Shown in pieces: positions 1-64,000 of a stretch of 64,000 nucleotides of DNA. This DNA comes from Spirochaetales bacterium. Lineage in GTDB: Bacteria; Spirochaetota; Spirochaetia; JABMQR01. Location of the stretch: contig JAGYPA010000012.1 of the NCBI GenBank assembly GCA_018399255.1, positions 1 to 64,000 of the forward strand, in the 5' to 3' direction. The stretch's first letter is position 1; each line of letters begins with the position of its first letter. The translations under genes and the position numbers were made by a program. The notes beneath the pieces are model-generated. The model searched no databases. It was not told where the DNA came from and saw only the letters and a program-made list of their open reading frames with translations.

Positions 1-1218
1 GCAGCTAGTACACGCGGTGTATGTGGGCAGGACCAGGTTCTCAGCAGAATCAGACAATATGCGGACAACTTTGGTCTTGGCATTGCAGCCGATCTCAACG
101 GGAGTGCCCGTACTTGCTCCATAGATCTTGTTTTTCTTCAGGAACTTGGCATAAGGGTACGTGCGGTAAATACCCGTCCAGGCCAGATAGCCCACCGCAT
201 AATCCCGGAAGGCATCAGCCTGGACACCTGCCGAAACGAGCTCGAACTGGCTTATACTGAAAACCCCGCATTTCAGCTTGGCTATGTTCCTGATAACGAT
301 GGGGACCGGGGAAATATTGTTTATATTGATGAAGCCACGGGCAAAGCTCATATTCTCGAGGCCCAGGAAGTATTCGCCCTTGCTGTCCTGTCGGAGCTTG
401 CCTTTTCGGTCGTCTCCAATGGGGAAGAGCAGGTTAAGCGGGCCGTGGTCGTTAACGGTCCTACATCCCTGAGAATTGATGTGATTGCAGAACTATTCGG
501 GGCTGAGGTTTACCGGAGCGAAGTCGGTGAAGCCAACTCGGTAAACCTTGCCAGGGAACTGCGCGATGAGGGCTGCGAAGTCCGTATCCTGGGAGAGGGG
601 TCCAACGGCGGAAACATAACCTATCCGGCAGCAGTCAGAGATCCTATGAATACGCTGGTATCTTTTATCAAGCTGCTGGCATTACGGGAAGATCGGGAAA
701 ACCGAGGCCTTTTCCGTACATGGTGCGAAAAAGCAGGACGACTTGATGCTTTCTACGAGTATTTTTCCATTGCAGATATTGTGCGGACCCTGCCCGCCTG
801 CTCAACAACCGGGGTTTCCGAACCGGAAGCAATTCTGAACATTCGCTCAAAATCCCAGCCCCGCCTGAAGGCTGCCTATGAGACCCTCTTTCTGGAGCGC
901 TGGAACAGAGACCGGGATTCGTTCTTCAGGGAACTCGGTCTGATTTCGTGGAAAGAGTTCAATACTGAAGGAACTGTCTGCAGGGAAGGGATGGGACCTG
1001 AATTCCGCTCAGGCAGCGAATCCGGCGGACTCAAGATAGTATTTTACGGTAGTGATGGAAAAGCCGCCGCATTTATCTGGATGCGCGGATCCGGCACCGA
1101 ACCGGTATTCAGGATACTGGCTGATTCGCTTGGACCCGACCCGACCCGCGAACGGCGGCTGCTCGCATGGCACACGGCGCTGGTGCGTGAGGCTGACAAT
1201 CTGGCCTCGAACTCCTGA
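1..1218 (+). CDS. Phosphoglucomutase/phosphomannomutase family protein (5' end outside window)
   Basis: Frame +1 is open from base 1; translation has PDNDGDRGN metal-loop-like motif and C-terminal RGSGTEPVFRI phosphate-binding loop typical of alpha-D-phosphohexomutases. Tool ORF 445..1218 is only the 3' part. Confidence 0.85.
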   Translation, partial: AASTRGVCGQDQVLSRIRQYADNFGLGIAADLNGSARTCSIDLVFLQELGIRVRAVNTRPGQIAHRIIPEGISLDTCRNELELAYTENPAFQLGYVPDNDGDRGNIVYIDEATGKAHILEAQEVFALAVLSELAFSVVSNGEEQVKRAVVVNGPTSLRIDVIAELFGAEVYRSEVGEANSVNLARELRDEGCEVRILGEGSNGGNITYPAAVRDPMNTLVSFIKLLALREDRENRGLFRTWCEKAGRLDAFYEYFSIADIVRTLPACSTTGVSEPEAILNIRSKSQPRLKAAYETLFLERWNRDRDSFFRELGLISWKEFNTEGTVCREGMGPEFRSGSESGGLKIVFYGSDGKAAAFIWMRGSGTEPVFRILADSLGPDPTRERRLLAWHTALVREADNLASNS

Positions 1219-1319
1219 ACCGGAACGTCCGGCTGAACTTTTTTTATCGTACCGACCGGATTCTACCAATTCATCGCCGGGCATGGTATACTGACAGCTG
1301 TACAAAAGGAGCGTTTAAC

Positions 1320-2249
1320 ATGTATCGACATTTATCTAAAGATTCAATTGAGCTGGAATATAAGCATCTTGAAGAGATAGCCAAAGCCTATCCCGAGCTC
1401 ACTATTGATACAGTCAAGTATAAGGATGACGGGCTGGTCTACGATATTATCAGCATAAACAACGAGTGGATATTCAGGTTTCCGAAGTATGACTGGGCTG
1501 TGGAGGATATGTTCAATGAGGCTGCATGCCTCAATCTGGCTGCCCGGTATACAAACATTCCGCTTCCAGCCTGGGATATGTTCGATAAATCCTTTATTCG
1601 TTATAAAAAGATCGCAGGAGCGGTCATGACGCCCCATGAATATAACAAGCTTGAGAGCCGTCAGCAGGAGCATATAGCCGGCCAGCTCGGCTTGTTTCTT
1701 CAGAACATGCATACTGTTCCGCGAAAGGAAATCACCCTGGCAAATATTCCTGAATCGTTAACAGCTCACAGTTATGATGAATGGCTCAAGCTGTATGATG
1801 ATGTTCAGCAGGAGCTGTTTGAATTCATGACAGCCTCGGGCCGGGCTGCTGTTGATGCCCTTTTCCGTACAATAATCGGGGATAACACGTTTACCGAGCA
1901 CAAACCGGCCTTTATTAACGGAGAACTGATAGATTATCATATTATTTTCGATCCGGAAGAGGGAAAGATTAACGGAATTATCGATTTCGGATCCGGCGGC
2001 ATCGGGGATCCGGCCGCAGATTTTGCCAGCCTCCTGCTGCAGTATGGAGAGCTTTTCGTCAGCCGTATGGCTGCGTATTACCCCAGATTGAATAAGCTTA
2101 TAGATAGGGCACGCTTTATTGCAGCCACCTATTCGCTGCAGTGGGCTCTCGGGGGTGTCAGAACCGGTGACTATTCCTGGCTCTTGGTCCATCTGGGAAA
2201 AACCGGCAATATTTTTCCTATTGGAGCCCCTCTGGCCCAGATCAGCTGA
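1320..2249 (+). CDS. Aminoglycoside phosphotransferase (APH)-like kinase
   Basis: FINGELIDYHIIFDPEEGKINGIIDFGSGGIGDPAADFASL resembles APH catalytic/DFG-like region. Confidence 0.8.
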   Translation: MYRHLSKDSIELEYKHLEEIAKAYPELTIDTVKYKDDGLVYDIISINNEWIFRFPKYDWAVEDMFNEAACLNLAARYTNIPLPAWDMFDKSFIRYKKIAGAVMTPHEYNKLESRQQEHIAGQLGLFLQNMHTVPRKEITLANIPESLTAHSYDEWLKLYDDVQQELFEFMTASGRAAVDALFRTIIGDNTFTEHKPAFINGELIDYHIIFDPEEGKINGIIDFGSGGIGDPAADFASLLLQYGELFVSRMAAYYPRLNKLIDRARFIAATYSLQWALGGVRTGDYSWLLVHLGKTGNIFPIGAPLAQIS

Positions 2250-2252
2250 AAA

Positions 2253-2281
2253 TGACCGGCTTCCTGAAGGCCAGCCGGTCA
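2253..2281. terminator. Stem-loop between convergent genes
   Basis: TGACCGGCT...AGCCGGTCA inverted repeat flanked by A-rich (right) and, on minus strand, TTTT sequence. Confidence 0.5.
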
Positions 2282-2324
2282 AAAAGTATAACTGAACAGA
2301 AAAAAGGTGATCTTTAAAAAAGTT

Positions 2325-2356
2325 GCCTCCGGAATCATGCTGACAAAACCGGAGGC
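2325..2356 (-). terminator. Rho-independent terminator for 2364..3239
   Basis: GCCTCCGG...CCGGAGGC stem followed on minus strand by AACTTTTTT. Confidence 0.7.
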
Positions 2357-2363
2357 GTCAAAT

Positions 2364-3239
2364 TCAGCGGAGAGCTGCCCCCAGGCTGACAGTTATCGCT
2401 GCAATATTGTTCTTGGTAAAATCTCCTTCCGATTTGGTCCAGAAGGTATCGGGATATTCACTCGTCCCCTTGGCTGTGCCGCCGAAAAAGCGAAGATTAC
2501 CGAAAACCTCGGCACCGTTGGCAAGTTCATATCCTGCCCGGAGGGAAGCATCAAGAATGGATCCTTCAAATGCAAAGTCAGCACCGTTTATAAACGCCAG
2601 ATTTGTATAGAGTCCTGTTATATCGGCAGAAAGAATCAGTCCCGAAGGCAGGTTCCACCGCGAGTAGATACTGATCGCAGGAACGGGGCCCAGATTCTGG
2701 CTGACAGCAAGATTTTTTGTTTCTCCGGTATCCTGGAGAGCTTCGAACTTTATCGAGGCATTGCGCAGCTGCAGGGCTCCGCCAACCCCTAAGACCCGGT
2801 CGGGATCGTCTTTAAGCAGGTCGTAGGTATAGGTAAGCCGATAAAAAGGGAACCCGTAGGATAATTCCATCGGGGTATTTTCCGGGAAAAGAATGTTGTC
2901 AATAGTTACGTCTTCACGGAAAGTGACATTTGTTACCAACTGAAGCGGCTGATAGGTGAATACTACCCTGTGAGCATCAAACAGCTCCGCTCCTACAGCA
3001 TACCGTTCAAACGGATAGAGTATTTCCTGTCCGCCCTGAGTTCTAAAGTTGAAATCTTCACCTTCGACATCACCCACTTGATAGGTGTGGGACAAAATAC
3101 TTATGGCTCCCCGTTCCGCCTCGAAAAAAAACTGGACCGGCGCATCTTCTGCATTGATCCAGGTACCCTCGGCCGGCAGGCTGAAGGTAAACAGGGCTGA
3201 AACAATAACAGCCAGTATAACAGCAATCTTTTTTCTCAT
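2364..3239 (-). CDS. Secreted/outer-membrane beta-barrel-like protein
   Basis: N-terminal signal peptide (MRKKIAVILAVIVSALFTFSLPAEG), alternating beta-strand pattern to C-terminus. Confidence 0.6.
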   Translation of the reverse strand: MRKKIAVILAVIVSALFTFSLPAEGTWINAEDAPVQFFFEAERGAISILSHTYQVGDVEGEDFNFRTQGGQEILYPFERYAVGAELFDAHRVVFTYQPLQLVTNVTFREDVTIDNILFPENTPMELSYGFPFYRLTYTYDLLKDDPDRVLGVGGALQLRNASIKFEALQDTGETKNLAVSQNLGPVPAISIYSRWNLPSGLILSADITGLYTNLAFINGADFAFEGSILDASLRAGYELANGAEVFGNLRFFGGTAKGTSEYPDTFWTKSEGDFTKNNIAAITVSLGAALR

Positions 3240-3341
3240 AATAAAATCTCCATAGTTTTTAATGATTTATAACTTTTCCATATTTATAACTTTTACATAA
3301 TATAGCTATATTACGGATTATTGACAACACAAATTAAAATA

Positions 3342-4091
3342 ATGTATGTTCCTTCCATGGATGTTGCCGCCGGATTATCAACGAGAAATGAAGTCACCAG
3401 TGGAATTGCCGCCGGTTTTCCCATATTTGCCGGATATTTCCCTGCGGCCATGGCTTTCGGCCTGATAGCACGGGATATTTCCATTGGTCTTCCCGAATCC
3501 ATGCTTTTTTCGATAGTTCTTTTTGCGGGGGCCAGTCAGTTCTTTGCCCTGAACCTTATCGCATCCGGTGCCGAAGTAGTTGAAATAGTTCTGGGCATAG
3601 TTCTGGTCAACCTTCGTCACTTGCTCATGAGTGCGTCCATTTCCCGCAGAACAAGCGCACGGAGCATCCTCGGTCGCATGATGATTGCCTTCGGCAATAC
3701 TGATGAAGTTTTTGCGACTGCATCGTCAACTCAGGGGCCGATATCGACCCCCTACCTGATGTCCCTTGAAATAACTGCCTGGTCCGGATGGGTTTCCGGC
3801 ACCCTGGTCGGCTATACTGCTGGAGCTATCCTGCCGGCAGGTCTTCAGCAGTCGATCGGCATAACTCTTTATGGAATGTTTGCCGCCCTGCTTATGCATA
3901 ATGTAAAGAATATTCCCTGGTATATGGTAATTGCAGCAATAGCAGCTGGAACAAATACATTTCTTGTCCTGGTTCTTTCGATGCAGTCCGGGTGGGCATT
4001 TGCCATATCTATGGCTGCTGCGTCAGCAGTCGGTGCAGCCGTTATTCCAGCGGTCTCAGCTTCATTCAGGGAGGACGATCTTGAACTTTGA
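3342..4091 (+). CDS. azlC: AzlC family branched-chain amino acid exporter large subunit
   Basis: SMLFSIVLFAGASQFFALNLIASGAEVVEIVLGIVLVNLRHLLMSASI matches AzlC family; ORF-tool start at 3321 is TTG inside a TTGACA -35-like sequence, so a downstream ATG (3342 or 3357) is likelier. Confidence 0.85.
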   Translation: MYVPSMDVAAGLSTRNEVTSGIAAGFPIFAGYFPAAMAFGLIARDISIGLPESMLFSIVLFAGASQFFALNLIASGAEVVEIVLGIVLVNLRHLLMSASISRRTSARSILGRMMIAFGNTDEVFATASSTQGPISTPYLMSLEITAWSGWVSGTLVGYTAGAILPAGLQQSIGITLYGMFAALLMHNVKNIPWYMVIAAIAAGTNTFLVLVLSMQSGWAFAISMAAASAVGAAVIPAVSASFREDDLEL

Positions 4092-4380
4092 AATTGTTTT
4101 GATTGTTCTTTTTTCCGCAGCGGGCACCTATTTCGCCAGGGTTATCCCTTTCTTCATAAGCTTTCTCGATCGCCTGCCCCTTTTCTTCAGAAGATTTCTG
4201 CGGGTAATGCCCGTTGCAGCCCTTGGAGCATTGCTCTTCCCCGGCCTTCTGATAGATTTTTCTCACGCACCTGCTGCCGGTCTTATCGGGACTGCTGCGG
4301 CTGCCGTAACAGCACTTTTCAGTAAAAACTTGCTGCTGCCCGTTGCAGTAAGTGTCGCTGCTGCCTATTTTATGATATGA
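4081..4380 (+). CDS. azlD: AzlD family branched-chain amino acid exporter small subunit
   Basis: Small 4-TM protein overlapping azlC end; TTG start at 4081 in frame with ORF 3964..4380; ARVIPFFISFLDRLPLFFRRFLRVMPVAALGALLFPGL. Confidence 0.75.
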   Translation: MNFEIVLIVLFSAAGTYFARVIPFFISFLDRLPLFFRRFLRVMPVAALGALLFPGLLIDFSHAPAAGLIGTAAAAVTALFSKNLLLPVAVSVAAAYFMI

Positions 4381-5597
4381 AGCACATTATTCCAACCTCA
4401 GAACCATTTCCTCCGGATCACCGCCATAATGTGAAGAGGCTGATGTCAGTATCTGCCGGCGTTCTTGTGCAGCTTTGTCTTGGCGGTATTTATGCTTTCA
4501 GCTCTTTTGTTCCCTCAATGAATGCTGAATGGGGAATCCCCTATTCCAGAACACAACTGCTTTTCGGCCTGACCGTCTTTCTTTTCACGATTGTCATGAT
4601 TTTCACAGGAAGGCTGCTGCTGCGCAACGGCCCGCGGAAATTGATTACTGCTTCAGGACTGCTGTTCTTAACCGGATACCTACTGGCTTCGTTTGGCGGA
4701 ATAAATCCCTGGCTGCTCTATACTGGATATATTCTGTTTGTCAGTCCTGCTTTGGCTGCCGGGTATGTCACTCCTATAGTCTCCGGAATCCTCTGGTTTC
4801 CGAATCATCGCGGTCTCATTACCGGTATAGCGGTGGCGGGATTCGGCGCCGGCGGAGTTATTCAAACGGCAGTTGTCGAATTGCTCCTTTCCCGTGGACT
4901 TTCACTCCAAACGGTAATGTTAATACTCGGTTTGATCTGGGGAGGTGTAATTATTGTCAGTGGATTAATAAGCTTCAGACCACCCGGAATGCCTGCTGCT
5001 GATGCCCCCAGGCAGGACCGACTAAGAATATGGAAAAAAATACAGGAATGCAAAAGAGAATTCGCGGCTATAGCAGTTCTGCTGGGATTCGGCACGATAC
5101 CGGGCTTGATGCTTATCGGAGCTATTAAGCCGATCGGGCTCTATTGGGGTCTCTCCCCGGAATCGGCATCTCTAGGTATAGCAGCCCTGGCAGTCGGCAA
5201 TGGTGCAGGCCGGATTTTTTGGGGGTTTATTGCTGACCGCCTTCATCCTCGCCTTACGGCATCTGTCAATCTGTCTGCAGTACTGCTCTCCATTATGCTT
5301 TTTGCTGCCGTTCCGGTGTTATTCATTTTTTCCGCCTTTTTTCTCGGCTTCAACTACGGCGGGCCGCTGGTAATTGCCCCTCATCAAACAGCCCGGGTCT
5401 TTGGAAGTCTCAATGTCAGTGCTATCTATCCCGTTGCTCTCACCTTTCACGGAGCGGCCGCTCTTGCCGGGGCTCCCCTTTCAGGATTGCTGTATCAGTA
5501 TACTGGAAGTTATGTACCAGCTTTTACGACCGCCGGACTGTTTGCAGCCGCCGGTATCTTTACCTATCTGCTGCTTACCCGAAAAAAGCAGCACTAA
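4377..5597 (+). CDS. MFS transporter, OFA (oxalate/formate antiporter)-like
   Basis: 12-TM MFS pattern, YAFSSFVPSMNAEWGIPYSRTQLLF, ATGA overlap with azlD. Confidence 0.8.
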   Translation: MKHIIPTSEPFPPDHRHNVKRLMSVSAGVLVQLCLGGIYAFSSFVPSMNAEWGIPYSRTQLLFGLTVFLFTIVMIFTGRLLLRNGPRKLITASGLLFLTGYLLASFGGINPWLLYTGYILFVSPALAAGYVTPIVSGILWFPNHRGLITGIAVAGFGAGGVIQTAVVELLLSRGLSLQTVMLILGLIWGGVIIVSGLISFRPPGMPAADAPRQDRLRIWKKIQECKREFAAIAVLLGFGTIPGLMLIGAIKPIGLYWGLSPESASLGIAALAVGNGAGRIFWGFIADRLHPRLTASVNLSAVLLSIMLFAAVPVLFIFSAFFLGFNYGGPLVIAPHQTARVFGSLNVSAIYPVALTFHGAAALAGAPLSGLLYQYTGSYVPAFTTAGLFAAAGIFTYLLLTRKKQH

Positions 5598-5663
5598 TGC
5601 CGGACTGTATGGATATCTTTCCTCAGGCTGAGAGCGCAGGTCACCTGCCTTACCTCCTCCGGA

Positions 5664-6680
5664 TCAAACATCTCCTGACCTCACCAGATCCTCAAACAGC
5701 GGCTTTCGCACAATCTGAATGATTTTCCTGACAATATCTATGGTCGAAAGAACTAAAACCAGAATGAGCACACCGTAGTAGAGCCAGTCCATCAAGGAAA
5801 CCAGTACCGGTATATCGAGCGATCTGAGCACATCCAGTGAAAAGAAATGGTCGAGGCCGTTAATCAGAAATATAATGATAATACCGATATCGAAACCGGC
5901 AAGGAGCACCTCAAACACCAGCACTTTCCGGCTGCGGACCCGCTGAATAATCAGTATGACTCCCAGTACGATATCAAGCGACCAGCGAAAAACCAGCAGA
6001 GGGACTATGTGATAAAAGCCTTTCTGAAATATCTGATAGACCACGCAAGCTGTACCTGCAGAGAGTCTGATCTGGAGTCGATCTATAAAGATGGTTACCA
6101 GACTGATAAGAATCGCTGTTGCAATTATTGATGCAATCGGCTCAGAAAGCTTAACCCGTTTCTGTTCGGGAATTTCGACAAGGTCACCGATGTGCCAGAC
6201 AGAAAAATCCGAATCCAGCTTTTCGTGCAAGTCGGGCAGTGTTTTCTGTAAAACAAAAAATACGAGAACCAGGGCGGCGAAAACGGACAAGGCACCCTGA
6301 AAAATGCCAAGCAGGGTTTCCGCGACTCCTGCAAAATTTCCTGCGGCGGCGGACAGGCCTATTGAAACAGCCATAACTATTGCCATGGCAGTATAGGTAA
6401 TTGCTGCGGCAAGCCTGAAATAGGGCAGCAGTTCTGGGCCAATGATATAATCGCCCTGTAGGTAAGCCCTGCTGACTTTAGCAGGATTTCCAAACTCCTT
6501 CAGAACAGATTCCAGCTTAACCTGATCAATATCCTCATCGTGAAATCGTTCATCAAGCATATCAAGGAGTGCTCCCTTGATTTCCCGGATAATGCCCTGT
6601 CGATTTCTGAGGGGCAGCCTCCCGGCTATAGACAGCAGGTAGCGCTCAAAAACCTTTTTTGCCTCATCACTCATGGTCAT
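5664..6680 (-). CDS. Membrane protein with N-terminal HAAS-like domain
   Basis: N-terminal EIKGALLDMLDERFHDEDIDQVKLESVLKEFGNPAKVSRAYL resembles HAAS signalling domain; followed by multiple TM helices. Confidence 0.6.
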   Translation of the reverse strand: MTMSDEAKKVFERYLLSIAGRLPLRNRQGIIREIKGALLDMLDERFHDEDIDQVKLESVLKEFGNPAKVSRAYLQGDYIIGPELLPYFRLAAAITYTAMAIVMAVSIGLSAAAGNFAGVAETLLGIFQGALSVFAALVLVFFVLQKTLPDLHEKLDSDFSVWHIGDLVEIPEQKRVKLSEPIASIIATAILISLVTIFIDRLQIRLSAGTACVVYQIFQKGFYHIVPLLVFRWSLDIVLGVILIIQRVRSRKVLVFEVLLAGFDIGIIIIFLINGLDHFFSLDVLRSLDIPVLVSLMDWLYYGVLILVLVLSTIDIVRKIIQIVRKPLFEDLVRSGDV

Positions 6681-6721
6681 ACAGCAGTCCTCCCAATGCA
6701 GTATATAACGTATCCCATTAC

Positions 6722-7156
6722 CTATAAAAGAGCGGCTATTTTTTCCCGCCAGCTGTCCGGCATGGGGCCGGGTCTGCCGGTTTTAAGGGAGACAAAGCCA
6801 GCTTTTATCTGCATGCGGCAAAGCAGCTCCTCATCTCGCATAATATCCTGCTGGAAATGTATGGTTACTCTGGCGCAGGCAGTTACACTGGTACGAACGG
6901 TAAGAAGGTCATCCAATCTTCCGGGACGGTGGTAGTCGGCAGCAATTTTACGTATGACAAACACGCTGCCTCCGGAGCTGATCATTTTCTGCTGGTTTTC
7001 TCCGAGCAGCCGCAGCAGCTCCGAGCGGGCATGCTCGGCAAAATCGAGATATCTGGAATGGTACACGACACCGCCGGCATCGGTATCTCCAAAATAGACA
7101 CGGACTGGAAACAAGTAGGTTTTTCCGTCGAGTAGACCGGTTATTGGTAAGTTCAT
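6722..7156 (-). CDS. YbgC/4-hydroxybenzoyl-CoA thioesterase family (hotdog fold)
   Basis: VRVYFGDTDAGGVVYHSRYLDFAEHARSELLR hotdog thioesterase motif; ATG at 7156 preferred over tool start 7381, which lies in the neighbouring gene. Confidence 0.85.
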   Translation of the reverse strand: MNLPITGLLDGKTYLFPVRVYFGDTDAGGVVYHSRYLDFAEHARSELLRLLGENQQKMISSGGSVFVIRKIAADYHRPGRLDDLLTVRTSVTACARVTIHFQQDIMRDEELLCRMQIKAGFVSLKTGRPGPMPDSWREKIAALL

Positions 7157-7182
7157 GCTGATTATAGTAGTAAAATGCCCTG

Positions 7183-7238
7183 CCCCTGTCCAGTAGCTGG
7201 ACCCCTGTCCAGTAGCTGGACCCCTGTCCAGTAGCTGA
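7183..7238. repeat. 3 x 19-bp tandem repeat with palindromic core
   Basis: CCCCTGTCCAGTAGCTGGA at 7183-7201, 7202-7220, and CCCCTGTCCAGTAGCTGA- at 7221-7238. Confidence 0.97.
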
Positions 7239-7250
7239 ATGATTAAAAAA

Positions 7251-9077
7251 TTAATATGTAAAACTGCTTTCAAGCAGCTCCTCAGGAATCGAAGTCTCCA
7301 TTTTAACCAGTTCATTAAAAATAAAGTCAAGGTTGAGGATAGCCAGCAGAACATGGTTCTCATCGAAAAGCGGCTGGGCACTGGTAATAATCAGCCGTTC
7401 GGTATATTGGGAAAAATAGAGATCCGAAGTATATGGCTCCTGTGTAGAGGAAACATGCTTGAACCACTCTCTTTCAACAAAATTCTTGTTCTTGATATTT
7501 CTGAAAAACACACGCTCACCGTGCTGAGTATGCACCTGGCTGAGTCTTTCTCCCTTCAGGTTAGTCACTGCTGCAAACTGTATCGAGGGCTCCCTTTTAA
7601 GCAGATCATTGAGGATAACCTGAATTCTGTCCGCATTCAGATGCTCCATCTCAAGGCGACTGGAGATTCTGAGGGCGATCTTCTTGGCAAAGTGGTTGGC
7701 ATTTCTGATAGCCGCAGAGAAATTTGATTCGAACAGGCGGGGAATATGATGACGGGCCTGGGTTATCAGCTCATCAGTAGAAATGCTCGTTATTCTCCCC
7801 TGCTGATACTGTTCCATTACCCAATTGTATATCGGCTTTACTCCGGGATGCCGCTTGCTGACGGGTTCTGTCTCACCTCTGATAATTGATGCAACATTAT
7901 CATTGAGCCAGCGGGCAATTCCGGCCATGCCGGACTTATCAGTAACCATAACTCGCAGGGGGCGATTAAGAATCTTACCGGTATCAAAAATATTGTAAAT
8001 CTCCTCATTTTTCAGCAGACCATCGGCATGTATGCCGGCTCTGGTCGTATTGAAATCATCTCCTACAAATGGATAGTTGCCTGGAACTGATGCTTTGATC
8101 TCATGCTTATAGTAATCGGATATTTCGTTGATAATCGAGAGATCCATACCGTCTTCCGTTCCGCACAGACCGGCATACTCGATGACGGCCCCCTCGAGCG
8201 GAGGATTCCCGGTGCGTTCACCAAATCCCAGCAGGCTCGCATTAAGGGAAGACACCCCGTAAAGCCAGGCTGTTGCGGCATTTGTGTGGACTTTATGAAA
8301 ATCATTATGTCCATGCCACTCCAGATATTCTGCAGGATACCCTATCCGGTGCCGGAAGGCGTGCACCATTTTTGGAATTGATCGGGGCAGAACCGCTCCC
8401 GGATAAGAAATTCCATAACCCATAGTATCGCATAATCGTACTTTAACCGGAATCCCTGCCTCCTCGGAAAGCCTCAGCAGCTGCTGAGCAAAAGGTAGAA
8501 CAAACCCGTCAAAATCAGCCCGGGTTATATCCTCAAAATGGCAGCGAGGAATAATGCCCTGGGAAAGAGCCTCCTTTACGACTGCCAGATATTTTTCGAG
8601 AACTGCTGTTCGGGTACTTTTCATTTTAAGATAGATATGGTAATCCGAAACGGAAGTCAGAATACCCGTCTCCTTCAATCCAAAATCCTTAACCAGCACA
8701 AAATCATCGGGGTTAGCCCGGATCCACCCGGTAACTTCCGGATAGGTATGATTTTGCTCAAGACATTTCTCAACAGCCCGCTTGTCACGCTGCGAATAGA
8801 GAAAAAATTCTGTCTGACGGATAATGCCCTTCTCTCCCCCGAGCCGGTGCATAAGATCATAAAGATGGCTGATCTGCTCTACCGAATATGGAGGCCTGGC
8901 CTGCTGTCCATCCCGGAAAGTTGTATCGGTAATCCATATCGATTCAGGAACATCCATACCTGCCGTAGTGCCGTCAAAAAGAATCCGGGGTACCGCGTCA
9001 TAGGGAAACTGATCGCGAAACAGTTCCGGCTTCTTCCTCTCCACGACTTCCATTAACTGTAAATTCCGTTTCAGCAT
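7251..9077 (-). CDS. Homocitrate synthase/2-isopropylmalate synthase/Re-citrate synthase-like enzyme with C-terminal Cache/PDC-like segment
   Basis: WITDTTFRDGQQARPPYSVEQI, WHGHNDFHKVHTNAATAWLYG, GFGERTGNPPLEGAV (HMGL-like barrel); C-terminal FVEREWFKHVSSTQEPYTSDLYFSQYTERLIITSAQPLFDENHVLLAILNLDF matches Cache/PDC sensor pattern. MLKRN start at 9077 preferred. Confidence 0.8.
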   Translation of the reverse strand: MLKRNLQLMEVVERKKPELFRDQFPYDAVPRILFDGTTAGMDVPESIWITDTTFRDGQQARPPYSVEQISHLYDLMHRLGGEKGIIRQTEFFLYSQRDKRAVEKCLEQNHTYPEVTGWIRANPDDFVLVKDFGLKETGILTSVSDYHIYLKMKSTRTAVLEKYLAVVKEALSQGIIPRCHFEDITRADFDGFVLPFAQQLLRLSEEAGIPVKVRLCDTMGYGISYPGAVLPRSIPKMVHAFRHRIGYPAEYLEWHGHNDFHKVHTNAATAWLYGVSSLNASLLGFGERTGNPPLEGAVIEYAGLCGTEDGMDLSIINEISDYYKHEIKASVPGNYPFVGDDFNTTRAGIHADGLLKNEEIYNIFDTGKILNRPLRVMVTDKSGMAGIARWLNDNVASIIRGETEPVSKRHPGVKPIYNWVMEQYQQGRITSISTDELITQARHHIPRLFESNFSAAIRNANHFAKKIALRISSRLEMEHLNADRIQVILNDLLKREPSIQFAAVTNLKGERLSQVHTQHGERVFFRNIKNKNFVEREWFKHVSSTQEPYTSDLYFSQYTERLIITSAQPLFDENHVLLAILNLDFIFNELVKMETSIPEELLESSFTY

Positions 9078-9154
9078 ATAACCACCACCATATTTATTTA
9101 CGCAATACAGCAATTCGACAAATTGCGCCTATATTTGCTTATTTTCTGTCCTAT

Positions 9155-9182
9155 ATTATACGACTAATAAGAATATTATCAA
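9155..9182 (-). promoter_or_regulatory. Sigma70-type promoter for 7251..9077
   Basis: Minus strand TTGATA-16 bp-TATAAT. Confidence 0.6.
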
Positions 9183-9192
9183 GTGAAATTCA

Positions 9193-9223
9193 TTTTTCAA
9201 CAAACCTTTTTTTCAACAAACCT
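9193..9223. repeat. Two direct copies of TTTTTCAACAAACCT (period 16) upstream of promoter
   Basis: Seen at 9193-9207 and 9209-9223, just upstream of the -35 at 9177-9182. Confidence 0.9.
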
Positions 9224-9443
9224 ACAGTCAGGCACAAAGCCCGCCGCTTCTCGCACTTCATGACATATCAAGATTCTGCAAATATCCACTTATAAAAATA
9301 ATCTTGCCATGCGACGACTGGGGTGGTACCATGTATATAAAACATAGAAGTTATTATCCTGTCAAAAACAGCTCGTGCAAGATTTCTTATGATTCTCAAA
9401 TTGTGAATTTTTTCCATGAGCCGGAAAGACAAAAGGGGGATGT

Positions 9444-10067
9444 ATGAGAAATTGGAAACTGAAAAGCCTTGCTGCAGCGGCTGCAATTGGAGTACTGTTA
9501 CTTTCCGGCTGCGTATCAACCGATCAGATCAGCAAACTTGCTGACGACGCCTTGGTTGCAGAGCTGCGACTCTCCGCTATCGAAACACAAACTGCAGATA
9601 TGAAAGCAGCTTTCCAGACCGTAGCCAAAGCGGAAGAGCTTGAGGCTCTTTCGGCTGAGCTTCAGAAAACACGTCAGGAAGTTGCAGAAGAGATGAATGC
9701 GGCTGCTGCACAGGCATCTGAAGAAATTCTTGCTGTGCGCCAGGAAACAACTGCCGCGATGAATACGGCAATAGCACAGGTCTCCGATGAGATTATTGCT
9801 TTGCGGCAGGAAACGGCCGACATCATCAGAAATTATACAAAAAATGAGAGTTTCACCCAGCTTGCGGATCGGGTTACCCTGCTTGAAAATGAACTTGCCC
9901 TGATCCAGGAAGTGATCGGAAACCTTGCCGCCTATGGCGAATATACAGACAGCGAGGATTTCCTTGCCTTCCTCTATGGCCTTGTCGACATTTACGACAC
10001 CCTGGAAGTAGTAGAAAGAAACCTGCTCAACCTGAAGGAAGCCATGCGATTGTTTGTTGCGGAATAA
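9444..10067 (+). CDS. Coiled-coil lipoprotein
   Basis: Lipobox LLLSGC; long Ala/Glu heptad/hendecad region with 22-aa repeats. Confidence 0.7.
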   Translation: MRNWKLKSLAAAAAIGVLLLSGCVSTDQISKLADDALVAELRLSAIETQTADMKAAFQTVAKAEELEALSAELQKTRQEVAEEMNAAAAQASEEILAVRQETTAAMNTAIAQVSDEIIALRQETADIIRNYTKNESFTQLADRVTLLENELALIQEVIGNLAAYGEYTDSEDFLAFLYGLVDIYDTLEVVERNLLNLKEAMRLFVAE

Positions 10068-10082
10068 AAAGCCCGCTCCCCC

Positions 10083-10120
10083 CTGACCTGCAAGCCCTGT
10101 CAGTGCAGCCGGCAGGTCAG
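10083..10120. terminator. Stem-loop between convergent genes
   Basis: CTGACCTGC...GCAGGTCAG followed by AGATTTT. Confidence 0.5.
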
Positions 10121-10132
10121 AGATTTTCACCA

Positions 10133-12067
10133 TCAGGATTCAATTCCGAAAAGCTCTTTAACAGCAGCCATATTACGCTCGTTGAAGAAGTTTTTTTCGA
10201 CATACATGGCATCTATGCGATCCTTGTATAACTCAGCAGCCTTATACCTGACAAGCTTCATGGTAGAGTTGATGAGCCCGTCATCCTCGGAAAACTCCTT
10301 GGGAATTATCTCAAATACGGCTGGAATCCACTGGGCAGATACTGATGCCTTGATTTCGGGTTCAAACGCATAGAGCGCTTTGCGAATTACTTCCAGAGCT
10401 TCCCTGGCTGTCCTTGCCGATGAGGCCTCCAAAACCTTCCTTGTCGGTTCTACCTGAAGGGTAACCAGACCGGTTGTATAGTTCTTATGATCATTGTAGA
10501 CCATAATCTGGCTGACCAGATCACAGTTGTTGACAATAGCCTCTTCAATCTCCTCAGGTGAGTATTTTTCTCCGTCTGGTGAGATAAGCAGGGCTTTGGC
10601 CCGTCCGGTGACAACCAGAAAACCGTCCCTGTCGTAGTACCCGAGATCTCCCGTCCAGAGCCATCCATCCCTCAAAACCTCTTCAGATGCTGCGGGATTC
10701 TTGAAATAGCCCTTCATTACATTATCACCCTGAATAACAATTTCCCCGCGCTCACCCTGCCCGGCTTCTGTGATTTCGTCCTTCATTATCCTGCAGACCA
10801 CATTAGGAGCTACCATACCGCTCGTCCCGAATTTATGCTTGTGCGGAGCATTGGAACAGATGACAGGCGCTGCTTCGGTGAGGCCGTACCCCTGAAAAAT
10901 CGGCATCCCTATGGCGGCAAAGAAATCCTGCTGCCTGACCTCGAGCAGAGCTCCGCCGCCGACGCAGAATTCGATCCTGCTGCCGAAGACTTCTCTGAGT
11001 TTAGGAAAAATCAGCTTTGATGCCAGAAAATAGGGAATTGCCGTGGCAATTTTTGTCCTCAATCCCAGTCCCGGTTTCGCCGAACCATCTCCATTACGGC
11101 GGATACCGGCAGTCAGTCCGGCGCTGAAAATTTTCTCGATCAGCCCTCCCTTTTCCGCTATGCCAGCCGCCATTTTCTTCATAAAGTTACCTGATATTGC
11201 CGGAACTGTCATAACAAAATGGGGATTAACCTCTTTCAGGTTTTTGGGGAGATTTCTGATGATATTCAGGCTGCCCCCCCGGGCATCTACAAAATGCATG
11301 GTAATACCCCGCAGCAATGAAGCATACAGTCCGACAGTATGAGCGAATGAGTGGTCAAGAGGCAGGACGATCAGGGTTTCATAGACAGCATCGGGCAATC
11401 GGAACAGTTCTACCGAATCAGTCGCATTTGCGAAGTAGTTCTTGTGGGTCAGCATGATGCCCTTGGGGTTTCCTGTGGTACCCGAGGTATAGCAGATATT
11501 GACCAGATCCTCCTCGCTGATGCTCTTTTCCAGCTTGGAAACCAGCTCCGGTTTCTTCTTCAGAGCTTTTTCACCTTCCGACAGAAGGGCGGAATAGAGA
11601 ATAACAGCCTCTCCGCGGCCGACTCCCAAGTCTTTTTCAACTTGCAGAAGGTTAGAATCTTCCTCGTCAAGGTACACGAGGAGCGGTTTTTTTTCAAAAC
11701 TGGCATACGCCTGGGAAACTTTCTTTATGGTATTGCTGGATACGATAAAGCCGCCGGCTTCAGAATGGTTGATGCGAAAGGCTATTTCTTCCGGGGTCAG
11801 TTTGATAGACATCGGAACCGAGACGCAGGCAGCCTTGACAACGCCGAATTCTCCTGCTACCCACTGAGGTCTGCCTTCAGCAAGAATTCCCACTGCTGTA
11901 TTACGTTTGAATCCCCGTGCAATAAGGGCTGCAGCAACTTGGTCCGACTCGTGATCTATATCAGCAAAGGTCCAGGGTTTCCAGCCCTCGTCAGTCTTCA
12001 TTGTGGTATATGCCCGTCCCGGATATCGCCGGGCCGCTTCATGCAGCAGTCGTATTATGGTCTTCAT
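10133..12067 (-). CDS. Long-chain acyl-CoA synthetase (AMP-forming)
   Basis: ICYTSGTTGNPKGIMLTHKN, YGLTEAAPVICSN, WLWTGDLGYYDRDGFLVVTGRAK. Confidence 0.93.
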   Translation of the reverse strand: MKTIIRLLHEAARRYPGRAYTTMKTDEGWKPWTFADIDHESDQVAAALIARGFKRNTAVGILAEGRPQWVAGEFGVVKAACVSVPMSIKLTPEEIAFRINHSEAGGFIVSSNTIKKVSQAYASFEKKPLLVYLDEEDSNLLQVEKDLGVGRGEAVILYSALLSEGEKALKKKPELVSKLEKSISEEDLVNICYTSGTTGNPKGIMLTHKNYFANATDSVELFRLPDAVYETLIVLPLDHSFAHTVGLYASLLRGITMHFVDARGGSLNIIRNLPKNLKEVNPHFVMTVPAISGNFMKKMAAGIAEKGGLIEKIFSAGLTAGIRRNGDGSAKPGLGLRTKIATAIPYFLASKLIFPKLREVFGSRIEFCVGGGALLEVRQQDFFAAIGMPIFQGYGLTEAAPVICSNAPHKHKFGTSGMVAPNVVCRIMKDEITEAGQGERGEIVIQGDNVMKGYFKNPAASEEVLRDGWLWTGDLGYYDRDGFLVVTGRAKALLISPDGEKYSPEEIEEAIVNNCDLVSQIMVYNDHKNYTTGLVTLQVEPTRKVLEASSARTAREALEVIRKALYAFEPEIKASVSAQWIPAVFEIIPKEFSEDDGLINSTMKLVRYKAAELYKDRIDAMYVEKNFFNERNMAAVKELFGIES

Positions 12068-12103
12068 GATTTTCCTCCCTTTCCCAATTTCGGCATGTAT
12101 CTG

Positions 12104-12118
12104 TGAAAACGCTTTTCA
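12104..12118. promoter_or_regulatory. LacI-family-type operator upstream of acyl-CoA synthetase
   Basis: TGAAAACGCTTTTCA, arms TGAAAA/TTTTCA, just downstream of a TATAGT -10-like sequence on the minus strand. Confidence 0.45.
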
Positions 12119-12170
12119 TTCTACTATATACTGATTTGAGCAGTTTAACCACAAAAAATCGGGGTTGAAT

Positions 12171-13184
12171 TCAGGATGACTTACTCCTGTCGAGATACCA
12201 GAGAATGGTTTTTCTGAGACCCTCATCAACCGGAGTCCGGGGAGACCATCCCAGTTCTTTTCTGATTTTTTCTGTATTCAGGGCATAGCGCTGATCATGT
12301 CCCTTCCTATCCTTCACAAACACCAGCCGACTGAGCAGCTGTTTCTTGGAAAGCCCGGCTTCATCCGCTGTCATGCAGCAGAGCAGCTGGAGAAGATCGA
12401 GATTCCGGTACTCCATTCCGCTGCCGACAGCATACCGTTCGCCCACCCTCCCTTTCTGCAGGATCACCCAGACGGCCTCGGCATGATCACCCGCAAACAG
12501 CCACTCTCGAACCTGGAGTCCGTCACCGTAAAGCGGCAGGGGGCGACCGTCAAGCATACGCTGTATCATGGAGGGTATCATTTTCTCCTCATGCTGATTG
12601 GGTCCGTAATTATTGGAGCTGTAGGATATGGTTAACGGAAGGCCGTAGGTATGGAAAAAGGAGGAAGCCAGATTGTCAGCCGCTGCTTTGGTTGCAGCAT
12701 AGGGATTTCGCGGATTATAGGGGGATTCTTCTGAGAATTTCCCTCTTTGACCGAGCGAACCGAATACCTCATCAGTACTGATCTGATGAAAGAGCACATC
12801 GGTACGTTCCTTCCAGAAGGTCTTAGCCGCTTCGAGCAGCGTAAACGTTCCGGTTATGTTAGTTTTTACAAATCTGCCCGGGTCGGATATAGCTGAATCA
12901 ACATGGGTTTCCGCGGCAAAGTTTATTACCGTATCGATATCGTAAACCTTGAAAACTCTTTCAAGATGTAGAGTGTCACAGATATCACCCTGTTCAAAAA
13001 AAAACCTTGTTCTGCCGTACGATTTTTCAAGCACGGCAAGATTCGACAGGTTTCCGGCATACGTGAGGAGATCGTACACCACCACCCGCCCGCTGAATGA
13101 TTTCGAACTGAAGAGACGATGAACAAAGTGGGACCCGATGAACCCGGCTCCACCGGTTACGAGCAAATTTTCAAGCTTTCTCAT
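12171..13184 (-). CDS. rfbB: dTDP-glucose 4,6-dehydratase
   Basis: VTGGAGFIGSHFVHRLF, HVDSAISDPGRFVKTNITGTFTLLEA, HQISTDEVFGSLG, YAATKAAAD. Confidence 0.93.
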   Translation of the reverse strand: MRKLENLLVTGGAGFIGSHFVHRLFSSKSFSGRVVVYDLLTYAGNLSNLAVLEKSYGRTRFFFEQGDICDTLHLERVFKVYDIDTVINFAAETHVDSAISDPGRFVKTNITGTFTLLEAAKTFWKERTDVLFHQISTDEVFGSLGQRGKFSEESPYNPRNPYAATKAAADNLASSFFHTYGLPLTISYSSNNYGPNQHEEKMIPSMIQRMLDGRPLPLYGDGLQVREWLFAGDHAEAVWVILQKGRVGERYAVGSGMEYRNLDLLQLLCCMTADEAGLSKKQLLSRLVFVKDRKGHDQRYALNTEKIRKELGWSPRTPVDEGLRKTILWYLDRSKSS

Positions 13185-13297
13185 TTGCAGTAAGTATACC
13201 GAAATTCCTTCTATTGGGGAAATGGTTTCAGCAGGGGCTTTTTAAAAATCGCCAATTTTTTGCAAGGAACGGATTTTTTGCAAGGAGTCTGTCGGAC

Positions 13298-16200
13298 TTA
13301 CCCGGCAGCAAAGAGGAAAGCAAGCTGATCAACGGTAATGCCGGCTAGATCATCAGCCAGAATATCACAGGAAAGGGTACTTACTGCGGCCCCGATACCA
13401 ATAGACTTCATTCCTGCAGCCTGTATGCCAGCTATGCCTGGAGGGGCATCCTCAAATCCCGCACACTCATCGGGAAGGCATCCAATTCCTTCTGCCGCCC
13501 TGATAAATATTTCCGGGTCCGGCTTGCCCTGCTCCACCTCCCCTACCGGGACAATATAATCGAGCAAGCTTATAAGATCCAGCTGCCTGATAATATATTC
13601 CGCATTGCGGCTGGCTGATGCGACGGCTATCCGGATTCCCTGCTTTTTCAGCTGTATCAGGAGTTCCCGGGTTCCCGGAAGCAGATCATCGGCTGAGAGT
13701 TTTGCAAGCGAATCCCTGTATTGTGAATTTTTTCTCTCCATAAGCATCGATATCTGGTTTTCATCGAGTTCGACTCCGTTTTCTGCCAGAATAATCATAA
13801 GAGATTCACGTCTGGACACTCCACGCAGACGCTGATTAACTGAATGATCAAATTTCCAGTTATTATCATCGGCGAGCTGCTTCCAGGCTTCATAATGATA
13901 GATATCGGTCGAGGTTATCACTCCATCGAGATCAAATACTGCTCCGCGAAATTCCGGTCCAGTCTGAACAGCTGTCAGTTTTCTGCCAATCGTCAGCGGG
14001 CGTCCGCGATGCATAATTTCTACAGAAACATTTTGCCGGTCATGTTCTGCCGATAACAGCTCCTCTCCGGAACGGTCAGTTTCATCGAGAAGCTGATAGG
14101 TGGTCGTCTGACTGTCCATATGAACGGCTAGTGATCCTTTCGCGGTTTTCAACCTGAAACTCAGAGTTTGCCAGTGCTCAGGGAATGCGTGCGGGTATAA
14201 CGAGGGGGTTCCGTTATGATATCGGACCCCGGCGAACCCGAAAAGCGTCAGCATCCACGATCCAGCCATAGATGCTGTATGCAGTCCGTCTTTTGTGTTT
14301 CCCTGGAGGTTTTCCAGATCCACAAATGCGGCAGCTCTTGCATAACGTATCCCCGTATCCCTGCAGCCAAGCTCAAGAGCCATAATCCCCTGCATGCAGG
14401 CCGAAAGAGAGCTGTCACCGGTTGTCAGCGGTTCGTAAAAGTAAAAATCGCGTATTTTCTGCTGCAATGAAAACTGATCATGAAGCAGAAGGTGTACAAG
14501 GATGGCGTCTGCCTGTTTCAGTACCTGGTGTCGATATATGACAAGCGGATGATAATGAAGTAGGAGCGGATAGTTTTCGGGTGGGGTTGATTCAAAATCC
14601 CATGGTTCTCGATCTAGAAAGGTATCATCCTGAGGATGAATGCCGAGCTGTGAATCATAGGGGAGAAACATCGATTCAGCAGCCTTGCGCCAGAGCTTCT
14701 GTTCTTTATCGTCCAGCCGCAGCCGGGTGCAGAGCTTATCGAGAAAATCCGGATAGTGCTCCTTCAGGTGACTGAACCAGCAGGCTGCTTTTTTCAGGTG
14801 ATAGGCGGCCATGGCATTGGTGTAGAAGTTGTTATTCACCAGAGCTGAGTACTCATCGGGACCGGTAACCTCATTAATGCAGAACTGACTGCTTTTCCGT
14901 TTATTGAAAAATCCAAGGCTCAGCCACAGTCTGGCCGTCTCAAAAAGCATTTCCGCTCCGCCTTCCAGCATAATACTGACATCACCGGTTATTTCGACGT
15001 ACTGCAGAAGACTGTAGGCAATATCCGCGTTTATGTGATACTGAGCTGTACCGGCCGGAAAATAGGCTGACGCCTCTTGACCGTTTATTGTCCTCCATGG
15101 ATATAAGGCCCCTTTTTCGGAGAGCAGCTTCGCCTGACTGCGGGCGTGTTCAAGAATTGATATGCGGTACTTGAGCAGACTGCGGGCAATCCGGGAACTG
15201 ACATTGGTAAAAAATGGCATGGCATAGATTTCCGTATCCCAGAAGTAGTGCCCTTCATATCCGTTACCTGACAGCCCTTTTGCAGAGAGGCTGGTTTCTC
15301 CCGTCCTGCCGGCCGACTGGTAGAGTTGAAATATGTTATAACGCAGGGCTTTCTGGTATTCGGGATCACCGGCAATCCTGACATCCGCATCCTGCCAGAA
15401 TTTGCTGAGTTCCTCCTGCTGTATTTCAGCAAGCTTCTTGTAGCCCAGCTCTATGCCCTGCATCATGGCCGTACGATACTCATGGTACAAGGTATCCTCT
15501 TCGCCAGCAGGTCGAAAAGCATAGAAGAAGAGCTTTTCAACGACCAGTTCCGCTGATGCACCAGCTTGCGGAGCCGGAGAGATCAGTGTGCAGGTTTGCA
15601 GGGCGGCTTCATCAGAATCATTCTCGAAACATACCCATTCTTCAGCACCGTCGGTCTTTACTGCATACCCGTAGATAAGGGATAAATCACTCATGGCTGT
15701 CCGGTTATGGACTTGAACAGAACGATAGGCACCAAGCTGTTCGGTAGTGGTTGATACCTGCATGAGAGCTGCTTTTGCACCATGAGCTGCCGTTCGCGGA
15801 TCTGATCCGTCATGCAGGCTGGATGCTGAATTGGAAGATGACGGTACAGCGATTCCCGATACAACGGTTACCGGATGAGTTCCGCGATACGATATTTTCA
15901 GCCTGGTTCCGCCGATTCGCAGGTAGCGATAGCTAATCAGATGCTCCCAGCTTATCGTCAGCTGATCACCATTCGGACTATCCCAGACGATTTCCCGTGT
16001 AAGCACACCGGTTTTCATGTCAAGAACTCGTCTGAATCTGCGCATGGTGCCAGAATTCAGGGAGAACCGATGGCTGCCGCTGAAAACCTCAAGGTAGCGT
16101 GCATCAGGAACATCAATCATAGTCTGATTGTGTTCTGCAAATCCATACGCCTTTTCTCCATAGCAAATCGGACTCGTTTCGTAAAATCCGTTTATAAATA

Positions 16201-16342
16201 TACCTGGATGATACGAGGCATCCCGTTCAGTAAAATATCCGCGAATACCGAAGTATCCATTGGCAAGCGAGAACAAGGTTTCAAGTTCCGGTACTGCTTT
16301 CGGGTTATAGTCAGATTGCTCCAGTATCCAGGCTTCATCCAT
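13298..16342 (-). CDS. GH65 disaccharide phosphorylase fused to beta-phosphoglucomutase (HAD)
   Basis: GH65: FWDTEIYAMPFF, NEVTGPDEYSALVNNNFYTNAMA, KQADAILVHLL; C-terminal FDLDGVITSTDIYHYEAWKQL...GKPDPEIFIRAAE = beta-PGM. Confidence 0.92.
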   Translation of the reverse strand: MDEAWILEQSDYNPKAVPELETLFSLANGYFGIRGYFTERDASYHPGIFINGFYETSPICYGEKAYGFAEHNQTMIDVPDARYLEVFSGSHRFSLNSGTMRRFRRVLDMKTGVLTREIVWDSPNGDQLTISWEHLISYRYLRIGGTRLKISYRGTHPVTVVSGIAVPSSSNSASSLHDGSDPRTAAHGAKAALMQVSTTTEQLGAYRSVQVHNRTAMSDLSLIYGYAVKTDGAEEWVCFENDSDEAALQTCTLISPAPQAGASAELVVEKLFFYAFRPAGEEDTLYHEYRTAMMQGIELGYKKLAEIQQEELSKFWQDADVRIAGDPEYQKALRYNIFQLYQSAGRTGETSLSAKGLSGNGYEGHYFWDTEIYAMPFFTNVSSRIARSLLKYRISILEHARSQAKLLSEKGALYPWRTINGQEASAYFPAGTAQYHINADIAYSLLQYVEITGDVSIMLEGGAEMLFETARLWLSLGFFNKRKSSQFCINEVTGPDEYSALVNNNFYTNAMAAYHLKKAACWFSHLKEHYPDFLDKLCTRLRLDDKEQKLWRKAAESMFLPYDSQLGIHPQDDTFLDREPWDFESTPPENYPLLLHYHPLVIYRHQVLKQADAILVHLLLHDQFSLQQKIRDFYFYEPLTTGDSSLSACMQGIMALELGCRDTGIRYARAAAFVDLENLQGNTKDGLHTASMAGSWMLTLFGFAGVRYHNGTPSLYPHAFPEHWQTLSFRLKTAKGSLAVHMDSQTTTYQLLDETDRSGEELLSAEHDRQNVSVEIMHRGRPLTIGRKLTAVQTGPEFRGAVFDLDGVITSTDIYHYEAWKQLADDNNWKFDHSVNQRLRGVSRRESLMIILAENGVELDENQISMLMERKNSQYRDSLAKLSADDLLPGTRELLIQLKKQGIRIAVASASRNAEYIIRQLDLISLLDYIVPVGEVEQGKPDPEIFIRAAEGIGCLPDECAGFEDAPPGIAGIQAAGMKSIGIGAAVSTLSCDILADDLAGITVDQLAFLFAAG

Positions 16343-16382
16343 AAGGTATGCTCCTCTAATTGTAATGTTTCACGGCTGCGGA

Positions 16383-18326
16383 TTATTTCAGATCAGGTTT
16401 GAGCCAAAGCAGCTCCCAGGGCTGAAGAATCAGTCTGTCCGGATAGCGCCTTCCTGAAAGCAAGTCTGTGAGGACCGGGGAAATCTCGCCGCCAAAAACA
16501 GATTCCCGGGCTAATTCCTGCACTGAATCTGAGAAATTTGCCAGAACAAGAATATCGTATTCAGGCCCGGTACGAGAAAACCCGAGAATCCATCGATGGC
16601 CGTGATCAACTATGCGAGCTCCGTTTCCTCCGCCTCCTGCGAAAGCCGGCTCATTTTTACGGGATGAAAAAACCTTCAAGAGAGCTCTGTTGATCCTGCC
16701 TGCAGCCGATTCTGCAAGTGCAGCCGATTCTGCAAGTGCAGCCGATTCTGCAAAATCCCAGTCGAAGGGCATACGATGAACCCAGCGGGAATCAAGGTGA
16801 TGGTCTGGATTCTCAACATATGTATAATCGTTGAGCATGCCGTATTCATCTCCCAGATAGAGCAGCGGGAAACCGCCTGCACTTGCCGCTAATCCATACA
16901 TAAGCACTATTCTTCGCACTGCCTGGTCTATCTGCTGCTGATCTCCGGTTTCCAGGGATTTCTCCAGACCTGCCAGAGATGCGCAGGTTCCTGATATCCG
17001 GCAATCACCGGTATCCAGATTCTCCTGAAACGGAAGCCCCCTGGAAAAACTTCCCGGGAACCTGCCGGTATAAAAATCATTGAGAAATCTTCGGTGACTG
17101 AAGCCGTCAATGCCAAGTGCCGCGGCATCCTCATCATCAAAGGTCCACCCGATATCGTCATGGCAGCGTACATAGTTTACCCAGGAGCATTTTTCCGGAA
17201 TCTGCAGTCGAGCTTCGATTGATCTGCGCAGCAAAGCTGGATTTCGAACAGCTGAGGCTTCCCAGGTTTCGGCCATAAGTAACGGGTTGTAGGAAAGCTG
17301 ACACTCATCCGGATGAATGTATTCGAGCACCTCAGCCGGATGCACAATGGCTTCTGATTTGAAAGCAAGTTCCGGAACGGCCAGGGCAGATGCCTGTTTG
17401 AAAGCCTTAATCAGGGTATGTACTTTGGGCAGACTCTCACACCGTGTGTTCTTCTCTTTCCACATGAACGCCACGGCATCAAACCGGAGAACATCAGCCC
17501 CGATATTGGCAAGAAACAGCATTTCTCGGACCATGGCCCGGAAAACAGTATGGTTCTGATAATTGAGATCCCACTGATAGCTGTTAAAGGTTGTCCAGAC
17601 CCAGGCCTCCATAACTTCAGACCAGGTGAAGCTGCCCTTTCGGACTTCGGGAAAAATGTCTCTAAGATGCCGGCTGTATTCTGCCACCTGCCGGTGTTCC
17701 GGAAAGATAAAATAAAAACTTCGATACTCTGGATCCCCGGAAAGGGCCTTTAAAGCCCATTCATGCTGATTCGAGGTATGATTGAGGACGAAATCGAGGG
17801 AGAGCACAATACCGGCTGCATGCAGGACATCTGCAAGGCTTCGCAGGTCTTCTGCACTGCCCAGCCCTTCCTGAAAGGTTCGGTAGTCGGCAACTGCGTA
17901 GCCGCCGTCACTTTCTCCTTCAGGGGTTTTATAGATAGGCATAAGATGCAGATAGGTAATACCAAGATCTGACAGGTAGCCGACCTTCTCGGCAAGGCGC
18001 CCGAAACTGCCGGCAAAAAGATCTACATAGCAGACTGCCCCAACCGCCTTCTCAGTCAGAAACCAGGGAGTATCGCCCACATAATTCCAATCAGCCTTGA
18101 GCAGATGCTCGGGTCTGCTGCGAAAAGCCTCCCATATATCGCCCACAAGCTGCTCCATAAACAGGTGCACATCGTAGTGCCCTCCGTAAAGCTGGATTAG
18201 CAGCGGGTAGAGCTCGGGGAATTGTCGTATCAGTCTCTCCCGAAAAATATCCCAACGATCCTGACCGAGAAAGCAGGCATCCAACTTTCTGACAATCCGC
18301 TCTGTTACTACCTCATTTTGATTCAT
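16383..18326 (-). CDS. Amylosucrase-like GH13_4 enzyme
   Basis: GAVCYVDLFAGSFGRLAEKVGYLSDLGITYLHLMP, ADVLRFDAVAFMWK, FKSEAIVHP, YVRCHDDIGWTF match amylosucrase catalytic regions. Confidence 0.88.
   Translation of the reverse strand: MNQNEVVTERIVRKLDACFLGQDRWDIFRERLIRQFPELYPLLIQLYGGHYDVHLFMEQLVGDIWEAFRSRPEHLLKADWNYVGDTPWFLTEKAVGAVCYVDLFAGSFGRLAEKVGYLSDLGITYLHLMPIYKTPEGESDGGYAVADYRTFQEGLGSAEDLRSLADVLHAAGIVLSLDFVLNHTSNQHEWALKALSGDPEYRSFYFIFPEHRQVAEYSRHLRDIFPEVRKGSFTWSEVMEAWVWTTFNSYQWDLNYQNHTVFRAMVREMLFLANIGADVLRFDAVAFMWKEKNTRCESLPKVHTLIKAFKQASALAVPELAFKSEAIVHPAEVLEYIHPDECQLSYNPLLMAETWEASAVRNPALLRRSIEARLQIPEKCSWVNYVRCHDDIGWTFDDEDAAALGIDGFSHRRFLNDFYTGRFPGSFSRGLPFQENLDTGDCRISGTCASLAGLEKSLETGDQQQIDQAVRRIVLMYGLAASAGGFPLLYLGDEYGMLNDYTYVENPDHHLDSRWVHRMPFDWDFAESAALAESAALAESAAGRINRALLKVFSSRKNEPAFAGGGGNGARIVDHGHRWILGFSRTGPEYDILVLANFSDSVQELARESVFGGEISPVLTDLLSGRRYPDRLILQPWELLWLKPDLK
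16702..16755. repeat. 3 x 18-bp in-frame tandem repeat inside GH13 gene (AESAAL repeats)
   Basis: GCAGCCGATTCTGCAAGT at 16702 and 16720, third copy from 16738 (last bases diverge); protein AESAALAESAALAESAA. Confidence 0.95.
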
Positions 18327-18365
18327 GCGTACACCCTGCTGCCCGATGCCAGCTCTGGAAGAAAA

Positions 18366-19325
18366 CTACCCCTTGACGGATCCGGCCATAAGACCGCGAA
18401 CAAAATACCTCTGAAGCGAAAAGAAGGTAATCAGAGGCAGAATAAGACTGATAAAGGCCCCTGCAGTCAGCAGATGCCAGTCCTGCCCTCTCGTACCGAT
18501 CATGTTGAGCAGGCGCTGGGTCATAACCTGATACTTCTCGCCAGACCCGCTCATAAACACCAGGGCTACCAGTAAGTCATTCCAGACCCAGATAAACTGA
18601 AAGATTGCAAAGGAAGCAAGGGCTGGAACCGAGAGGGGAAGCACAAGGCGCACAAAGGTAGTAAAATGCGATGCTCCATCAATAAACGCGGATTCCAGCG
18701 TACTGCGCGGTATAGTGCTTATGTAGTTGAAAAGCAGATAGGTAGCAAGAGGCAGTCCGAACCCTGTGTGAGCCATCCAGATACCAAGGAACGTACCATT
18801 AAGTCCTATCCGCTGATAATCCCGCAGGATGGGGATAAGGGCTATCTGAAGCGGTACTACCAGTATTGCTACAATGGCCACAAAAAGCACCTTTCTCCCG
18901 GGAAAATCAAGCCAGGCAAAACCATAGGCCGCGAAGGCTGCAATAAGAATCGGTATAATCACTGAAGGAACTGTTACGGTCAGGCTGTTGAGAAAGGCCC
19001 CCATCATGTTATCACCGCGCTCTGTTACGACATCGCCTGATGCATTGGTATATTTGAACGGCTTACCGCCAAGCACCTGTTTGTAGTTTTCAAAGGTCAA
19101 TGCGGAAAGATCGCTGCCTGCCGTCCACCAACCCGAACGGGATACTTCGTCCCTGTCCCTGAAAGATGTTATCAGCACACCAATAGTGGGAAGGGTCCAT
19201 ACGATGCAGATAACCAGCAAGATTATGCTGATAACAATTTTCTGTCGTTTCCTGGCGCTGGCATAGCTTTTCTTTTTGCCCGGCCCAGCCGCTTTGTGTA
19301 ATGTTACTGCTGCTGCGTCTGCCAT
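18366..19325 (-). CDS. ABC sugar transporter permease, AglG-like
   Basis: Six TM, ESAFIDGASHFTTFVRLVLPLSVPALASFAIFQFIWVWND (EAA loop). Confidence 0.88.
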   Translation of the reverse strand: MADAAAVTLHKAAGPGKKKSYASARKRQKIVISIILLVICIVWTLPTIGVLITSFRDRDEVSRSGWWTAGSDLSALTFENYKQVLGGKPFKYTNASGDVVTERGDNMMGAFLNSLTVTVPSVIIPILIAAFAAYGFAWLDFPGRKVLFVAIVAILVVPLQIALIPILRDYQRIGLNGTFLGIWMAHTGFGLPLATYLLFNYISTIPRSTLESAFIDGASHFTTFVRLVLPLSVPALASFAIFQFIWVWNDLLVALVFMSGSGEKYQVMTQRLLNMIGTRGQDWHLLTAGAFISLILPLITFFSLQRYFVRGLMAGSVKG

Positions 19326-20437
19326 CAGAACACCTCCCTTTTTCCGAATTGGCGCAGGTTGTACCAGATAACCGGCGTTACTGCAATGAGGATAACTATC
19401 GATATCGCCGATCCCCGACCATAATGGAGAAACTTGAACATCTGCTTGTACTGCTGGCTGGCCAGCACTTCCGTTCCGAAGAGTCCGTTAGTCATGGCAA
19501 AGACAATATCGAAGACTTTCAGCGTAAGAAGAAGAATTGTGGTACTTACCGTTACAATTGTGGATTTAATATAGGGGATTATGATCTGAAATACGATTCT
19601 CAGCTCTTTGGCTCCGTCTATCCGCGCTGCTTCAAGCAGTGCTGCAGGCACCTGCTTTATCGCTGCCGAAAGAATAACCATGGCAAATCCCGTCTGAAGC
19701 CAGACAAGGATTGCAATAAGAAAAAATGTGTTCCATGGTCTGAGGGTAAGCCAGTTGACCGGATCTGATCCGAACATGGTCACTAATGCGTTGAGCAGGC
19801 CGATCTGGGCCGTTCCCTCGGGGCGGAAGGCATACATAAATTTCCAGATTACACCAGCTCCGACAAATGATATGGCCATCGGAAGAAAAATGAGTGACTT
19901 GGCAGTTTTTTCGAATGACACCCTGTCTGCCAGCAACGCAATCAGCAGCCCGAAGACAACACAGAAGCCTGTTCCGAAAACCAGCCAGTACACATTATTC
20001 ACAAACGCTGTAAGCATGGTCCTGTCGGTAAATACATAGGCATAGTTTTCCAGGCCGACAAAAGCGCGGGAAAATTTATCAAAAAAACTGAGATAGAGAC
20101 TTCTGAATGTCGGCAGAAACAGATACCAGGTGAGGATAGCTATTGCCGGACCAACAAAAAGAAATGGCGTCAGCCGCTTCTCCCAGGCCGAGGGAAGCTT
20201 CTGGATAAGATAATTTACTACCAGGTAGAGCGCAGCGACCCCTCCTACGCCCCAGACTATTGCTACTGCTGTTATAATCAGCTGAGGGGCTCCGCTGTCA
20301 CGGAGAAATATAAATCCCCCGTAAAGCCCCGCAAATGTTGCCAGCGGGATAAACAGAGCTACTGCGGCTCTGAGAACTCCCATCATGGCTTGCTGAACCG
20401 GACTGAGCTGATCTTTTATCAATGGATTCTCAGGCAT
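19325..20437 (-). CDS. ABC sugar transporter permease, AglF-like
   Basis: EAARIDGAKELRIVFQIIIPYIKSTIVTVSTTILLLTLKVFDIVFAMTNG. Confidence 0.88.
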   Translation of the reverse strand: MPENPLIKDQLSPVQQAMMGVLRAAVALFIPLATFAGLYGGFIFLRDSGAPQLIITAVAIVWGVGGVAALYLVVNYLIQKLPSAWEKRLTPFLFVGPAIAILTWYLFLPTFRSLYLSFFDKFSRAFVGLENYAYVFTDRTMLTAFVNNVYWLVFGTGFCVVFGLLIALLADRVSFEKTAKSLIFLPMAISFVGAGVIWKFMYAFRPEGTAQIGLLNALVTMFGSDPVNWLTLRPWNTFFLIAILVWLQTGFAMVILSAAIKQVPAALLEAARIDGAKELRIVFQIIIPYIKSTIVTVSTTILLLTLKVFDIVFAMTNGLFGTEVLASQQYKQMFKFLHYGRGSAISIVILIAVTPVIWYNLRQFGKREVF

Positions 20438-20471
20438 AGACCGGACCTCCTTTTTTTTGAAATTGGCTTTT

Positions 20472-20537
20472 AGAAGTTTGCCTACATATTCAAATAATTA
20501 ATTATATAATAATTAATTATTTGAAACGCAAACTTCT
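20472..20537. other. Long two-tier hairpin between binding protein and permease genes
   Basis: Inner perfect 15-bp stem CAAATAATTAATTAT-ATA-ATAATTAATTATTTG (20491-20523), outer 10-bp arms AGAAGTTTGC (20472-20481)/GCAAACTTCT (20528-20537). Confidence 0.9.
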
Positions 20538-20550
20538 GACTAAAACGTCG

Positions 20551-20569
20551 CTCTTGCTTTTTGCAAGAG
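20551..20569. other. Stem-loop CTCTTGC-TTTTT-GCAAGAG
   Basis: Perfect 7-bp stem, adjacent to the larger hairpin. Confidence 0.8.
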
Positions 20570-20769
20570 CCTTTCTTTTTCAACTGCTGCTGTCAACCGC
20601 GTACAGTCAAGCTTTATATATTGATAGTAGAATTACGCGGGGAGCTTTGCCTGTCGCTATAGTACACAAATAATTCTTACTGCAGGTAAAGTATCATTGT
20701 TGCATAATTCTGCCGATTTGCAAGAATATGTACGGTAAAAAAATCGCAAACGACAGCAAGTAAAGAAGA

Positions 20770-20790
20770 AGCCAGCCGTAAAGACTGGCT
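20770..20790 (-). terminator. Candidate terminator after sugar-binding protein gene
   Basis: Minus strand AGCCAG-TCTTTACGG-CTGGCT followed by TCTTCTTT. Confidence 0.5.
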
Positions 20791-20875
20791 CCTGAAGTAT
20801 TTCTTTGAAATATTCCACGGCATCACAGCGACTGGCTGCAGCACCGGGAAATAGATCCAGCTGTTTCTCTTCAGC

Positions 20876-22147
20876 TTACGGCCAGCTTTTCTCGATCTGG
20901 TCAAGAACTCTGTCAATCGATACGCCGGTCACCATATCGGCCATTCCGGTCCAGAATGAACCTGCGCCAACTTCAGCCGGCATCAAGTCTGATGCGTCAA
21001 ACCTGAAGACCTCAGCATTTACAAGGATTTTGGCAAGATCTGCTTCCAGCTTGGAACCGTAGTCGCTGAAATCCTGATCCTGATGCGGGAACAGAGCGCC
21101 GCCGGCTTTTGCCCACGACTTTGCCGATTCCCAGGTTGTCAGATAGGCAAGAAAATCGTTAATGTCATCACTCTCACTGAACATGACAAACTGATCGCCG
21201 CCGCCGAGAACGGGAGTTCCCCATTGGGGATCAATTGACGGGAAGGCAAAAACGCCGACTTTTTCTTCAAGATTTTCCTGAACAGCTTCCTGCATAAAAC
21301 CAGTGATAAAATTCCCCTGTCGATGGAGCAGTGCCTGGGGATTGGCTTCGAACAGCGGTTTTACCGCATCACCAAAGTTTGTCGTGGCAACTGACGAGGG
21401 TCCTCCAAGGGTATTGGCCTTGCTGTCCCAGATGCTCATCATATACTCAGCGGCTTTTTTAACGGCTGGATCGTTGAAAGGGATTTCATGGTTAACCCAC
21501 TGGTCATAAACTTCAGGACCAGCAGTTCTCAGCATAATGTCCTCCATCCAGTCAGTTGCTGCCCATCCGGTAGCTGCCCCGCTCTCGATTCCTACCGACC
21601 AGGGGATATAGCCGTCAGCTTTCATCTCTTCCATCAGAGCAAGCATCTCATCCCAGGTTCCCGGGGTTTCGTAGCCTTCGGCCTCAAATACTTCTTTTGG
21701 ATACCAGACAAAGCTCTTGGCGTTGACACGGTGGAATACTCCGTAAACATCGCCTTCATAGGAGCCAAGGTCTTTCCAGGCCGGGGTGTAGTTGGCGTCA
21801 ATCAGGCTGACTACTTCACTGCCGAGCGGGAACAGTACGCCGCGTTCGGCGAAGTTCTTCATCAAACCAGGCTGTGGAAGAGCTGCAACGTCCGGCGGAT
21901 TTCCTGCTTCAACCTGAATAAAGATCTGCGTCTCAAACTCTGAAGAGGGTTCATAGACCACATTGATGCCGGTTCTTTCCTCAAAAGGAATCATGGCTTC
22001 TTCGAATCTCAATGCTTCAGCATCACGGAATGCACCAAACACATTGACAACTCTTTCGGCTTCTTCAGCTTCCTGCGCAGCGCCGGCAAATACCAGTCCG
22101 GATGCGATGATAAGCATCAGAATCATTACAAAAACTCTTTTTTTCAT
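20876..22147 (-). CDS. ABC transporter sugar-binding protein (alpha-glucoside type)
   Basis: Signal peptide MKKRVFVMILMLIIASGLVFAGAAQE; SD AAGGAGG upstream of ATG at 22147; extracellular solute-binding family 1 fold motifs. Confidence 0.87.
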   Translation of the reverse strand: MKKRVFVMILMLIIASGLVFAGAAQEAEEAERVVNVFGAFRDAEALRFEEAMIPFEERTGINVVYEPSSEFETQIFIQVEAGNPPDVAALPQPGLMKNFAERGVLFPLGSEVVSLIDANYTPAWKDLGSYEGDVYGVFHRVNAKSFVWYPKEVFEAEGYETPGTWDEMLALMEEMKADGYIPWSVGIESGAATGWAATDWMEDIMLRTAGPEVYDQWVNHEIPFNDPAVKKAAEYMMSIWDSKANTLGGPSSVATTNFGDAVKPLFEANPQALLHRQGNFITGFMQEAVQENLEEKVGVFAFPSIDPQWGTPVLGGGDQFVMFSESDDINDFLAYLTTWESAKSWAKAGGALFPHQDQDFSDYGSKLEADLAKILVNAEVFRFDASDLMPAEVGAGSFWTGMADMVTGVSIDRVLDQIEKSWP

Positions 22148-22194
22148 AAGGTTTCCTCCTTGTCCTTTATGAATACTCTTTTTTATCACCCGGA

Positions 22195-23199
22195 CTAATT
22201 CCGGGTGGTTTGTCGCTCAATTATCTGCAGATTCAAATGCACTTTTGCACTGGGTGTCTGCATATTATTCATGTGATCCAACAACTTCAGAGCAGCCAGA
22301 TGCCCCGAATGATCCAGAGACTGCCGAATAGTGGTAAGCTCCACATAATCAGCTGCATCAATATCATCAAACCCCATTACTGCAATATCTTCAGGCACCC
22401 TGAGTCTTAGGCTTCTTGCCGCTTTCAAAACTCCTACCGCCTGAAGATCTGATGCACAAAACACTGCATTGGGTCGATCCTTTGCCTGAAGCATTGCAAC
22501 AGCACAATCCATAGCATACTTCATTCCATATTCATGGAAAAAAACAGCATCTTCCTTCAAGGGTATTCCCAAAGCTTCGGCCTTGGATTTGAAGCCGCCG
22601 AGTCTCTCCTCGGTTGCATGGAGACTGTAAGCCGGCTGCCCCCCTTCCCCGAAAAAAGCTAATTTTGTATATCCTTTTCTTATAAGGAATTCGGCAGCCA
22701 TAGCACCGCCGTGTACATTATCAATTTCTATGCTGGAAAACTGGGGATGCCCGAATTCCAGACTAACTACCGGCAGGTGATGCTGGATGAAACGTTCCAC
22801 GTCCTCTTCTGTAAACGGCAAGGACATGATGATCAGACCGTCTATCCTGCCTGTTACAGGAAGAACTGAGAGGTAGTTTCGCAGCTGCTCGAAGGTATCA
22901 ACTGCATAGGTTATTAGGTCGAAATGTGTTTGAGCAAGAGCCTCATGGATGCCGCGCAGCCGCTGGACAAATGAAGGCGCCGTAAAAAACGGGGTTATGA
23001 CCCCGATGCGCTGTATTCCGCTGCGAGCACGCGCTACCGCGTCGGCCCGGGGAACGAAGGAGAGATCGCGCATGGCTTGTTCAATGGTTTTACGGGTTTT
23101 TGCCGCTACCCGGTCGGGAGTATTGAGAAAGCGGGAGACCGTTGCGATGCTGGTGCCTGCAAGTTTGGCTACATCGTAAATTGTCGGGGTATCAGCCAC
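22195..23199 (-). CDS. LacI family transcriptional regulator
   Basis: TIYDVAKLAGTSIATVSRFLNTPDRVAAKTRKTIEQA; SD AAAGGAGG supports GTG start at 23199 rather than ATG at 23220. Confidence 0.92.
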   Translation of the reverse strand: MADTPTIYDVAKLAGTSIATVSRFLNTPDRVAAKTRKTIEQAMRDLSFVPRADAVARARSGIQRIGVITPFFTAPSFVQRLRGIHEALAQTHFDLITYAVDTFEQLRNYLSVLPVTGRIDGLIIMSLPFTEEDVERFIQHHLPVVSLEFGHPQFSSIEIDNVHGGAMAAEFLIRKGYTKLAFFGEGGQPAYSLHATEERLGGFKSKAEALGIPLKEDAVFFHEYGMKYAMDCAVAMLQAKDRPNAVFCASDLQAVGVLKAARSLRLRVPEDIAVMGFDDIDAADYVELTTIRQSLDHSGHLAALKLLDHMNNMQTPSAKVHLNLQIIERQTTRN

Positions 23200-23221
23200 G
23201 AGCTTTCCTCCTTTCACCATA

Positions 23222-23277
23222 TGTAAGTGCTTTCATAAAACCTATTTCATACTAAAACAAGAGTATGTAATTGTCAA
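23222..23277 (-). promoter_or_regulatory. Promoter plus LacI-type operator for lacI-agl-like operon
   Basis: Minus strand TTGACA-17 bp-TAGTAT (23272-23277 / 23249-23254); operator TGAAAGCACTTACA (23222-23235) just downstream of -10. Confidence 0.75.
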
Positions 23278-23342
23278 GAATTTTTTCAATTAATTTTCAC
23301 AATTTTCACAAATAATTTGAAAAGTGCTGATATAATCATCTT

Positions 23343-23861
23343 ATGAAAACACCAAATCGTGCCATTGCCTATTTTTCCCGTTCCGGAAACACCCGTTCCA
23401 GCGCAGGAATGCTTGCTGAAATGCTCTCTATTGCCGCAGTATACCCCATAACCGAAGTCCGGGAGAGACGGGGAATTCGCGGGTTTATCATGAATGGATT
23501 TGATGCCATGCGCAGCAAGGCGGTCGATATCAAAACAACCTTTCCTGAAACTGCAGGTGATATAGACCAGTTGATCCTCATGACGCCTGTCTGGGCTGGT
23601 CATGTAACCCCGGCCATTAACGGATTTCTCGAAAAAACCGATCTTTCCGGAACCCGGGTCATTCTAATTACCGTACAGTCGGATCCGGAATTCAAAGGAA
23701 TCAAGAAAGCGGTAAGTCAAGTTGAGAAGAGGATCATCAAACAGAACGGGGTATTAAGACAATCAGCAGCCATGCACGGATCGGCTCCAGGCAAGAAAGC
23801 TGATCGTGACCATCTGGCCGCTGAAATTGCCCGAATCTGCCCGCTTCTCGAGTTGGAATAA
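23343..23861 (+). CDS. Flavodoxin-like protein
   Basis: AIAYFSRSGNTRSSAGMLAE FMN-binding motif; MTPVWAGHVTPAINGFL. Confidence 0.75.
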   Translation: MKTPNRAIAYFSRSGNTRSSAGMLAEMLSIAAVYPITEVRERRGIRGFIMNGFDAMRSKAVDIKTTFPETAGDIDQLILMTPVWAGHVTPAINGFLEKTDLSGTRVILITVQSDPEFKGIKKAVSQVEKRIIKQNGVLRQSAAMHGSAPGKKADRDHLAAEIARICPLLELE

Positions 23862-23863
23862 CT

Positions 23864-24715
23864 TCACCGGGCTGGAGCGTGTTCACGAACATAGGCCTCT
23901 TCCAAATCCCCTACCATTTTATGAAGGGTATGGGTTATCGGGAAGACATGCGGGAAGGTGCAGTCATCCACCTGCGAAACGGGCATGGCGCCCATACTGG
24001 TACTTGATATAAATAACTCATCGAACCGACCGGAATAGAGGTCTTCAACCCGGGGAGCCTCAAAAGCTATATCTAAACCTATTTTACCGGCAGATTCAAG
24101 GATGTACTTACGTGTCACTCCTGCAAGCACCCCGCTGCCGGGGGTTATGAGACGATTTCCTTCCACTGCAAAGAAATTACTGCGGGATCCTTCCACTGCC
24201 AGACCGCCGCTGGTAATAAGCAGTGCTTCAAGAGCGTGATGCCTGCCGGCCTCCCGCTGAGCAAGATAATTCAGCAGCAGGGAGTTCGATTTCACTTCCG
24301 GCATTATCCGCTCCCCCCTATATGCTATTACTGATACTCCCTCCCGGTACATGCTGTCGGAGTACCGGGGCAGCTGCTGCGGAAAAAGAAACAAGGTCGG
24401 TTCATCTCCCCCGATCAGCTGCACGCGGAGAGAAGCATGGGTTATGTGGTCTGCTGCAAGAAGACGGCTTGTCATTCCGGCAACATCAGCCTGAGACAAC
24501 GAGTGGGCAATTTCCAGGCGAGCGGCAGATTCAAAGAGCCGCTCAAGATGATCTTCAAGAAATACGGCAGCACCGTCCCGTATCTTGATCGACTCATAAA
24601 CACTGAAATTAAAAAAAACCTCTTTATTTGATATGGGCAGTACCGCATCATGCAGGGATATGATGTCAAGATTTCGCACAGCACAGGTAAATGGGACTTG
24701 CGGTTTTATGTCCAT
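23864..24715 (-). CDS. Class IV aminotransferase (BCAT/ADC-lyase family)
   Basis: FFNFSVYESIKIRDGAAVFLEDHLERLFESA, GSRSNFFAVEGNRLITP, DELFISSTSMGAMPV. Confidence 0.88.
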   Translation of the reverse strand: MDIKPQVPFTCAVRNLDIISLHDAVLPISNKEVFFNFSVYESIKIRDGAAVFLEDHLERLFESAARLEIAHSLSQADVAGMTSRLLAADHITHASLRVQLIGGDEPTLFLFPQQLPRYSDSMYREGVSVIAYRGERIMPEVKSNSLLLNYLAQREAGRHHALEALLITSGGLAVEGSRSNFFAVEGNRLITPGSGVLAGVTRKYILESAGKIGLDIAFEAPRVEDLYSGRFDELFISSTSMGAMPVSQVDDCTFPHVFPITHTLHKMVGDLEEAYVREHAPAR

Positions 24716-24722
24716 CTATCTG

Positions 24723-27437
24723 CTACTCCATTCCCGGCATGCGAAGTACTTCGCGAGGCTTACTGCCCTGCGACGGGCCTACAATACCCCTTTCTTCCAT
24801 CTCTTCAACCAGCCTGGCAGCCCGGTTGTACCCGATTTTCAGACGACGCTGAAGATAGGAGGCAGAGGCAGTCCCGCGTTGTGAAACTATCATCAAAGCT
24901 TCCTGCATAAGGTCATCTTCATCACTTGAATCATCATAGTCATCAAAATCATCCTCATCTTCCTCATCGGAAAAGTATTCTTCATCCAGGTAATCGGGTT
25001 CGCCCTGGGTTTTTACATGAGCCACGATTTTCTCAACTTCTTCCTCGGTAAGAAAAGCGCCCTGAATTCGGGAAGGAATGGGGTCCCAGGATGATGAAAA
25101 GAGCATATCTCCTCTTCCCAGAAGCTTTTCGGCGCCGGGCTGATCGATAATGATCCGCGAATCTGTGTTGCTGGTAACCATAAACGCTATCCGGGAAGGT
25201 ATATTTGCTTTGATAATTCCGGTTATGACATTAGTGGACGGTCGCTGGGTTGCCAGGACCAGATGTATCCCCACAGCCCTGGCCATGGCTGCCAGACGGG
25301 CCAGGTATCCTTCCAGCTCTTTACCGGTGGTAGTCATAAGATCGGCAAATTCGTCTATTATCACTACGATATAGGGAAGTTTTTCTCTTGCCAGTTTGTT
25401 GGTGACTATCCGTTTGTTGTAGGATGCCAGATCCCGCACGTTGAGGTTATCAAGCAGGCTGTATCTTCGTTCCATCTCGAGCAGACAATACTGGAGGGCT
25501 TTAAGGGCTTTCTTCGGTTCGGTAATTACCGGAGTAAGCAGATGGGGTATGTTATTGTAGAGCTTGAGTTCAACTATTTTCGGATCGACCATCATAAGGC
25601 GTACTTCTTTGGGACTTCTACGGTAGAGAATGGAGCATATGAGTGAATTGACGCAAACTGATTTTCCCGAACCTGTGGCTCCCGCTATAAGCAGATGGGG
25701 AGTTTTTACAAGGTCTATTATCTGTTTTTCCCCGGTTATGTCGGTACCAAGCACCATTGGCACGAAGTAGTCGGAATGTCTGTCTATTTCAAACAGCATC
25801 TCCTTGAAACCGACTATTGAACGCTTCCGGTTGGGGACTTCAATCCCGACTGCCTGTTTGCCGGGGATGGGGGCAACTATCCGAACGCGGGAAGCGGCCA
25901 GCTGGAGCGCAATATTGTCGGCCAGATTTGTGATCGACTGAACTCGTATGCCGGGGGCCGGCATGATTTCAAACATAGTCACTACCGGGCCTTTCTGGAC
26001 TCCAGTCAAAGTAGCTTCTATTCTGAATTCTCTGAGAGTCTGCATAAGAATTTCACCTGATTTTTTCGTATGCTCGTCTATGGTGCTCGATATGTCAGGA
26101 TAATTTATCAGCAAATCTTCCGAGGGAGGCAGATAGTTACCCTTCCGTAAATTACTGAACAGGGCTGAATCATTATCCGTCACACTGCCGTTTTCTTCTT
26201 TGGCTACATTCGAAGAAAGTCCTATTATTCCGGGGATAAATGTCTCTTCGGCGATTTTTTCCGATGGAGCTCCCGTGGACGGCGGCAGTTCAGTTTCCGG
26301 TTCTGCAGTCGGCTGTGCTGCGGGGCTGGATTGATGAGCGTCGTTACGATCAGTTTCCTCGGCAGGAAATTCCCCGGAAGATTCACCTGCGGCTGTCAAG
26401 CCTTCAGTATTATCGCGGAGCGCATGTTTCCTGTCGACTGTCCGCTCAGAAAGCGGATCAGTATTCTCTGCGTCTTCACTAAAAGTCATTTCCTGCTGTA
26501 CCGGTTTTGTTTTCCGGCCAATCTGGTTCAAATCCGGCAGATCAGGAATAAAGGGAAAAGTCAGGGTGAGGTTTTCCCCTACTCTGGCCCACTCGCTCGA
26601 TGAGTCCTTACTGGCAGATTGCTCTTCCAGGGAAGATAATCCTGCAGAGTCATCGGGAATGTGGAAGATTTCATCCAGCTGTTCTCCGTCTGCCGGATTC
26701 AGCCGATGCTCTCCTTCGGCTGGTCGATAGGCTGGGTCCGCTGCAGCAGAAAGTGCTTCAGACTGCTCACCTTGAGGTTCCTGGCTTTTTTCTTCTGCTC
26801 TTGAGGCTTTTTTCATCCGTTTTCTCTGCATTTTCAAAAGCTGCCGCCTGACTTTGCGGTCGATTTTCTTTCTTGCTTCCGGACTTATGTCGTTTACCTC
26901 CTTTACCGGGTTTTCCCGGTTGTTTTTCTCCATTGAGGAAGTCTTGGGTTCTACAGTCTGGAGGTATTTCTGCCCTTTGGAAGGTACCCCTGAAGCACGG
27001 TATTTCCTGAAGACATACCTGGCCCAGAGAGCAAAGATGCTAAGCTCCAGGGCAAATGCAATGAGAAGGATTAATGCGGCCTTTCGGTGAGTAAAATTTT
27101 CCGGTATGAGATTTTTAATAAAAACAAGTCCGGTTTCAAGGAAAATATGTAAAAACACCACTGCTGTTAATGAGAGAATGAGGGTGAAGAATATTGCCGG
27201 GCGAATATATCGGTGAGCTGCTGCCATTAGTGAAAATATTGAAACAGCCAGCAAAATCAGCGGTAAAACCCATACAGCATAAAGAAAAACACTTTCAAGT
27301 CCTTCTGCTGTTTTTGTCAGCAGGATAATAATTTGTCCCGAGAGGGGAAGTAATGGAGCTGCCAGAGCAATCCCTGTAAGCAGGGCAAGAGCAAAACTCA
27401 ATCCTGCAATTATGTAGTATAGACTTTTTGACTTCAC
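24723..27437 (-). CDS. ftsK: FtsK/SpoIIIE DNA translocase
   Basis: HLLIAGATGSGKSVCVNSLI, VIIDEFADLMT, ATQRPSTNVITGIIKANIPSRIAF, C-terminal gamma winged helix; GTG start. Confidence 0.95.
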   Translation of the reverse strand: MKSKSLYYIIAGLSFALALLTGIALAAPLLPLSGQIIILLTKTAEGLESVFLYAVWVLPLILLAVSIFSLMAAAHRYIRPAIFFTLILSLTAVVFLHIFLETGLVFIKNLIPENFTHRKAALILLIAFALELSIFALWARYVFRKYRASGVPSKGQKYLQTVEPKTSSMEKNNRENPVKEVNDISPEARKKIDRKVRRQLLKMQRKRMKKASRAEEKSQEPQGEQSEALSAAADPAYRPAEGEHRLNPADGEQLDEIFHIPDDSAGLSSLEEQSASKDSSSEWARVGENLTLTFPFIPDLPDLNQIGRKTKPVQQEMTFSEDAENTDPLSERTVDRKHALRDNTEGLTAAGESSGEFPAEETDRNDAHQSSPAAQPTAEPETELPPSTGAPSEKIAEETFIPGIIGLSSNVAKEENGSVTDNDSALFSNLRKGNYLPPSEDLLINYPDISSTIDEHTKKSGEILMQTLREFRIEATLTGVQKGPVVTMFEIMPAPGIRVQSITNLADNIALQLAASRVRIVAPIPGKQAVGIEVPNRKRSIVGFKEMLFEIDRHSDYFVPMVLGTDITGEKQIIDLVKTPHLLIAGATGSGKSVCVNSLICSILYRRSPKEVRLMMVDPKIVELKLYNNIPHLLTPVITEPKKALKALQYCLLEMERRYSLLDNLNVRDLASYNKRIVTNKLAREKLPYIVVIIDEFADLMTTTGKELEGYLARLAAMARAVGIHLVLATQRPSTNVITGIIKANIPSRIAFMVTSNTDSRIIIDQPGAEKLLGRGDMLFSSSWDPIPSRIQGAFLTEEEVEKIVAHVKTQGEPDYLDEEYFSDEEDEDDFDDYDDSSDEDDLMQEALMIVSQRGTASASYLQRRLKIGYNRAARLVEEMEERGIVGPSQGSKPREVLRMPGME

Positions 27438-27510
27438 AATTTCCTCCGGATATTCATACTGGCGCTGATCTTATTGTACCACAAAAACAGCTGAACTGTC
27501 TTCCTGCAGT

Positions 27511-28305
27511 CTATAAGAGCAGAGAGCCGATAATCCCAAGGGGTATGAGATATATACTGAACAAATAAAGCTTTCGGGAACGAATAACGGCCAGAAGCAG
27601 CTTCAAACTAAAAAAACCGGTTATTGCTGCAGCAGCCATGCCTGTTGCCACAACACTGAAACTTGTGCTGCTTGTGAGGGCATCTGCTGTTCCGACCTCC
27701 AGGAGCAAAGCCCCGAGGATAGCCGGAATGGAAAAAAGAAAAGAAAGTTCTGCGGCTTTTTCACGTGTTATCCCACTGAGCAGAGCTGCAGTTATTGTTA
27801 TTCCCGAACGGGAAATTCCGGGCAGCGTTCCAAGCCCCTGTGCTGTCCCGACTATAATACCCTGAAGTACTCCTGCTTGATTAACAGACTTTTTCGGCTT
27901 GATGATACTGCCCAGGATCAGCAGGATACCGGTAACAATAAAAAACAGAAAAACAAGAGCCTCGTTTTCTGCAATATCTGACTGCCTGACAATGAGTCCA
28001 ATAACACCGGTAAAAACCGTACCAATAATAATAATTCCGAATGTCTTTACTTCCTGCGCATCTCCTTCCCTCTTTTTACTGACAACAGCCCGGAGAACAG
28101 CGCCGGCTATCCGGCTGATCCGGAAACGGAAAAAATACACAATCACAACAAGAGTTGCAACATGCAGAAGGATATCATACAGCACCGGTACGGTGCCGAC
28201 ATCCATCAGATGCTGAAGAATAACTAAATGTCCAAAACTTGATACAGGAAGGAATTCAGTAACTCCCTGCACCGCTCCCAGAACCACCGACTCCCAAATA
28301 TTCAT
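27511..28305 (-). CDS. uppP: Undecaprenyl-diphosphatase
   Basis: GAVQGVTEFLPVSSFGHLVIL, LPGISRSGITITAALLSGI; start MNIWES at 28305. Confidence 0.92.
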   Translation of the reverse strand: MNIWESVVLGAVQGVTEFLPVSSFGHLVILQHLMDVGTVPVLYDILLHVATLVVIVYFFRFRISRIAGAVLRAVVSKKREGDAQEVKTFGIIIIGTVFTGVIGLIVRQSDIAENEALVFLFFIVTGILLILGSIIKPKKSVNQAGVLQGIIVGTAQGLGTLPGISRSGITITAALLSGITREKAAELSFLFSIPAILGALLLEVGTADALTSSTSFSVVATGMAAAAITGFFSLKLLLAVIRSRKLYLFSIYLIPLGIIGSLLL

Positions 28306-28340
28306 TGCTTCTTCCACCTTTTTATTAATAAGGAAAAATT

Positions 28341-29033
28341 CTAGGAAATTCCGGTTTTTGAAATTTCCCCGGGTTTCTTTAAAACACAAACATGACGCTC
28401 GGCATCAAGAAACGGAACTTCTATGGAATGGACCGCCACCTGCCAGCCTTTCAGCCAGCCAGACGGGACTGCATCCAGTTCTTCGGCTAGAGAGACAGCT
28501 TTTCCCTTATAGGCAAACAACGTTCCACCCGGTTTCGTTATACGGGAAAGCTCCCGGAAAATATCGGGAAGCGGCCTGAAGGCACGAAACATAACCACCG
28601 AAAACAGATCGGATACTTCTCTAATATCCTGTTCAGCAATAGTAATTTCCGGCTTGCCGGCCATAACCACTGCATTTCGCAGAAATCCCGCCCTTCGTCC
28701 TGATCGTTCAATCAACGTCATTGGCATATCCGGCAGACACAGTGACACCGGAATCCCCGGCAAGCCGTTGCCTGAGCCGGCATCGGCAAGGTTTACCGGC
28801 AGCGGAGCATCCATGACAGACTGCTTTATATAGATAAGCGGCGCAAGGGAATCAAGAACATGGCGAATAATCAGCTCTTTCCGGTCAACCGCCGCCACAA
28901 GCTTATAAGCAGCATTCCAAAGAATGATTTCATCAATATATACATTCAAAGAAAAGATCGTCGCCTCAGGACATTGAATTTTCAGTTTATTGAGACCATC
29001 CTGAAGCAGATCATGTACCCTGCTGCTGCTCAT
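28341..29033 (-). CDS. rsmG: 16S rRNA (guanine-N7) methyltransferase RsmG
   Basis: [38 protein letters not shown]; adjacent to mnmG. Confidence 0.88.
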
Positions 29034-30835
29034 CCTCGACCTCTTCCGAGCAGTACCATCAGTACGGCTATATCGGAATTTCGAACTCCCGATATTCTAG
29101 ACGCCTGACCTGCTGAAAGGGGACGGATACGTTCAAGCTTCTCCTTAGACTCATTTGAAATTCCCTCTATGGCACTGTAATCGTAATCAATGGGAATCTT
29201 AATTCGCTCCATACGGCTGAAACGACTTACCTGACGGTTCTGGCGGTCGATATAACCAGCGTACTTTATATCCAGTTCTACATGACGCAGAACCTCCGTA
29301 TCATAAACCGTAAGGTCCGGGATCTGACCGAATGCATCAGTTATGGATATCTCGGGATTCTTCAGATTCTGAAGCCAGTTTTTACCGTCAGCAGCATGCT
29401 TTCGCAGAAGCTCACGTATTTCATCACACTTACGGAGCTTTTCCGAGAGCCGATCCAGCCTTTCCCTTTTGCACAAGCCGATTTCAAAACCCTTAGGGGT
29501 CAGCCGCTGATCGGCCGTGTCATGCCGTAAATTCAGCCGATATTCAGCTCGCGAAGTGAACATGCGATACGGCTCTTCCGTACCTTTTGTGACCAGGTCA
29601 TCTACCAGGACACCTATGTAGGCCTCAGCACGTGAAAGAATAAGCGGATCACGATTCTGAAGCTTTCTGGCAGCATTTATTCCAGCCAGCAGTCCCTGTC
29701 CCGCAGCTTCTTCGTAACCGGAAGTCCCATTTGTCTGCCCTGCGGTAAACAGCCCGCTTATTCGTTTAGTCTCCAGACTGGGATAGAGCTGCGTAGGATC
29801 GAGATAATCATACTCCACCGCATACCCCGGACGCATTATCTCGGCATGCTCCAGACCGGGAACTGAATGAATAAATTTTTCCTGCACCGACTCGGGCAGC
29901 GAAGACGAAATTCCGTTCAGGTACATCTCCTCGGTATTCAAGCCCTCAGGTTCCACAAAGATCTGATGCCGGTCCCGATCGGGAAACTTGACAACCTTAT
30001 CCTCAATAGAAGGACAGTAGCGCGGTCCTATACCGGAAATTTTTCCGCTGAACAGAGGGGAGGTTCCGATGTTTTCTCTTATAACAGCATGCGTCACATT
30101 ATTGGTATGGGTAATCCAGCAGGGAGAGGAAGGGCGGCTGATAACATCTTCAGTGAAGGAAAATGGCTGCATAACTGAATCGCCGGGCTGCTCCTCCATT
30201 CGCGTAAAATCAAGCGAAGACTTTCTCACCCGGGCTGGAGTTCCGGTTTTCATTCTCCCGACCTGAAAACCCTTTTCTCTCAAGGCCCGACCAAGGCCTA
30301 TGGCTGCGGGTTCACCCAGTCTGCCGGAGGGTGATTCATAGGCACCGATAAAAATCCTTCCCTCCATAAATGTCCCGGTTGTTAGAACAACCACCCGGGA
30401 TCTGATATGGTGACCGCGTTCAGTAATTACTCCGGCTGCCGTATGTCCGCTGGAGTCCAGCAGGATATCAACCACGGTATCCTGGAAAATAGATAAGTTC
30501 TTTTCTGACTCAACCACATATTTCGCCAGCTGACTGTAGGCGAATTTGTCAGCCTGAGCCCGCGGAGCCTGCACAGCGGGTCCTCGACGCTGATTGAGTA
30601 TCCTGAATTGGATCATGGTATGATCGATAAGATGGCCCATCTGGCCGCCGAGAGCATCGATCTCCCGGACTATATTTCCTTTTGACAGTCCTCCTATAGC
30701 AGGATTACACGAAAGCCGCCCTATAGCATCCAGGCTCTGGGTAATTAACAGTGTGGAAAACTGGAGCCGTGACAAAGCAAGAGAAGCCTCTATCCCTGCA
30801 TGTCCGCCGCCAACTACAATTGCATCATATTCCAT
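29030..30835 (-). CDS. mnmG: tRNA uridine-5-carboxymethylaminomethyl enzyme MnmG
   Basis: [48 protein letters not shown]. Confidence 0.97.
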
Positions 30836-30909
30836 TGTATTCTCTTTATGTACATATCTTATAACAAGCTGGCAAAATGCATAATCCCTGAAAAATCCGG
30901 TATCTTCTG

Positions 30910-32277
30910 CTACTTGCCGACGCAGAATCCTGAAAATATCTTATCCAGTATATCCGCTGATGTTATTTCCCCGGTAATTTCTCCCAAAGCATCAATTGCT
31001 CCGGCTATTTCAGGTGCAGTTATATCGAGCGGCATTCGTTCATCAATACTATCAGCAGCAGCAGCAAGATATTCCGCAGCCTGTTCAAGCAGTTCTTTCT
31101 GCCTCAGCGAGTCTATCATACTATCCGTTTCCTGGGAAATATCTTTTCCCGCCAGTCTGGTTATTATTGCTTTTTCCAGATCAGCAAAGCCTGCTCCGGA
31201 TACAGCACTTACGGCTATACTCCCGGCCGGAGGTGCCTCATGAGAAATATCGGTTTTATTCCAGATCAGGAGAGTCGGGATATTTTTGAAGGTTTTTTGC
31301 AGATCTTTTTTTTCACCAGCCGCCAAACCCCGGCTTCCATCGATAAGATAGAGTACAAGATCTGCTGCTCCGGCTATTTTTTCACTCCGCCTGATCCCTT
31401 CGGCTTCTATCACATCTTCTGCGAAACGGTAGCCGGCTGTATCAAAAAGCCTTATTGGAACTCCCCTTACCGTTATCCATGATTCAATATAATCCCGTGT
31501 TGTCCCATGGATCTCGGATACTATCGATCGATCTTCCTTAAGGAAAAGATTGAATAGGGAGGACTTACCGGAATTGGTCCTGCCGGCAAGAACGACCCGG
31601 GCTCCTTCTGCATAGAGCCGCCCAGTCCTGTATGTTTCTGCAAGACGGGCAGCCGTTTGCTGGAGCAGGCGAAGGTGATCCGCCGGTATGGCAACCAGTT
31701 CCTCAATTTCATCTTCGGCATAATCCAGCTGAACTTCTACAGCGCTCAGCAGTTCAACCAACTGCTGCTTTACGGCATCAATTTCTCTGAATAAATTTCC
31801 AGAGAGTCGGCCGAGCGCGAGAGAATGGGCTTTTCTCGATTTTGCTGTAACCAGCTCCTGGACGGCCTCTGCCCGAGTCAGGTCCAGTTTGCCGTTAATA
31901 AAAGCCCGGAGAGTAAATTCTCCCGGCCGGGCATCTCGAAATCCGGCTGCATGAAGAATTTCCAATATCCGCTGAATTCCCGGCAGACTTCCATGACAGA
32001 ATATTTCTACACTATCCTGGCCGGTATAGCCGGAAGGGGCTCTGTAAACCGCAGCAGTCACTTCATCAACTGCTTCCCCTGTTGCAGGGTCACACATGAG
32101 AGCATACTGAATTGTTCCGCTCTCTGCTGCAGCTATGGCTTCCGAGCGTGAAAAACAGACTGATGCAGCTTCAATGCACCCGTTCCCGGAAGTTCTCACC
32201 GCAGCAAGAGCGCTCTCACCCCAGGGGGTAGCCAAAGCTGTTATCAGTTCATCGGTATCGTAATATCCTGTTTCCAT
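30910..32277 (-). CDS. mnmE: tRNA modification GTPase MnmE
   Basis: [43 protein letters not shown]-terminal CVGK. Confidence 0.96.
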
Positions 32278-32446
32278 TGAAAGCAGTATAATTCACCGGT
32301 ACATTTCGATCAATAGCGGCATGTCTGCAGAATTTCTTCAGCTTTATTCTAAAATACCACTCTCTCACTGTTGCCTGAATTCAAAAATTTGGACATATTT
32401 CAAATCATCAGTGCTGGTTATCAAAACGGGAAAAGGTGGTTATGCT

Positions 32447-33292
32447 ATGAAATTTATCGGTGCTCACGTAAGTGCTTCCGGCGGCCTGTTCAACGCCCCC
32501 CTTAATGCCAGGGACATTGGAGCTTCTGCCTTTGCCATGTTCACAAAGAACCAACGGCAGTGGAAGGCATCACCCTTGACTGCTGACGATATAAGGGCTT
32601 TCAAGGATTCGATGAAAACCTGCGGATATACCGCTGCGCAAGTTCTTCCTCATGACAGTTATCTTATCAATCTTGGCAATCCAGACCGTGAAAAGCGGAA
32701 AAAAAGTCTCGGCTCATTCATTCATGAACTGGAGCGGGTAAGCCTGCTGGGTCTGGATCGGCTCAATTTCCATCCAGGAGCATATCTAGACGGGGATCCT
32801 GAAGCTGCTTTACTCTTTATTGCCGAAGGGATTGATGAAGCTTTACATGCTGTAGAGGGAGTTTTTGCGGTTATTGAGAATACGGCTGGTCAGGGTTCGG
32901 CCTTGGGAAGAACTTTCGAAGAAATAGCCGCCATTATAGAGCATGTCAATCAAAAGGAACGGGTCGGCGTCTGTCTCGATACTTGTCATGCATTTGCAGC
33001 CGGTTATGATATTCGGAGCCGGGAAGCATATGAAGAGACTATGAGTCGTTTCGGCAATCTTATTGGATTTGATAAATTAATGGGAATGCATCTAAATGAT
33101 GCAAAAAGCACCTTTGAAAGTCGGGTTGACCGCCACAACAGCCTCGGAAAGGGAAATATCGGATTAGAGCCGTTCAAATTTATAATGCAGGATGACCGTA
33201 CCGACAATATACCCCTGATCCTGGAAACTATCGTACCTGAACTCTGGCCGGAAGAAATTGCCGTCCTGAAAGAAATGGCCAAAAATGAGTAG
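32447..33292 (+). CDS. nfo: Endonuclease IV
   Basis: [75 protein letters not shown]. Confidence 0.95.
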
Positions 33293-34055
33293 CTGCAGCA
33301 TGCATGATTTTTTTTCAGCGCCGCTTATCTTCGGGCATCGCGGATACTCCTCTCTTGCACCGGAAAATACCCTGTCTGCGTTCTCTCTCTGTGCAGAAAA
33401 GGGAATTGCCGGAATAGAGCTCGATGTTCAGTTTTGCAAGTCCGGAGAGCTGGTTGTCTTTCATGATTTCACCCTTGAGCGAATAACCGGTGCCGCAGGA
33501 AACATCTCTGATATCAACTATACGGAATTACGCAGCTTTGATGCAGGAAGTCACTTCGATTCCAGTTTTTCCCACGAGCGTATTCCGCTTCTCGAGGATC
33601 TGTTCAAGGAATTCGGATCCCGCTTTCATTACGACATCGAACTGAAAGACAAAGGTAAAAAGGACAATGGACTGGCTGGAGCGGTTTTGGAATTGCTTCG
33701 GAAGTACTCTCTGGAATCATTTTGCCTGGTATCTTCTTTCAATCCGTTTCAGGTCAGAGCCTTCCGGAAATCTTGTGCAGGCACTATTCCCACTGCTGTC
33801 ATTTATGCTGATACGCCAAAACTGCCGCGCTGGCTGCGCCACGGAAAAGGCCGCTACGTTGCCGGATGTTCAGCACTGAAACCTCATTATTCCCTTATTA
33901 CCGAGGCTGTGATACGGCGGGACCATCAGAAAAGGGGATTCCCTGTTATAGCGTGGACTGTTGATGATCGTGATGAAGCCGGACGTTTGTCAGCTCTTGG
34001 TATCGATGGAATTATATCCAATGATCCGGGTAAGCTTTGCGGGGTGTTTTCATAG
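33285..34055 (+). CDS. Glycerophosphodiester phosphodiesterase
   Basis: [54 protein letters not shown]. Confidence 0.93.
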
Positions 34056-34065
34056 GAGCCTGATT

Positions 34066-35601
34066 TTACCGGAGCAAACTCAGCATATAATCGGCTGCTA
34101 TTTCTCCAAAACGTCTTAATGAGGCTGCAGCTGCACTATTACTGTCAAAGTCAGTTCCATTTGCCGCCAGAATCCCACTATCTCCAATAGTATCTCCACT
34201 TTCAAGATGGAATGCCCTGACTTTGCCTTTAGTTGTTGCGATATACCCGGATCCGCTTTTCACCATTGAGGTAATACCCGCTGTTCCAACCACGCCAACG
34301 CTAACCAGATTATCGTAGGTTCTCTGCATCCGCTCAATTACTTGCTCTTCAGTGTAATCTGTCAGACTGCCGTTATTAAAGGCATCAAGAAAAATCGGAC
34401 TGGCTGTGTATCCGTCATCCTGGATCATCTCTATCATTCGCTCTAATCCCGGATGGGTCTGGATCAACCTGCCGCTCGCATCATATTCCAACAGGGATAG
34501 AGCCAGCCTGTTTCCTGTTATGGATGATACTATAGAGTAAGAAAAATTCAAACTGACAGCTTCTGCCGCTTTCTTTACTTCTTTGAGCATAGGGTTATCG
34601 GGGCCGACCGCTTTTTCAAGCTTGCTGACAGGTCCCGACAGATCAAGAAAAAAACTTACAGCACCGTCCCCCCTGAATCCCGGATGATCTGTGCTGAACT
34701 GAATTTGTCCATTATTGCCGGTTATCAGAGTTTTCTGCGTAAGCCGTATTTCACCGCTGGAATTCTTAATGGGAAATTCCGCCACAAAAACTGCTCCGGG
34801 GATTTTGGTGGCAAACAGCCCGTCGCCACGGGTCAGCTGAAGAGTTATCGTCCCTGATGATTTATCTGAGGCAGTTTCCTGAAGCCTGAAGTTTTCAAGA
34901 ACCTGAAGAACTTTATTCATGGTTTGAATATACTGGCCTGCTGCTGTGGCTAAAGTTGAAACATGTGCCTGAACGGCCGCTTCGAGATATAATCGTACAG
35001 CAGTGTAGTCATCTTTACGGCTCAGAGCGGTTTCAGCCTGCCGAAGGGGCTGATCTATAAGCTGGGCTGCACTGCGGGCCGATTCAATATTTTCCCGTAC
35101 AAGCTCGCTGATTACTTTCCTGTCGGCCTGAGCAAGCAGGTGAATGGTAACTTCCGATTCTTCGGTTACCGTTTCAATCTCATCAATAATTGTCAGGGTA
35201 AGCTCGGGAACTGCATAGGTATCAAAAAGTTCCTGTTTATATGATTCAGTGACGGAATACCTCAGAAACGATGAAACCTCGGTAAGAAGATCCTCTGCTG
35301 CCGCTGCACGGGCTGCTTCATCATCTCCGCCGTTATCGGTTCCTTTTCCGGTAAAATAGAGCAGCTGCAAATTACCTGAAGGTGTCTGGAAAGTCCAAAG
35401 CGGAACTCCTTCAATATTTGCCTTATAAGTGTTAATCAGCGTTGAGCATGCGGAAAAAAACATGACTATAAGCACTATACAGACGATGAGGATTTTGTTT
35501 TTTTTCTCGGTAGTAAAAAAAAATAATCTCACGATTCTTTCCACCCTGCCTTTGAATAACAAGACCCTTCTGAATAGATTATGTTCTAACGGGGTAATCA
35601 C
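34066..35601 (-). CDS. Lipoprotein-like envelope protein (LPP20-like N-terminal part)
   Basis: Long cytoplasmic N-terminus, TM, lipobox-like FFSACS; GTG start overlapping stop of 35598..36977. Confidence 0.5.
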   Translation of the reverse strand: MITPLEHNLFRRVLLFKGRVERIVRLFFFTTEKKNKILIVCIVLIVMFFSACSTLINTYKANIEGVPLWTFQTPSGNLQLLYFTGKGTDNGGDDEAARAAAAEDLLTEVSSFLRYSVTESYKQELFDTYAVPELTLTIIDEIETVTEESEVTIHLLAQADRKVISELVRENIESARSAAQLIDQPLRQAETALSRKDDYTAVRLYLEAAVQAHVSTLATAAGQYIQTMNKVLQVLENFRLQETASDKSSGTITLQLTRGDGLFATKIPGAVFVAEFPIKNSSGEIRLTQKTLITGNNGQIQFSTDHPGFRGDGAVSFFLDLSGPVSKLEKAVGPDNPMLKEVKKAAEAVSLNFSYSIVSSITGNRLALSLLEYDASGRLIQTHPGLERMIEMIQDDGYTASPIFLDAFNNGSLTDYTEEQVIERMQRTYDNLVSVGVVGTAGITSMVKSGSGYIATTKGKVRAFHLESGDTIGDSGILAANGTDFDSNSAAAASLRRFGEIAADYMLSLLR

Positions 35602-36977
35602 CAGGTTGGATGCAAAGTTACACCCATAGCGGCTGAAAACGCTGTATGCACGGGAACTATGCCCTCTGCAGTGTATAACTGCTCAAACCTCCCTTTAAGG
35701 AACACCTCACATTCACCAGTGAGAAACCATGATCCACCGGCACCGAACCGATTGCCTGAAACAAAGCCGTCAGATACCGGCGGTGTCTGGTTCCAACTTA
35801 TCAGGTACCCGAAAATAATTCCAGCATCGAGCTGCAGCCTGAATCTGTCAATAATTTTCCACCCCGTGGGATTTAAGCGACTTCCAGGAATAATCCGGTA
35901 GGCATAACCGACACCGCCTAGAACGGCAAAACTCGAAGCATCATGCTTCAGCAGTGCTCCAATGCTTCCCTGCATGCGCAATCCAGTACTGAATGAGGGG
36001 TTGATGTTGAAAAAAGTCCCCACAGCGCCGGTTCCTATTGCTATTTCTGCGGATATTTCAATGTCCGCGACTGCTGCGGGTGTAACCGCCATTCCTGGTA
36101 CAACCGTGCTGTCAGCGTAGAGAATACGGAGCTCTGCCGCATGGTTTCGATCCATACCAATGTTTGAAGTCTGGTCTGGCCCGGCAGGTAACGGAATTGT
36201 CCGCTGAACCTCTGCCAGGCCAAGTACAGCTCCGGATCCTGTGGAAATCTGGTAAAGTGAGCCTTCCGCTCCGGCTGCCTCAGATTCTGAAAGCAGCATC
36301 CATGCTGATCGATTAAAGATTTCGCTGATTTTCAGCTGCGGGCCGGGAAGCGGCAATTCAACAATCAGGGATGATATTCCATATCGCAGGTTCTTCACAG
36401 CCCGCCTGACTGCTTCCTCAGAACTGATGCCCTGACCCAGAAGACCAAAAGAACGCTCATAACCAATTTCTTTGCCGTCAGCATTGAGCAATGCCGAAAG
36501 CTGCACCTCAGCCTGAAACAAAAAAGTGTCAACGGGAGCTGCTTCACTGGTTTTAAGTATTTGAGGGACTGTTTCTACCGATATATCTGTGAGAAAAAGA
36601 GTCAGCAAAAGCTGGTTTTCAACGATTGTTTTTGTCTGAACATCTTCAGCAGAATCGGGATAGTCAAGAGATACTTCAACAAATCTTGCTGCTGCAGCAA
36701 GTGCATCCTTAAACTCTTTGCCAATCTCAGAGACTGCCAGGTCTGCCGCAATTCGATAAAATTCTGCTCCGGCAGATGCTCCATTATCAGAGAACAAGTC
36801 CGGTATTGCAATCTGCACTACAGCCGTCGGTTTCACGGGGAATTCGAGCGTCCTGTCGATAACACCTTGCGTGTTTTCTGCCGCATGAATACTTAACGGA
36901 AGGATTATCAGGAAAAAAAGAGCCTTGACCAGCTTGCTGAGGGCGATTATGCAGGTATTCCTGAATCTGCAGTGCAC
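35598..36977 (-). CDS. Exported protein, possibly CsgG/LpoB-like N-half plus beta-rich C-half
   Basis: Signal peptide KLVKALFFLIILPLSIHAAEN; beta-rich C-terminal region ending ...HTAFSAAMGVTLHPTW. Confidence 0.5.
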   Translation of the reverse strand: MHCRFRNTCIIALSKLVKALFFLIILPLSIHAAENTQGVIDRTLEFPVKPTAVVQIAIPDLFSDNGASAGAEFYRIAADLAVSEIGKEFKDALAAAARFVEVSLDYPDSAEDVQTKTIVENQLLLTLFLTDISVETVPQILKTSEAAPVDTFLFQAEVQLSALLNADGKEIGYERSFGLLGQGISSEEAVRRAVKNLRYGISSLIVELPLPGPQLKISEIFNRSAWMLLSESEAAGAEGSLYQISTGSGAVLGLAEVQRTIPLPAGPDQTSNIGMDRNHAAELRILYADSTVVPGMAVTPAAVADIEISAEIAIGTGAVGTFFNINPSFSTGLRMQGSIGALLKHDASSFAVLGGVGYAYRIIPGSRLNPTGWKIIDRFRLQLDAGIIFGYLISWNQTPPVSDGFVSGNRFGAGGSWFLTGECEVFLKGRFEQLYTAEGIVPVHTAFSAAMGVTLHPTW

Positions 36978-38279
36978 TTACTGCTCCTTGCCCCACAATA
37001 AAATCAGTTCCCTGATCATCAGGGCTGCTTCAGTCATGACTGACAGTGCAGCCCATTCATACCGGCTGTGATAGTTATGCCCACCGGTAAAAATATTCGG
37101 GGCAGGAATTCCTTTCTCACATAATCGAGCCCCATCTGTGCCGCCGCGGATAATTTCATGGTGAAGCGGGATGTCAAGGTTTGCTGCAGCTTCGTCCAGT
37201 TTCTGCATAACTAGCGGATCTGCAGCTATATGCTCCCGCATGTTCAGATACTGCAGCTTATAGGACAGCGTAACCTGGCCGCCGGGATAGAGGGCTTCCA
37301 GAGCTTCAGCCATGCTTTCCAGTGCTTTCCTCCGTCTCGTTATTTGATCAAACTCAAAATCCCTGAGATAAATCGTGACCTTTGCCGATTCTGCGGTACC
37401 GGATATTTCCAGAGGGCAGTAATACCCGTATCTTCCGTCTGTCGCCTCCGGGCTTTCTGTCCGGGGCAGCATAGCAATAAAGGAACTTGCCATGGTAACA
37501 GCATTTACCAACCGGCCGCGGGCTGATCCCAGATGATACATGACTCCAGTGAATGTTATGTCTACTTTTGCTGCATTGAAGCATTCAGCTTCGACATGCC
37601 CCCGTTCACTTCCGTCCATGGTATAGCAGCACCGGGACTTAAGCTTTTCGACAGGAAACAGATCCATACCGGTTCCTGTCTCCTCGTCCGGGGTAAATAT
37701 CAGTTCTACTGCACCGTGCTCAAGTTCGGGATGCTGCATGAAGTATTCAGCCGCGGCCATTATCTGCGCAGCTCCTGCCTTGTCATCGGCCCCCAGCAGA
37801 GTGCTGCCGTCTGTGGTTATCAGGGTATCTCCGACATACTTGAGCATTTCAGGATTATCTGATGGAGAAAGAACCCACGTGCTGCCCAGAGGGATATCTC
37901 TACCATCATAATTATCAATAACATTTGGATTAACATTCTTTCCGCTCATATCGCCGGCAGTATCGACATGTGCCATAAAACCAATTACCGGAGCAACCTT
38001 GCCTTCAGGAAGGGTTGACGGCAGGCGGGCTATAAGATAGCCGTGTTCAGTCAGTTCTAGATCGTTGATACCGATCTGCTTAAGTTCCTCCTCAATAATG
38101 TGCAGGAGTTCCCATTGCCCCGGGGTTGTCGGCTTATCGGTTCCATGGATATCTGACTGCGTATCTATCCGTACGTATCTGAGAAACCGTTCCAATATGG
38201 ACTGTTCAAAAGCTGCTGTTTCTTTCTCTGTCATTTCCTTCTCTGCTGTTTCTTTCTCTGTCATTTCTTTCTCTGTCAT
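36978..38279 (-). CDS. pepT: Peptidase T
   Basis: RFLRYVRIDTQSD, PVIGFMAHVDTAGDMSG, LLGADDKAGAAQIM, FTPDEETGTG, IRGGTDGARLCEKGIPAPNIFTGG. Start ambiguous because several ATGs lie in the N-terminal repeat. Confidence 0.93.
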   Translation of the reverse strand: MTEKEMTEKETAEKEMTEKETAAFEQSILERFLRYVRIDTQSDIHGTDKPTTPGQWELLHIIEEELKQIGINDLELTEHGYLIARLPSTLPEGKVAPVIGFMAHVDTAGDMSGKNVNPNVIDNYDGRDIPLGSTWVLSPSDNPEMLKYVGDTLITTDGSTLLGADDKAGAAQIMAAAEYFMQHPELEHGAVELIFTPDEETGTGMDLFPVEKLKSRCCYTMDGSERGHVEAECFNAAKVDITFTGVMYHLGSARGRLVNAVTMASSFIAMLPRTESPEATDGRYGYYCPLEISGTAESAKVTIYLRDFEFDQITRRRKALESMAEALEALYPGGQVTLSYKLQYLNMREHIAADPLVMQKLDEAAANLDIPLHHEIIRGGTDGARLCEKGIPAPNIFTGGHNYHSRYEWAALSVMTEAALMIRELILLWGKEQ

Positions 38280-38991
38280 TCCCAAGCTCCTGCAGGTATT
38301 CAGATCCGGTATTATTTCCAGAATGCATAATGCTATCCTGATGCAAGGTTCTAAAACTTTCAAGTACGGGTTCTGCAGTTATTGGTAATAATTTTACTTC
38401 CGATTCAGCAGGTCGAAATTGGCACAATCCCAGCATTACTGCCAGGCGGGTCATATCAGCAAGATTGGAGCTCCCCGTTTTCCGTGAAATATTCCTATGA
38501 TGAACATCCACTGTCCCTACGGATATTTTCAGTTCCATGGCAATTACCTTTCGGCTGAAACCCATACAAAGCCGTTTGATCACCTGAATCTCCCTCACTG
38601 TCAGCTTATATTGTATATCAGCCAATAATTCAGGAATTACACCTTCAGCAATTTTAACCCCGTCATGTTCGGAATCGAGGAGGGCATAGTATATCTGATT
38701 AAGCGGGGCTATCGATTTGAGATCAGCTGCCCTGAAATTTTTTCCCCGCACCAGTAAAATCCAAATAGTCGGGTTGAGAGAACGAATCCGACTGACCAGC
38801 ACACCGGCTCCGACTCCCATTTGATTCAAGTCGATTATCACCAGCCTGATTGAGCGATCCCCGGCATGATCAATGAGAACCTGATACTGAAAAGTACAGC
38901 AAACAAGTTGGGCCGCCCAATTTTGATCAACTATCCCCTGAAGTAATCGTCTTACCGTCCGCCGTCTGGAGAAAACCACTACTGGAATCAT
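38206..38991 (-). CDS. LuxR-type response-regulator-like transcription factor with atypical receiver
   Basis: C-terminal LTVREIQVIKRLCMGFSRKVIAMELKISVGTVDVHHRNISRKTG = LuxR HTH; N-terminal receiver-like fold. Confidence 0.8.
   Translation of the reverse strand: MIPVVVFSRRRTVRRLLQGIVDQNWAAQLVCCTFQYQVLIDHAGDRSIRLVIIDLNQMGVGAGVLVSRIRSLNPTIWILLVRGKNFRAADLKSIAPLNQIYYALLDSEHDGVKIAEGVIPELLADIQYKLTVREIQVIKRLCMGFSRKVIAMELKISVGTVDVHHRNISRKTGSSNLADMTRLAVMLGLCQFRPAESEVKLLPITAEPVLESFRTLHQDSIMHSGNNTGSEYLQELGNDRERNDRERNSREGNDRERNSSF
38221..38280. repeat. 4 x 15-bp tandem repeat in the overlap of luxR-like and pepT genes
   Basis: TCTTTCTCTGTCATT at 38221, 38251, 38266; variant TCCTTCTCTGCTGTT at 38236. Confidence 0.97.
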
Positions 38992-39012
38992 CTGCTGCTC
39001 CTTTAACAGATT

Positions 39013-39042
39013 TTTCCCGCCCTGCTGCCGCAGGGCGGGAAA
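39013..39042. other. Strong 13-bp stem-loop in 5' leader of luxR-like gene
   Basis: TTTCCCGCCCTGC-TGCC-GCAGGGCGGGAAA; minus-strand hairpin lies directly upstream of RBS region (AAAGGAGCAGCAGATG). Confidence 0.85.
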
Positions 39043-39219
39043 GTCATATGAGACACAAAAACTTTTTTATTTTTCTCACTTTTTCCGGCTTATCAAGACA
39101 TGCTTAAATAGGAATGCACCGAATTCTCTGGTTTTTTATTATACATCCTGCATGATGATTAATAAACAATTTTCTGCTAAAAAATGGTACCAGCTTCCAA
39201 CATACGCGCTCCATCTTTT

Positions 39220-40068
39220 TTATAATTCGTAGACTTCAATCATAGTTCTCAGCATATCTATCGCCTGGTAAATGGCAAAAACTCCCAGGATTATTCCAGT
39301 ACTGACCGGGTTAAGCTCCATCGATGTCGCCATCGAAATAACTGATGTTGCCAGTGCATAACTGACTTTCGGTTCAGAGGCAACATCTTTGAGCCACTGC
39401 TCGAACGTTTCCATGGTATCCCCGCCGAATTTATAATAGCGCCAGATGGCCATTACGGTTACGGCCACAGCTCCTGCAGCTACGCTTACAGCTGCTGCTG
39501 CAGAGATTTTTCCAAAAATCATGAATTTCGGCATGAATGCATAAACGACGGCGGCAGTCAGAAGCACAATACTTCTGGCTACAAGCTGCTGCATATCACG
39601 CATGAAATCTTCCTTATACTCTTCCTTGAGTTCCCGGGATCCTTCATCAATAATCCGGTCAAAGTCTTTTCGTACTGCATCAGCATCGGTCAGCAGCTCA
39701 TTGTACACTTCAGCTGGAAGCAGCTGCCGTGCCCGTTCAAGAACTTCATCAACATCGCCGGTCACAGCTGCTGAATAGCTGAAAGAAAGATATTCCAAAC
39801 CTTTCTCCTCATTACGGAGTCCGGCTATTACATCTTCCGGAGCTATCGATTCCCCGAAGCCCGCGTCCCTTGCAGCTGCCTCCTGCTCAAGATGCGGTGC
39901 TATAGCATCCCACTGGTCAATAATAACAGCCTGCATTCCTTCTTCCATAATCTCCTGCGAATAGCCTGCCTCATGAACATTTCCACCTGCAAGAGAACAT
40001 CCTGCAAGAGAAACTGCCAACAGCAGACTAAGACTCTTTTTGCCGAATTCTGCAACCTTTTTCTTCAT
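39220..40068 (-). CDS. Lipoprotein of unknown function with internal hydrophobic segments
   Basis: Lipobox VSLAGCS; central and C-terminal TM-like stretches. Confidence 0.55.
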   Translation of the reverse strand: MKKKVAEFGKKSLSLLLAVSLAGCSLAGGNVHEAGYSQEIMEEGMQAVIIDQWDAIAPHLEQEAAARDAGFGESIAPEDVIAGLRNEEKGLEYLSFSYSAAVTGDVDEVLERARQLLPAEVYNELLTDADAVRKDFDRIIDEGSRELKEEYKEDFMRDMQQLVARSIVLLTAAVVYAFMPKFMIFGKISAAAAVSVAAGAVAVTVMAIWRYYKFGGDTMETFEQWLKDVASEPKVSYALATSVISMATSMELNPVSTGIILGVFAIYQAIDMLRTMIEVYEL

Positions 40069-40217
40069 ATTCCTCTCCTAACGAATTTGTATCTTCTGCG
40101 GCTTGGGAGAGTTCCTGCATAATCCCGGAAAGCGTATGCAATCCCGGGCATAAAGTAATAGTACCTGCCATTTTGCCGGCAGCCGTCCGGGGGCATAAAC
40201 GGCTGGCCGCCAGTCCC

Positions 40218-40814
40218 TCAGGAAAAGCTCCAGGGTATCCATCCTAATACAAGACTTACCCGATAATCGCCATATCCAGGCACTCGCTCCTGTATGTAGT
40301 CCAAAGCATCCCCGAAAGTACCCAAGGGATCTCTTACAATCACTGATGGTTCAATATAGAAACCGTTAGACAAAACTAAAGTGTACCCGAAAACCATTTC
40401 CGTCATATAATGGTACTGCTGCTCCGGCAGTGTATCACCGATGAACCCGACCCCCTGAAACAGAGAAAGGCCGGTCCAGAAATTTCCGTTCCCCGGGTAG
40501 TATTTCAAAAGAATACCAATATCGAGGAGCACATAATCATCTTCAGCAGCCGTATCAGTTCTGCTCCAATTGAAAACTGCAGTTATGGGCAAATCCATAA
40601 CAAATCCATCCGTCACCTCAATCCTGGCTCCTCCCCGAAGATATAGATGATCAGACACAAGAAAGTCCCCTGCCCCCAGATCGGCAAACAGACCGAATTT
40701 GATTGCATCATCGCCAGGTGCCCCTGCTTCGGCCGGTACACTGCCTGCAGCTGAAGCTAATCCCCCGGCTGCTGTCAGGAACATGCACAAAACAGTAAAT
40801 AATATTTGCTTCAT
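40218..40814 (-). CDS. Secreted/outer-membrane beta-barrel-like protein
   Basis: Signal peptide MKQILFTVLCMFLTAAGGLASAAG; amphipathic strands. Confidence 0.55.
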   Translation of the reverse strand: MKQILFTVLCMFLTAAGGLASAAGSVPAEAGAPGDDAIKFGLFADLGAGDFLVSDHLYLRGGARIEVTDGFVMDLPITAVFNWSRTDTAAEDDYVLLDIGILLKYYPGNGNFWTGLSLFQGVGFIGDTLPEQQYHYMTEMVFGYTLVLSNGFYIEPSVIVRDPLGTFGDALDYIQERVPGYGDYRVSLVLGWIPWSFS

Positions 40815-41167
40815 AGCTAACCTCCACCTCCTTTAATAGATTTTTTCCTGCAGCAGACCCCCTGATCTATCCTGTTAATATTCTGCTGCTGTATTACCAA
40901 GGATAAGAATATGCCCTTCGCTGTCGAGAAACAATTCCCAGTTTCAGGTATTTTATCTCCCCATTTACCATGAGAGGAATTTCATGTACCATAATAAGGA
41001 AAGGTTCTCATAAAATTGATCGCTTTGAGAGAAGCATACCTGTAACTTGCCTCAGGAATGAGAGTTTTCACTGTGTGCAGCTTTCCAGATTGTTAATAAG
41101 AACTGCCGCAGCCGATGGGTTTGAATTCGGCCATTTTTTGCAAATCAATGAGAAAAACGGAAATTAT

Positions 41168-42205
41168 ATGAAATTACTTAAGATTCTGGCAGGTATATGT
41201 GTGGTTGTGGTAATTCTGGCAGCTGCCCTGCAGATAACTGTCAAACAGGCTGCCTCCGGAAAAATTGAAGAAACGATAAGAACCCAGATTGAACAGATAG
41301 GGCTGAAAGAACTCACTTTCGGCAGTATTACTATAGATTTACTTGACAGCAGTGCCGAAATTACGGATGTCTACTCTCCGCTCTATCTTACTGGTGAAAA
41401 AGTACCATTCGGATCATTCAGCGCACGACTTGCGGAGCTTAAGTTTTCCCTCCTCGATGCCGCTTCTTTTATAACCGGAGCCGATACTATTACGAAGGGC
41501 AGCATTTCATTTACCAAGCCCGTCTTTTCTCTGCTAGGAAATATTCCTCTGCAAACTTCTGCTGAAACAATTTCACTGGAATTTCAGGGAAGAGTAACTG
41601 CATCCAATATCTCACAAATCAAATCGGGTGGAATTGATGAACTTCTGAAGGAGGAGCAGACTTTTATAGTCCGCCTTGGAGAATTTTCTCTCACCAGTGC
41701 CGGAAATACACTGCTCCCCTCTTTTCTTGAGGGACTTAACACCAGAACCATGCCGGTCAGTGGTTTTGAAATAGCTTTTCTTTCTTCTGCCCTGCTGCCG
41801 GACCTGCCGATTACCCGGACTTTTATCAAGAAGGTCTCAAATAGTTCAGTCATGATCGATCCTAAGCAATTCTCACGGGTAGCCGCCCTGACGCTGCAGA
41901 TGCTTGGCATCGATACTGATACACACGAAGGAATCAAGTCTGACGGTGTAGTCAGGGCTACCGCTAAAGGATCTGAACTGGTTATTGCGGGTCTGCTGGA
42001 GAATGATCTAGGAGATATTGACGTCTATGGTTTGGGGAAACTTGATTCAAAAGAAGCATCCAGCAGTATTATTAATGAACTCTCACTGGAAATAACCAAT
42101 CTTGATGCAGATCTGTCGGAAATGATCGGAAAAAATTTCATCAAGATAACTCTGGATACACCTATCGAACTGAAAAAACTGATTCATGGTGTCTATACTT
42201 TTTAG
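41168..42205 (+). CDS. Membrane-anchored exported protein (AsmA-like flavour)
   Basis: N-terminal anchor MKLLKILAGICVVVVILAAALQITVKQ, beta-rich body; start at 41168 preferred over 40970. Confidence 0.5.
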   Translation: MKLLKILAGICVVVVILAAALQITVKQAASGKIEETIRTQIEQIGLKELTFGSITIDLLDSSAEITDVYSPLYLTGEKVPFGSFSARLAELKFSLLDAASFITGADTITKGSISFTKPVFSLLGNIPLQTSAETISLEFQGRVTASNISQIKSGGIDELLKEEQTFIVRLGEFSLTSAGNTLLPSFLEGLNTRTMPVSGFEIAFLSSALLPDLPITRTFIKKVSNSSVMIDPKQFSRVAALTLQMLGIDTDTHEGIKSDGVVRATAKGSELVIAGLLENDLGDIDVYGLGKLDSKEASSSIINELSLEITNLDADLSEMIGKNFIKITLDTPIELKKLIHGVYTF

Positions 42206-42219
42206 TACCATTAATAATT

Positions 42220-42750
42220 TCACGATTTCACACCGTTCACTATTCCAACAATTCTCTGCTGCACGGCAATGCAGTTGACTGATGAAAAAGTTAATGAATC
42301 TCCATTGCTGAGGACAATAGCAACTCTCCCTCTGCTGCTGGAAGTGGTCCCTTTTTCAATCCTCACCTCTTTAACAGCATTCTGCGGTACAGAAACCATA
42401 ATTTCAACAACCCCGCCTTTTCGGGCAGCAAAACAGATTTGATTATCTGCCAACCCCAATCGCCCAGAGGTGCTTAATTTTTCCCGGGTTACTGAGCCTT
42501 CACCGGTTTCGATCGCACGCTGCTCCCGTGACTCGAAAGAAGCGGTGCCAATGAAAACGGCATCACGATCGCCTGTCAACCGGATAAAGTGCCGCAGGGA
42601 TACGTGAAATGTCACAAAATAGAAAAAACCGGTCAGGGGAACCAGCAGGGCGGCAAGCAGGTAAAAAACCCATGCATAGGAAAGAGGAAAACGGATAAAA
42701 ACGAGAACTGCTATATCTGCAAGCAGCAGAAAGCGACTGACTTTGCTCAT
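42220..42750 (-). CDS. Small membrane protein of unknown function
   Basis: Two N-terminal TM helices plus soluble PH-like C-terminal part. Confidence 0.45.
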   Translation of the reverse strand: MSKVSRFLLLADIAVLVFIRFPLSYAWVFYLLAALLVPLTGFFYFVTFHVSLRHFIRLTGDRDAVFIGTASFESREQRAIETGEGSVTREKLSTSGRLGLADNQICFAARKGGVVEIMVSVPQNAVKEVRIEKGTTSSSRGRVAIVLSNGDSLTFSSVNCIAVQQRIVGIVNGVKS

Positions 42751-43889
42751 TGCGCAATCCTACCAGAATAATTGACAGGGGAAAAGTCTTTTCCGTTTCC
42801 CTTATTGAATATCTTTACTTTCGTGAGTATCTTATGGAAATGAATATCCCCGTGTATCCAGATTCTGAATTACTTACACTGCAGCATAAATCTTACCTGC
42901 AGCCTCTGCTGAAACCGCTGGAAAACGGTATTTCCGAATTCACTTTCGCCAATCTCTATCTGTTCAGAAATCACTACCAGTATCGAATTTCTCAATACAC
43001 CACGCCATCGGGATATACTATCCCGATACTATCCGGTACGAGCCCCGGTTCCAATTCGAAGGCAGGAGCTGTTACAGGACAGCAGCCGGTAAAAAGGCCG
43101 GAATCAGAAAATTTTGTCATGCTTCCATTCGGCTTCCCGGGATTACACCTTATCGAGACCATCCTTGCCGAAAACTGCTATATAAAAAATTTCCCCGAAC
43201 AAACCGCGGAACTGCATAGAATTGTACTGGAGCAGCTGGGCTTCCGTGTTGAACAGGACCGCAGCAATTTTGATTATTTGTACTACCGTCGCGATCTTGC
43301 GGCTTTGAACGGCAAAAAATTCCATAAAAAACGAAATCTTATAAATGCCTATATCAATAATTACAATTACGAGGAAAAACGGATTGATCCCGGACTTCAT
43401 AAAGAGGCCCTCTTTTCAATTCTCGAAAAATGGAATAATGAACGGGAACCGGATACTCAGGGAGATTTTGACGCTGCCTATGAGGCAATTGAAAAATTTG
43501 AAGAACTTGAACTTCGCGGATGCATCACTTTTACAGACGGGATACCCAGCGCCTACTCGATGGGGGAAATAATTGCACATGGAACGATGTTCACTATCCA
43601 TTTTGAAAAGGCTGATGATACGTATAAGGGAATCTATCAATTCATCAATCGTTCATTTGCCGCCATGCTTGTAGACTGTATAGAAGTTATTAACAGAGAA
43701 CAGGATCTTGGAGATCCGGGACTCCGGCAGGCAAAGATGAGCTACCGACCGACCAGTTTCATTAAAAAGTACCGCATTTCCCGTTCGGAATTTTCCCCCT
43801 GCGCCGAAAGTACCCGGCTGCAGCAGGCAGAAGATACTGAAGCAGATGCGGACATGTCGGAAGAAGGATCAATTTCCCTGGAGGATTAG
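42750..43889 (+). CDS. DUF2156 (phosphatidylglycerol lysyltransferase C-terminal-like) protein
   Basis: SEFTFANLYLFRNHYQYRIS, NYNYEEKRIDP, YQFINRSFAAML...INREQDLGDPGLRQAKMSYRP; tool start is TTG, true start may be downstream. Confidence 0.75.
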   Translation: MRNPTRIIDRGKVFSVSLIEYLYFREYLMEMNIPVYPDSELLTLQHKSYLQPLLKPLENGISEFTFANLYLFRNHYQYRISQYTTPSGYTIPILSGTSPGSNSKAGAVTGQQPVKRPESENFVMLPFGFPGLHLIETILAENCYIKNFPEQTAELHRIVLEQLGFRVEQDRSNFDYLYYRRDLAALNGKKFHKKRNLINAYINNYNYEEKRIDPGLHKEALFSILEKWNNEREPDTQGDFDAAYEAIEKFEELELRGCITFTDGIPSAYSMGEIIAHGTMFTIHFEKADDTYKGIYQFINRSFAAMLVDCIEVINREQDLGDPGLRQAKMSYRPTSFIKKYRISRSEFSPCAESTRLQQAEDTEADADMSEEGSISLED

Positions 43890-45502
43890 TCTGCATCCAG
43901 AGAAAACATACCCTTCATCAGCTCAGCCCCCATCATATCGGGACTTTTCATGGATTCAAGTCCGCTCAGAAAATCCTTCAGCTCGAGCAGTTTTTCCATC
44001 ATCATCAGCCTGACAAAAGATTCATGTTCCGGCGGAGTATTCAGAATCAGCTTATCCTGTTCCTGCAGCAGGGTAAAAACAATCATATTCTGCCGCACCT
44101 GATAGACCAGACGGTCATGATCAAGCCGATGCACAAAAAAACCCTCTTCACGAAATCCATCGGCAAGCGACCTGCGCATAAACTCGGCAGCCCGGAAATT
44201 CGGGAACTGAAGTTCTATGGCATGGCTGCGTGCATCACCCGTATCCAGTGCCTTGCTGCGATAACCGCTGCCTCCCTCAAAGCTTTTAATTATAAGCGGC
44301 GGAGCGGCAATACTCGCAACAAGCATGGTCATGATGGCAACCCCGAACATATCCTGCCCGATGGCTCCGCTGGAAAGGCCGATTCCGGCAACAATCAACG
44401 TAACCTCTCCCCTTGGCATCATACCGACCCCGATGCGGTAGGCGCCGCGCAGGTTGAACCCTGCAAACAATGCAGGCAGTCCGCAGCCGAAGATCTTCCC
44501 CAGAATGCCTAAAAGCGTAAAGGCCAACCCGAACCAGAAGACTTCTTTTATCGCTCCGAAGTTAACCATCATTCCCATCGCACTGAAAAAAATCGGTACA
44601 AGAAAATTATACAAACCTTGGGTGCGTTCATGGATTTCGTGAGCCACATCGGTCCGGGAAAACGAGAGTCCAGCTATATAGGCGCCAATTATCATGGCCA
44701 GCTCAAACATTTCGGAAACTCCGGCAAGAATCAGCGCAATACCGAGAGAAACTCCGGCAATCATATCAATTGATTCGAAAACCTTCATTTTCCGGGTGAA
44801 AACCGGAGCCAGGATGATGCCGACTATGGTGCAGATAAGCCAGAATCCGATAGCCTTCAAGGCGACAATGCCGATTTTTCCCCAGACTATCCCGACTCCG
44901 CCGGATGCTGCCGCGCTCATACCGATGACTATAGAAAGAAGTACGATGCTCAGCACATCGTCGATAACGGCGGCGGCAAGAATCGTGACCCCTTCAGGGG
45001 AAGAGAGCTTGCGCTTGTCACTCAGAATCCGGGCAGTTATGCCAACCGAAGTCGCAGTGGACAGGGTGCCGAGAAACAGGGCTGACGGGTGGAGCATATT
45101 CGGAATTCCGGGATTCAGCAGTACCGCTATTCCGTTACCCAGGAGGAAGGTAATGACGATGCCGCCAAGTCCCACAATGGTTCCTTTTCCGGAAAACTTG
45201 ATGAATGTGGGAAGGTCCGTTTCCAACCCGGAAACGAACAGCAATACAATTGAGCCAAGAACGGCAAATCCGTAGAGTTCAGGAGAAATGGGGATAGTTC
45301 CTCCAGTAAGGGGAAAAAGCGGCCCATGAATAACAGAAAGATGTATGCCGCCAAGAAGGTAGGGACCTATCACCATTCCGGAAATCAGCTCTCCAAGAAC
45401 CTGTGACTGCTTTAGCACGTTCGCAAAAAACCATCCGAAAAACCGGGAAAACAGCACAATTATTCCCAGTTGAAGCACTAAAACCATCATTTCATGCGCC
45501 AT
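43886..45502 (-). CDS. CPA2 / Kef-type Na+(K+)/H+ antiporter
   Basis: SQVLGELISGMVIGPYLLGG, STATSVGITARILSD, MMPRGEVTLIVAGIG; start MAHEMM at 45502. Confidence 0.88.
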   Translation of the reverse strand: MAHEMMVLVLQLGIIVLFSRFFGWFFANVLKQSQVLGELISGMVIGPYLLGGIHLSVIHGPLFPLTGGTIPISPELYGFAVLGSIVLLFVSGLETDLPTFIKFSGKGTIVGLGGIVITFLLGNGIAVLLNPGIPNMLHPSALFLGTLSTATSVGITARILSDKRKLSSPEGVTILAAAVIDDVLSIVLLSIVIGMSAAASGGVGIVWGKIGIVALKAIGFWLICTIVGIILAPVFTRKMKVFESIDMIAGVSLGIALILAGVSEMFELAMIIGAYIAGLSFSRTDVAHEIHERTQGLYNFLVPIFFSAMGMMVNFGAIKEVFWFGLAFTLLGILGKIFGCGLPALFAGFNLRGAYRIGVGMMPRGEVTLIVAGIGLSSGAIGQDMFGVAIMTMLVASIAAPPLIIKSFEGGSGYRSKALDTGDARSHAIELQFPNFRAAEFMRRSLADGFREEGFFVHRLDHDRLVYQVRQNMIVFTLLQEQDKLILNTPPEHESFVRLMMMEKLLELKDFLSGLESMKSPDMMGAELMKGMFSLDAD

Positions 45503-45566
45503 AAAAACTCCTGTGTCACGGTACCTGCACAAAAAGGCATCTGCTGAATTTCTTCCGGGTGATTGC

Positions 45567-46013
45567 TCAGATTCCGAAAACGGCAAGAACTTCCGCTGCA
45601 GATACTGATTCAAGCACCTTCAGGCGGGCTGCCCGGGACTTGAGCACCATGCTGATTTCGGCAAGGAACTGAACATGCGGTCCTGTACGGTCTACCGGTG
45701 AAAGGGTCATGATGAAGATATTAGCCGGCTGACCATCGAGAGAATCGAAATCTATTCCTTTCCGATGAATACCTATGCAGGCTGTAAGCTCTGCAACTGC
45801 CAGGGTTTTCGCATGGGGTATGGCTACCCCGTACTGCATCCCGGTTGACATCTTTTTTTCCCGGCTGAGCAGATCGGCATAGGCAAGATCCCGATCCGCT
45901 ACCTTGCCCGCTTTTAAAAGAATATTAAGCATCTCCCCGATAATTTCTTCCTTGGAAGAACCTTGCAGGTCGACAGAAATGAGCTGTTCTGTAAGTAAGT
46001 TCTTGATCTTCAT
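45567..46013 (-). CDS. PTS fructose-type EIIA (PtsN-like) domain protein
   Basis: MSTGMQYGVAIPHAKTLAVAELTACIGIHRKGIDFDSLDGQP with phospho-acceptor His. Confidence 0.88.
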   Translation of the reverse strand: MKIKNLLTEQLISVDLQGSSKEEIIGEMLNILLKAGKVADRDLAYADLLSREKKMSTGMQYGVAIPHAKTLAVAELTACIGIHRKGIDFDSLDGQPANIFIMTLSPVDRTGPHVQFLAEISMVLKSRAARLKVLESVSAAEVLAVFGI

Positions 46014-46171
46014 ATACGGTACAAACTATCATTATTCACTATTGTGATACAAGTAGGCGATGCCCCTTGAAAATCCCATCGAAGCTTATTATTCTACAGG
46101 TGCGTTTGTAAATATTTAATAATCTTCATAACAGCCGCAGGATAACTGCTGCTGCTCAAGGGAGCCCGCTC

Positions 46172-47017
46172 ATGAAAGGACTGATACTCGCTGCCGGTTA
46201 TGGGACACGTTTTCTGCCCGCTTCCAAGACTGTTCCCAAAGAACTCTTCCCGCTTATAGATAAGCCGGCTATTGCGTTCCTGATAGAGGAATTTATTGCT
46301 TCCGGCATCCGTGACATAGTTCTGATCTCATCTCGCAGAAAGAAGAGCCTTGAAGATTATTTTGATCATGATATAGAACTGGAAACGGTATTCAGGGAAG
46401 AAGGGGTGAAAAGTAAAGAAAAGCTGATCAAGGTAAAGCCCTATGATATCAACCTGACGGTTATCCGCCAGAAAGAGATGTGCGGCACCGGGCATGCAAT
46501 GCTGCAGGCACGCCATGTGCTCGAAGGATCGCCCTTCATTACCGCTTATCCTGACGACCTGCATTTCGGGGAAGTACCGCTTTCACGCCAGCTTATTGAT
46601 CATTACGAAAAAACCGGCTGTTCGGTGCTCTCAACTTTGCATGATCCTCCCGAGCTTTTACGCTACGGCGTGCTTTCGCTTGCCTCTGACAATTATCACG
46701 TAACCGATATAATCGAGAAGCCGGCATCCATGGAACTGGCTCCCAGCCGGGAAGCTTCCATCGGCCGTTTTCTCTACACTTCCGATATTTTCCCCTATCT
46801 CCAGGAAGGGTGGGAAAAGCATGAAGACGGAGAATACTACCATGTGTATGCCCTGAAAAAGCTGATGGATCAGAACCGGGTAGTTCACTCCAGGGTTTCA
46901 GGACTCAGGCTCGATACGGGAGCTCCCGAAGGATATTTTCGGGCTATTCTCACCTACGCTTCCCGGGATCCCGACCTGCTCAGAATTCTCAAGGAAGAGG
47001 CTGCGGCCCGGTCCTGA
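46172..47017 (+). CDS. galU: UTP-glucose-1-phosphate uridylyltransferase
   Basis: GLILAAGYGTRFLPASKTVPKELFPLIDKPAI, GTGHAMLQA, PDD. Confidence 0.93.
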   Translation: MKGLILAAGYGTRFLPASKTVPKELFPLIDKPAIAFLIEEFIASGIRDIVLISSRRKKSLEDYFDHDIELETVFREEGVKSKEKLIKVKPYDINLTVIRQKEMCGTGHAMLQARHVLEGSPFITAYPDDLHFGEVPLSRQLIDHYEKTGCSVLSTLHDPPELLRYGVLSLASDNYHVTDIIEKPASMELAPSREASIGRFLYTSDIFPYLQEGWEKHEDGEYYHVYALKKLMDQNRVVHSRVSGLRLDTGAPEGYFRAILTYASRDPDLLRILKEEAAARS

Positions 47018-47045
47018 TTTTACTGCCGGGCTTATTCAGCCGGGC

Positions 47046-47903
47046 TTATTCCTGCTGGTGCAGCATACTATATTTTTCAGCTATCCTTACATATGCTGTC
47101 GCCTCATCGTGCCTTCCCCGCTTTTCGGCTCCATTAGCATAAATCCGGCACTTTCTTACGAGTTCCTTTTCTGCCTGTTTTTGGGTCCCGCACAGGGCAT
47201 TACATTGAAACCACTCCTGCTCAACCAGATCAACCAGTCCTGCTATCCGAAATTTCTCAATTTGTCCATACTTTTCAGAAAGCTGCTCCCAAACTCCTGC
47301 CCGTTTTACCACCTGCGGTTCATCAATGTAGAATACCGGTAAACTCGCAGTCCAGCGCAGCCAGAGTTCATAATCCTCGGCAATTTCCAGATCCTCCCTG
47401 AAGCCTCCCAGAGCCAGAAATTTTTCACGCCTTACTATAACCGTAGATGGACCGATAATGCATTTTTCCAGGGCATCGGGAAATATATACCCGCTATGCT
47501 TATGGTGCATACCTTTCTGACTGACAATTTTATGCCCCCTCTGCCAGATCTCACGCGTGTGCACCAGGTCAGCTTCAGGATTTTTCCGGAACAGATCCAG
47601 CTGAGCCGATAGTTTTCCCCTGAGCCACAGATCATCAGAATCGAGGAAGGCCAGGTATTCTCCCCTGGCTGCTGAAGCTCCCCGGTTCCTGACGAGTCCC
47701 GGCAGACCTGAATGGGGAAGCTTCAGGATTTGGATACGCGGATCATCCGGAAGAAGGCCCTCCTGCAGGGGACAAAATTCCATATCAGAGCCGTCGTCAA
47801 CAACAATTAACTCGAATTCTTCATAATCCTGTTCTAAAACAGAACTTACTGCTTCCTGAAGAAGATGAAGCCGGTTGAAAACCGGAATAATTACCGAAAT
47901 CAT
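47046..47903 (-). CDS. Family 2 glycosyltransferase
   Basis: ISVIIPVFNRLHLLQEAVSSVLEQDYEEFELIVVDDGS, EYLAFLDSDDLW. Confidence 0.92.
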   Translation of the reverse strand: MISVIIPVFNRLHLLQEAVSSVLEQDYEEFELIVVDDGSDMEFCPLQEGLLPDDPRIQILKLPHSGLPGLVRNRGASAARGEYLAFLDSDDLWLRGKLSAQLDLFRKNPEADLVHTREIWQRGHKIVSQKGMHHKHSGYIFPDALEKCIIGPSTVIVRREKFLALGGFREDLEIAEDYELWLRWTASLPVFYIDEPQVVKRAGVWEQLSEKYGQIEKFRIAGLVDLVEQEWFQCNALCGTQKQAEKELVRKCRIYANGAEKRGRHDEATAYVRIAEKYSMLHQQE

Positions 47904-47983
47904 TTGATAATTATATCATTTTTTTTTGCGAAATCTGAATATTTCCGGAAGATTTTTTAGTACATAATTATGGAGGTGATCTT

Positions 47984-50191
47984 ATGAACACTATGTCTTT
48001 CAGAAAAAAATCTTCATCAGGTCGGAAAGAGATTCCGATACTGGGGGAAAGGAAGATGCATCAGCAAATGCAGATGCAATTGACAAATCGATCGCAAAAG
48101 CTTGATTATGGCCGGGAGCGTAAACTGACAGGTATCTATGCGATGTCAATTTTCTTGCTCATGCTGATTTTCGCTTTTAGTGCCGGATGTGATACAGGTC
48201 CTTCACCAGGAACGGCTTCACTGACTATTGTCCTCAACGACGGAACGGCTCCAAGCAGAACCCTGCTTCCGGAGACATCAATCACAGTAGCCTATTATAC
48301 GGTATCCGGGACAGGACCCGGCGGCGGGGAGTTTTCTGTAAGTACTCAGAATGCTGACGTCACCATCCCGGGTCTGGAAACCGGCACCTGGCAGCTGACT
48401 GCTTCGGGCTGGAATGAGAATAACTGCCGCCTGATTACCGGAGAATCAACCATTGACCTGACCCCGGATACAAACGAGGTGGGTATTATTCTGGATGAAT
48501 ACTATGGTACCGGCACATTATCAGTTATCATCACCTGGGATGCTGGAAGAACCTACAATGCCGATCTTGTTCTTTTCCTTTCTGCAAAGGGCGAAAATGA
48601 AGCTGAAGCTGAGGTTACCCCGACCGTGGCTTCCGGATCCGCGTCCTTTGAAACGACCCTGGAAGCCGGTTCCTATCTATTACGGGGTGTTCTCTATTCA
48701 AACGGAGAACCGCTTGCTGGATTTGTTGAGGCCGTCAGAATATCAGATTCATCTGCAACGGGGGGAACTGTTGCCATAGATCTGGATACCCTTGTCAGCA
48801 ATCTGTCCGCCTCTCTGGAAAACAATACTTCTCTGCCGGTGCAGGGATCGATTTCCGGCATCCCAGACCCGTTCCCGGCAGGAACATCTGTTAATCTTAC
48901 TTTCACGCCTGAAAACGTCCCGGCCGAGGATCTCGGCAGTCTTACAGCCGCCTGGTATCTGGATGGCCTCTACCTTGGAACCGGGCTTACACAACAGATT
49001 TCACCAGACGCCGGAACCCATCGCATCGATGTGCTTGCTCACACGAGCAAAGCAGGAAGTACAGGATCGGCTTCCAGTATTTTCCTTGTCTCTCCCGAAG
49101 CCGAAGGGGGGAGCGAAGATGACCCGCCTGATCCGCTGACAGTTTCCATAATCAGCGACAACAGCAACGGAGCCATGCTCGATGGGGCTGAATATATCGA
49201 AGTCCTTCCTGACGGACTCATAATCACTGCCTCCCGGGTGGATGATGCACTCCAGACATGGAGAATTGAAAACAGCAGTCTCGTTCTCAAACAGACCTTG
49301 GTAAACCCCGCTGATTACCTACTGAACGGTGTACAGGAAATTTCTTCTACATCCGACGGCAGCCTTGTATTTGCCATCAGCGACTATTCCAAATCGATTT
49401 CGATCTTTTCCCATGCCGAAGGCAGTGACAGTTTAGAATTGGTAGAAACATATGACTCGTCAATAACCATTGGTGAAAACACCTATAATTTCGGAATGCT
49501 TAACAGCATTACTGTTGACTCGGACAGTCAGAATATCTATATATTAGACCGCTATGACCATCATATCTACCATTACATTTATGACGGAACAGAAGTAGTT
49601 CCTGTGGAGTGCTACAGCTACCTCACGAATCCCCTGATTGAGCAGCCAAAGAGTATTTCTCTCTCCCCTGATGGACTATGGATGGCAGTTGCGTCCTACA
49701 CCACCAATGCTTTGTTTATTTTTGCGATTGATCCGTTAACGCAAATTCCTGCGGTTGATACAATCCTTACCTACGCCGATACGGGCACTATGGGAATTGG
49801 TGACATCAATTATGCGGTATTTGCAGATAACACCACTCTCCTTACTACATCGCAGGATTATTTCAGTGTTTTCAAGTATGGTGAACCTTCACCAGGCGAG
49901 CCGGCAGTCTGGCATCAGACCCAGAGAATCAGCGAGGGCAGCGGTGCTGAGATACTGGATGGACCAAAACATATTAATATCTGTGATGATAATAATACCA
50001 TTTATATAAGCAATTCAATATCTGCTGGACTTTCAGTATTCACCCGTAATTCAGTCTCAGGAGAATATGAGTACAGCAGCTTTATCGAGCTTGCCCCCTT
50101 TATTCCAACCATGTCGGTCTGCTCAGCAGATGGGAATTTTATTATTTCTCCCTCATCCTCAATGGATGAGCTGGCTTTGATCAGTCGCTAG
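47984..50191 (+). CDS. Lipoprotein with beta-propeller-like C-terminal region
   Basis: Perfect SD GGAGGTGATC before ATG; lipobox-like FSAGCDTG preceded by TM; WD/lactonase-like repeats in C-half. Confidence 0.6.
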   Translation: MNTMSFRKKSSSGRKEIPILGERKMHQQMQMQLTNRSQKLDYGRERKLTGIYAMSIFLLMLIFAFSAGCDTGPSPGTASLTIVLNDGTAPSRTLLPETSITVAYYTVSGTGPGGGEFSVSTQNADVTIPGLETGTWQLTASGWNENNCRLITGESTIDLTPDTNEVGIILDEYYGTGTLSVIITWDAGRTYNADLVLFLSAKGENEAEAEVTPTVASGSASFETTLEAGSYLLRGVLYSNGEPLAGFVEAVRISDSSATGGTVAIDLDTLVSNLSASLENNTSLPVQGSISGIPDPFPAGTSVNLTFTPENVPAEDLGSLTAAWYLDGLYLGTGLTQQISPDAGTHRIDVLAHTSKAGSTGSASSIFLVSPEAEGGSEDDPPDPLTVSIISDNSNGAMLDGAEYIEVLPDGLIITASRVDDALQTWRIENSSLVLKQTLVNPADYLLNGVQEISSTSDGSLVFAISDYSKSISIFSHAEGSDSLELVETYDSSITIGENTYNFGMLNSITVDSDSQNIYILDRYDHHIYHYIYDGTEVVPVECYSYLTNPLIEQPKSISLSPDGLWMAVASYTTNALFIFAIDPLTQIPAVDTILTYADTGTMGIGDINYAVFADNTTLLTTSQDYFSVFKYGEPSPGEPAVWHQTQRISEGSGAEILDGPKHINICDDNNTIYISNSISAGLSVFTRNSVSGEYEYSSFIELAPFIPTMSVCSADGNFIISPSSSMDELALISR

Positions 50192-50245
50192 GCTGGCAGA
50201 GGAGGAAAAACTGACAATCTTGGAAGCCTGCAGCAAGTGAGGTTT

Positions 50246-50590
50246 CTAAGGAGCATACGGATAGTTTTTCCGGTTGGCAGGCAGCTGTCTGCCAACCGGA
50301 CTTACTGCTGCAGCCGCAGCCAGATGCGCCCTGATCGTATTTTCACCCTTGGGAAGAATGTTTTCCACCATTACCAGGCGTTCATCATAGGGGTCAGCTT
50401 CCCGGATTTCCACCTCTATGGCATTCTCAGGGCATGCGCCAATGCACGCCCCCAGACCGTCACAGAAAAAGTCGCCCACAAGCCGGGCTTTTCCGTCGAT
50501 AATTTGCAGAGCCCCCTCCGGACAGTCAGGCACACATGCTCCGCACCCGGTGCAAAGTTCTTCATCAATGGTGATTATTTATCTTCTCAT
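50246..50590 (-). pseudogene. 4Fe-4S dicluster ferredoxin-like gene with nonsense codon 4
   Basis: Minus strand from SD: ATG AGA AGA TAA ATA ATC ACC ATT GAT GAA GAA CTT TGC ACC GGG TGC...: MRR*IITIDEELCTGCGACVPDCPEGALQI...CDGLGACIGACPENAIEV; both CxxCxxC clusters intact; atypical C-terminus. Confidence 0.7.
50269..50300. other. 12-bp perfect stem-loop at 3' end of ferredoxin-like gene
   Basis: TCCGGTTGGCAG-GCAGCTGT-CTGCCAACCGGA; no U-tract on either exit side. Confidence 0.9.
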
Positions 50591-50697
50591 CTTTTTTCTC
50601 CCTGTCTGCTCCTTACGGAAGAAGCACACGTAATCTGGTTTTCATCTATCCAGGGATCGATAATAATGAGATACTGATTTAATAACGGTAACCAATG

Positions 50698-51381
50698 TTA
50701 CAATTCGAGCAATTTTTCCAGAGCCTCCGGCTTGCGAATAGAAACAGCCCTTCCGTTTGCTGTAATAAGCCCCTCATCGCACATGCGTGAGATCTCACGG
50801 GATAAGGACGGTCGGGCAGCCCCGAACATTTCGGCCATTTTGTCACGGGAAAAAGGGAGAAGCAGATCGTTTGAATGATAGCGGCTGCGAAGGCGAAGAA
50901 GGTAATCGGCAAAACGCTGGCGGATGCCGGCCAGCTCAGCAAGTCGGACTTTCTCAGCCAGAAATATCAGCTTATCACCCATATCGCACAGGAGACGGTC
51001 GAGTACTTCCGGATCGGCCTGGAACAACCGGGTAAGGCCGGAACGTGATATTACAGCCGTCCTGACATCGGTATCGGCTTCCAGGGTTACCGGTAAATGA
51101 GGATCTGTGGAAAACAGAATACCAGAAGCAGCAGGAGCCGGGGCTTCAAGCGTCTCAACCAGTACCGTTCTTCCGGAATACTCATAAATGCGGGCATTAG
51201 CCCTGCCTTCAAGCAGCACGTAGAGTTCCGTATACCGGTTCCCTTGAGCAAGGATCCGTTCTCCCCGATGATAATTCTCTATCCGACAGTAAGCAGGGAC
51301 CAGAATACTGCTGATTTTTTCCGGAAGGATTCCAAGAAACAGGGGACAACGGGCCAGCTTGACTGCATCTGAATGGGTCAC
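50698..51381 (-). CDS. Crp/Fnr family transcriptional regulator
   Basis: cNMP-binding-like N-domain; C-terminal FSRDKMAEMFGAARPSLSREISRMCDEGLI HTH; GTGA overlap with phoH-like stop. Confidence 0.9.
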   Translation of the reverse strand: MTHSDAVKLARCPLFLGILPEKISSILVPAYCRIENYHRGERILAQGNRYTELYVLLEGRANARIYEYSGRTVLVETLEAPAPAASGILFSTDPHLPVTLEADTDVRTAVISRSGLTRLFQADPEVLDRLLCDMGDKLIFLAEKVRLAELAGIRQRFADYLLRLRSRYHSNDLLLPFSRDKMAEMFGAARPSLSREISRMCDEGLITANGRAVSIRKPEALEKLLEL

Positions 51382-52709
51382 AGCAGCTCCGCGGCAAGCT
51401 CGGCAAGCCGGCTCCGCTCTGATTTTTCAAGGGTAACGTGGCCGAATAGCTTCTGCCCTTTGAAAGCTTCGACGAGATAGGTAAGCCCATTGGAATCGCT
51501 GTCCAGGTAGGGGCTGTCAATCTGGTACGGATCTCCAGTCAGCACCACTTTTGTCTCTTTCCCTGCCCGGCTGACAATGGTCTTAATCTCATGGGGGGAT
51601 AGATTCTGGGCTTCATCAACAATAATAAACTGCTTGGGAAGAGACCTGCCGCGAATATAGGTAATCGCCTCAATTTCCACTTTTCCGCTTTTCATAACTG
51701 CTTCAATATTCTTAAATTCCGGTCTGGTGTTCACCGAGACAATAAGTTCCAGATTGTCAAAAAGCGGTTTCATCCAATGGGACAGCTTTTCCTCTTTATC
51801 TCCGGGTAAGAAACCGATATCCTTGCCCAGGGGCATAATGGGCCGGCTTGCCAGCATACGGTTATAGGCTTTACTCTCCATAACCTTGCGCAGACCGGCC
51901 GCCAGGGCAAGCAGCGTCTTCCCGGTTCCTGCCTTGCCCACCAGGGTAACCAGCGCTATTGAATCATCAAGGAGAAGATCAAATGCCATCTGCTGCTGAT
52001 GGTTAAGGGGCATAATTCCGCTGACTCCATCGGTGAAAGATTCAACATACTTGAGGGTCCCCTTCCCATCCGAATCTGTCTGATACCGGGCAATATGCGG
52101 ACTTCCAGTATCATCGCTGGTTACCAGATACTGATTTTCCAATAACGGTTCTTCCCAGGTGACGGTCTTCCCGGCAGCCAGCTGCCGCTGGAATTCCCGG
52201 CTGACTGAAGCATCCCGAAACCCTGAATAAAGATCGGCAAGATATGCTTTCTGCTTCTCATAGTCAACAGCGTGCAGCCCGACGGCTCTGGCTTTGACTC
52301 TGGCATTTATGTCTTTTGATACAAAAAACACCTCAGGCTTTGGTTTTGCTGCTGCTGTCCGCTCCTGGATGGTAAGTGCGCAGTAGATTATTTTATTGTC
52401 ATTGCGGTCCAGAGGCAGATCTGATGCCAGTGACCGATCAAATTCAAGGGCAACCCGCAGGATCGATCCGTTCTCGATTTTTGCACCTTCCTTGTTCCCG
52501 TTATGTGCAGTCCGCTCCTCAATAAAGCGGATTGCCTGACGTGCATTACGGCCGCGCTCATCAGAATAGGTCTTGAGCTTATCCAGCTCTTCAAGAACCC
52601 AGAGGGGAATTACGACCTCGCTGTCCTTGAACGAAAGAATTGCGTCACTGCGATGGATCAGTACATTGGTATCGATTACAAATATCTTCTTCAGCTGTCT
52701 CTTCGACAT
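51378..52709 (-). CDS. PhoH family ATPase with N-terminal PIN domain
   Basis: FVIDTNVLIHRSDAILSF (PIN); LVGKAGTGKTLLALAAGL, IVDEAQNLSPHEIKTIVSRAG (PhoH). Confidence 0.93.
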   Translation of the reverse strand: MSKRQLKKIFVIDTNVLIHRSDAILSFKDSEVVIPLWVLEELDKLKTYSDERGRNARQAIRFIEERTAHNGNKEGAKIENGSILRVALEFDRSLASDLPLDRNDNKIIYCALTIQERTAAAKPKPEVFFVSKDINARVKARAVGLHAVDYEKQKAYLADLYSGFRDASVSREFQRQLAAGKTVTWEEPLLENQYLVTSDDTGSPHIARYQTDSDGKGTLKYVESFTDGVSGIMPLNHQQQMAFDLLLDDSIALVTLVGKAGTGKTLLALAAGLRKVMESKAYNRMLASRPIMPLGKDIGFLPGDKEEKLSHWMKPLFDNLELIVSVNTRPEFKNIEAVMKSGKVEIEAITYIRGRSLPKQFIIVDEAQNLSPHEIKTIVSRAGKETKVVLTGDPYQIDSPYLDSDSNGLTYLVEAFKGQKLFGHVTLEKSERSRLAELAAELL

Positions 52710-52819
52710 GCGGCCCCTCCCTGATTATCCTGAATATCTGAGTTTCTGTAATAACTATACTGATATATGTTTGAAAATGAAAGAGACCAGAATAGATTCA
52801 ACAGGTGTTTCAGCAGACC

Positions 52820-52853
52820 AAAAAGCCCGGAACCATGAGTGGAACCGGGCTTT
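52820..52853 (-). terminator. Rho-independent terminator of hydrogenase operon
   Basis: Minus strand AAAGCCCGG...CCGGGCTTTTTGG. Confidence 0.88.
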
Positions 52854-52880
52854 GTCATAATCCAGATAAAACAGGCTTCT

Positions 52881-54623
52881 CTAGCGCTTGTATACAGGCC
52901 TGGCCTGATAGGTAGTGTGCAGCAAATGATGTGATTTTTCGCTCAGAGGAGCTCCGAGGAAATCGGTATATATCTGCTTTATTTCCGGATTTTCATGCGA
53001 ACAGCGCACAACATTCATTGAATCATCCCGATATAGCCCCTCGATACGTTTCTCACGGATATTATCTGTAGTGGCATAGGGCTGTCCACCGCCGGCAATA
53101 CAGCCGCCGCGACAGGCCATTACTTCGATAAAATGGTAGGGCATTTCGGTGTTTTTCTTTCTCGCTTCACGGATCTCATCCAGTATGACGCTTACATTTG
53201 CCATCCCGTGGGCAACAGCCACCTTTACTTTGGTCCCTTTGATATCTATTTCGCCCTTTCTGATACCGTCCATACCCCTGACTGCCGGAATTTCTACATC
53301 AGCCAGATCTTCTCCAGTCACAAGATTATAGGCTGTCCGCAAAGCCGCTTCCATTACGCCGCCGGTATTGCCGAAAATTGTTCCTGCACCGGAGTAGCTG
53401 CCGATTGGCGAATCAGCCGACTCGTCAGGCAGGGTAAGGAAATCAATGCCGGATGCCCGGATCAGACGGCTGAGTTCCCGTGTGGTGAGCACAAGATCCA
53501 TATCCTGGCAGCCTGAAGCCTGCATATTGTCATCGCGCACAATCTCAAATTTTTTGGCCGTACACGGCATAATGGCAACGGAAAAAATCTTCTTCGGATC
53601 AATTTCCTTCTGCTCAGCATAATAGGTCTTAGTAAGAGCTCCCTGCATCATCATTGGTGATTTGGCTGTGGAAAAATTGGGAATCATATCGCTGTAGTAT
53701 TTTTCCATATAGTCGGTCCAGGCAGGACAGCAGCTGGTGATTTGCGGCATTTCTCCGCCCTGGGTAAAGCGCTGCACAAACTCGGAGCCCTCCTCCATGA
53801 TGGTCAGGTCCGCGGCAAAGTTTGTATCGAAGACGGCATCAGCCCCAAGTCGCCGCAACGCAGCATAAGTTTTACCGGTACAGATAGTTCCCGGCTCCAT
53901 GCCGAAAGCTTCACCAATCGCGACCCGTACCGCGGGAGCAATCTGGACGGCAACATGCTTATCGGGATCGTTAACAGCATTAAGAAACAACCGGGTTTCA
54001 TCACGTTCGAATATTGCGCCAACGGGACAGTGGGCTGAACATTGTCCGCACTTGATGCATGGACTGTCATCCAGGGTAAGGTTGGCAGCCGGCGCTATGC
54101 GGGTTTCATCTCCGCGGCCGACAAACTCAAGAGCCCAGACTCCCTGCAGCGTCTGGCAAACCTGAGCACAACGGCCGCATTTGATGCATTTTTCGGGATT
54201 GAGAATAATTGAAGGGGTGGAGTCATCCTGGGGAATATCCTGCAGCCTGACTTCATAGGGCTGCTCTCTAATTCCATAGTCTGCTGCCAGCTTCTGCAGC
54301 TCACAGGATCCATTTCTTCCGCACTTGAGACAGTCATTCGGATGTGTTGAGAGGATAAGCTCAATTACCGTTTTTCTGATAGTATGCAGTTCGGGATCAT
54401 GGGTAATAATGGACATACCTTCAGCAACCGGGGTTGCACAGGCGCGGACCATCTTGGGCGAATTTTCCATTTTGACAACGCAGATGCCGCAGGCAGCCCA
54501 TGCCGGCAGGTCCGGATGGTAGCAAAGTGATGGAATATTGATATTGTTAAGTCTCGACGCCTGCAGAACATTATATTCCGCCGGCACGCTGACTGTCTGC
54601 CCGTTAATTTTCATGGTTACCAT
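52881..54623 (-). CDS. [FeFe] hydrogenase catalytic subunit (NADH-linked, HydA/HndD type)
   Basis: TSCCPAWTDYMEKYY, IMPCTAKKFE, MACRGGCIAGGGQP H-cluster motifs; N-terminal 2Fe-2S and 4Fe-4S clusters. Confidence 0.96.
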   Translation of the reverse strand: MVTMKINGQTVSVPAEYNVLQASRLNNINIPSLCYHPDLPAWAACGICVVKMENSPKMVRACATPVAEGMSIITHDPELHTIRKTVIELILSTHPNDCLKCGRNGSCELQKLAADYGIREQPYEVRLQDIPQDDSTPSIILNPEKCIKCGRCAQVCQTLQGVWALEFVGRGDETRIAPAANLTLDDSPCIKCGQCSAHCPVGAIFERDETRLFLNAVNDPDKHVAVQIAPAVRVAIGEAFGMEPGTICTGKTYAALRRLGADAVFDTNFAADLTIMEEGSEFVQRFTQGGEMPQITSCCPAWTDYMEKYYSDMIPNFSTAKSPMMMQGALTKTYYAEQKEIDPKKIFSVAIMPCTAKKFEIVRDDNMQASGCQDMDLVLTTRELSRLIRASGIDFLTLPDESADSPIGSYSGAGTIFGNTGGVMEAALRTAYNLVTGEDLADVEIPAVRGMDGIRKGEIDIKGTKVKVAVAHGMANVSVILDEIREARKKNTEMPYHFIEVMACRGGCIAGGGQPYATTDNIREKRIEGLYRDDSMNVVRCSHENPEIKQIYTDFLGAPLSEKSHHLLHTTYQARPVYKR

Positions 54624-54702
54624 TTTCAAGGGGTTCCTCCTCACGCAGCTTTTAGTGCTCTTCTCAAATACTTTTAATTTCAGCGTTTACCGCTTTCCGG
54701 CG

Positions 54703-56490
54703 CTATCTGACAAATACCGCATCAAATTTACAGGTTTCCAGACAGACGCCGCATTTTATGCAGAGATCGGGATCAATCCGGTGAACTTGTCTCCGCTCTC
54801 CGGTAATCGCCCCGGTCGGACATTTTCTGGCGCAGGCCGTACATCCTATGCATTTATCGGCAAGAATATGGAAAGAGATAAGTTCCTTGCAGGTACCTGC
54901 CGGACAACGTTTGTCCTTGATATGAGCCAGATATTCGTCTTCAAAATAGTTGAGAGTAGACAGTATCGGGTTGGGAGCAGTCTGACCGAGGCCGCAGAGT
55001 GATGCTTTTTTCATGGCAAGGCCTATATCTTTCATCTTGCCGATATCTGCCATCTCCCCTTCCCCTTTGGTTATCCGGTCAAGGATATTATAGAGAGAAC
55101 GTCCCCCTATCCGACAGGGTGAACACTTTCCGCAGGATTCTTCCACCGAGAAACCAAGATAGAACTTGGTTACATCAACTATGCAGTCGTCTTCATCCAT
55201 GATGATCATACCGCCGGAACCCATCATCGAACCCAGGCTGGTAAGGGTGCCGTAATCAATCGGGGTATCCAGATAATCAGCTGTTATAACTCCGCCGGAC
55301 GGCCCCCCGGTCTGAACGGCCTTGAATTTCTTTCCGTTGGCTATGCCGCCGCCGATATCATAGATTATTTCCCGCAGGGTTGTACCCATGGGCACTTCCA
55401 CAAGGCCGGAATTACTGATCTTTCCGGTAAGTGCAAATACTTTGGTCCCTTTTGAATCTTCTGTCCCGATTTTTGAAAACCAGTCGCCGCCTTTGAGAAT
55501 GATTACCGGAATATTAGCCCAGGTTTCCACGTTGTTGATAACCGTCGGTTTGTTCCAGACGCCCTTGACTGCCGGAAATGGGGGGCGCGGTCTCGGCATG
55601 CCTCGTTCACCCTCTATTGAGGCCAGCAGGGCAGTCTCTTCACCGCAGACAAATGCCCCGGCTCCCAACCGTATCTCTATGTCAAAGCTGAAATCGCTGC
55701 CGAGAATATTATCTCCCAGAAGGCCGTACTCACGGGCCTGCTGCATGGCTATTTTCAGGCGCTTTATGGCCAGCGGATATTCCGCTCTGATATAGATGTA
55801 GCCTCTACTCGCTCCGCAGGTTCGACCGGCAATAGTCATAGCCTCGAGTATGGAGTGAGGATCGCCTTCCAGGGTGCTCCGATCCATATATGCCCCGGGG
55901 TCGCCTTCGTCAGCGTTGCAGACTACATATTTTTCACTTTCTTCCACATCTTTGGTAAAGCTCCACTTGAGCCAGGTGGGGAAACCCGCTCCCCCGCGGC
56001 CGCGCAGCTGTGCTTTCTTCAACTCCTGGATAACATCATCCGGAGACATTTCAAAGAGTACTTTTTCAACGGCTGCATATCCGTCACGGGCAATATATTC
56101 GTCAATGTTTTCCGGGTCAATAACGCCGCAGTTTCTCAGGACAATACGAAACTGCTTCTGGTAAAACTGAATATCATCAACCTTTGCATTCTTCGTACTT
56201 CCCTTTGTATCATACTCCAGACGGGATACTTTTCGCCCTTTCACCAGATGCTCAGTTATGATTTCCTCGGCATCTTCCGGGGTTACTTTAACATAGAAAG
56301 TTTCATCAGGAAGCACTTTAACAATGGGGCCCTGTTCACAGAACCCGAAACAACCGGTTTTTACAACCTGAACCTCGTCGGTAATTCCCTGCTCTGTGCA
56401 GGCAATTTTAAGGTTCCTGAAAATCTGATCTGCCTTGCTTGATTCGCAGCCGGTACCCCCGCAGACTAATACATAGTTCCTCTTAGGCAT
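54703..56490 (-). CDS. NuoF-like hydrogenase subunit (HydB/HndC)
   Basis: GRGGAGFPTWLKWSF, NADEGDPGAYMDRSTLEGDPHS, ESCGKCSPCRIG, C-terminal 2x4Fe-4S. Confidence 0.96.
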   Translation of the reverse strand: MPKRNYVLVCGGTGCESSKADQIFRNLKIACTEQGITDEVQVVKTGCFGFCEQGPIVKVLPDETFYVKVTPEDAEEIITEHLVKGRKVSRLEYDTKGSTKNAKVDDIQFYQKQFRIVLRNCGVIDPENIDEYIARDGYAAVEKVLFEMSPDDVIQELKKAQLRGRGGAGFPTWLKWSFTKDVEESEKYVVCNADEGDPGAYMDRSTLEGDPHSILEAMTIAGRTCGASRGYIYIRAEYPLAIKRLKIAMQQAREYGLLGDNILGSDFSFDIEIRLGAGAFVCGEETALLASIEGERGMPRPRPPFPAVKGVWNKPTVINNVETWANIPVIILKGGDWFSKIGTEDSKGTKVFALTGKISNSGLVEVPMGTTLREIIYDIGGGIANGKKFKAVQTGGPSGGVITADYLDTPIDYGTLTSLGSMMGSGGMIIMDEDDCIVDVTKFYLGFSVEESCGKCSPCRIGGRSLYNILDRITKGEGEMADIGKMKDIGLAMKKASLCGLGQTAPNPILSTLNYFEDEYLAHIKDKRCPAGTCKELISFHILADKCIGCTACARKCPTGAITGERRQVHRIDPDLCIKCGVCLETCKFDAVFVR

Positions 56491-56891
56491 TATTTTCCCC
56501 CGTCCTTAATGATATCCGCCGCCGGTCGGTCAAACACATGGTCGTTGATCATCTCTTTTTTGATAAGGTGCTTATTAACAATTCTGCGTGCTGTTTCCTC
56601 GTCGACATTGCCGTAAATCACGCTTGGCATGCCTGGAACCATTACTTCAATGGTTGGTTCAACATAGCAGAGTCCCATGCATCCAGTCTGGGTTACCGCG
56701 ACATTCTCAAGATTTTGCGCATCAAGCTCTTCAATGAAGGCATCGAGAGTCCTTTTTGCTCCGGCGGCAATTCCGCAGGTTCCCATTCCGATAATAATGC
56801 GAACATCCTTGCCTGCCGAATCGCGCTTGGACATGTCTTTCTTTTTCTGCTCACGCAGATTCCTCAAGTCTTCAAGTGTCATTTTTGCCAT
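56490..56891 (-). CDS. Thioredoxin-like 2Fe-2S ferredoxin (HndB-type)
   Basis: IIIGMGTCGIAAGAKRTLDAF...TQTGCMGLCYVEPTIEVMVPG. Confidence 0.88.
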   Translation of the reverse strand: MAKMTLEDLRNLREQKKKDMSKRDSAGKDVRIIIGMGTCGIAAGAKRTLDAFIEELDAQNLENVAVTQTGCMGLCYVEPTIEVMVPGMPSVIYGNVDEETARRIVNKHLIKKEMINDHVFDRPAADIIKDGGK

Positions 56892-56970
56892 TATCGACCT
56901 CCTACGGATACTCTATTCTTTCAATTTCTCTCTACCCTTCATAAACCTTTTTCGCTGATTATCTTCAACT

Positions 56971-57558
56971 TCACTTTTCCCGATCCCTGAGGGACTTCTC
57001 AAGGGATGTAAAATATATCCTTGCCAAACTGAGAGAACCGGCTGTTTCCAGTCCGTCCAATGCCTCTGTCAGCTCACTCCTTGCAACCGCATAAGAATCC
57101 TCTCTGCCGTTGGTAGTCAAGCTCCTGTTCAGGATCAGATCAAATTCACCGGCATGTAAAAAGGACAGTGAATTTGATAGTGAACAGGCAGTCAGAAAGG
57201 TTCCGGGAACATCCCCCAATGGAGGAGTGTCCAGATTTTTCCGGTCAAAGGAAAAACAGCATTCAGTACCCTTTCCTTTTTCCGATTTTATATCTACGCT
57301 TCCGCCGGCAGATCCTGCAGCCTGAACAAGAAACGGTATTCCCATTCCAATACTTCTTTCAGCATGTTTGGTTCCGTCAGTATAAAAGGGATCCCGGGCA
57401 GCTTTCAGTTCCTCTGCAGTCATTCCCCGTCCGTTATCCTGAACCCGGCACTCGATTATTCTTTCAGTCTCCCTAAGAAAAACTTCTATCCGGGAGGATC
57501 CCGCTTCAACAGCATTCTGTACTATATCAAGGATGAAATCGCATATCTCAGCATGCAT
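56971..57558 (-). CDS. Stand-alone HATPase (histidine-kinase-like ATP-binding) protein
   Basis: ILDIVQNAVEAGSSRIEV (N box), VQDNGRGMTAEELKAARDPFYTDG, GMGIPFLVQAAGSAGGSVDIKSEKGKGTECCFSF; no HisKA or sensor domain. Confidence 0.85.
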   Translation of the reverse strand: MHAEICDFILDIVQNAVEAGSSRIEVFLRETERIIECRVQDNGRGMTAEELKAARDPFYTDGTKHAERSIGMGIPFLVQAAGSAGGSVDIKSEKGKGTECCFSFDRKNLDTPPLGDVPGTFLTACSLSNSLSFLHAGEFDLILNRSLTTNGREDSYAVARSELTEALDGLETAGSLSLARIYFTSLEKSLRDREK

Positions 57559-57570
57559 AACTTGCAGATT

Positions 57571-58047
57571 CTATGTGTAGCTGGCAATTATGCCAGGAAG
57601 CTGATCCTTGGTCACTTTTCCGTGCACTTCCTCCCCGACAACCAGAACCGGGGCCAGTCCGCAGCAGCCGACGCATCGGACCCCCTCAATGGAAAATTTC
57701 CCATCTTTTGTCACTTCATTGATTGATATTCCCAGAAGTCCCTGCAGCTCATCTACAAGATTGCTGCCGCCTTTCAGGTAGCAGGCTGTTCCCAGACAGA
57801 CTTGTATATTATACTTTCCAGGTTTTTCCAACTTGAAAAAGTGATAGAAGGTAATTACTCCGTATATTTTAGCCAGCGGCACTTCGAGCATTCCGGCAAC
57901 TTTGTCTGCAGCCGCACGGGGAATATAGCCGAACTCTTCCTGGACCTTATGCAGGACCATGATAAGATTTCCCGGCTTCACTTTCCACTCATTGATAAAA
58001 CTGTTCAAGGCGGGAGAAAAAGTAATTGTTCCATCTGCAACAGCCAT
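57571..58047 (-). CDS. NuoE-like hydrogenase subunit (HydC/HndA)
   Basis: VQEEFGYIPRAAADKVAGML, VCLGTACYLKGGSNL, RCVGCCGLAPVLVVGEEVHGKV. Confidence 0.95.
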   Translation of the reverse strand: MAVADGTITFSPALNSFINEWKVKPGNLIMVLHKVQEEFGYIPRAAADKVAGMLEVPLAKIYGVITFYHFFKLEKPGKYNIQVCLGTACYLKGGSNLVDELQGLLGISINEVTKDGKFSIEGVRCVGCCGLAPVLVVGEEVHGKVTKDQLPGIIASYT

Positions 58048-58215
58048 ATTACCTCCAGATGTTTTTTATTTAGTATTATATTATTTAATAATCGCTTTTT
58101 ATTCAATATATTCTTATTTTATTTTTAAAAATAATAATTGATTTTTTAGCTATGCTGAAATCTTCAATAATCTTTTTGAAACTAAACATATTATTCAAGG
58201 ATTAATTAATTTATT

Positions 58216-58875
58216 ATGCATCGTGACATGATCGTAAGAATAACCAAATACGACCGGAATCTGCGACAGCTGAAAAACATGGGGTTCGAACGGGTTTTCG
58301 CCAACAACATAGGCGACCCCGCTGGTATTCCTGCAGCTGTCGTCAGAAAAGACTTCTCCCTCCTTAAAATCATCGGGCAAAAACGCGGCGGCTATGATAT
58401 TGATAAGCTTATCGCTAATCTAGATCATATTCTTGGAAAAAGCGGGTCACAGAATGCTGCCGTTATCGGCTGCGGAAGAATTGGCGGCGCCCTCCTCCGC
58501 TATAACGGATTTGAATCCGATGGTATAAGAATTGTAGCAGGTTTTGACATAATTACAAGAATTTGTGAAGAAGAGAACTGTCCGGTCCCAGTTTATTCCA
58601 TGGACAAGCTCGAAGAGGTAGTCGCCCAAAAGAACATACTGCTTGCCATTATCACAGTCCCCGAACAGGCGGCGCCGGATGTGTTTCACCGGCTGATTGA
58701 TTCTGGAGTACGGGGTTTTCTCAATTTCACTTCATCAGGCCTGAAAGCTCCTCGAGAAACGAATGGAGATTCAGAAAAAAACTTTGACCATATTGTTGTT
58801 CATAGCGTCAATATCGGCCTGGAGATGGAACAGATTATATACGAACTGAACATGGCTGATAAGCAGCTTGTCTAA
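58216..58875 (+). CDS. rex: Redox-sensing transcriptional repressor Rex
   Basis: AAVVRKDFSLLKIIGQKRGGYDIDKLI, AAVIGCGRIGGALLRYNGF, VPEQAAPDV, GVRGFLNFTSSGL; weak SD, start codon uncertain. Confidence 0.9.
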   Translation: MHRDMIVRITKYDRNLRQLKNMGFERVFANNIGDPAGIPAAVVRKDFSLLKIIGQKRGGYDIDKLIANLDHILGKSGSQNAAVIGCGRIGGALLRYNGFESDGIRIVAGFDIITRICEEENCPVPVYSMDKLEEVVAQKNILLAIITVPEQAAPDVFHRLIDSGVRGFLNFTSSGLKAPRETNGDSEKNFDHIVVHSVNIGLEMEQIIYELNMADKQLV

Positions 58876-58892
58876 CCCGCCGTCATGTATCC

Positions 58893-60107
58893 TCAGATGG
58901 TTTCGTAACCGAATTCCTTAAAGAAAAACTTCCACTCCTCATTAAGACGATCCATCAACTCGGGGGGAAGCGGTGTAAACTGATTTTTACGGTAGTGCTT
59001 GACTGTTTTCAGATATTCCTCCATGGGCAATTTTGCTGCGGCAAAGCCTGGAAGCTTCAGCTGAGAATAAATCCGCTCAACTGTATCCATCGGACTCCTT
59101 TCAAGTTCTGCAAAGGGTATCTCTATCAGCTGTTCTCGAGAAAGAAGCTCCCGGTCGGCAATATACTTTTTGAGCATATCCCGGAAACAGGCAACGATTA
59201 TTTCTTCCAGCTCCTTACCGGTTACATGCTGAAGAAACTGCGTTTCAACAACACTATTATAGAGATGCATGGTTGACTGATAGACATCATAGGGATTGCG
59301 GTGGATAAAAATAAATTTTGCATCAGGAAACATCTCATACAGTTCTTTCAAACGTCCTGTATTGTGCGGGTTTTTCAGAACGAGATTCTTTTTTTCGTTA
59401 AAGAGGGTTATTGTTTTCAGCAAATACTGATAATCTCGCTGCCAGACTTTTTTATCTGCCGGCGTAATACCCTTGAAAAACAAGTATTTCTGAAAGTAGT
59501 CAGGATTACGGGGGAAGAAAAACCCTCCTAGTCCCGTCCTGGCAGACATGGTGCTGAACGGCTGCTCCTCTTCTGCAGGCGCATCAGGGGTAATGGCAAC
59601 ATTATCCTGCGGGCGACGCTTCGGAAAAAAAGGTTTGACCAGGAAGCGCAGCCGGGCACTGCTCAAAAGAGAAATATTGAAAAAAAGCGCCTGATAATTT
59701 GACAAAAAACCAAATTCAGGGTCCTTAGACATCAGATAGTGCAGATGTGTAGTTCCGCTTCTCCAATGCCCGAGAATAAACACCTTCTGACTGCGGGAAA
59801 GATCCACTTGAACGATTTTTTTATGAAAAAAAACATCCTGAAAAAATTTCAAAGGACTGAACAATCTGCTGACCAAGGTGATGCTTCGTGCCCGAGCCCG
59901 GTATTCAGGATCAATATCATTCTCCCGCAAATACCTGCGCCACACCCTCGGTTTTACCAGATACAGCTGATGCTGCCGGATAGGGATCTTTTCGGGAGTG
60001 TAGCGCCCTTTAGCTTCCTTCCTGGCTCGATACTTCGCACGGCGCGAAGAAACAGCTTTTTTATTGTAAAGATGATGTTTAACGTGTTCAGGTTCTTTAG
60101 TACTCAT
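58893..60107 (-). CDS. Sulfotransferase family protein
   Basis: KVFILGHWRSGTTHLHYLMSKDPEF (PAPS 5'-phosphosulfate loop), FIFIHRNPYDVYQSTMHLY. Confidence 0.87.
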   Translation of the reverse strand: MSTKEPEHVKHHLYNKKAVSSRRAKYRARKEAKGRYTPEKIPIRQHQLYLVKPRVWRRYLRENDIDPEYRARARSITLVSRLFSPLKFFQDVFFHKKIVQVDLSRSQKVFILGHWRSGTTHLHYLMSKDPEFGFLSNYQALFFNISLLSSARLRFLVKPFFPKRRPQDNVAITPDAPAEEEQPFSTMSARTGLGGFFFPRNPDYFQKYLFFKGITPADKKVWQRDYQYLLKTITLFNEKKNLVLKNPHNTGRLKELYEMFPDAKFIFIHRNPYDVYQSTMHLYNSVVETQFLQHVTGKELEEIIVACFRDMLKKYIADRELLSREQLIEIPFAELERSPMDTVERIYSQLKLPGFAAAKLPMEEYLKTVKHYRKNQFTPLPPELMDRLNEEWKFFFKEFGYETI

Positions 60108-60265
60108 TCACAACCAGCTTTTTTATCAGATTGGCAGTCAAATAATGCTACCATAAATCATTTACCACGTATACAGGGTATTTCACTCCTGTTGGACGCT
60201 AATCCCTTTGATTTTTCCCACCCCGGGTTTTATACTGTCTGCAGAGTACAGAGGAAATATCATTC

Positions 60266-61144
60266 ATGAAATATCTCAAAAAGGCTTATCGCACAGGTAT
60301 CTATCTTACTGCTGCAATTATTTCTGCCTCCATGCTTCTGACTTTTTCTTCCTGTCAAAGTTGGATCGGAAAATCTATCATAGAGGTTGAAGAGAAGTAT
60401 GCTGAATTTCCTTCCGCACAGGAACTGTACAGCTACTATCAGATGTGTCTGGCTGTCTGGAGAGAAAGGGAATACTATAAGGAGAGCAGTTGGAATCTTG
60501 AATATGTCCCCCATCCCGAAACAAACACGCTGGGATTGTTCATTGAGGAGGAGGGAACCCTGTATATGGTCTTCAGGGCAACTCAAGCCCCGAGGAACCC
60601 CATAGATACGGCCTTAAATCTTAATTATTCCCTGCAGCCACTGTTCTTCCTTGGAAATCAATCGTCCAATTCTTCTGAAGACCCGGTAATGAAAGCTCAT
60701 GCGGGAATTCAGGAGAAGTACGCTGGAATACGCGAAACAGTGCTGCAGCGAGCAAAGGTATTCAAAGGGAACCACATAGTACTCATCGGGCATAGTGCCG
60801 GCGGCATGACTGCCATGATAGCTTATCTTGACCTGAAAAACATGCACCCGGATAAAGAATTTCTTGTAGTCACGTTCGGCATGCCGAGAGTTCTGAACAT
60901 AACAGCAGCCCGTGTTCTTGATGCTGATTCTGATCGGATTTTTCGCATTGCCATGGCCCAGGATTTTCTTGTTACCATACCTCCGGCCTTTTTGGGCTAC
61001 AGACATGCCGGTACAAAAATATTAATTGGCCGTCCCTCAATTCTGGATCCCTATACGGTCGAGGCACATGAAACCGGCTACCTGATAGAAACCGGGCGCC
61101 GTCTCAGAGAAGCCGGCTTCACTCCCGAAGAGCTGGGCTTCTGA
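60266..61144 (+). CDS. Class 3-type lipase, lipoprotein-like
   Basis: Lipobox-like LTFSSCQ; HIVLIGHSAGGMTAMIAYLDL nucleophile elbow. Confidence 0.78.
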   Translation: MKYLKKAYRTGIYLTAAIISASMLLTFSSCQSWIGKSIIEVEEKYAEFPSAQELYSYYQMCLAVWREREYYKESSWNLEYVPHPETNTLGLFIEEEGTLYMVFRATQAPRNPIDTALNLNYSLQPLFFLGNQSSNSSEDPVMKAHAGIQEKYAGIRETVLQRAKVFKGNHIVLIGHSAGGMTAMIAYLDLKNMHPDKEFLVVTFGMPRVLNITAARVLDADSDRIFRIAMAQDFLVTIPPAFLGYRHAGTKILIGRPSILDPYTVEAHETGYLIETGRRLREAGFTPEELGF

Positions 61145-62225
61145 CCTGTTCAAGCTGCATAACTACCGGCAGATGGTCGGAATACCCCCTGCCTGAACGC
61201 ATATCCCATCCTGCAGGCTGATTGTTTTCTGACAGTATTTCGGAGGGAGCACACACATCGAATGCTGCATAATCCCATCCTGTTCCATCAAAGGCAGCGG
61301 ATGAAATCATGATATGATCAAGGGTCGACCATTCGCCCCTATAGCTGTAGCTGCCCGGCAGCTCGGTTTTTGTAAGGTTATCAAGCCATCCATTATAAAG
61401 TACTGAACCAGTGGCTTCTTCGAGAATGCCGGTTATCTGAAGACCGCCTCCAGTTTCGGGAACCGGCATCAATGCTGTCGCATAAGCCCGACCGATTCTT
61501 TCATATTCATCAGCATTCTCATTGAGATCTCCAGATAGAATCAGCAGCCTATCAGGATGACGCTCCAAATATCCCTCGATAACAGTTCTGGCTGCCCAGG
61601 CAGATTCAATACGTGACGGTTCGGTCACTTCTGGACCATTACGCCGTGATTTCCAATGATTATTCAACAGAGTTATGGTTTCATCCCCCGTCTTCACCTC
61701 CACTTCCAGAATAGGTCTGGAAAAATAGGTGGAAAGGCCGGCACCGGCATGAACTTTCACCCCGGTTATAGGATACCTGCTGATTACAGCTTGCTGAATT
61801 GCAGAGTTTGAAGCTTCAGTTACCGCACTATAGGTATATCCGGCTTTTCCCAAATAATGGGAAATAAGGTCATTTACTACACCCTTGTGCTCAACCTCCT
61901 GCAAGCAAATAATATCAGGACGAGGATCGGCAAGTTCCAGAATAAGACGGCTTACTGCTGCTAAGCGAACGTGATACCTGGCAGTATCCCAGTTTCCCGT
62001 CCCGGGATCAAATTCCTGATACTCAGTGCCGTTATCAGTTCCGTCAAAGAGGTTTTCGACATTCCAGCTCATAATCACCAGAGTATCTGATTGTTCTGCT
62101 CCCTGAAGGGTGCAGCCGGGGCTGCAGGCTGCCAGAATAAGCAGTAAAGCGATTCCTGTCAGTACAAATCCGACAGAAGCATACTGGGCTTTTTTGCGGT
62201 TTTTAATTGTTCTGCTGTTACTCAT
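61119..62225 (-). CDS. Endonuclease/exonuclease/phosphatase family lipoprotein
   Basis: LVIMSWNVENLFDG, DIICLQEVEHKGVV, LLNNHWKSRRNG, SGDLNENADEY, YSDHLPVVMQL; lipobox LILAAC. Confidence 0.9.
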   Translation of the reverse strand: MSNSRTIKNRKKAQYASVGFVLTGIALLLILAACSPGCTLQGAEQSDTLVIMSWNVENLFDGTDNGTEYQEFDPGTGNWDTARYHVRLAAVSRLILELADPRPDIICLQEVEHKGVVNDLISHYLGKAGYTYSAVTEASNSAIQQAVISRYPITGVKVHAGAGLSTYFSRPILEVEVKTGDETITLLNNHWKSRRNGPEVTEPSRIESAWAARTVIEGYLERHPDRLLILSGDLNENADEYERIGRAYATALMPVPETGGGLQITGILEEATGSVLYNGWLDNLTKTELPGSYSYRGEWSTLDHIMISSAAFDGTGWDYAAFDVCAPSEILSENNQPAGWDMRSGRGYSDHLPVVMQLEQVRSPALRE

Positions 62226-62288
62226 ATATATATAAACCAGTATAATGGAGGAAAATATTCAACTTTTTGAAAATAAAGGAGTTTTTTT

Positions 62289-62675
62289 ATGAAAAGATCA
62301 ATTGTTTCAACCAGCAAGGCTCCAGCGGCTGTCGGACCTTACTCGCAGGCTGTTACTGCCGGTAATCTTGTCTATTGTTCAGGGCAGGTTCCGCTCGTTC
62401 CGGAAACAGGTAAAATGGTTGAAGGCGGCATCGAGGAGCAGACCAGACAAGCTTTGAATAATCTTTCAGCGGTTCTGGCTGCTGCAGGTTCTTCCCTTGG
62501 AGACACCCTCAAAATTCAGATTTTCATTACCGATATGGGAAATTTTTCCCGCATGAATGCCGTTTACAGTGAATTCTTCGAGGGGGATTATCCCGCCCGC
62601 TTCTGCGTGGAAGTCTCTGCCCTGCCGCTTGGTGCGCTGGTTGAGATTGATGCGATCGGTCTCTGCCATCCGTAA
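62289..62675 (+). CDS. ridA: RidA/YjgF family reactive-intermediate deaminase
   Basis: STSKAPAAVGPYSQAVTAGNLVYCSGQVPL, PARFCVEVSALPLGALVEIDAIG. Confidence 0.93.
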   Translation: MKRSIVSTSKAPAAVGPYSQAVTAGNLVYCSGQVPLVPETGKMVEGGIEEQTRQALNNLSAVLAAAGSSLGDTLKIQIFITDMGNFSRMNAVYSEFFEGDYPARFCVEVSALPLGALVEIDAIGLCHP

Positions 62676-62695
62676 TTTTTTTTAAAAGAGGAGGT

Positions 62696-62749
62696 TCTTC
62701 GGGATTTGGACAGCTGTTTATGTAACAGAAGTGCTGCCCAGCCCGAAGA
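62696..62749. other. Long imperfect hairpin between convergent genes
   Basis: TCTTCGGG/CCCGAAGA outer arms with inner TGG/CCA and CAGC/GCTG pairings; minus strand exits into CCTCCTCTTTT. Confidence 0.65.
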
Positions 62750-62765
62750 TACCCTTATCCAGCAC

Positions 62766-64000
62766 CTACTCCGGCTTCACCACCTGATATGTATAATAGA
62801 GAAGCGCCAGGATAAAATCATAATCGGCTTTTGTATTAGTATTGAATCTTTCGCAGTACAGGGTAATTGATTTTTTTATATTGCTCTTACGTTCTGCCTC
62901 CGCCTCCGCTTCAGCAGATACAGAACTCCCGGTAGGAAAATCAGCCACAATCTTACTGCAGAAGTCAACAATTTTTCCGTACTGTTCGGTGCGAAACCAG
63001 CCCACCAGTTCCGGATGCCGACTCATGAAATTCGGATGATCCCGGGTTTCATCCAGAAAATCCCTCAGCCCGGCGCCTTTCCTGACATTGCCTAATTGAA
63101 AAAGGTGGGCCAGATCGGGGGTATAATTGAGCAGTTCAGTATTCAGGGCAAAAAGACTCTGTCTGAATCGCCGACCCCCCTTCTCCATCCGGGAAGAAAA
63201 AAGATCCAGCAAATACCCCCCCCTCGGATCCATATTGCTTAAGGCTATAGTAAAATTCATGCAGTTCCTGACGTCCTGCTCATCGAGAAACATCCCGGAT
63301 ATCCGATCAAGGGAAGCCGTGTGCCCGATTCTGCCCAGAGCCTTAGCAGCGGAGGCCCTTATTCGCGCTGAAGAACTCTCAAGGAGGTTGAGCAGCAGTT
63401 TTTCCGATTCAGCGCCCCTATAGGCTCCCAATGCGAATATCGCCTCATTCTGCGTGTAGGAATCATAGTCGGCGGCTTCATCGAGAAGGAGCGGCAGCAG
63501 CGAAGGCCGCGGATTATAAAACAGCGCCCTGATAAGTTCGGCTTTTTCAGAAGAAAAGGGAGAGAGCAGCATTCTTCGAATCTCACTTGTCGCTACATCA
63601 TTCCGGTTACTTCCGATAGACAGCAGTACCGTCTGTTTTCGTATCGGATCACTGATTCTCTGCAGCTTACTGATGTGCATAAATGCACGCAGCCCATCAA
63701 TGGAAAGAAGGAGGGCGGCAGCATCCTTATCCCCCATGGTATCGCTTTCTTCCAGATGCAAGGTCAGAAAAAAGACAAGAAAGCTTAAGAGCGCTCCCAG
63801 GGCAAAAGTCCAGGTATACCCATTCAGCAGAAGGGTTCCTCCGTTCGGTCCGTAATCGATCAGTCGGCCTCCAGCAATTCCCAGAGCAAGAGATATGAGG
63901 GCAGTAATAAAATCTACCATGGAGTTGAAGCCGATCCGGTCATTATCCGGCATAACCTGGATCATGAGCTTACCGATGAGCATGCGGGAAATGCTGACCA
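62766..64000 (-). CDS. Membrane protein (MFS/nucleotide-transporter-like segment) with C-terminal HEAT-like repeats (5' end outside window)
   Basis: TM helices near N-terminus of visible part; SARIRASAAKALGRIGHTASLDRISGMF HEAT-like repeat; frame is open to the window edge. Confidence 0.7.
   Translation of the reverse strand, partial: VSISRMLIGKLMIQVMPDNDRIGFNSMVDFITALISLALGIAGGRLIDYGPNGGTLLLNGYTWTFALGALLSFLVFFLTLHLEESDTMGDKDAAALLLSIDGLRAFMHISKLQRISDPIRKQTVLLSIGSNRNDVATSEIRRMLLSPFSSEKAELIRALFYNPRPSLLPLLLDEAADYDSYTQNEAIFALGAYRGAESEKLLLNLLESSSARIRASAAKALGRIGHTASLDRISGMFLDEQDVRNCMNFTIALSNMDPRGGYLLDLFSSRMEKGGRRFRQSLFALNTELLNYTPDLAHLFQLGNVRKGAGLRDFLDETRDHPNFMSRHPELVGWFRTEQYGKIVDFCSKIVADFPTGSSVSAEAEAEAERKSNIKKSITLYCERFNTNTKADYDFILALLYYTYQVVKPE

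Follow-up and report, generated by a model that had tools for sequence, protein, structure and literature searches.

The gene at 7251–9077 (minus strand) of the window, by which we mean the whole 64,000-nucleotide stretch of Spirochaetales bacterium DNA that was analysed, encodes a DRE-TIM acyl-CoA condensing enzyme that carries a genuine Cache/PDC domain. With a probability that we put at roughly 0.6, this is a long-form Re-face-specific citrate synthase whose activity is changed by a small carboxylate at the Cache pocket. The enzyme family is known, and its sensor module, confirmed here, is apparently unstudied. The features used below are as follows.

7251–9077, minus strand: long-form Re-citrate synthase family gene, 608 amino acids plus stop (open reading frame and translation).
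7755–9077, minus strand: catalytic part, residues 1–441, a DRE-TIM barrel (HMGL-like, 48–321) and a post-barrel helical region (PF00682, Foldseek, invariant residues).
7299–7724, minus strand: Cache/PDC sensor domain, about residues 452–593, a long N-terminal helix and then the PDC sheet (PF22673, relatives, AF2 and Foldseek).
7326–7472, minus strand: predicted pocket stretch with R536, W538, F539, Y554, S556, T559, T565 and D584 (PctA/KinD alignment, conservation).
6722–7222, minus strand: YbgC-type acyl-CoA thioesterase, directly downstream of the citrate synthase gene (4HBT_2, E 7e-17).

The ATG start of the 608-residue open reading frame is preceded by a purine-rich stretch, GGTGGTGG, and translation gave no internal stop codons. 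Homologues are 44–97% identical to the window protein over the full length. Misassembly, chance and fusion through a lost stop codon were ruled out, since independent assemblies from many phyla contain the same fusion and the Cache domain has an omega of 0.036 versus the nearest relative (0.024 for the catalytic part). This value corresponds to strong purifying selection, from which we conclude that the Cache domain is maintained. No transmembrane segment or signal peptide was found in the protein, the highest 19-residue Kyte-Doolittle mean being 1.29; with no hydrophobic segment, an exported or membrane protein was also ruled out.

Profile searches of the C-terminal piece placed MCP-like_PDC_1 (PF22673) above its cut-off (30.5–30.8 bits against 27) and dCache_1 (PF02743) below its own, at 32 bits (E 1e-7) against 45 bits. 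The same Pfam search gave no LeuA_dimer match in this piece, and a LeuA_dimer tail was therefore ruled out. Both Cache models match each of the 57 long homologues individually, with a best E of 3e-21, and YkuI_C also matches 21 of the 57. A profile built from the tails finds the solved Cache domains of Tlp3, KinD, PctA, PctB, PctC and Mlp24, together with that of cytoplasmic YkuI. The AlphaFold model of residues 440–608 (pLDDT 82, pTM 0.79) has the tail elements H13-38, H43-56, E60-67, E72-77, H98-106, E123-132 and E138-147; in the full-length model the first Cache helix is long, covering residues 452–474. Foldseek of the tail model returned KinD sensor chains as best matches (E 1.4e-8, prob 1.00), including the pyruvate complex 4jgp, and also matched Tlp3 and WalK. 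A Cache call by chance is ruled out by the 57 of 57 relatives and by the fold.

The extracytoplasmic location that is typical of Cache domains does not apply to a protein with no hydrophobic segment. While 78% of Cache domains are confidently extracellular, two Cache families are principally intracellular (PMC4822843), so a cytoplasmic location does not exclude Cache membership. The first-pass annotation had proposed a Cache/PDC domain where LeuA_dimer might be expected, on a cytoplasmic enzyme of central carbon metabolism. That domain call was right: the Pfam result, the relatives, the PDC-like fold of the AlphaFold model and the hydrophobicity profile all agree with it, and the motifs it quoted are found in the translation.

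For the catalytic part, HMGL-like (PF00682) was matched over residues 48–321 with an E of 8e-25. Residues R55, D56, Q59, H147, R178, H180, E182, T218, H255, H257 and N291 are invariant in 57/57 long forms; these active-site residues are largely kept in short forms and are common to the Brocadiales short forms. Using the full-length AlphaFold model (pLDDT 89), the best Foldseek matches of the barrel were homocitrate synthase (6ktq) and methylthioalkylmalate, isopropylmalate and citramalate synthases. The window protein thus has its barrel in common with LeuA, citramalate and homocitrate synthases, among which 3ble, 6ktq and 1sr9 are the closest solved structures, but the nearest solved structures are only about 25% identical to it. 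None of the NCBIfam isopropylmalate, homocitrate or citramalate synthase models reaches its cut-off, the best score being 131 bits versus 463 for nifV. LeuA-type synthases have a LeuA_dimer or RAM tail, whereas the window protein has neither and has a Cache tail in its place.

Re-citrate synthases condense acetyl-CoA and oxaloacetate to citrate, are metal dependent and of the DRE-TIM type, and would be the narrower name for an enzyme in which homocitrate, isopropylmalate and Re-citrate synthase motifs had been recognised at first pass. The assignment draws on TCA-cycle gene neighbours and on a match to published candidates. Same-strand downstream neighbours of relatives were scanned (59 in all), and these include members of the isocitrate/isopropylmalate dehydrogenase family in seven cases, succinyl-CoA ligase beta in six, the aconitase family in five and the malate/lactate dehydrogenase family in three. 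Neighbours checked against NCBIfam were isocitrate dehydrogenase (two checked), succinate-CoA ligase, an aconitase-family protein and malate dehydrogenase. The upstream neighbour is aspartyl-tRNA synthetase in 25–26 of 52, which we regard as a habit of the lineage with no bearing on function here. An ADP-forming succinate-CoA ligase adjoins the Brocadiales short forms; the Kuenenia gene that has been proposed as a Re-citrate synthase is 55% identical to the Clostridium kluyveri enzyme and adjoins succinate-CoA ligase (PMC8027424). Motifs, TCA neighbourhood and the Kuenenia reasoning would place the window protein in the same family as the Re-citrate synthases of C. kluyveri, S. aciditrophicus and Desulfovibrio, an indirect link made through Brocadiales gene order and Syntrophaceae members. 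Firmicutes, Chloroflexota and Thermodesulfobacteriota are reported to have Re-citrate synthases, for which annotation as homocitrate or isopropylmalate synthase is a frequent error (PMC12016533). On these grounds we infer citrate synthase specificity for the window organism.

The computed mass of Syntrophaceae long forms is 71.2–71.9 kDa, and among 59 relatives of one such protein, all 37 full-length matches are long. Kim et al. reportedly purified the S. aciditrophicus Re-citrate synthase by Strep-tag in 2013 as a homotetramer with subunits of about 72.9 kDa. Due to this agreement of masses, and to the 37 of 37 long matches, we take the characterised Syntrophus enzyme (about 73 kDa) to be the long form, so that a Cache-bearing Re-citrate synthase, active without added effector, has very probably been available since 2013. 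The publications that we found on Re-citrate synthase describe the enzyme but neither a Cache tail nor a ligand. Note that in the open-licence literature no citrate, homocitrate or isopropylmalate synthase was found to be described as having a Cache domain; domain databases may list the architecture automatically, and this negative is weak evidence of novelty.

The thioesterase gene is probably co-transcribed with the citrate synthase gene, and a role in the mechanism is a candidate only. The order of the two genes is kept in the three nearest genomes, with gaps of 27–75 bp, and the thioesterase orthologue in one relative (L002) matches TIGR02799. Beyond these three genomes, a thioesterase was not seen behind the citrate synthase gene among the relatives' neighbours that were scanned. 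Elsewhere in the window, a lipoprotein-like coiled-coil open reading frame with an LLLSGC lipobox (9444–10067, plus strand), overlapped by a long antisense open reading frame, has the citrate synthase gene on one side and an AMP-binding acyl-CoA synthetase (10133–12067, minus strand) on the other. The 1014-residue open reading frame at 13298–16342 (minus strand) combines glycoside hydrolase family 65 with a C-terminal, beta-phosphoglucomutase-like HAD domain, and may be a disaccharide phosphorolysis unit in a single polypeptide.

A pattern scan of genome contigs gave at least 594 stretches, at least 588 of them encoding relatives; 57 full-length long-form relatives were aligned. The long form has about 580–640 residues with the Cache tail, and the short form about 430–463 without it (77 and 12, respectively, of 89 scored rows). 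Among the matches listed, long forms occur in Spirochaetota, Lentisphaerota, Fibrobacterota, Nitrospirota, Omnitrophota, Elusimicrobiota, Margulisbacteria, Armatimonadota and many Thermodesulfobacteriota, with sulfate reducers and syntrophs among the hosts; short forms occur in Brocadiales (58–59% identity to the window protein), other Planctomycetota, Poribacteria, Paenibacillus and some spirochaetes. The family was found in 29/198 genomes of the window's class. The rarity that the first-pass annotation implied is therefore mistaken, since the family is widespread and the fusion is its common long form.

Because a short form exists without it, the Cache domain is an accessory module. The long/short label changes at least five times on the catalytic-domain tree, with two of the changes forced by well-supported branches, and the tail has therefore probably been gained or lost more than once. 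Searching three frames downstream of genuine short-form genes gave no decayed Cache domain; two further cases (L026 and L080) are long forms that are interrupted or lie at a contig end. Short forms are also present in two genomes of the window's own class (G015 and G023; L011 at 1447–2832 and L013 at 1435–2811). The position of L011 inside a long-form clade suggests that its Cache tail was lost; the sequence downstream held no remnant of one.

At the predicted pocket, PctA and KinD were aligned with the window Cache. PctA R126, W128, Y144 and D173 align with R536, W538, Y554 and D584; Y129 corresponds to F539, D146 to S556 and Y121 to the variable K531. W538, S556, L562, T565 and D584 are invariant in the 57 long forms. 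Position 536 is Arg in 47/57 and Lys or His in eight, with His or Lys in several close relatives, which counts against the favoured reading. PctA R126 contacts the carboxyl group of the ligand (PMC10104139); in KinD, the pyruvate site lies in the membrane-distal PDC (PMC8534201). KinD R131, which was mutated in 4jgq/4jgr (R131A structures), aligns with the R536 column. In this best fold match, from B. subtilis, the carboxylate Arg, Tyr and Ser positions align with the window Cache, but KinD, a receptor kinase of the membrane, has a double PDC and differs at the positions of W538 and D584. Similarly, the dCache_1AA receptors (PctA, Tlp3, Mlp24/37) have equivalents of R126, W128, Y144 and D173 in the window Cache, which, unlike them, is a single cytoplasmic PDC unit with K531 at Y121 and S556 at D146. 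The full dCache_1AA motif (Y121, R126, W128, Y144, D146 and D173 in PctA numbering) is therefore incomplete, and a strict amino-acid receptor was ruled out. Diacid_rec (CdaR) and YkuI_C are cytoplasmic Cache domains like the window tail, but sit on signalling proteins (in YkuI with an EAL domain) and not on a TCA enzyme (PMC4822843).

From its residues, the pocket looks suited to a small carboxylate, which would bind through R536. The ligand could be a 2-oxo acid, pyruvate among the candidates, or else an amino acid made downstream of the pathway, for example glutamate. Binding would then change the activity of an enzyme whose cytoplasmic Cache stands where LeuA-type relatives have their regulatory tail. 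We infer ligand binding, its coupling to catalysis and allosteric control by a small carboxylate; the direct small-molecule control suggested at first pass is, judged by conserved pocket residues, plausible.

Unlikely, but to be weighed against ligand control, is a Cache domain that serves as a structural or oligomerisation module without ligand, in which oligomers would form through the long N-terminal helix and the needs of folding would account for the conserved pocket residues. Dimerisation is a frequent role of PAS and Cache domains (PMC8694187); the window Cache does start with such a helix, and no ligand is known for it. However, the invariant residues are the ligand-contact positions of PctA and KinD, and short forms presumably assemble without a Cache. 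Clade-specific changes, moreover, concentrate in the Cache: for the spirochaete/Lentisphaerota/Fibrobacterota clade that includes the window, 12 of 14 diagnostic positions lie there (residues 498–585, window 7323–7586), including 503, 549, 563, 567, 582 and 585, and separate two Cache clades, Y549/A567/D582 versus H549/S567/G582. Some such excess is expected because sequence variability is higher in the Cache overall (mean pairwise identity 38%, against a compared figure of 62–63%).

The window genome also has a Si-citrate synthase (contig C68), beside isocitrate-dehydrogenase-family and aconitase-family genes. A second citrate synthase is thus not obviously needed, which counts against the Re assignment, and an argument for Re identity from absence of the Si enzyme fails, since the genome has both. 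The Si enzyme is present in 11/12 genomes of the clade versus 5/20 with other long forms (Fisher p 6e-4, without correction for relatedness; as the genomes share ancestry and not all are complete, this should be considered a trend only). It could be that enzymes of the window clade drifted to another condensation of acyl-CoA and 2-oxo acid, giving for example homocitrate or citramalate, and the coexistence would fit such a change; we nevertheless consider it quite improbable. At all 31 active-site and barrel positions inspected, the clade agrees with every other long form except for one T/S in L044, and position 297 is the only diagnostic position in the barrel. Next to leu-type genes (C146), the window genome carries another two genes of the HMGL family, and both citrate synthases are present in C. 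thermocellum (PMC12016533). The reading that we favour is that the sensor was re-tuned while the enzyme stayed the same, and that the Re enzyme works alongside the ordinary one under particular conditions. That the Cache senses an inorganic or redox cue and not a carboxylate is very hard to credit: Re-citrate synthases are oxygen sensitive (PMC12016533) and live in anaerobes, but the domain has no conserved Cys, His or haem motif, and the window clade has Ile in place of the common C563.

Among the extracellular sensors of prokaryotes, Cache domains are the principal kind. In a 2016 survey, all Cache outputs were signal transduction, one small family excepted (PMC4822843). Tentatively, and with more doubt than confidence, the soluble Cache may be a direct allosteric switch on the enzyme of oxidative TCA entry across many anaerobic phyla, its pocket re-tuned in spirochaetes and Lentisphaerota, where the Re enzyme would be a conditionally used second citrate synthase. 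If a Cache does control a TCA enzyme, receptor-type ligand recognition would directly set central-metabolism flux. Since the family occurs naturally both with the tail and without it, such regulation is easily tested, and the outcome would account for the control of Re-citrate synthase in sulfate reducers and syntrophs, whose glutamate synthesis depends on the enzyme.
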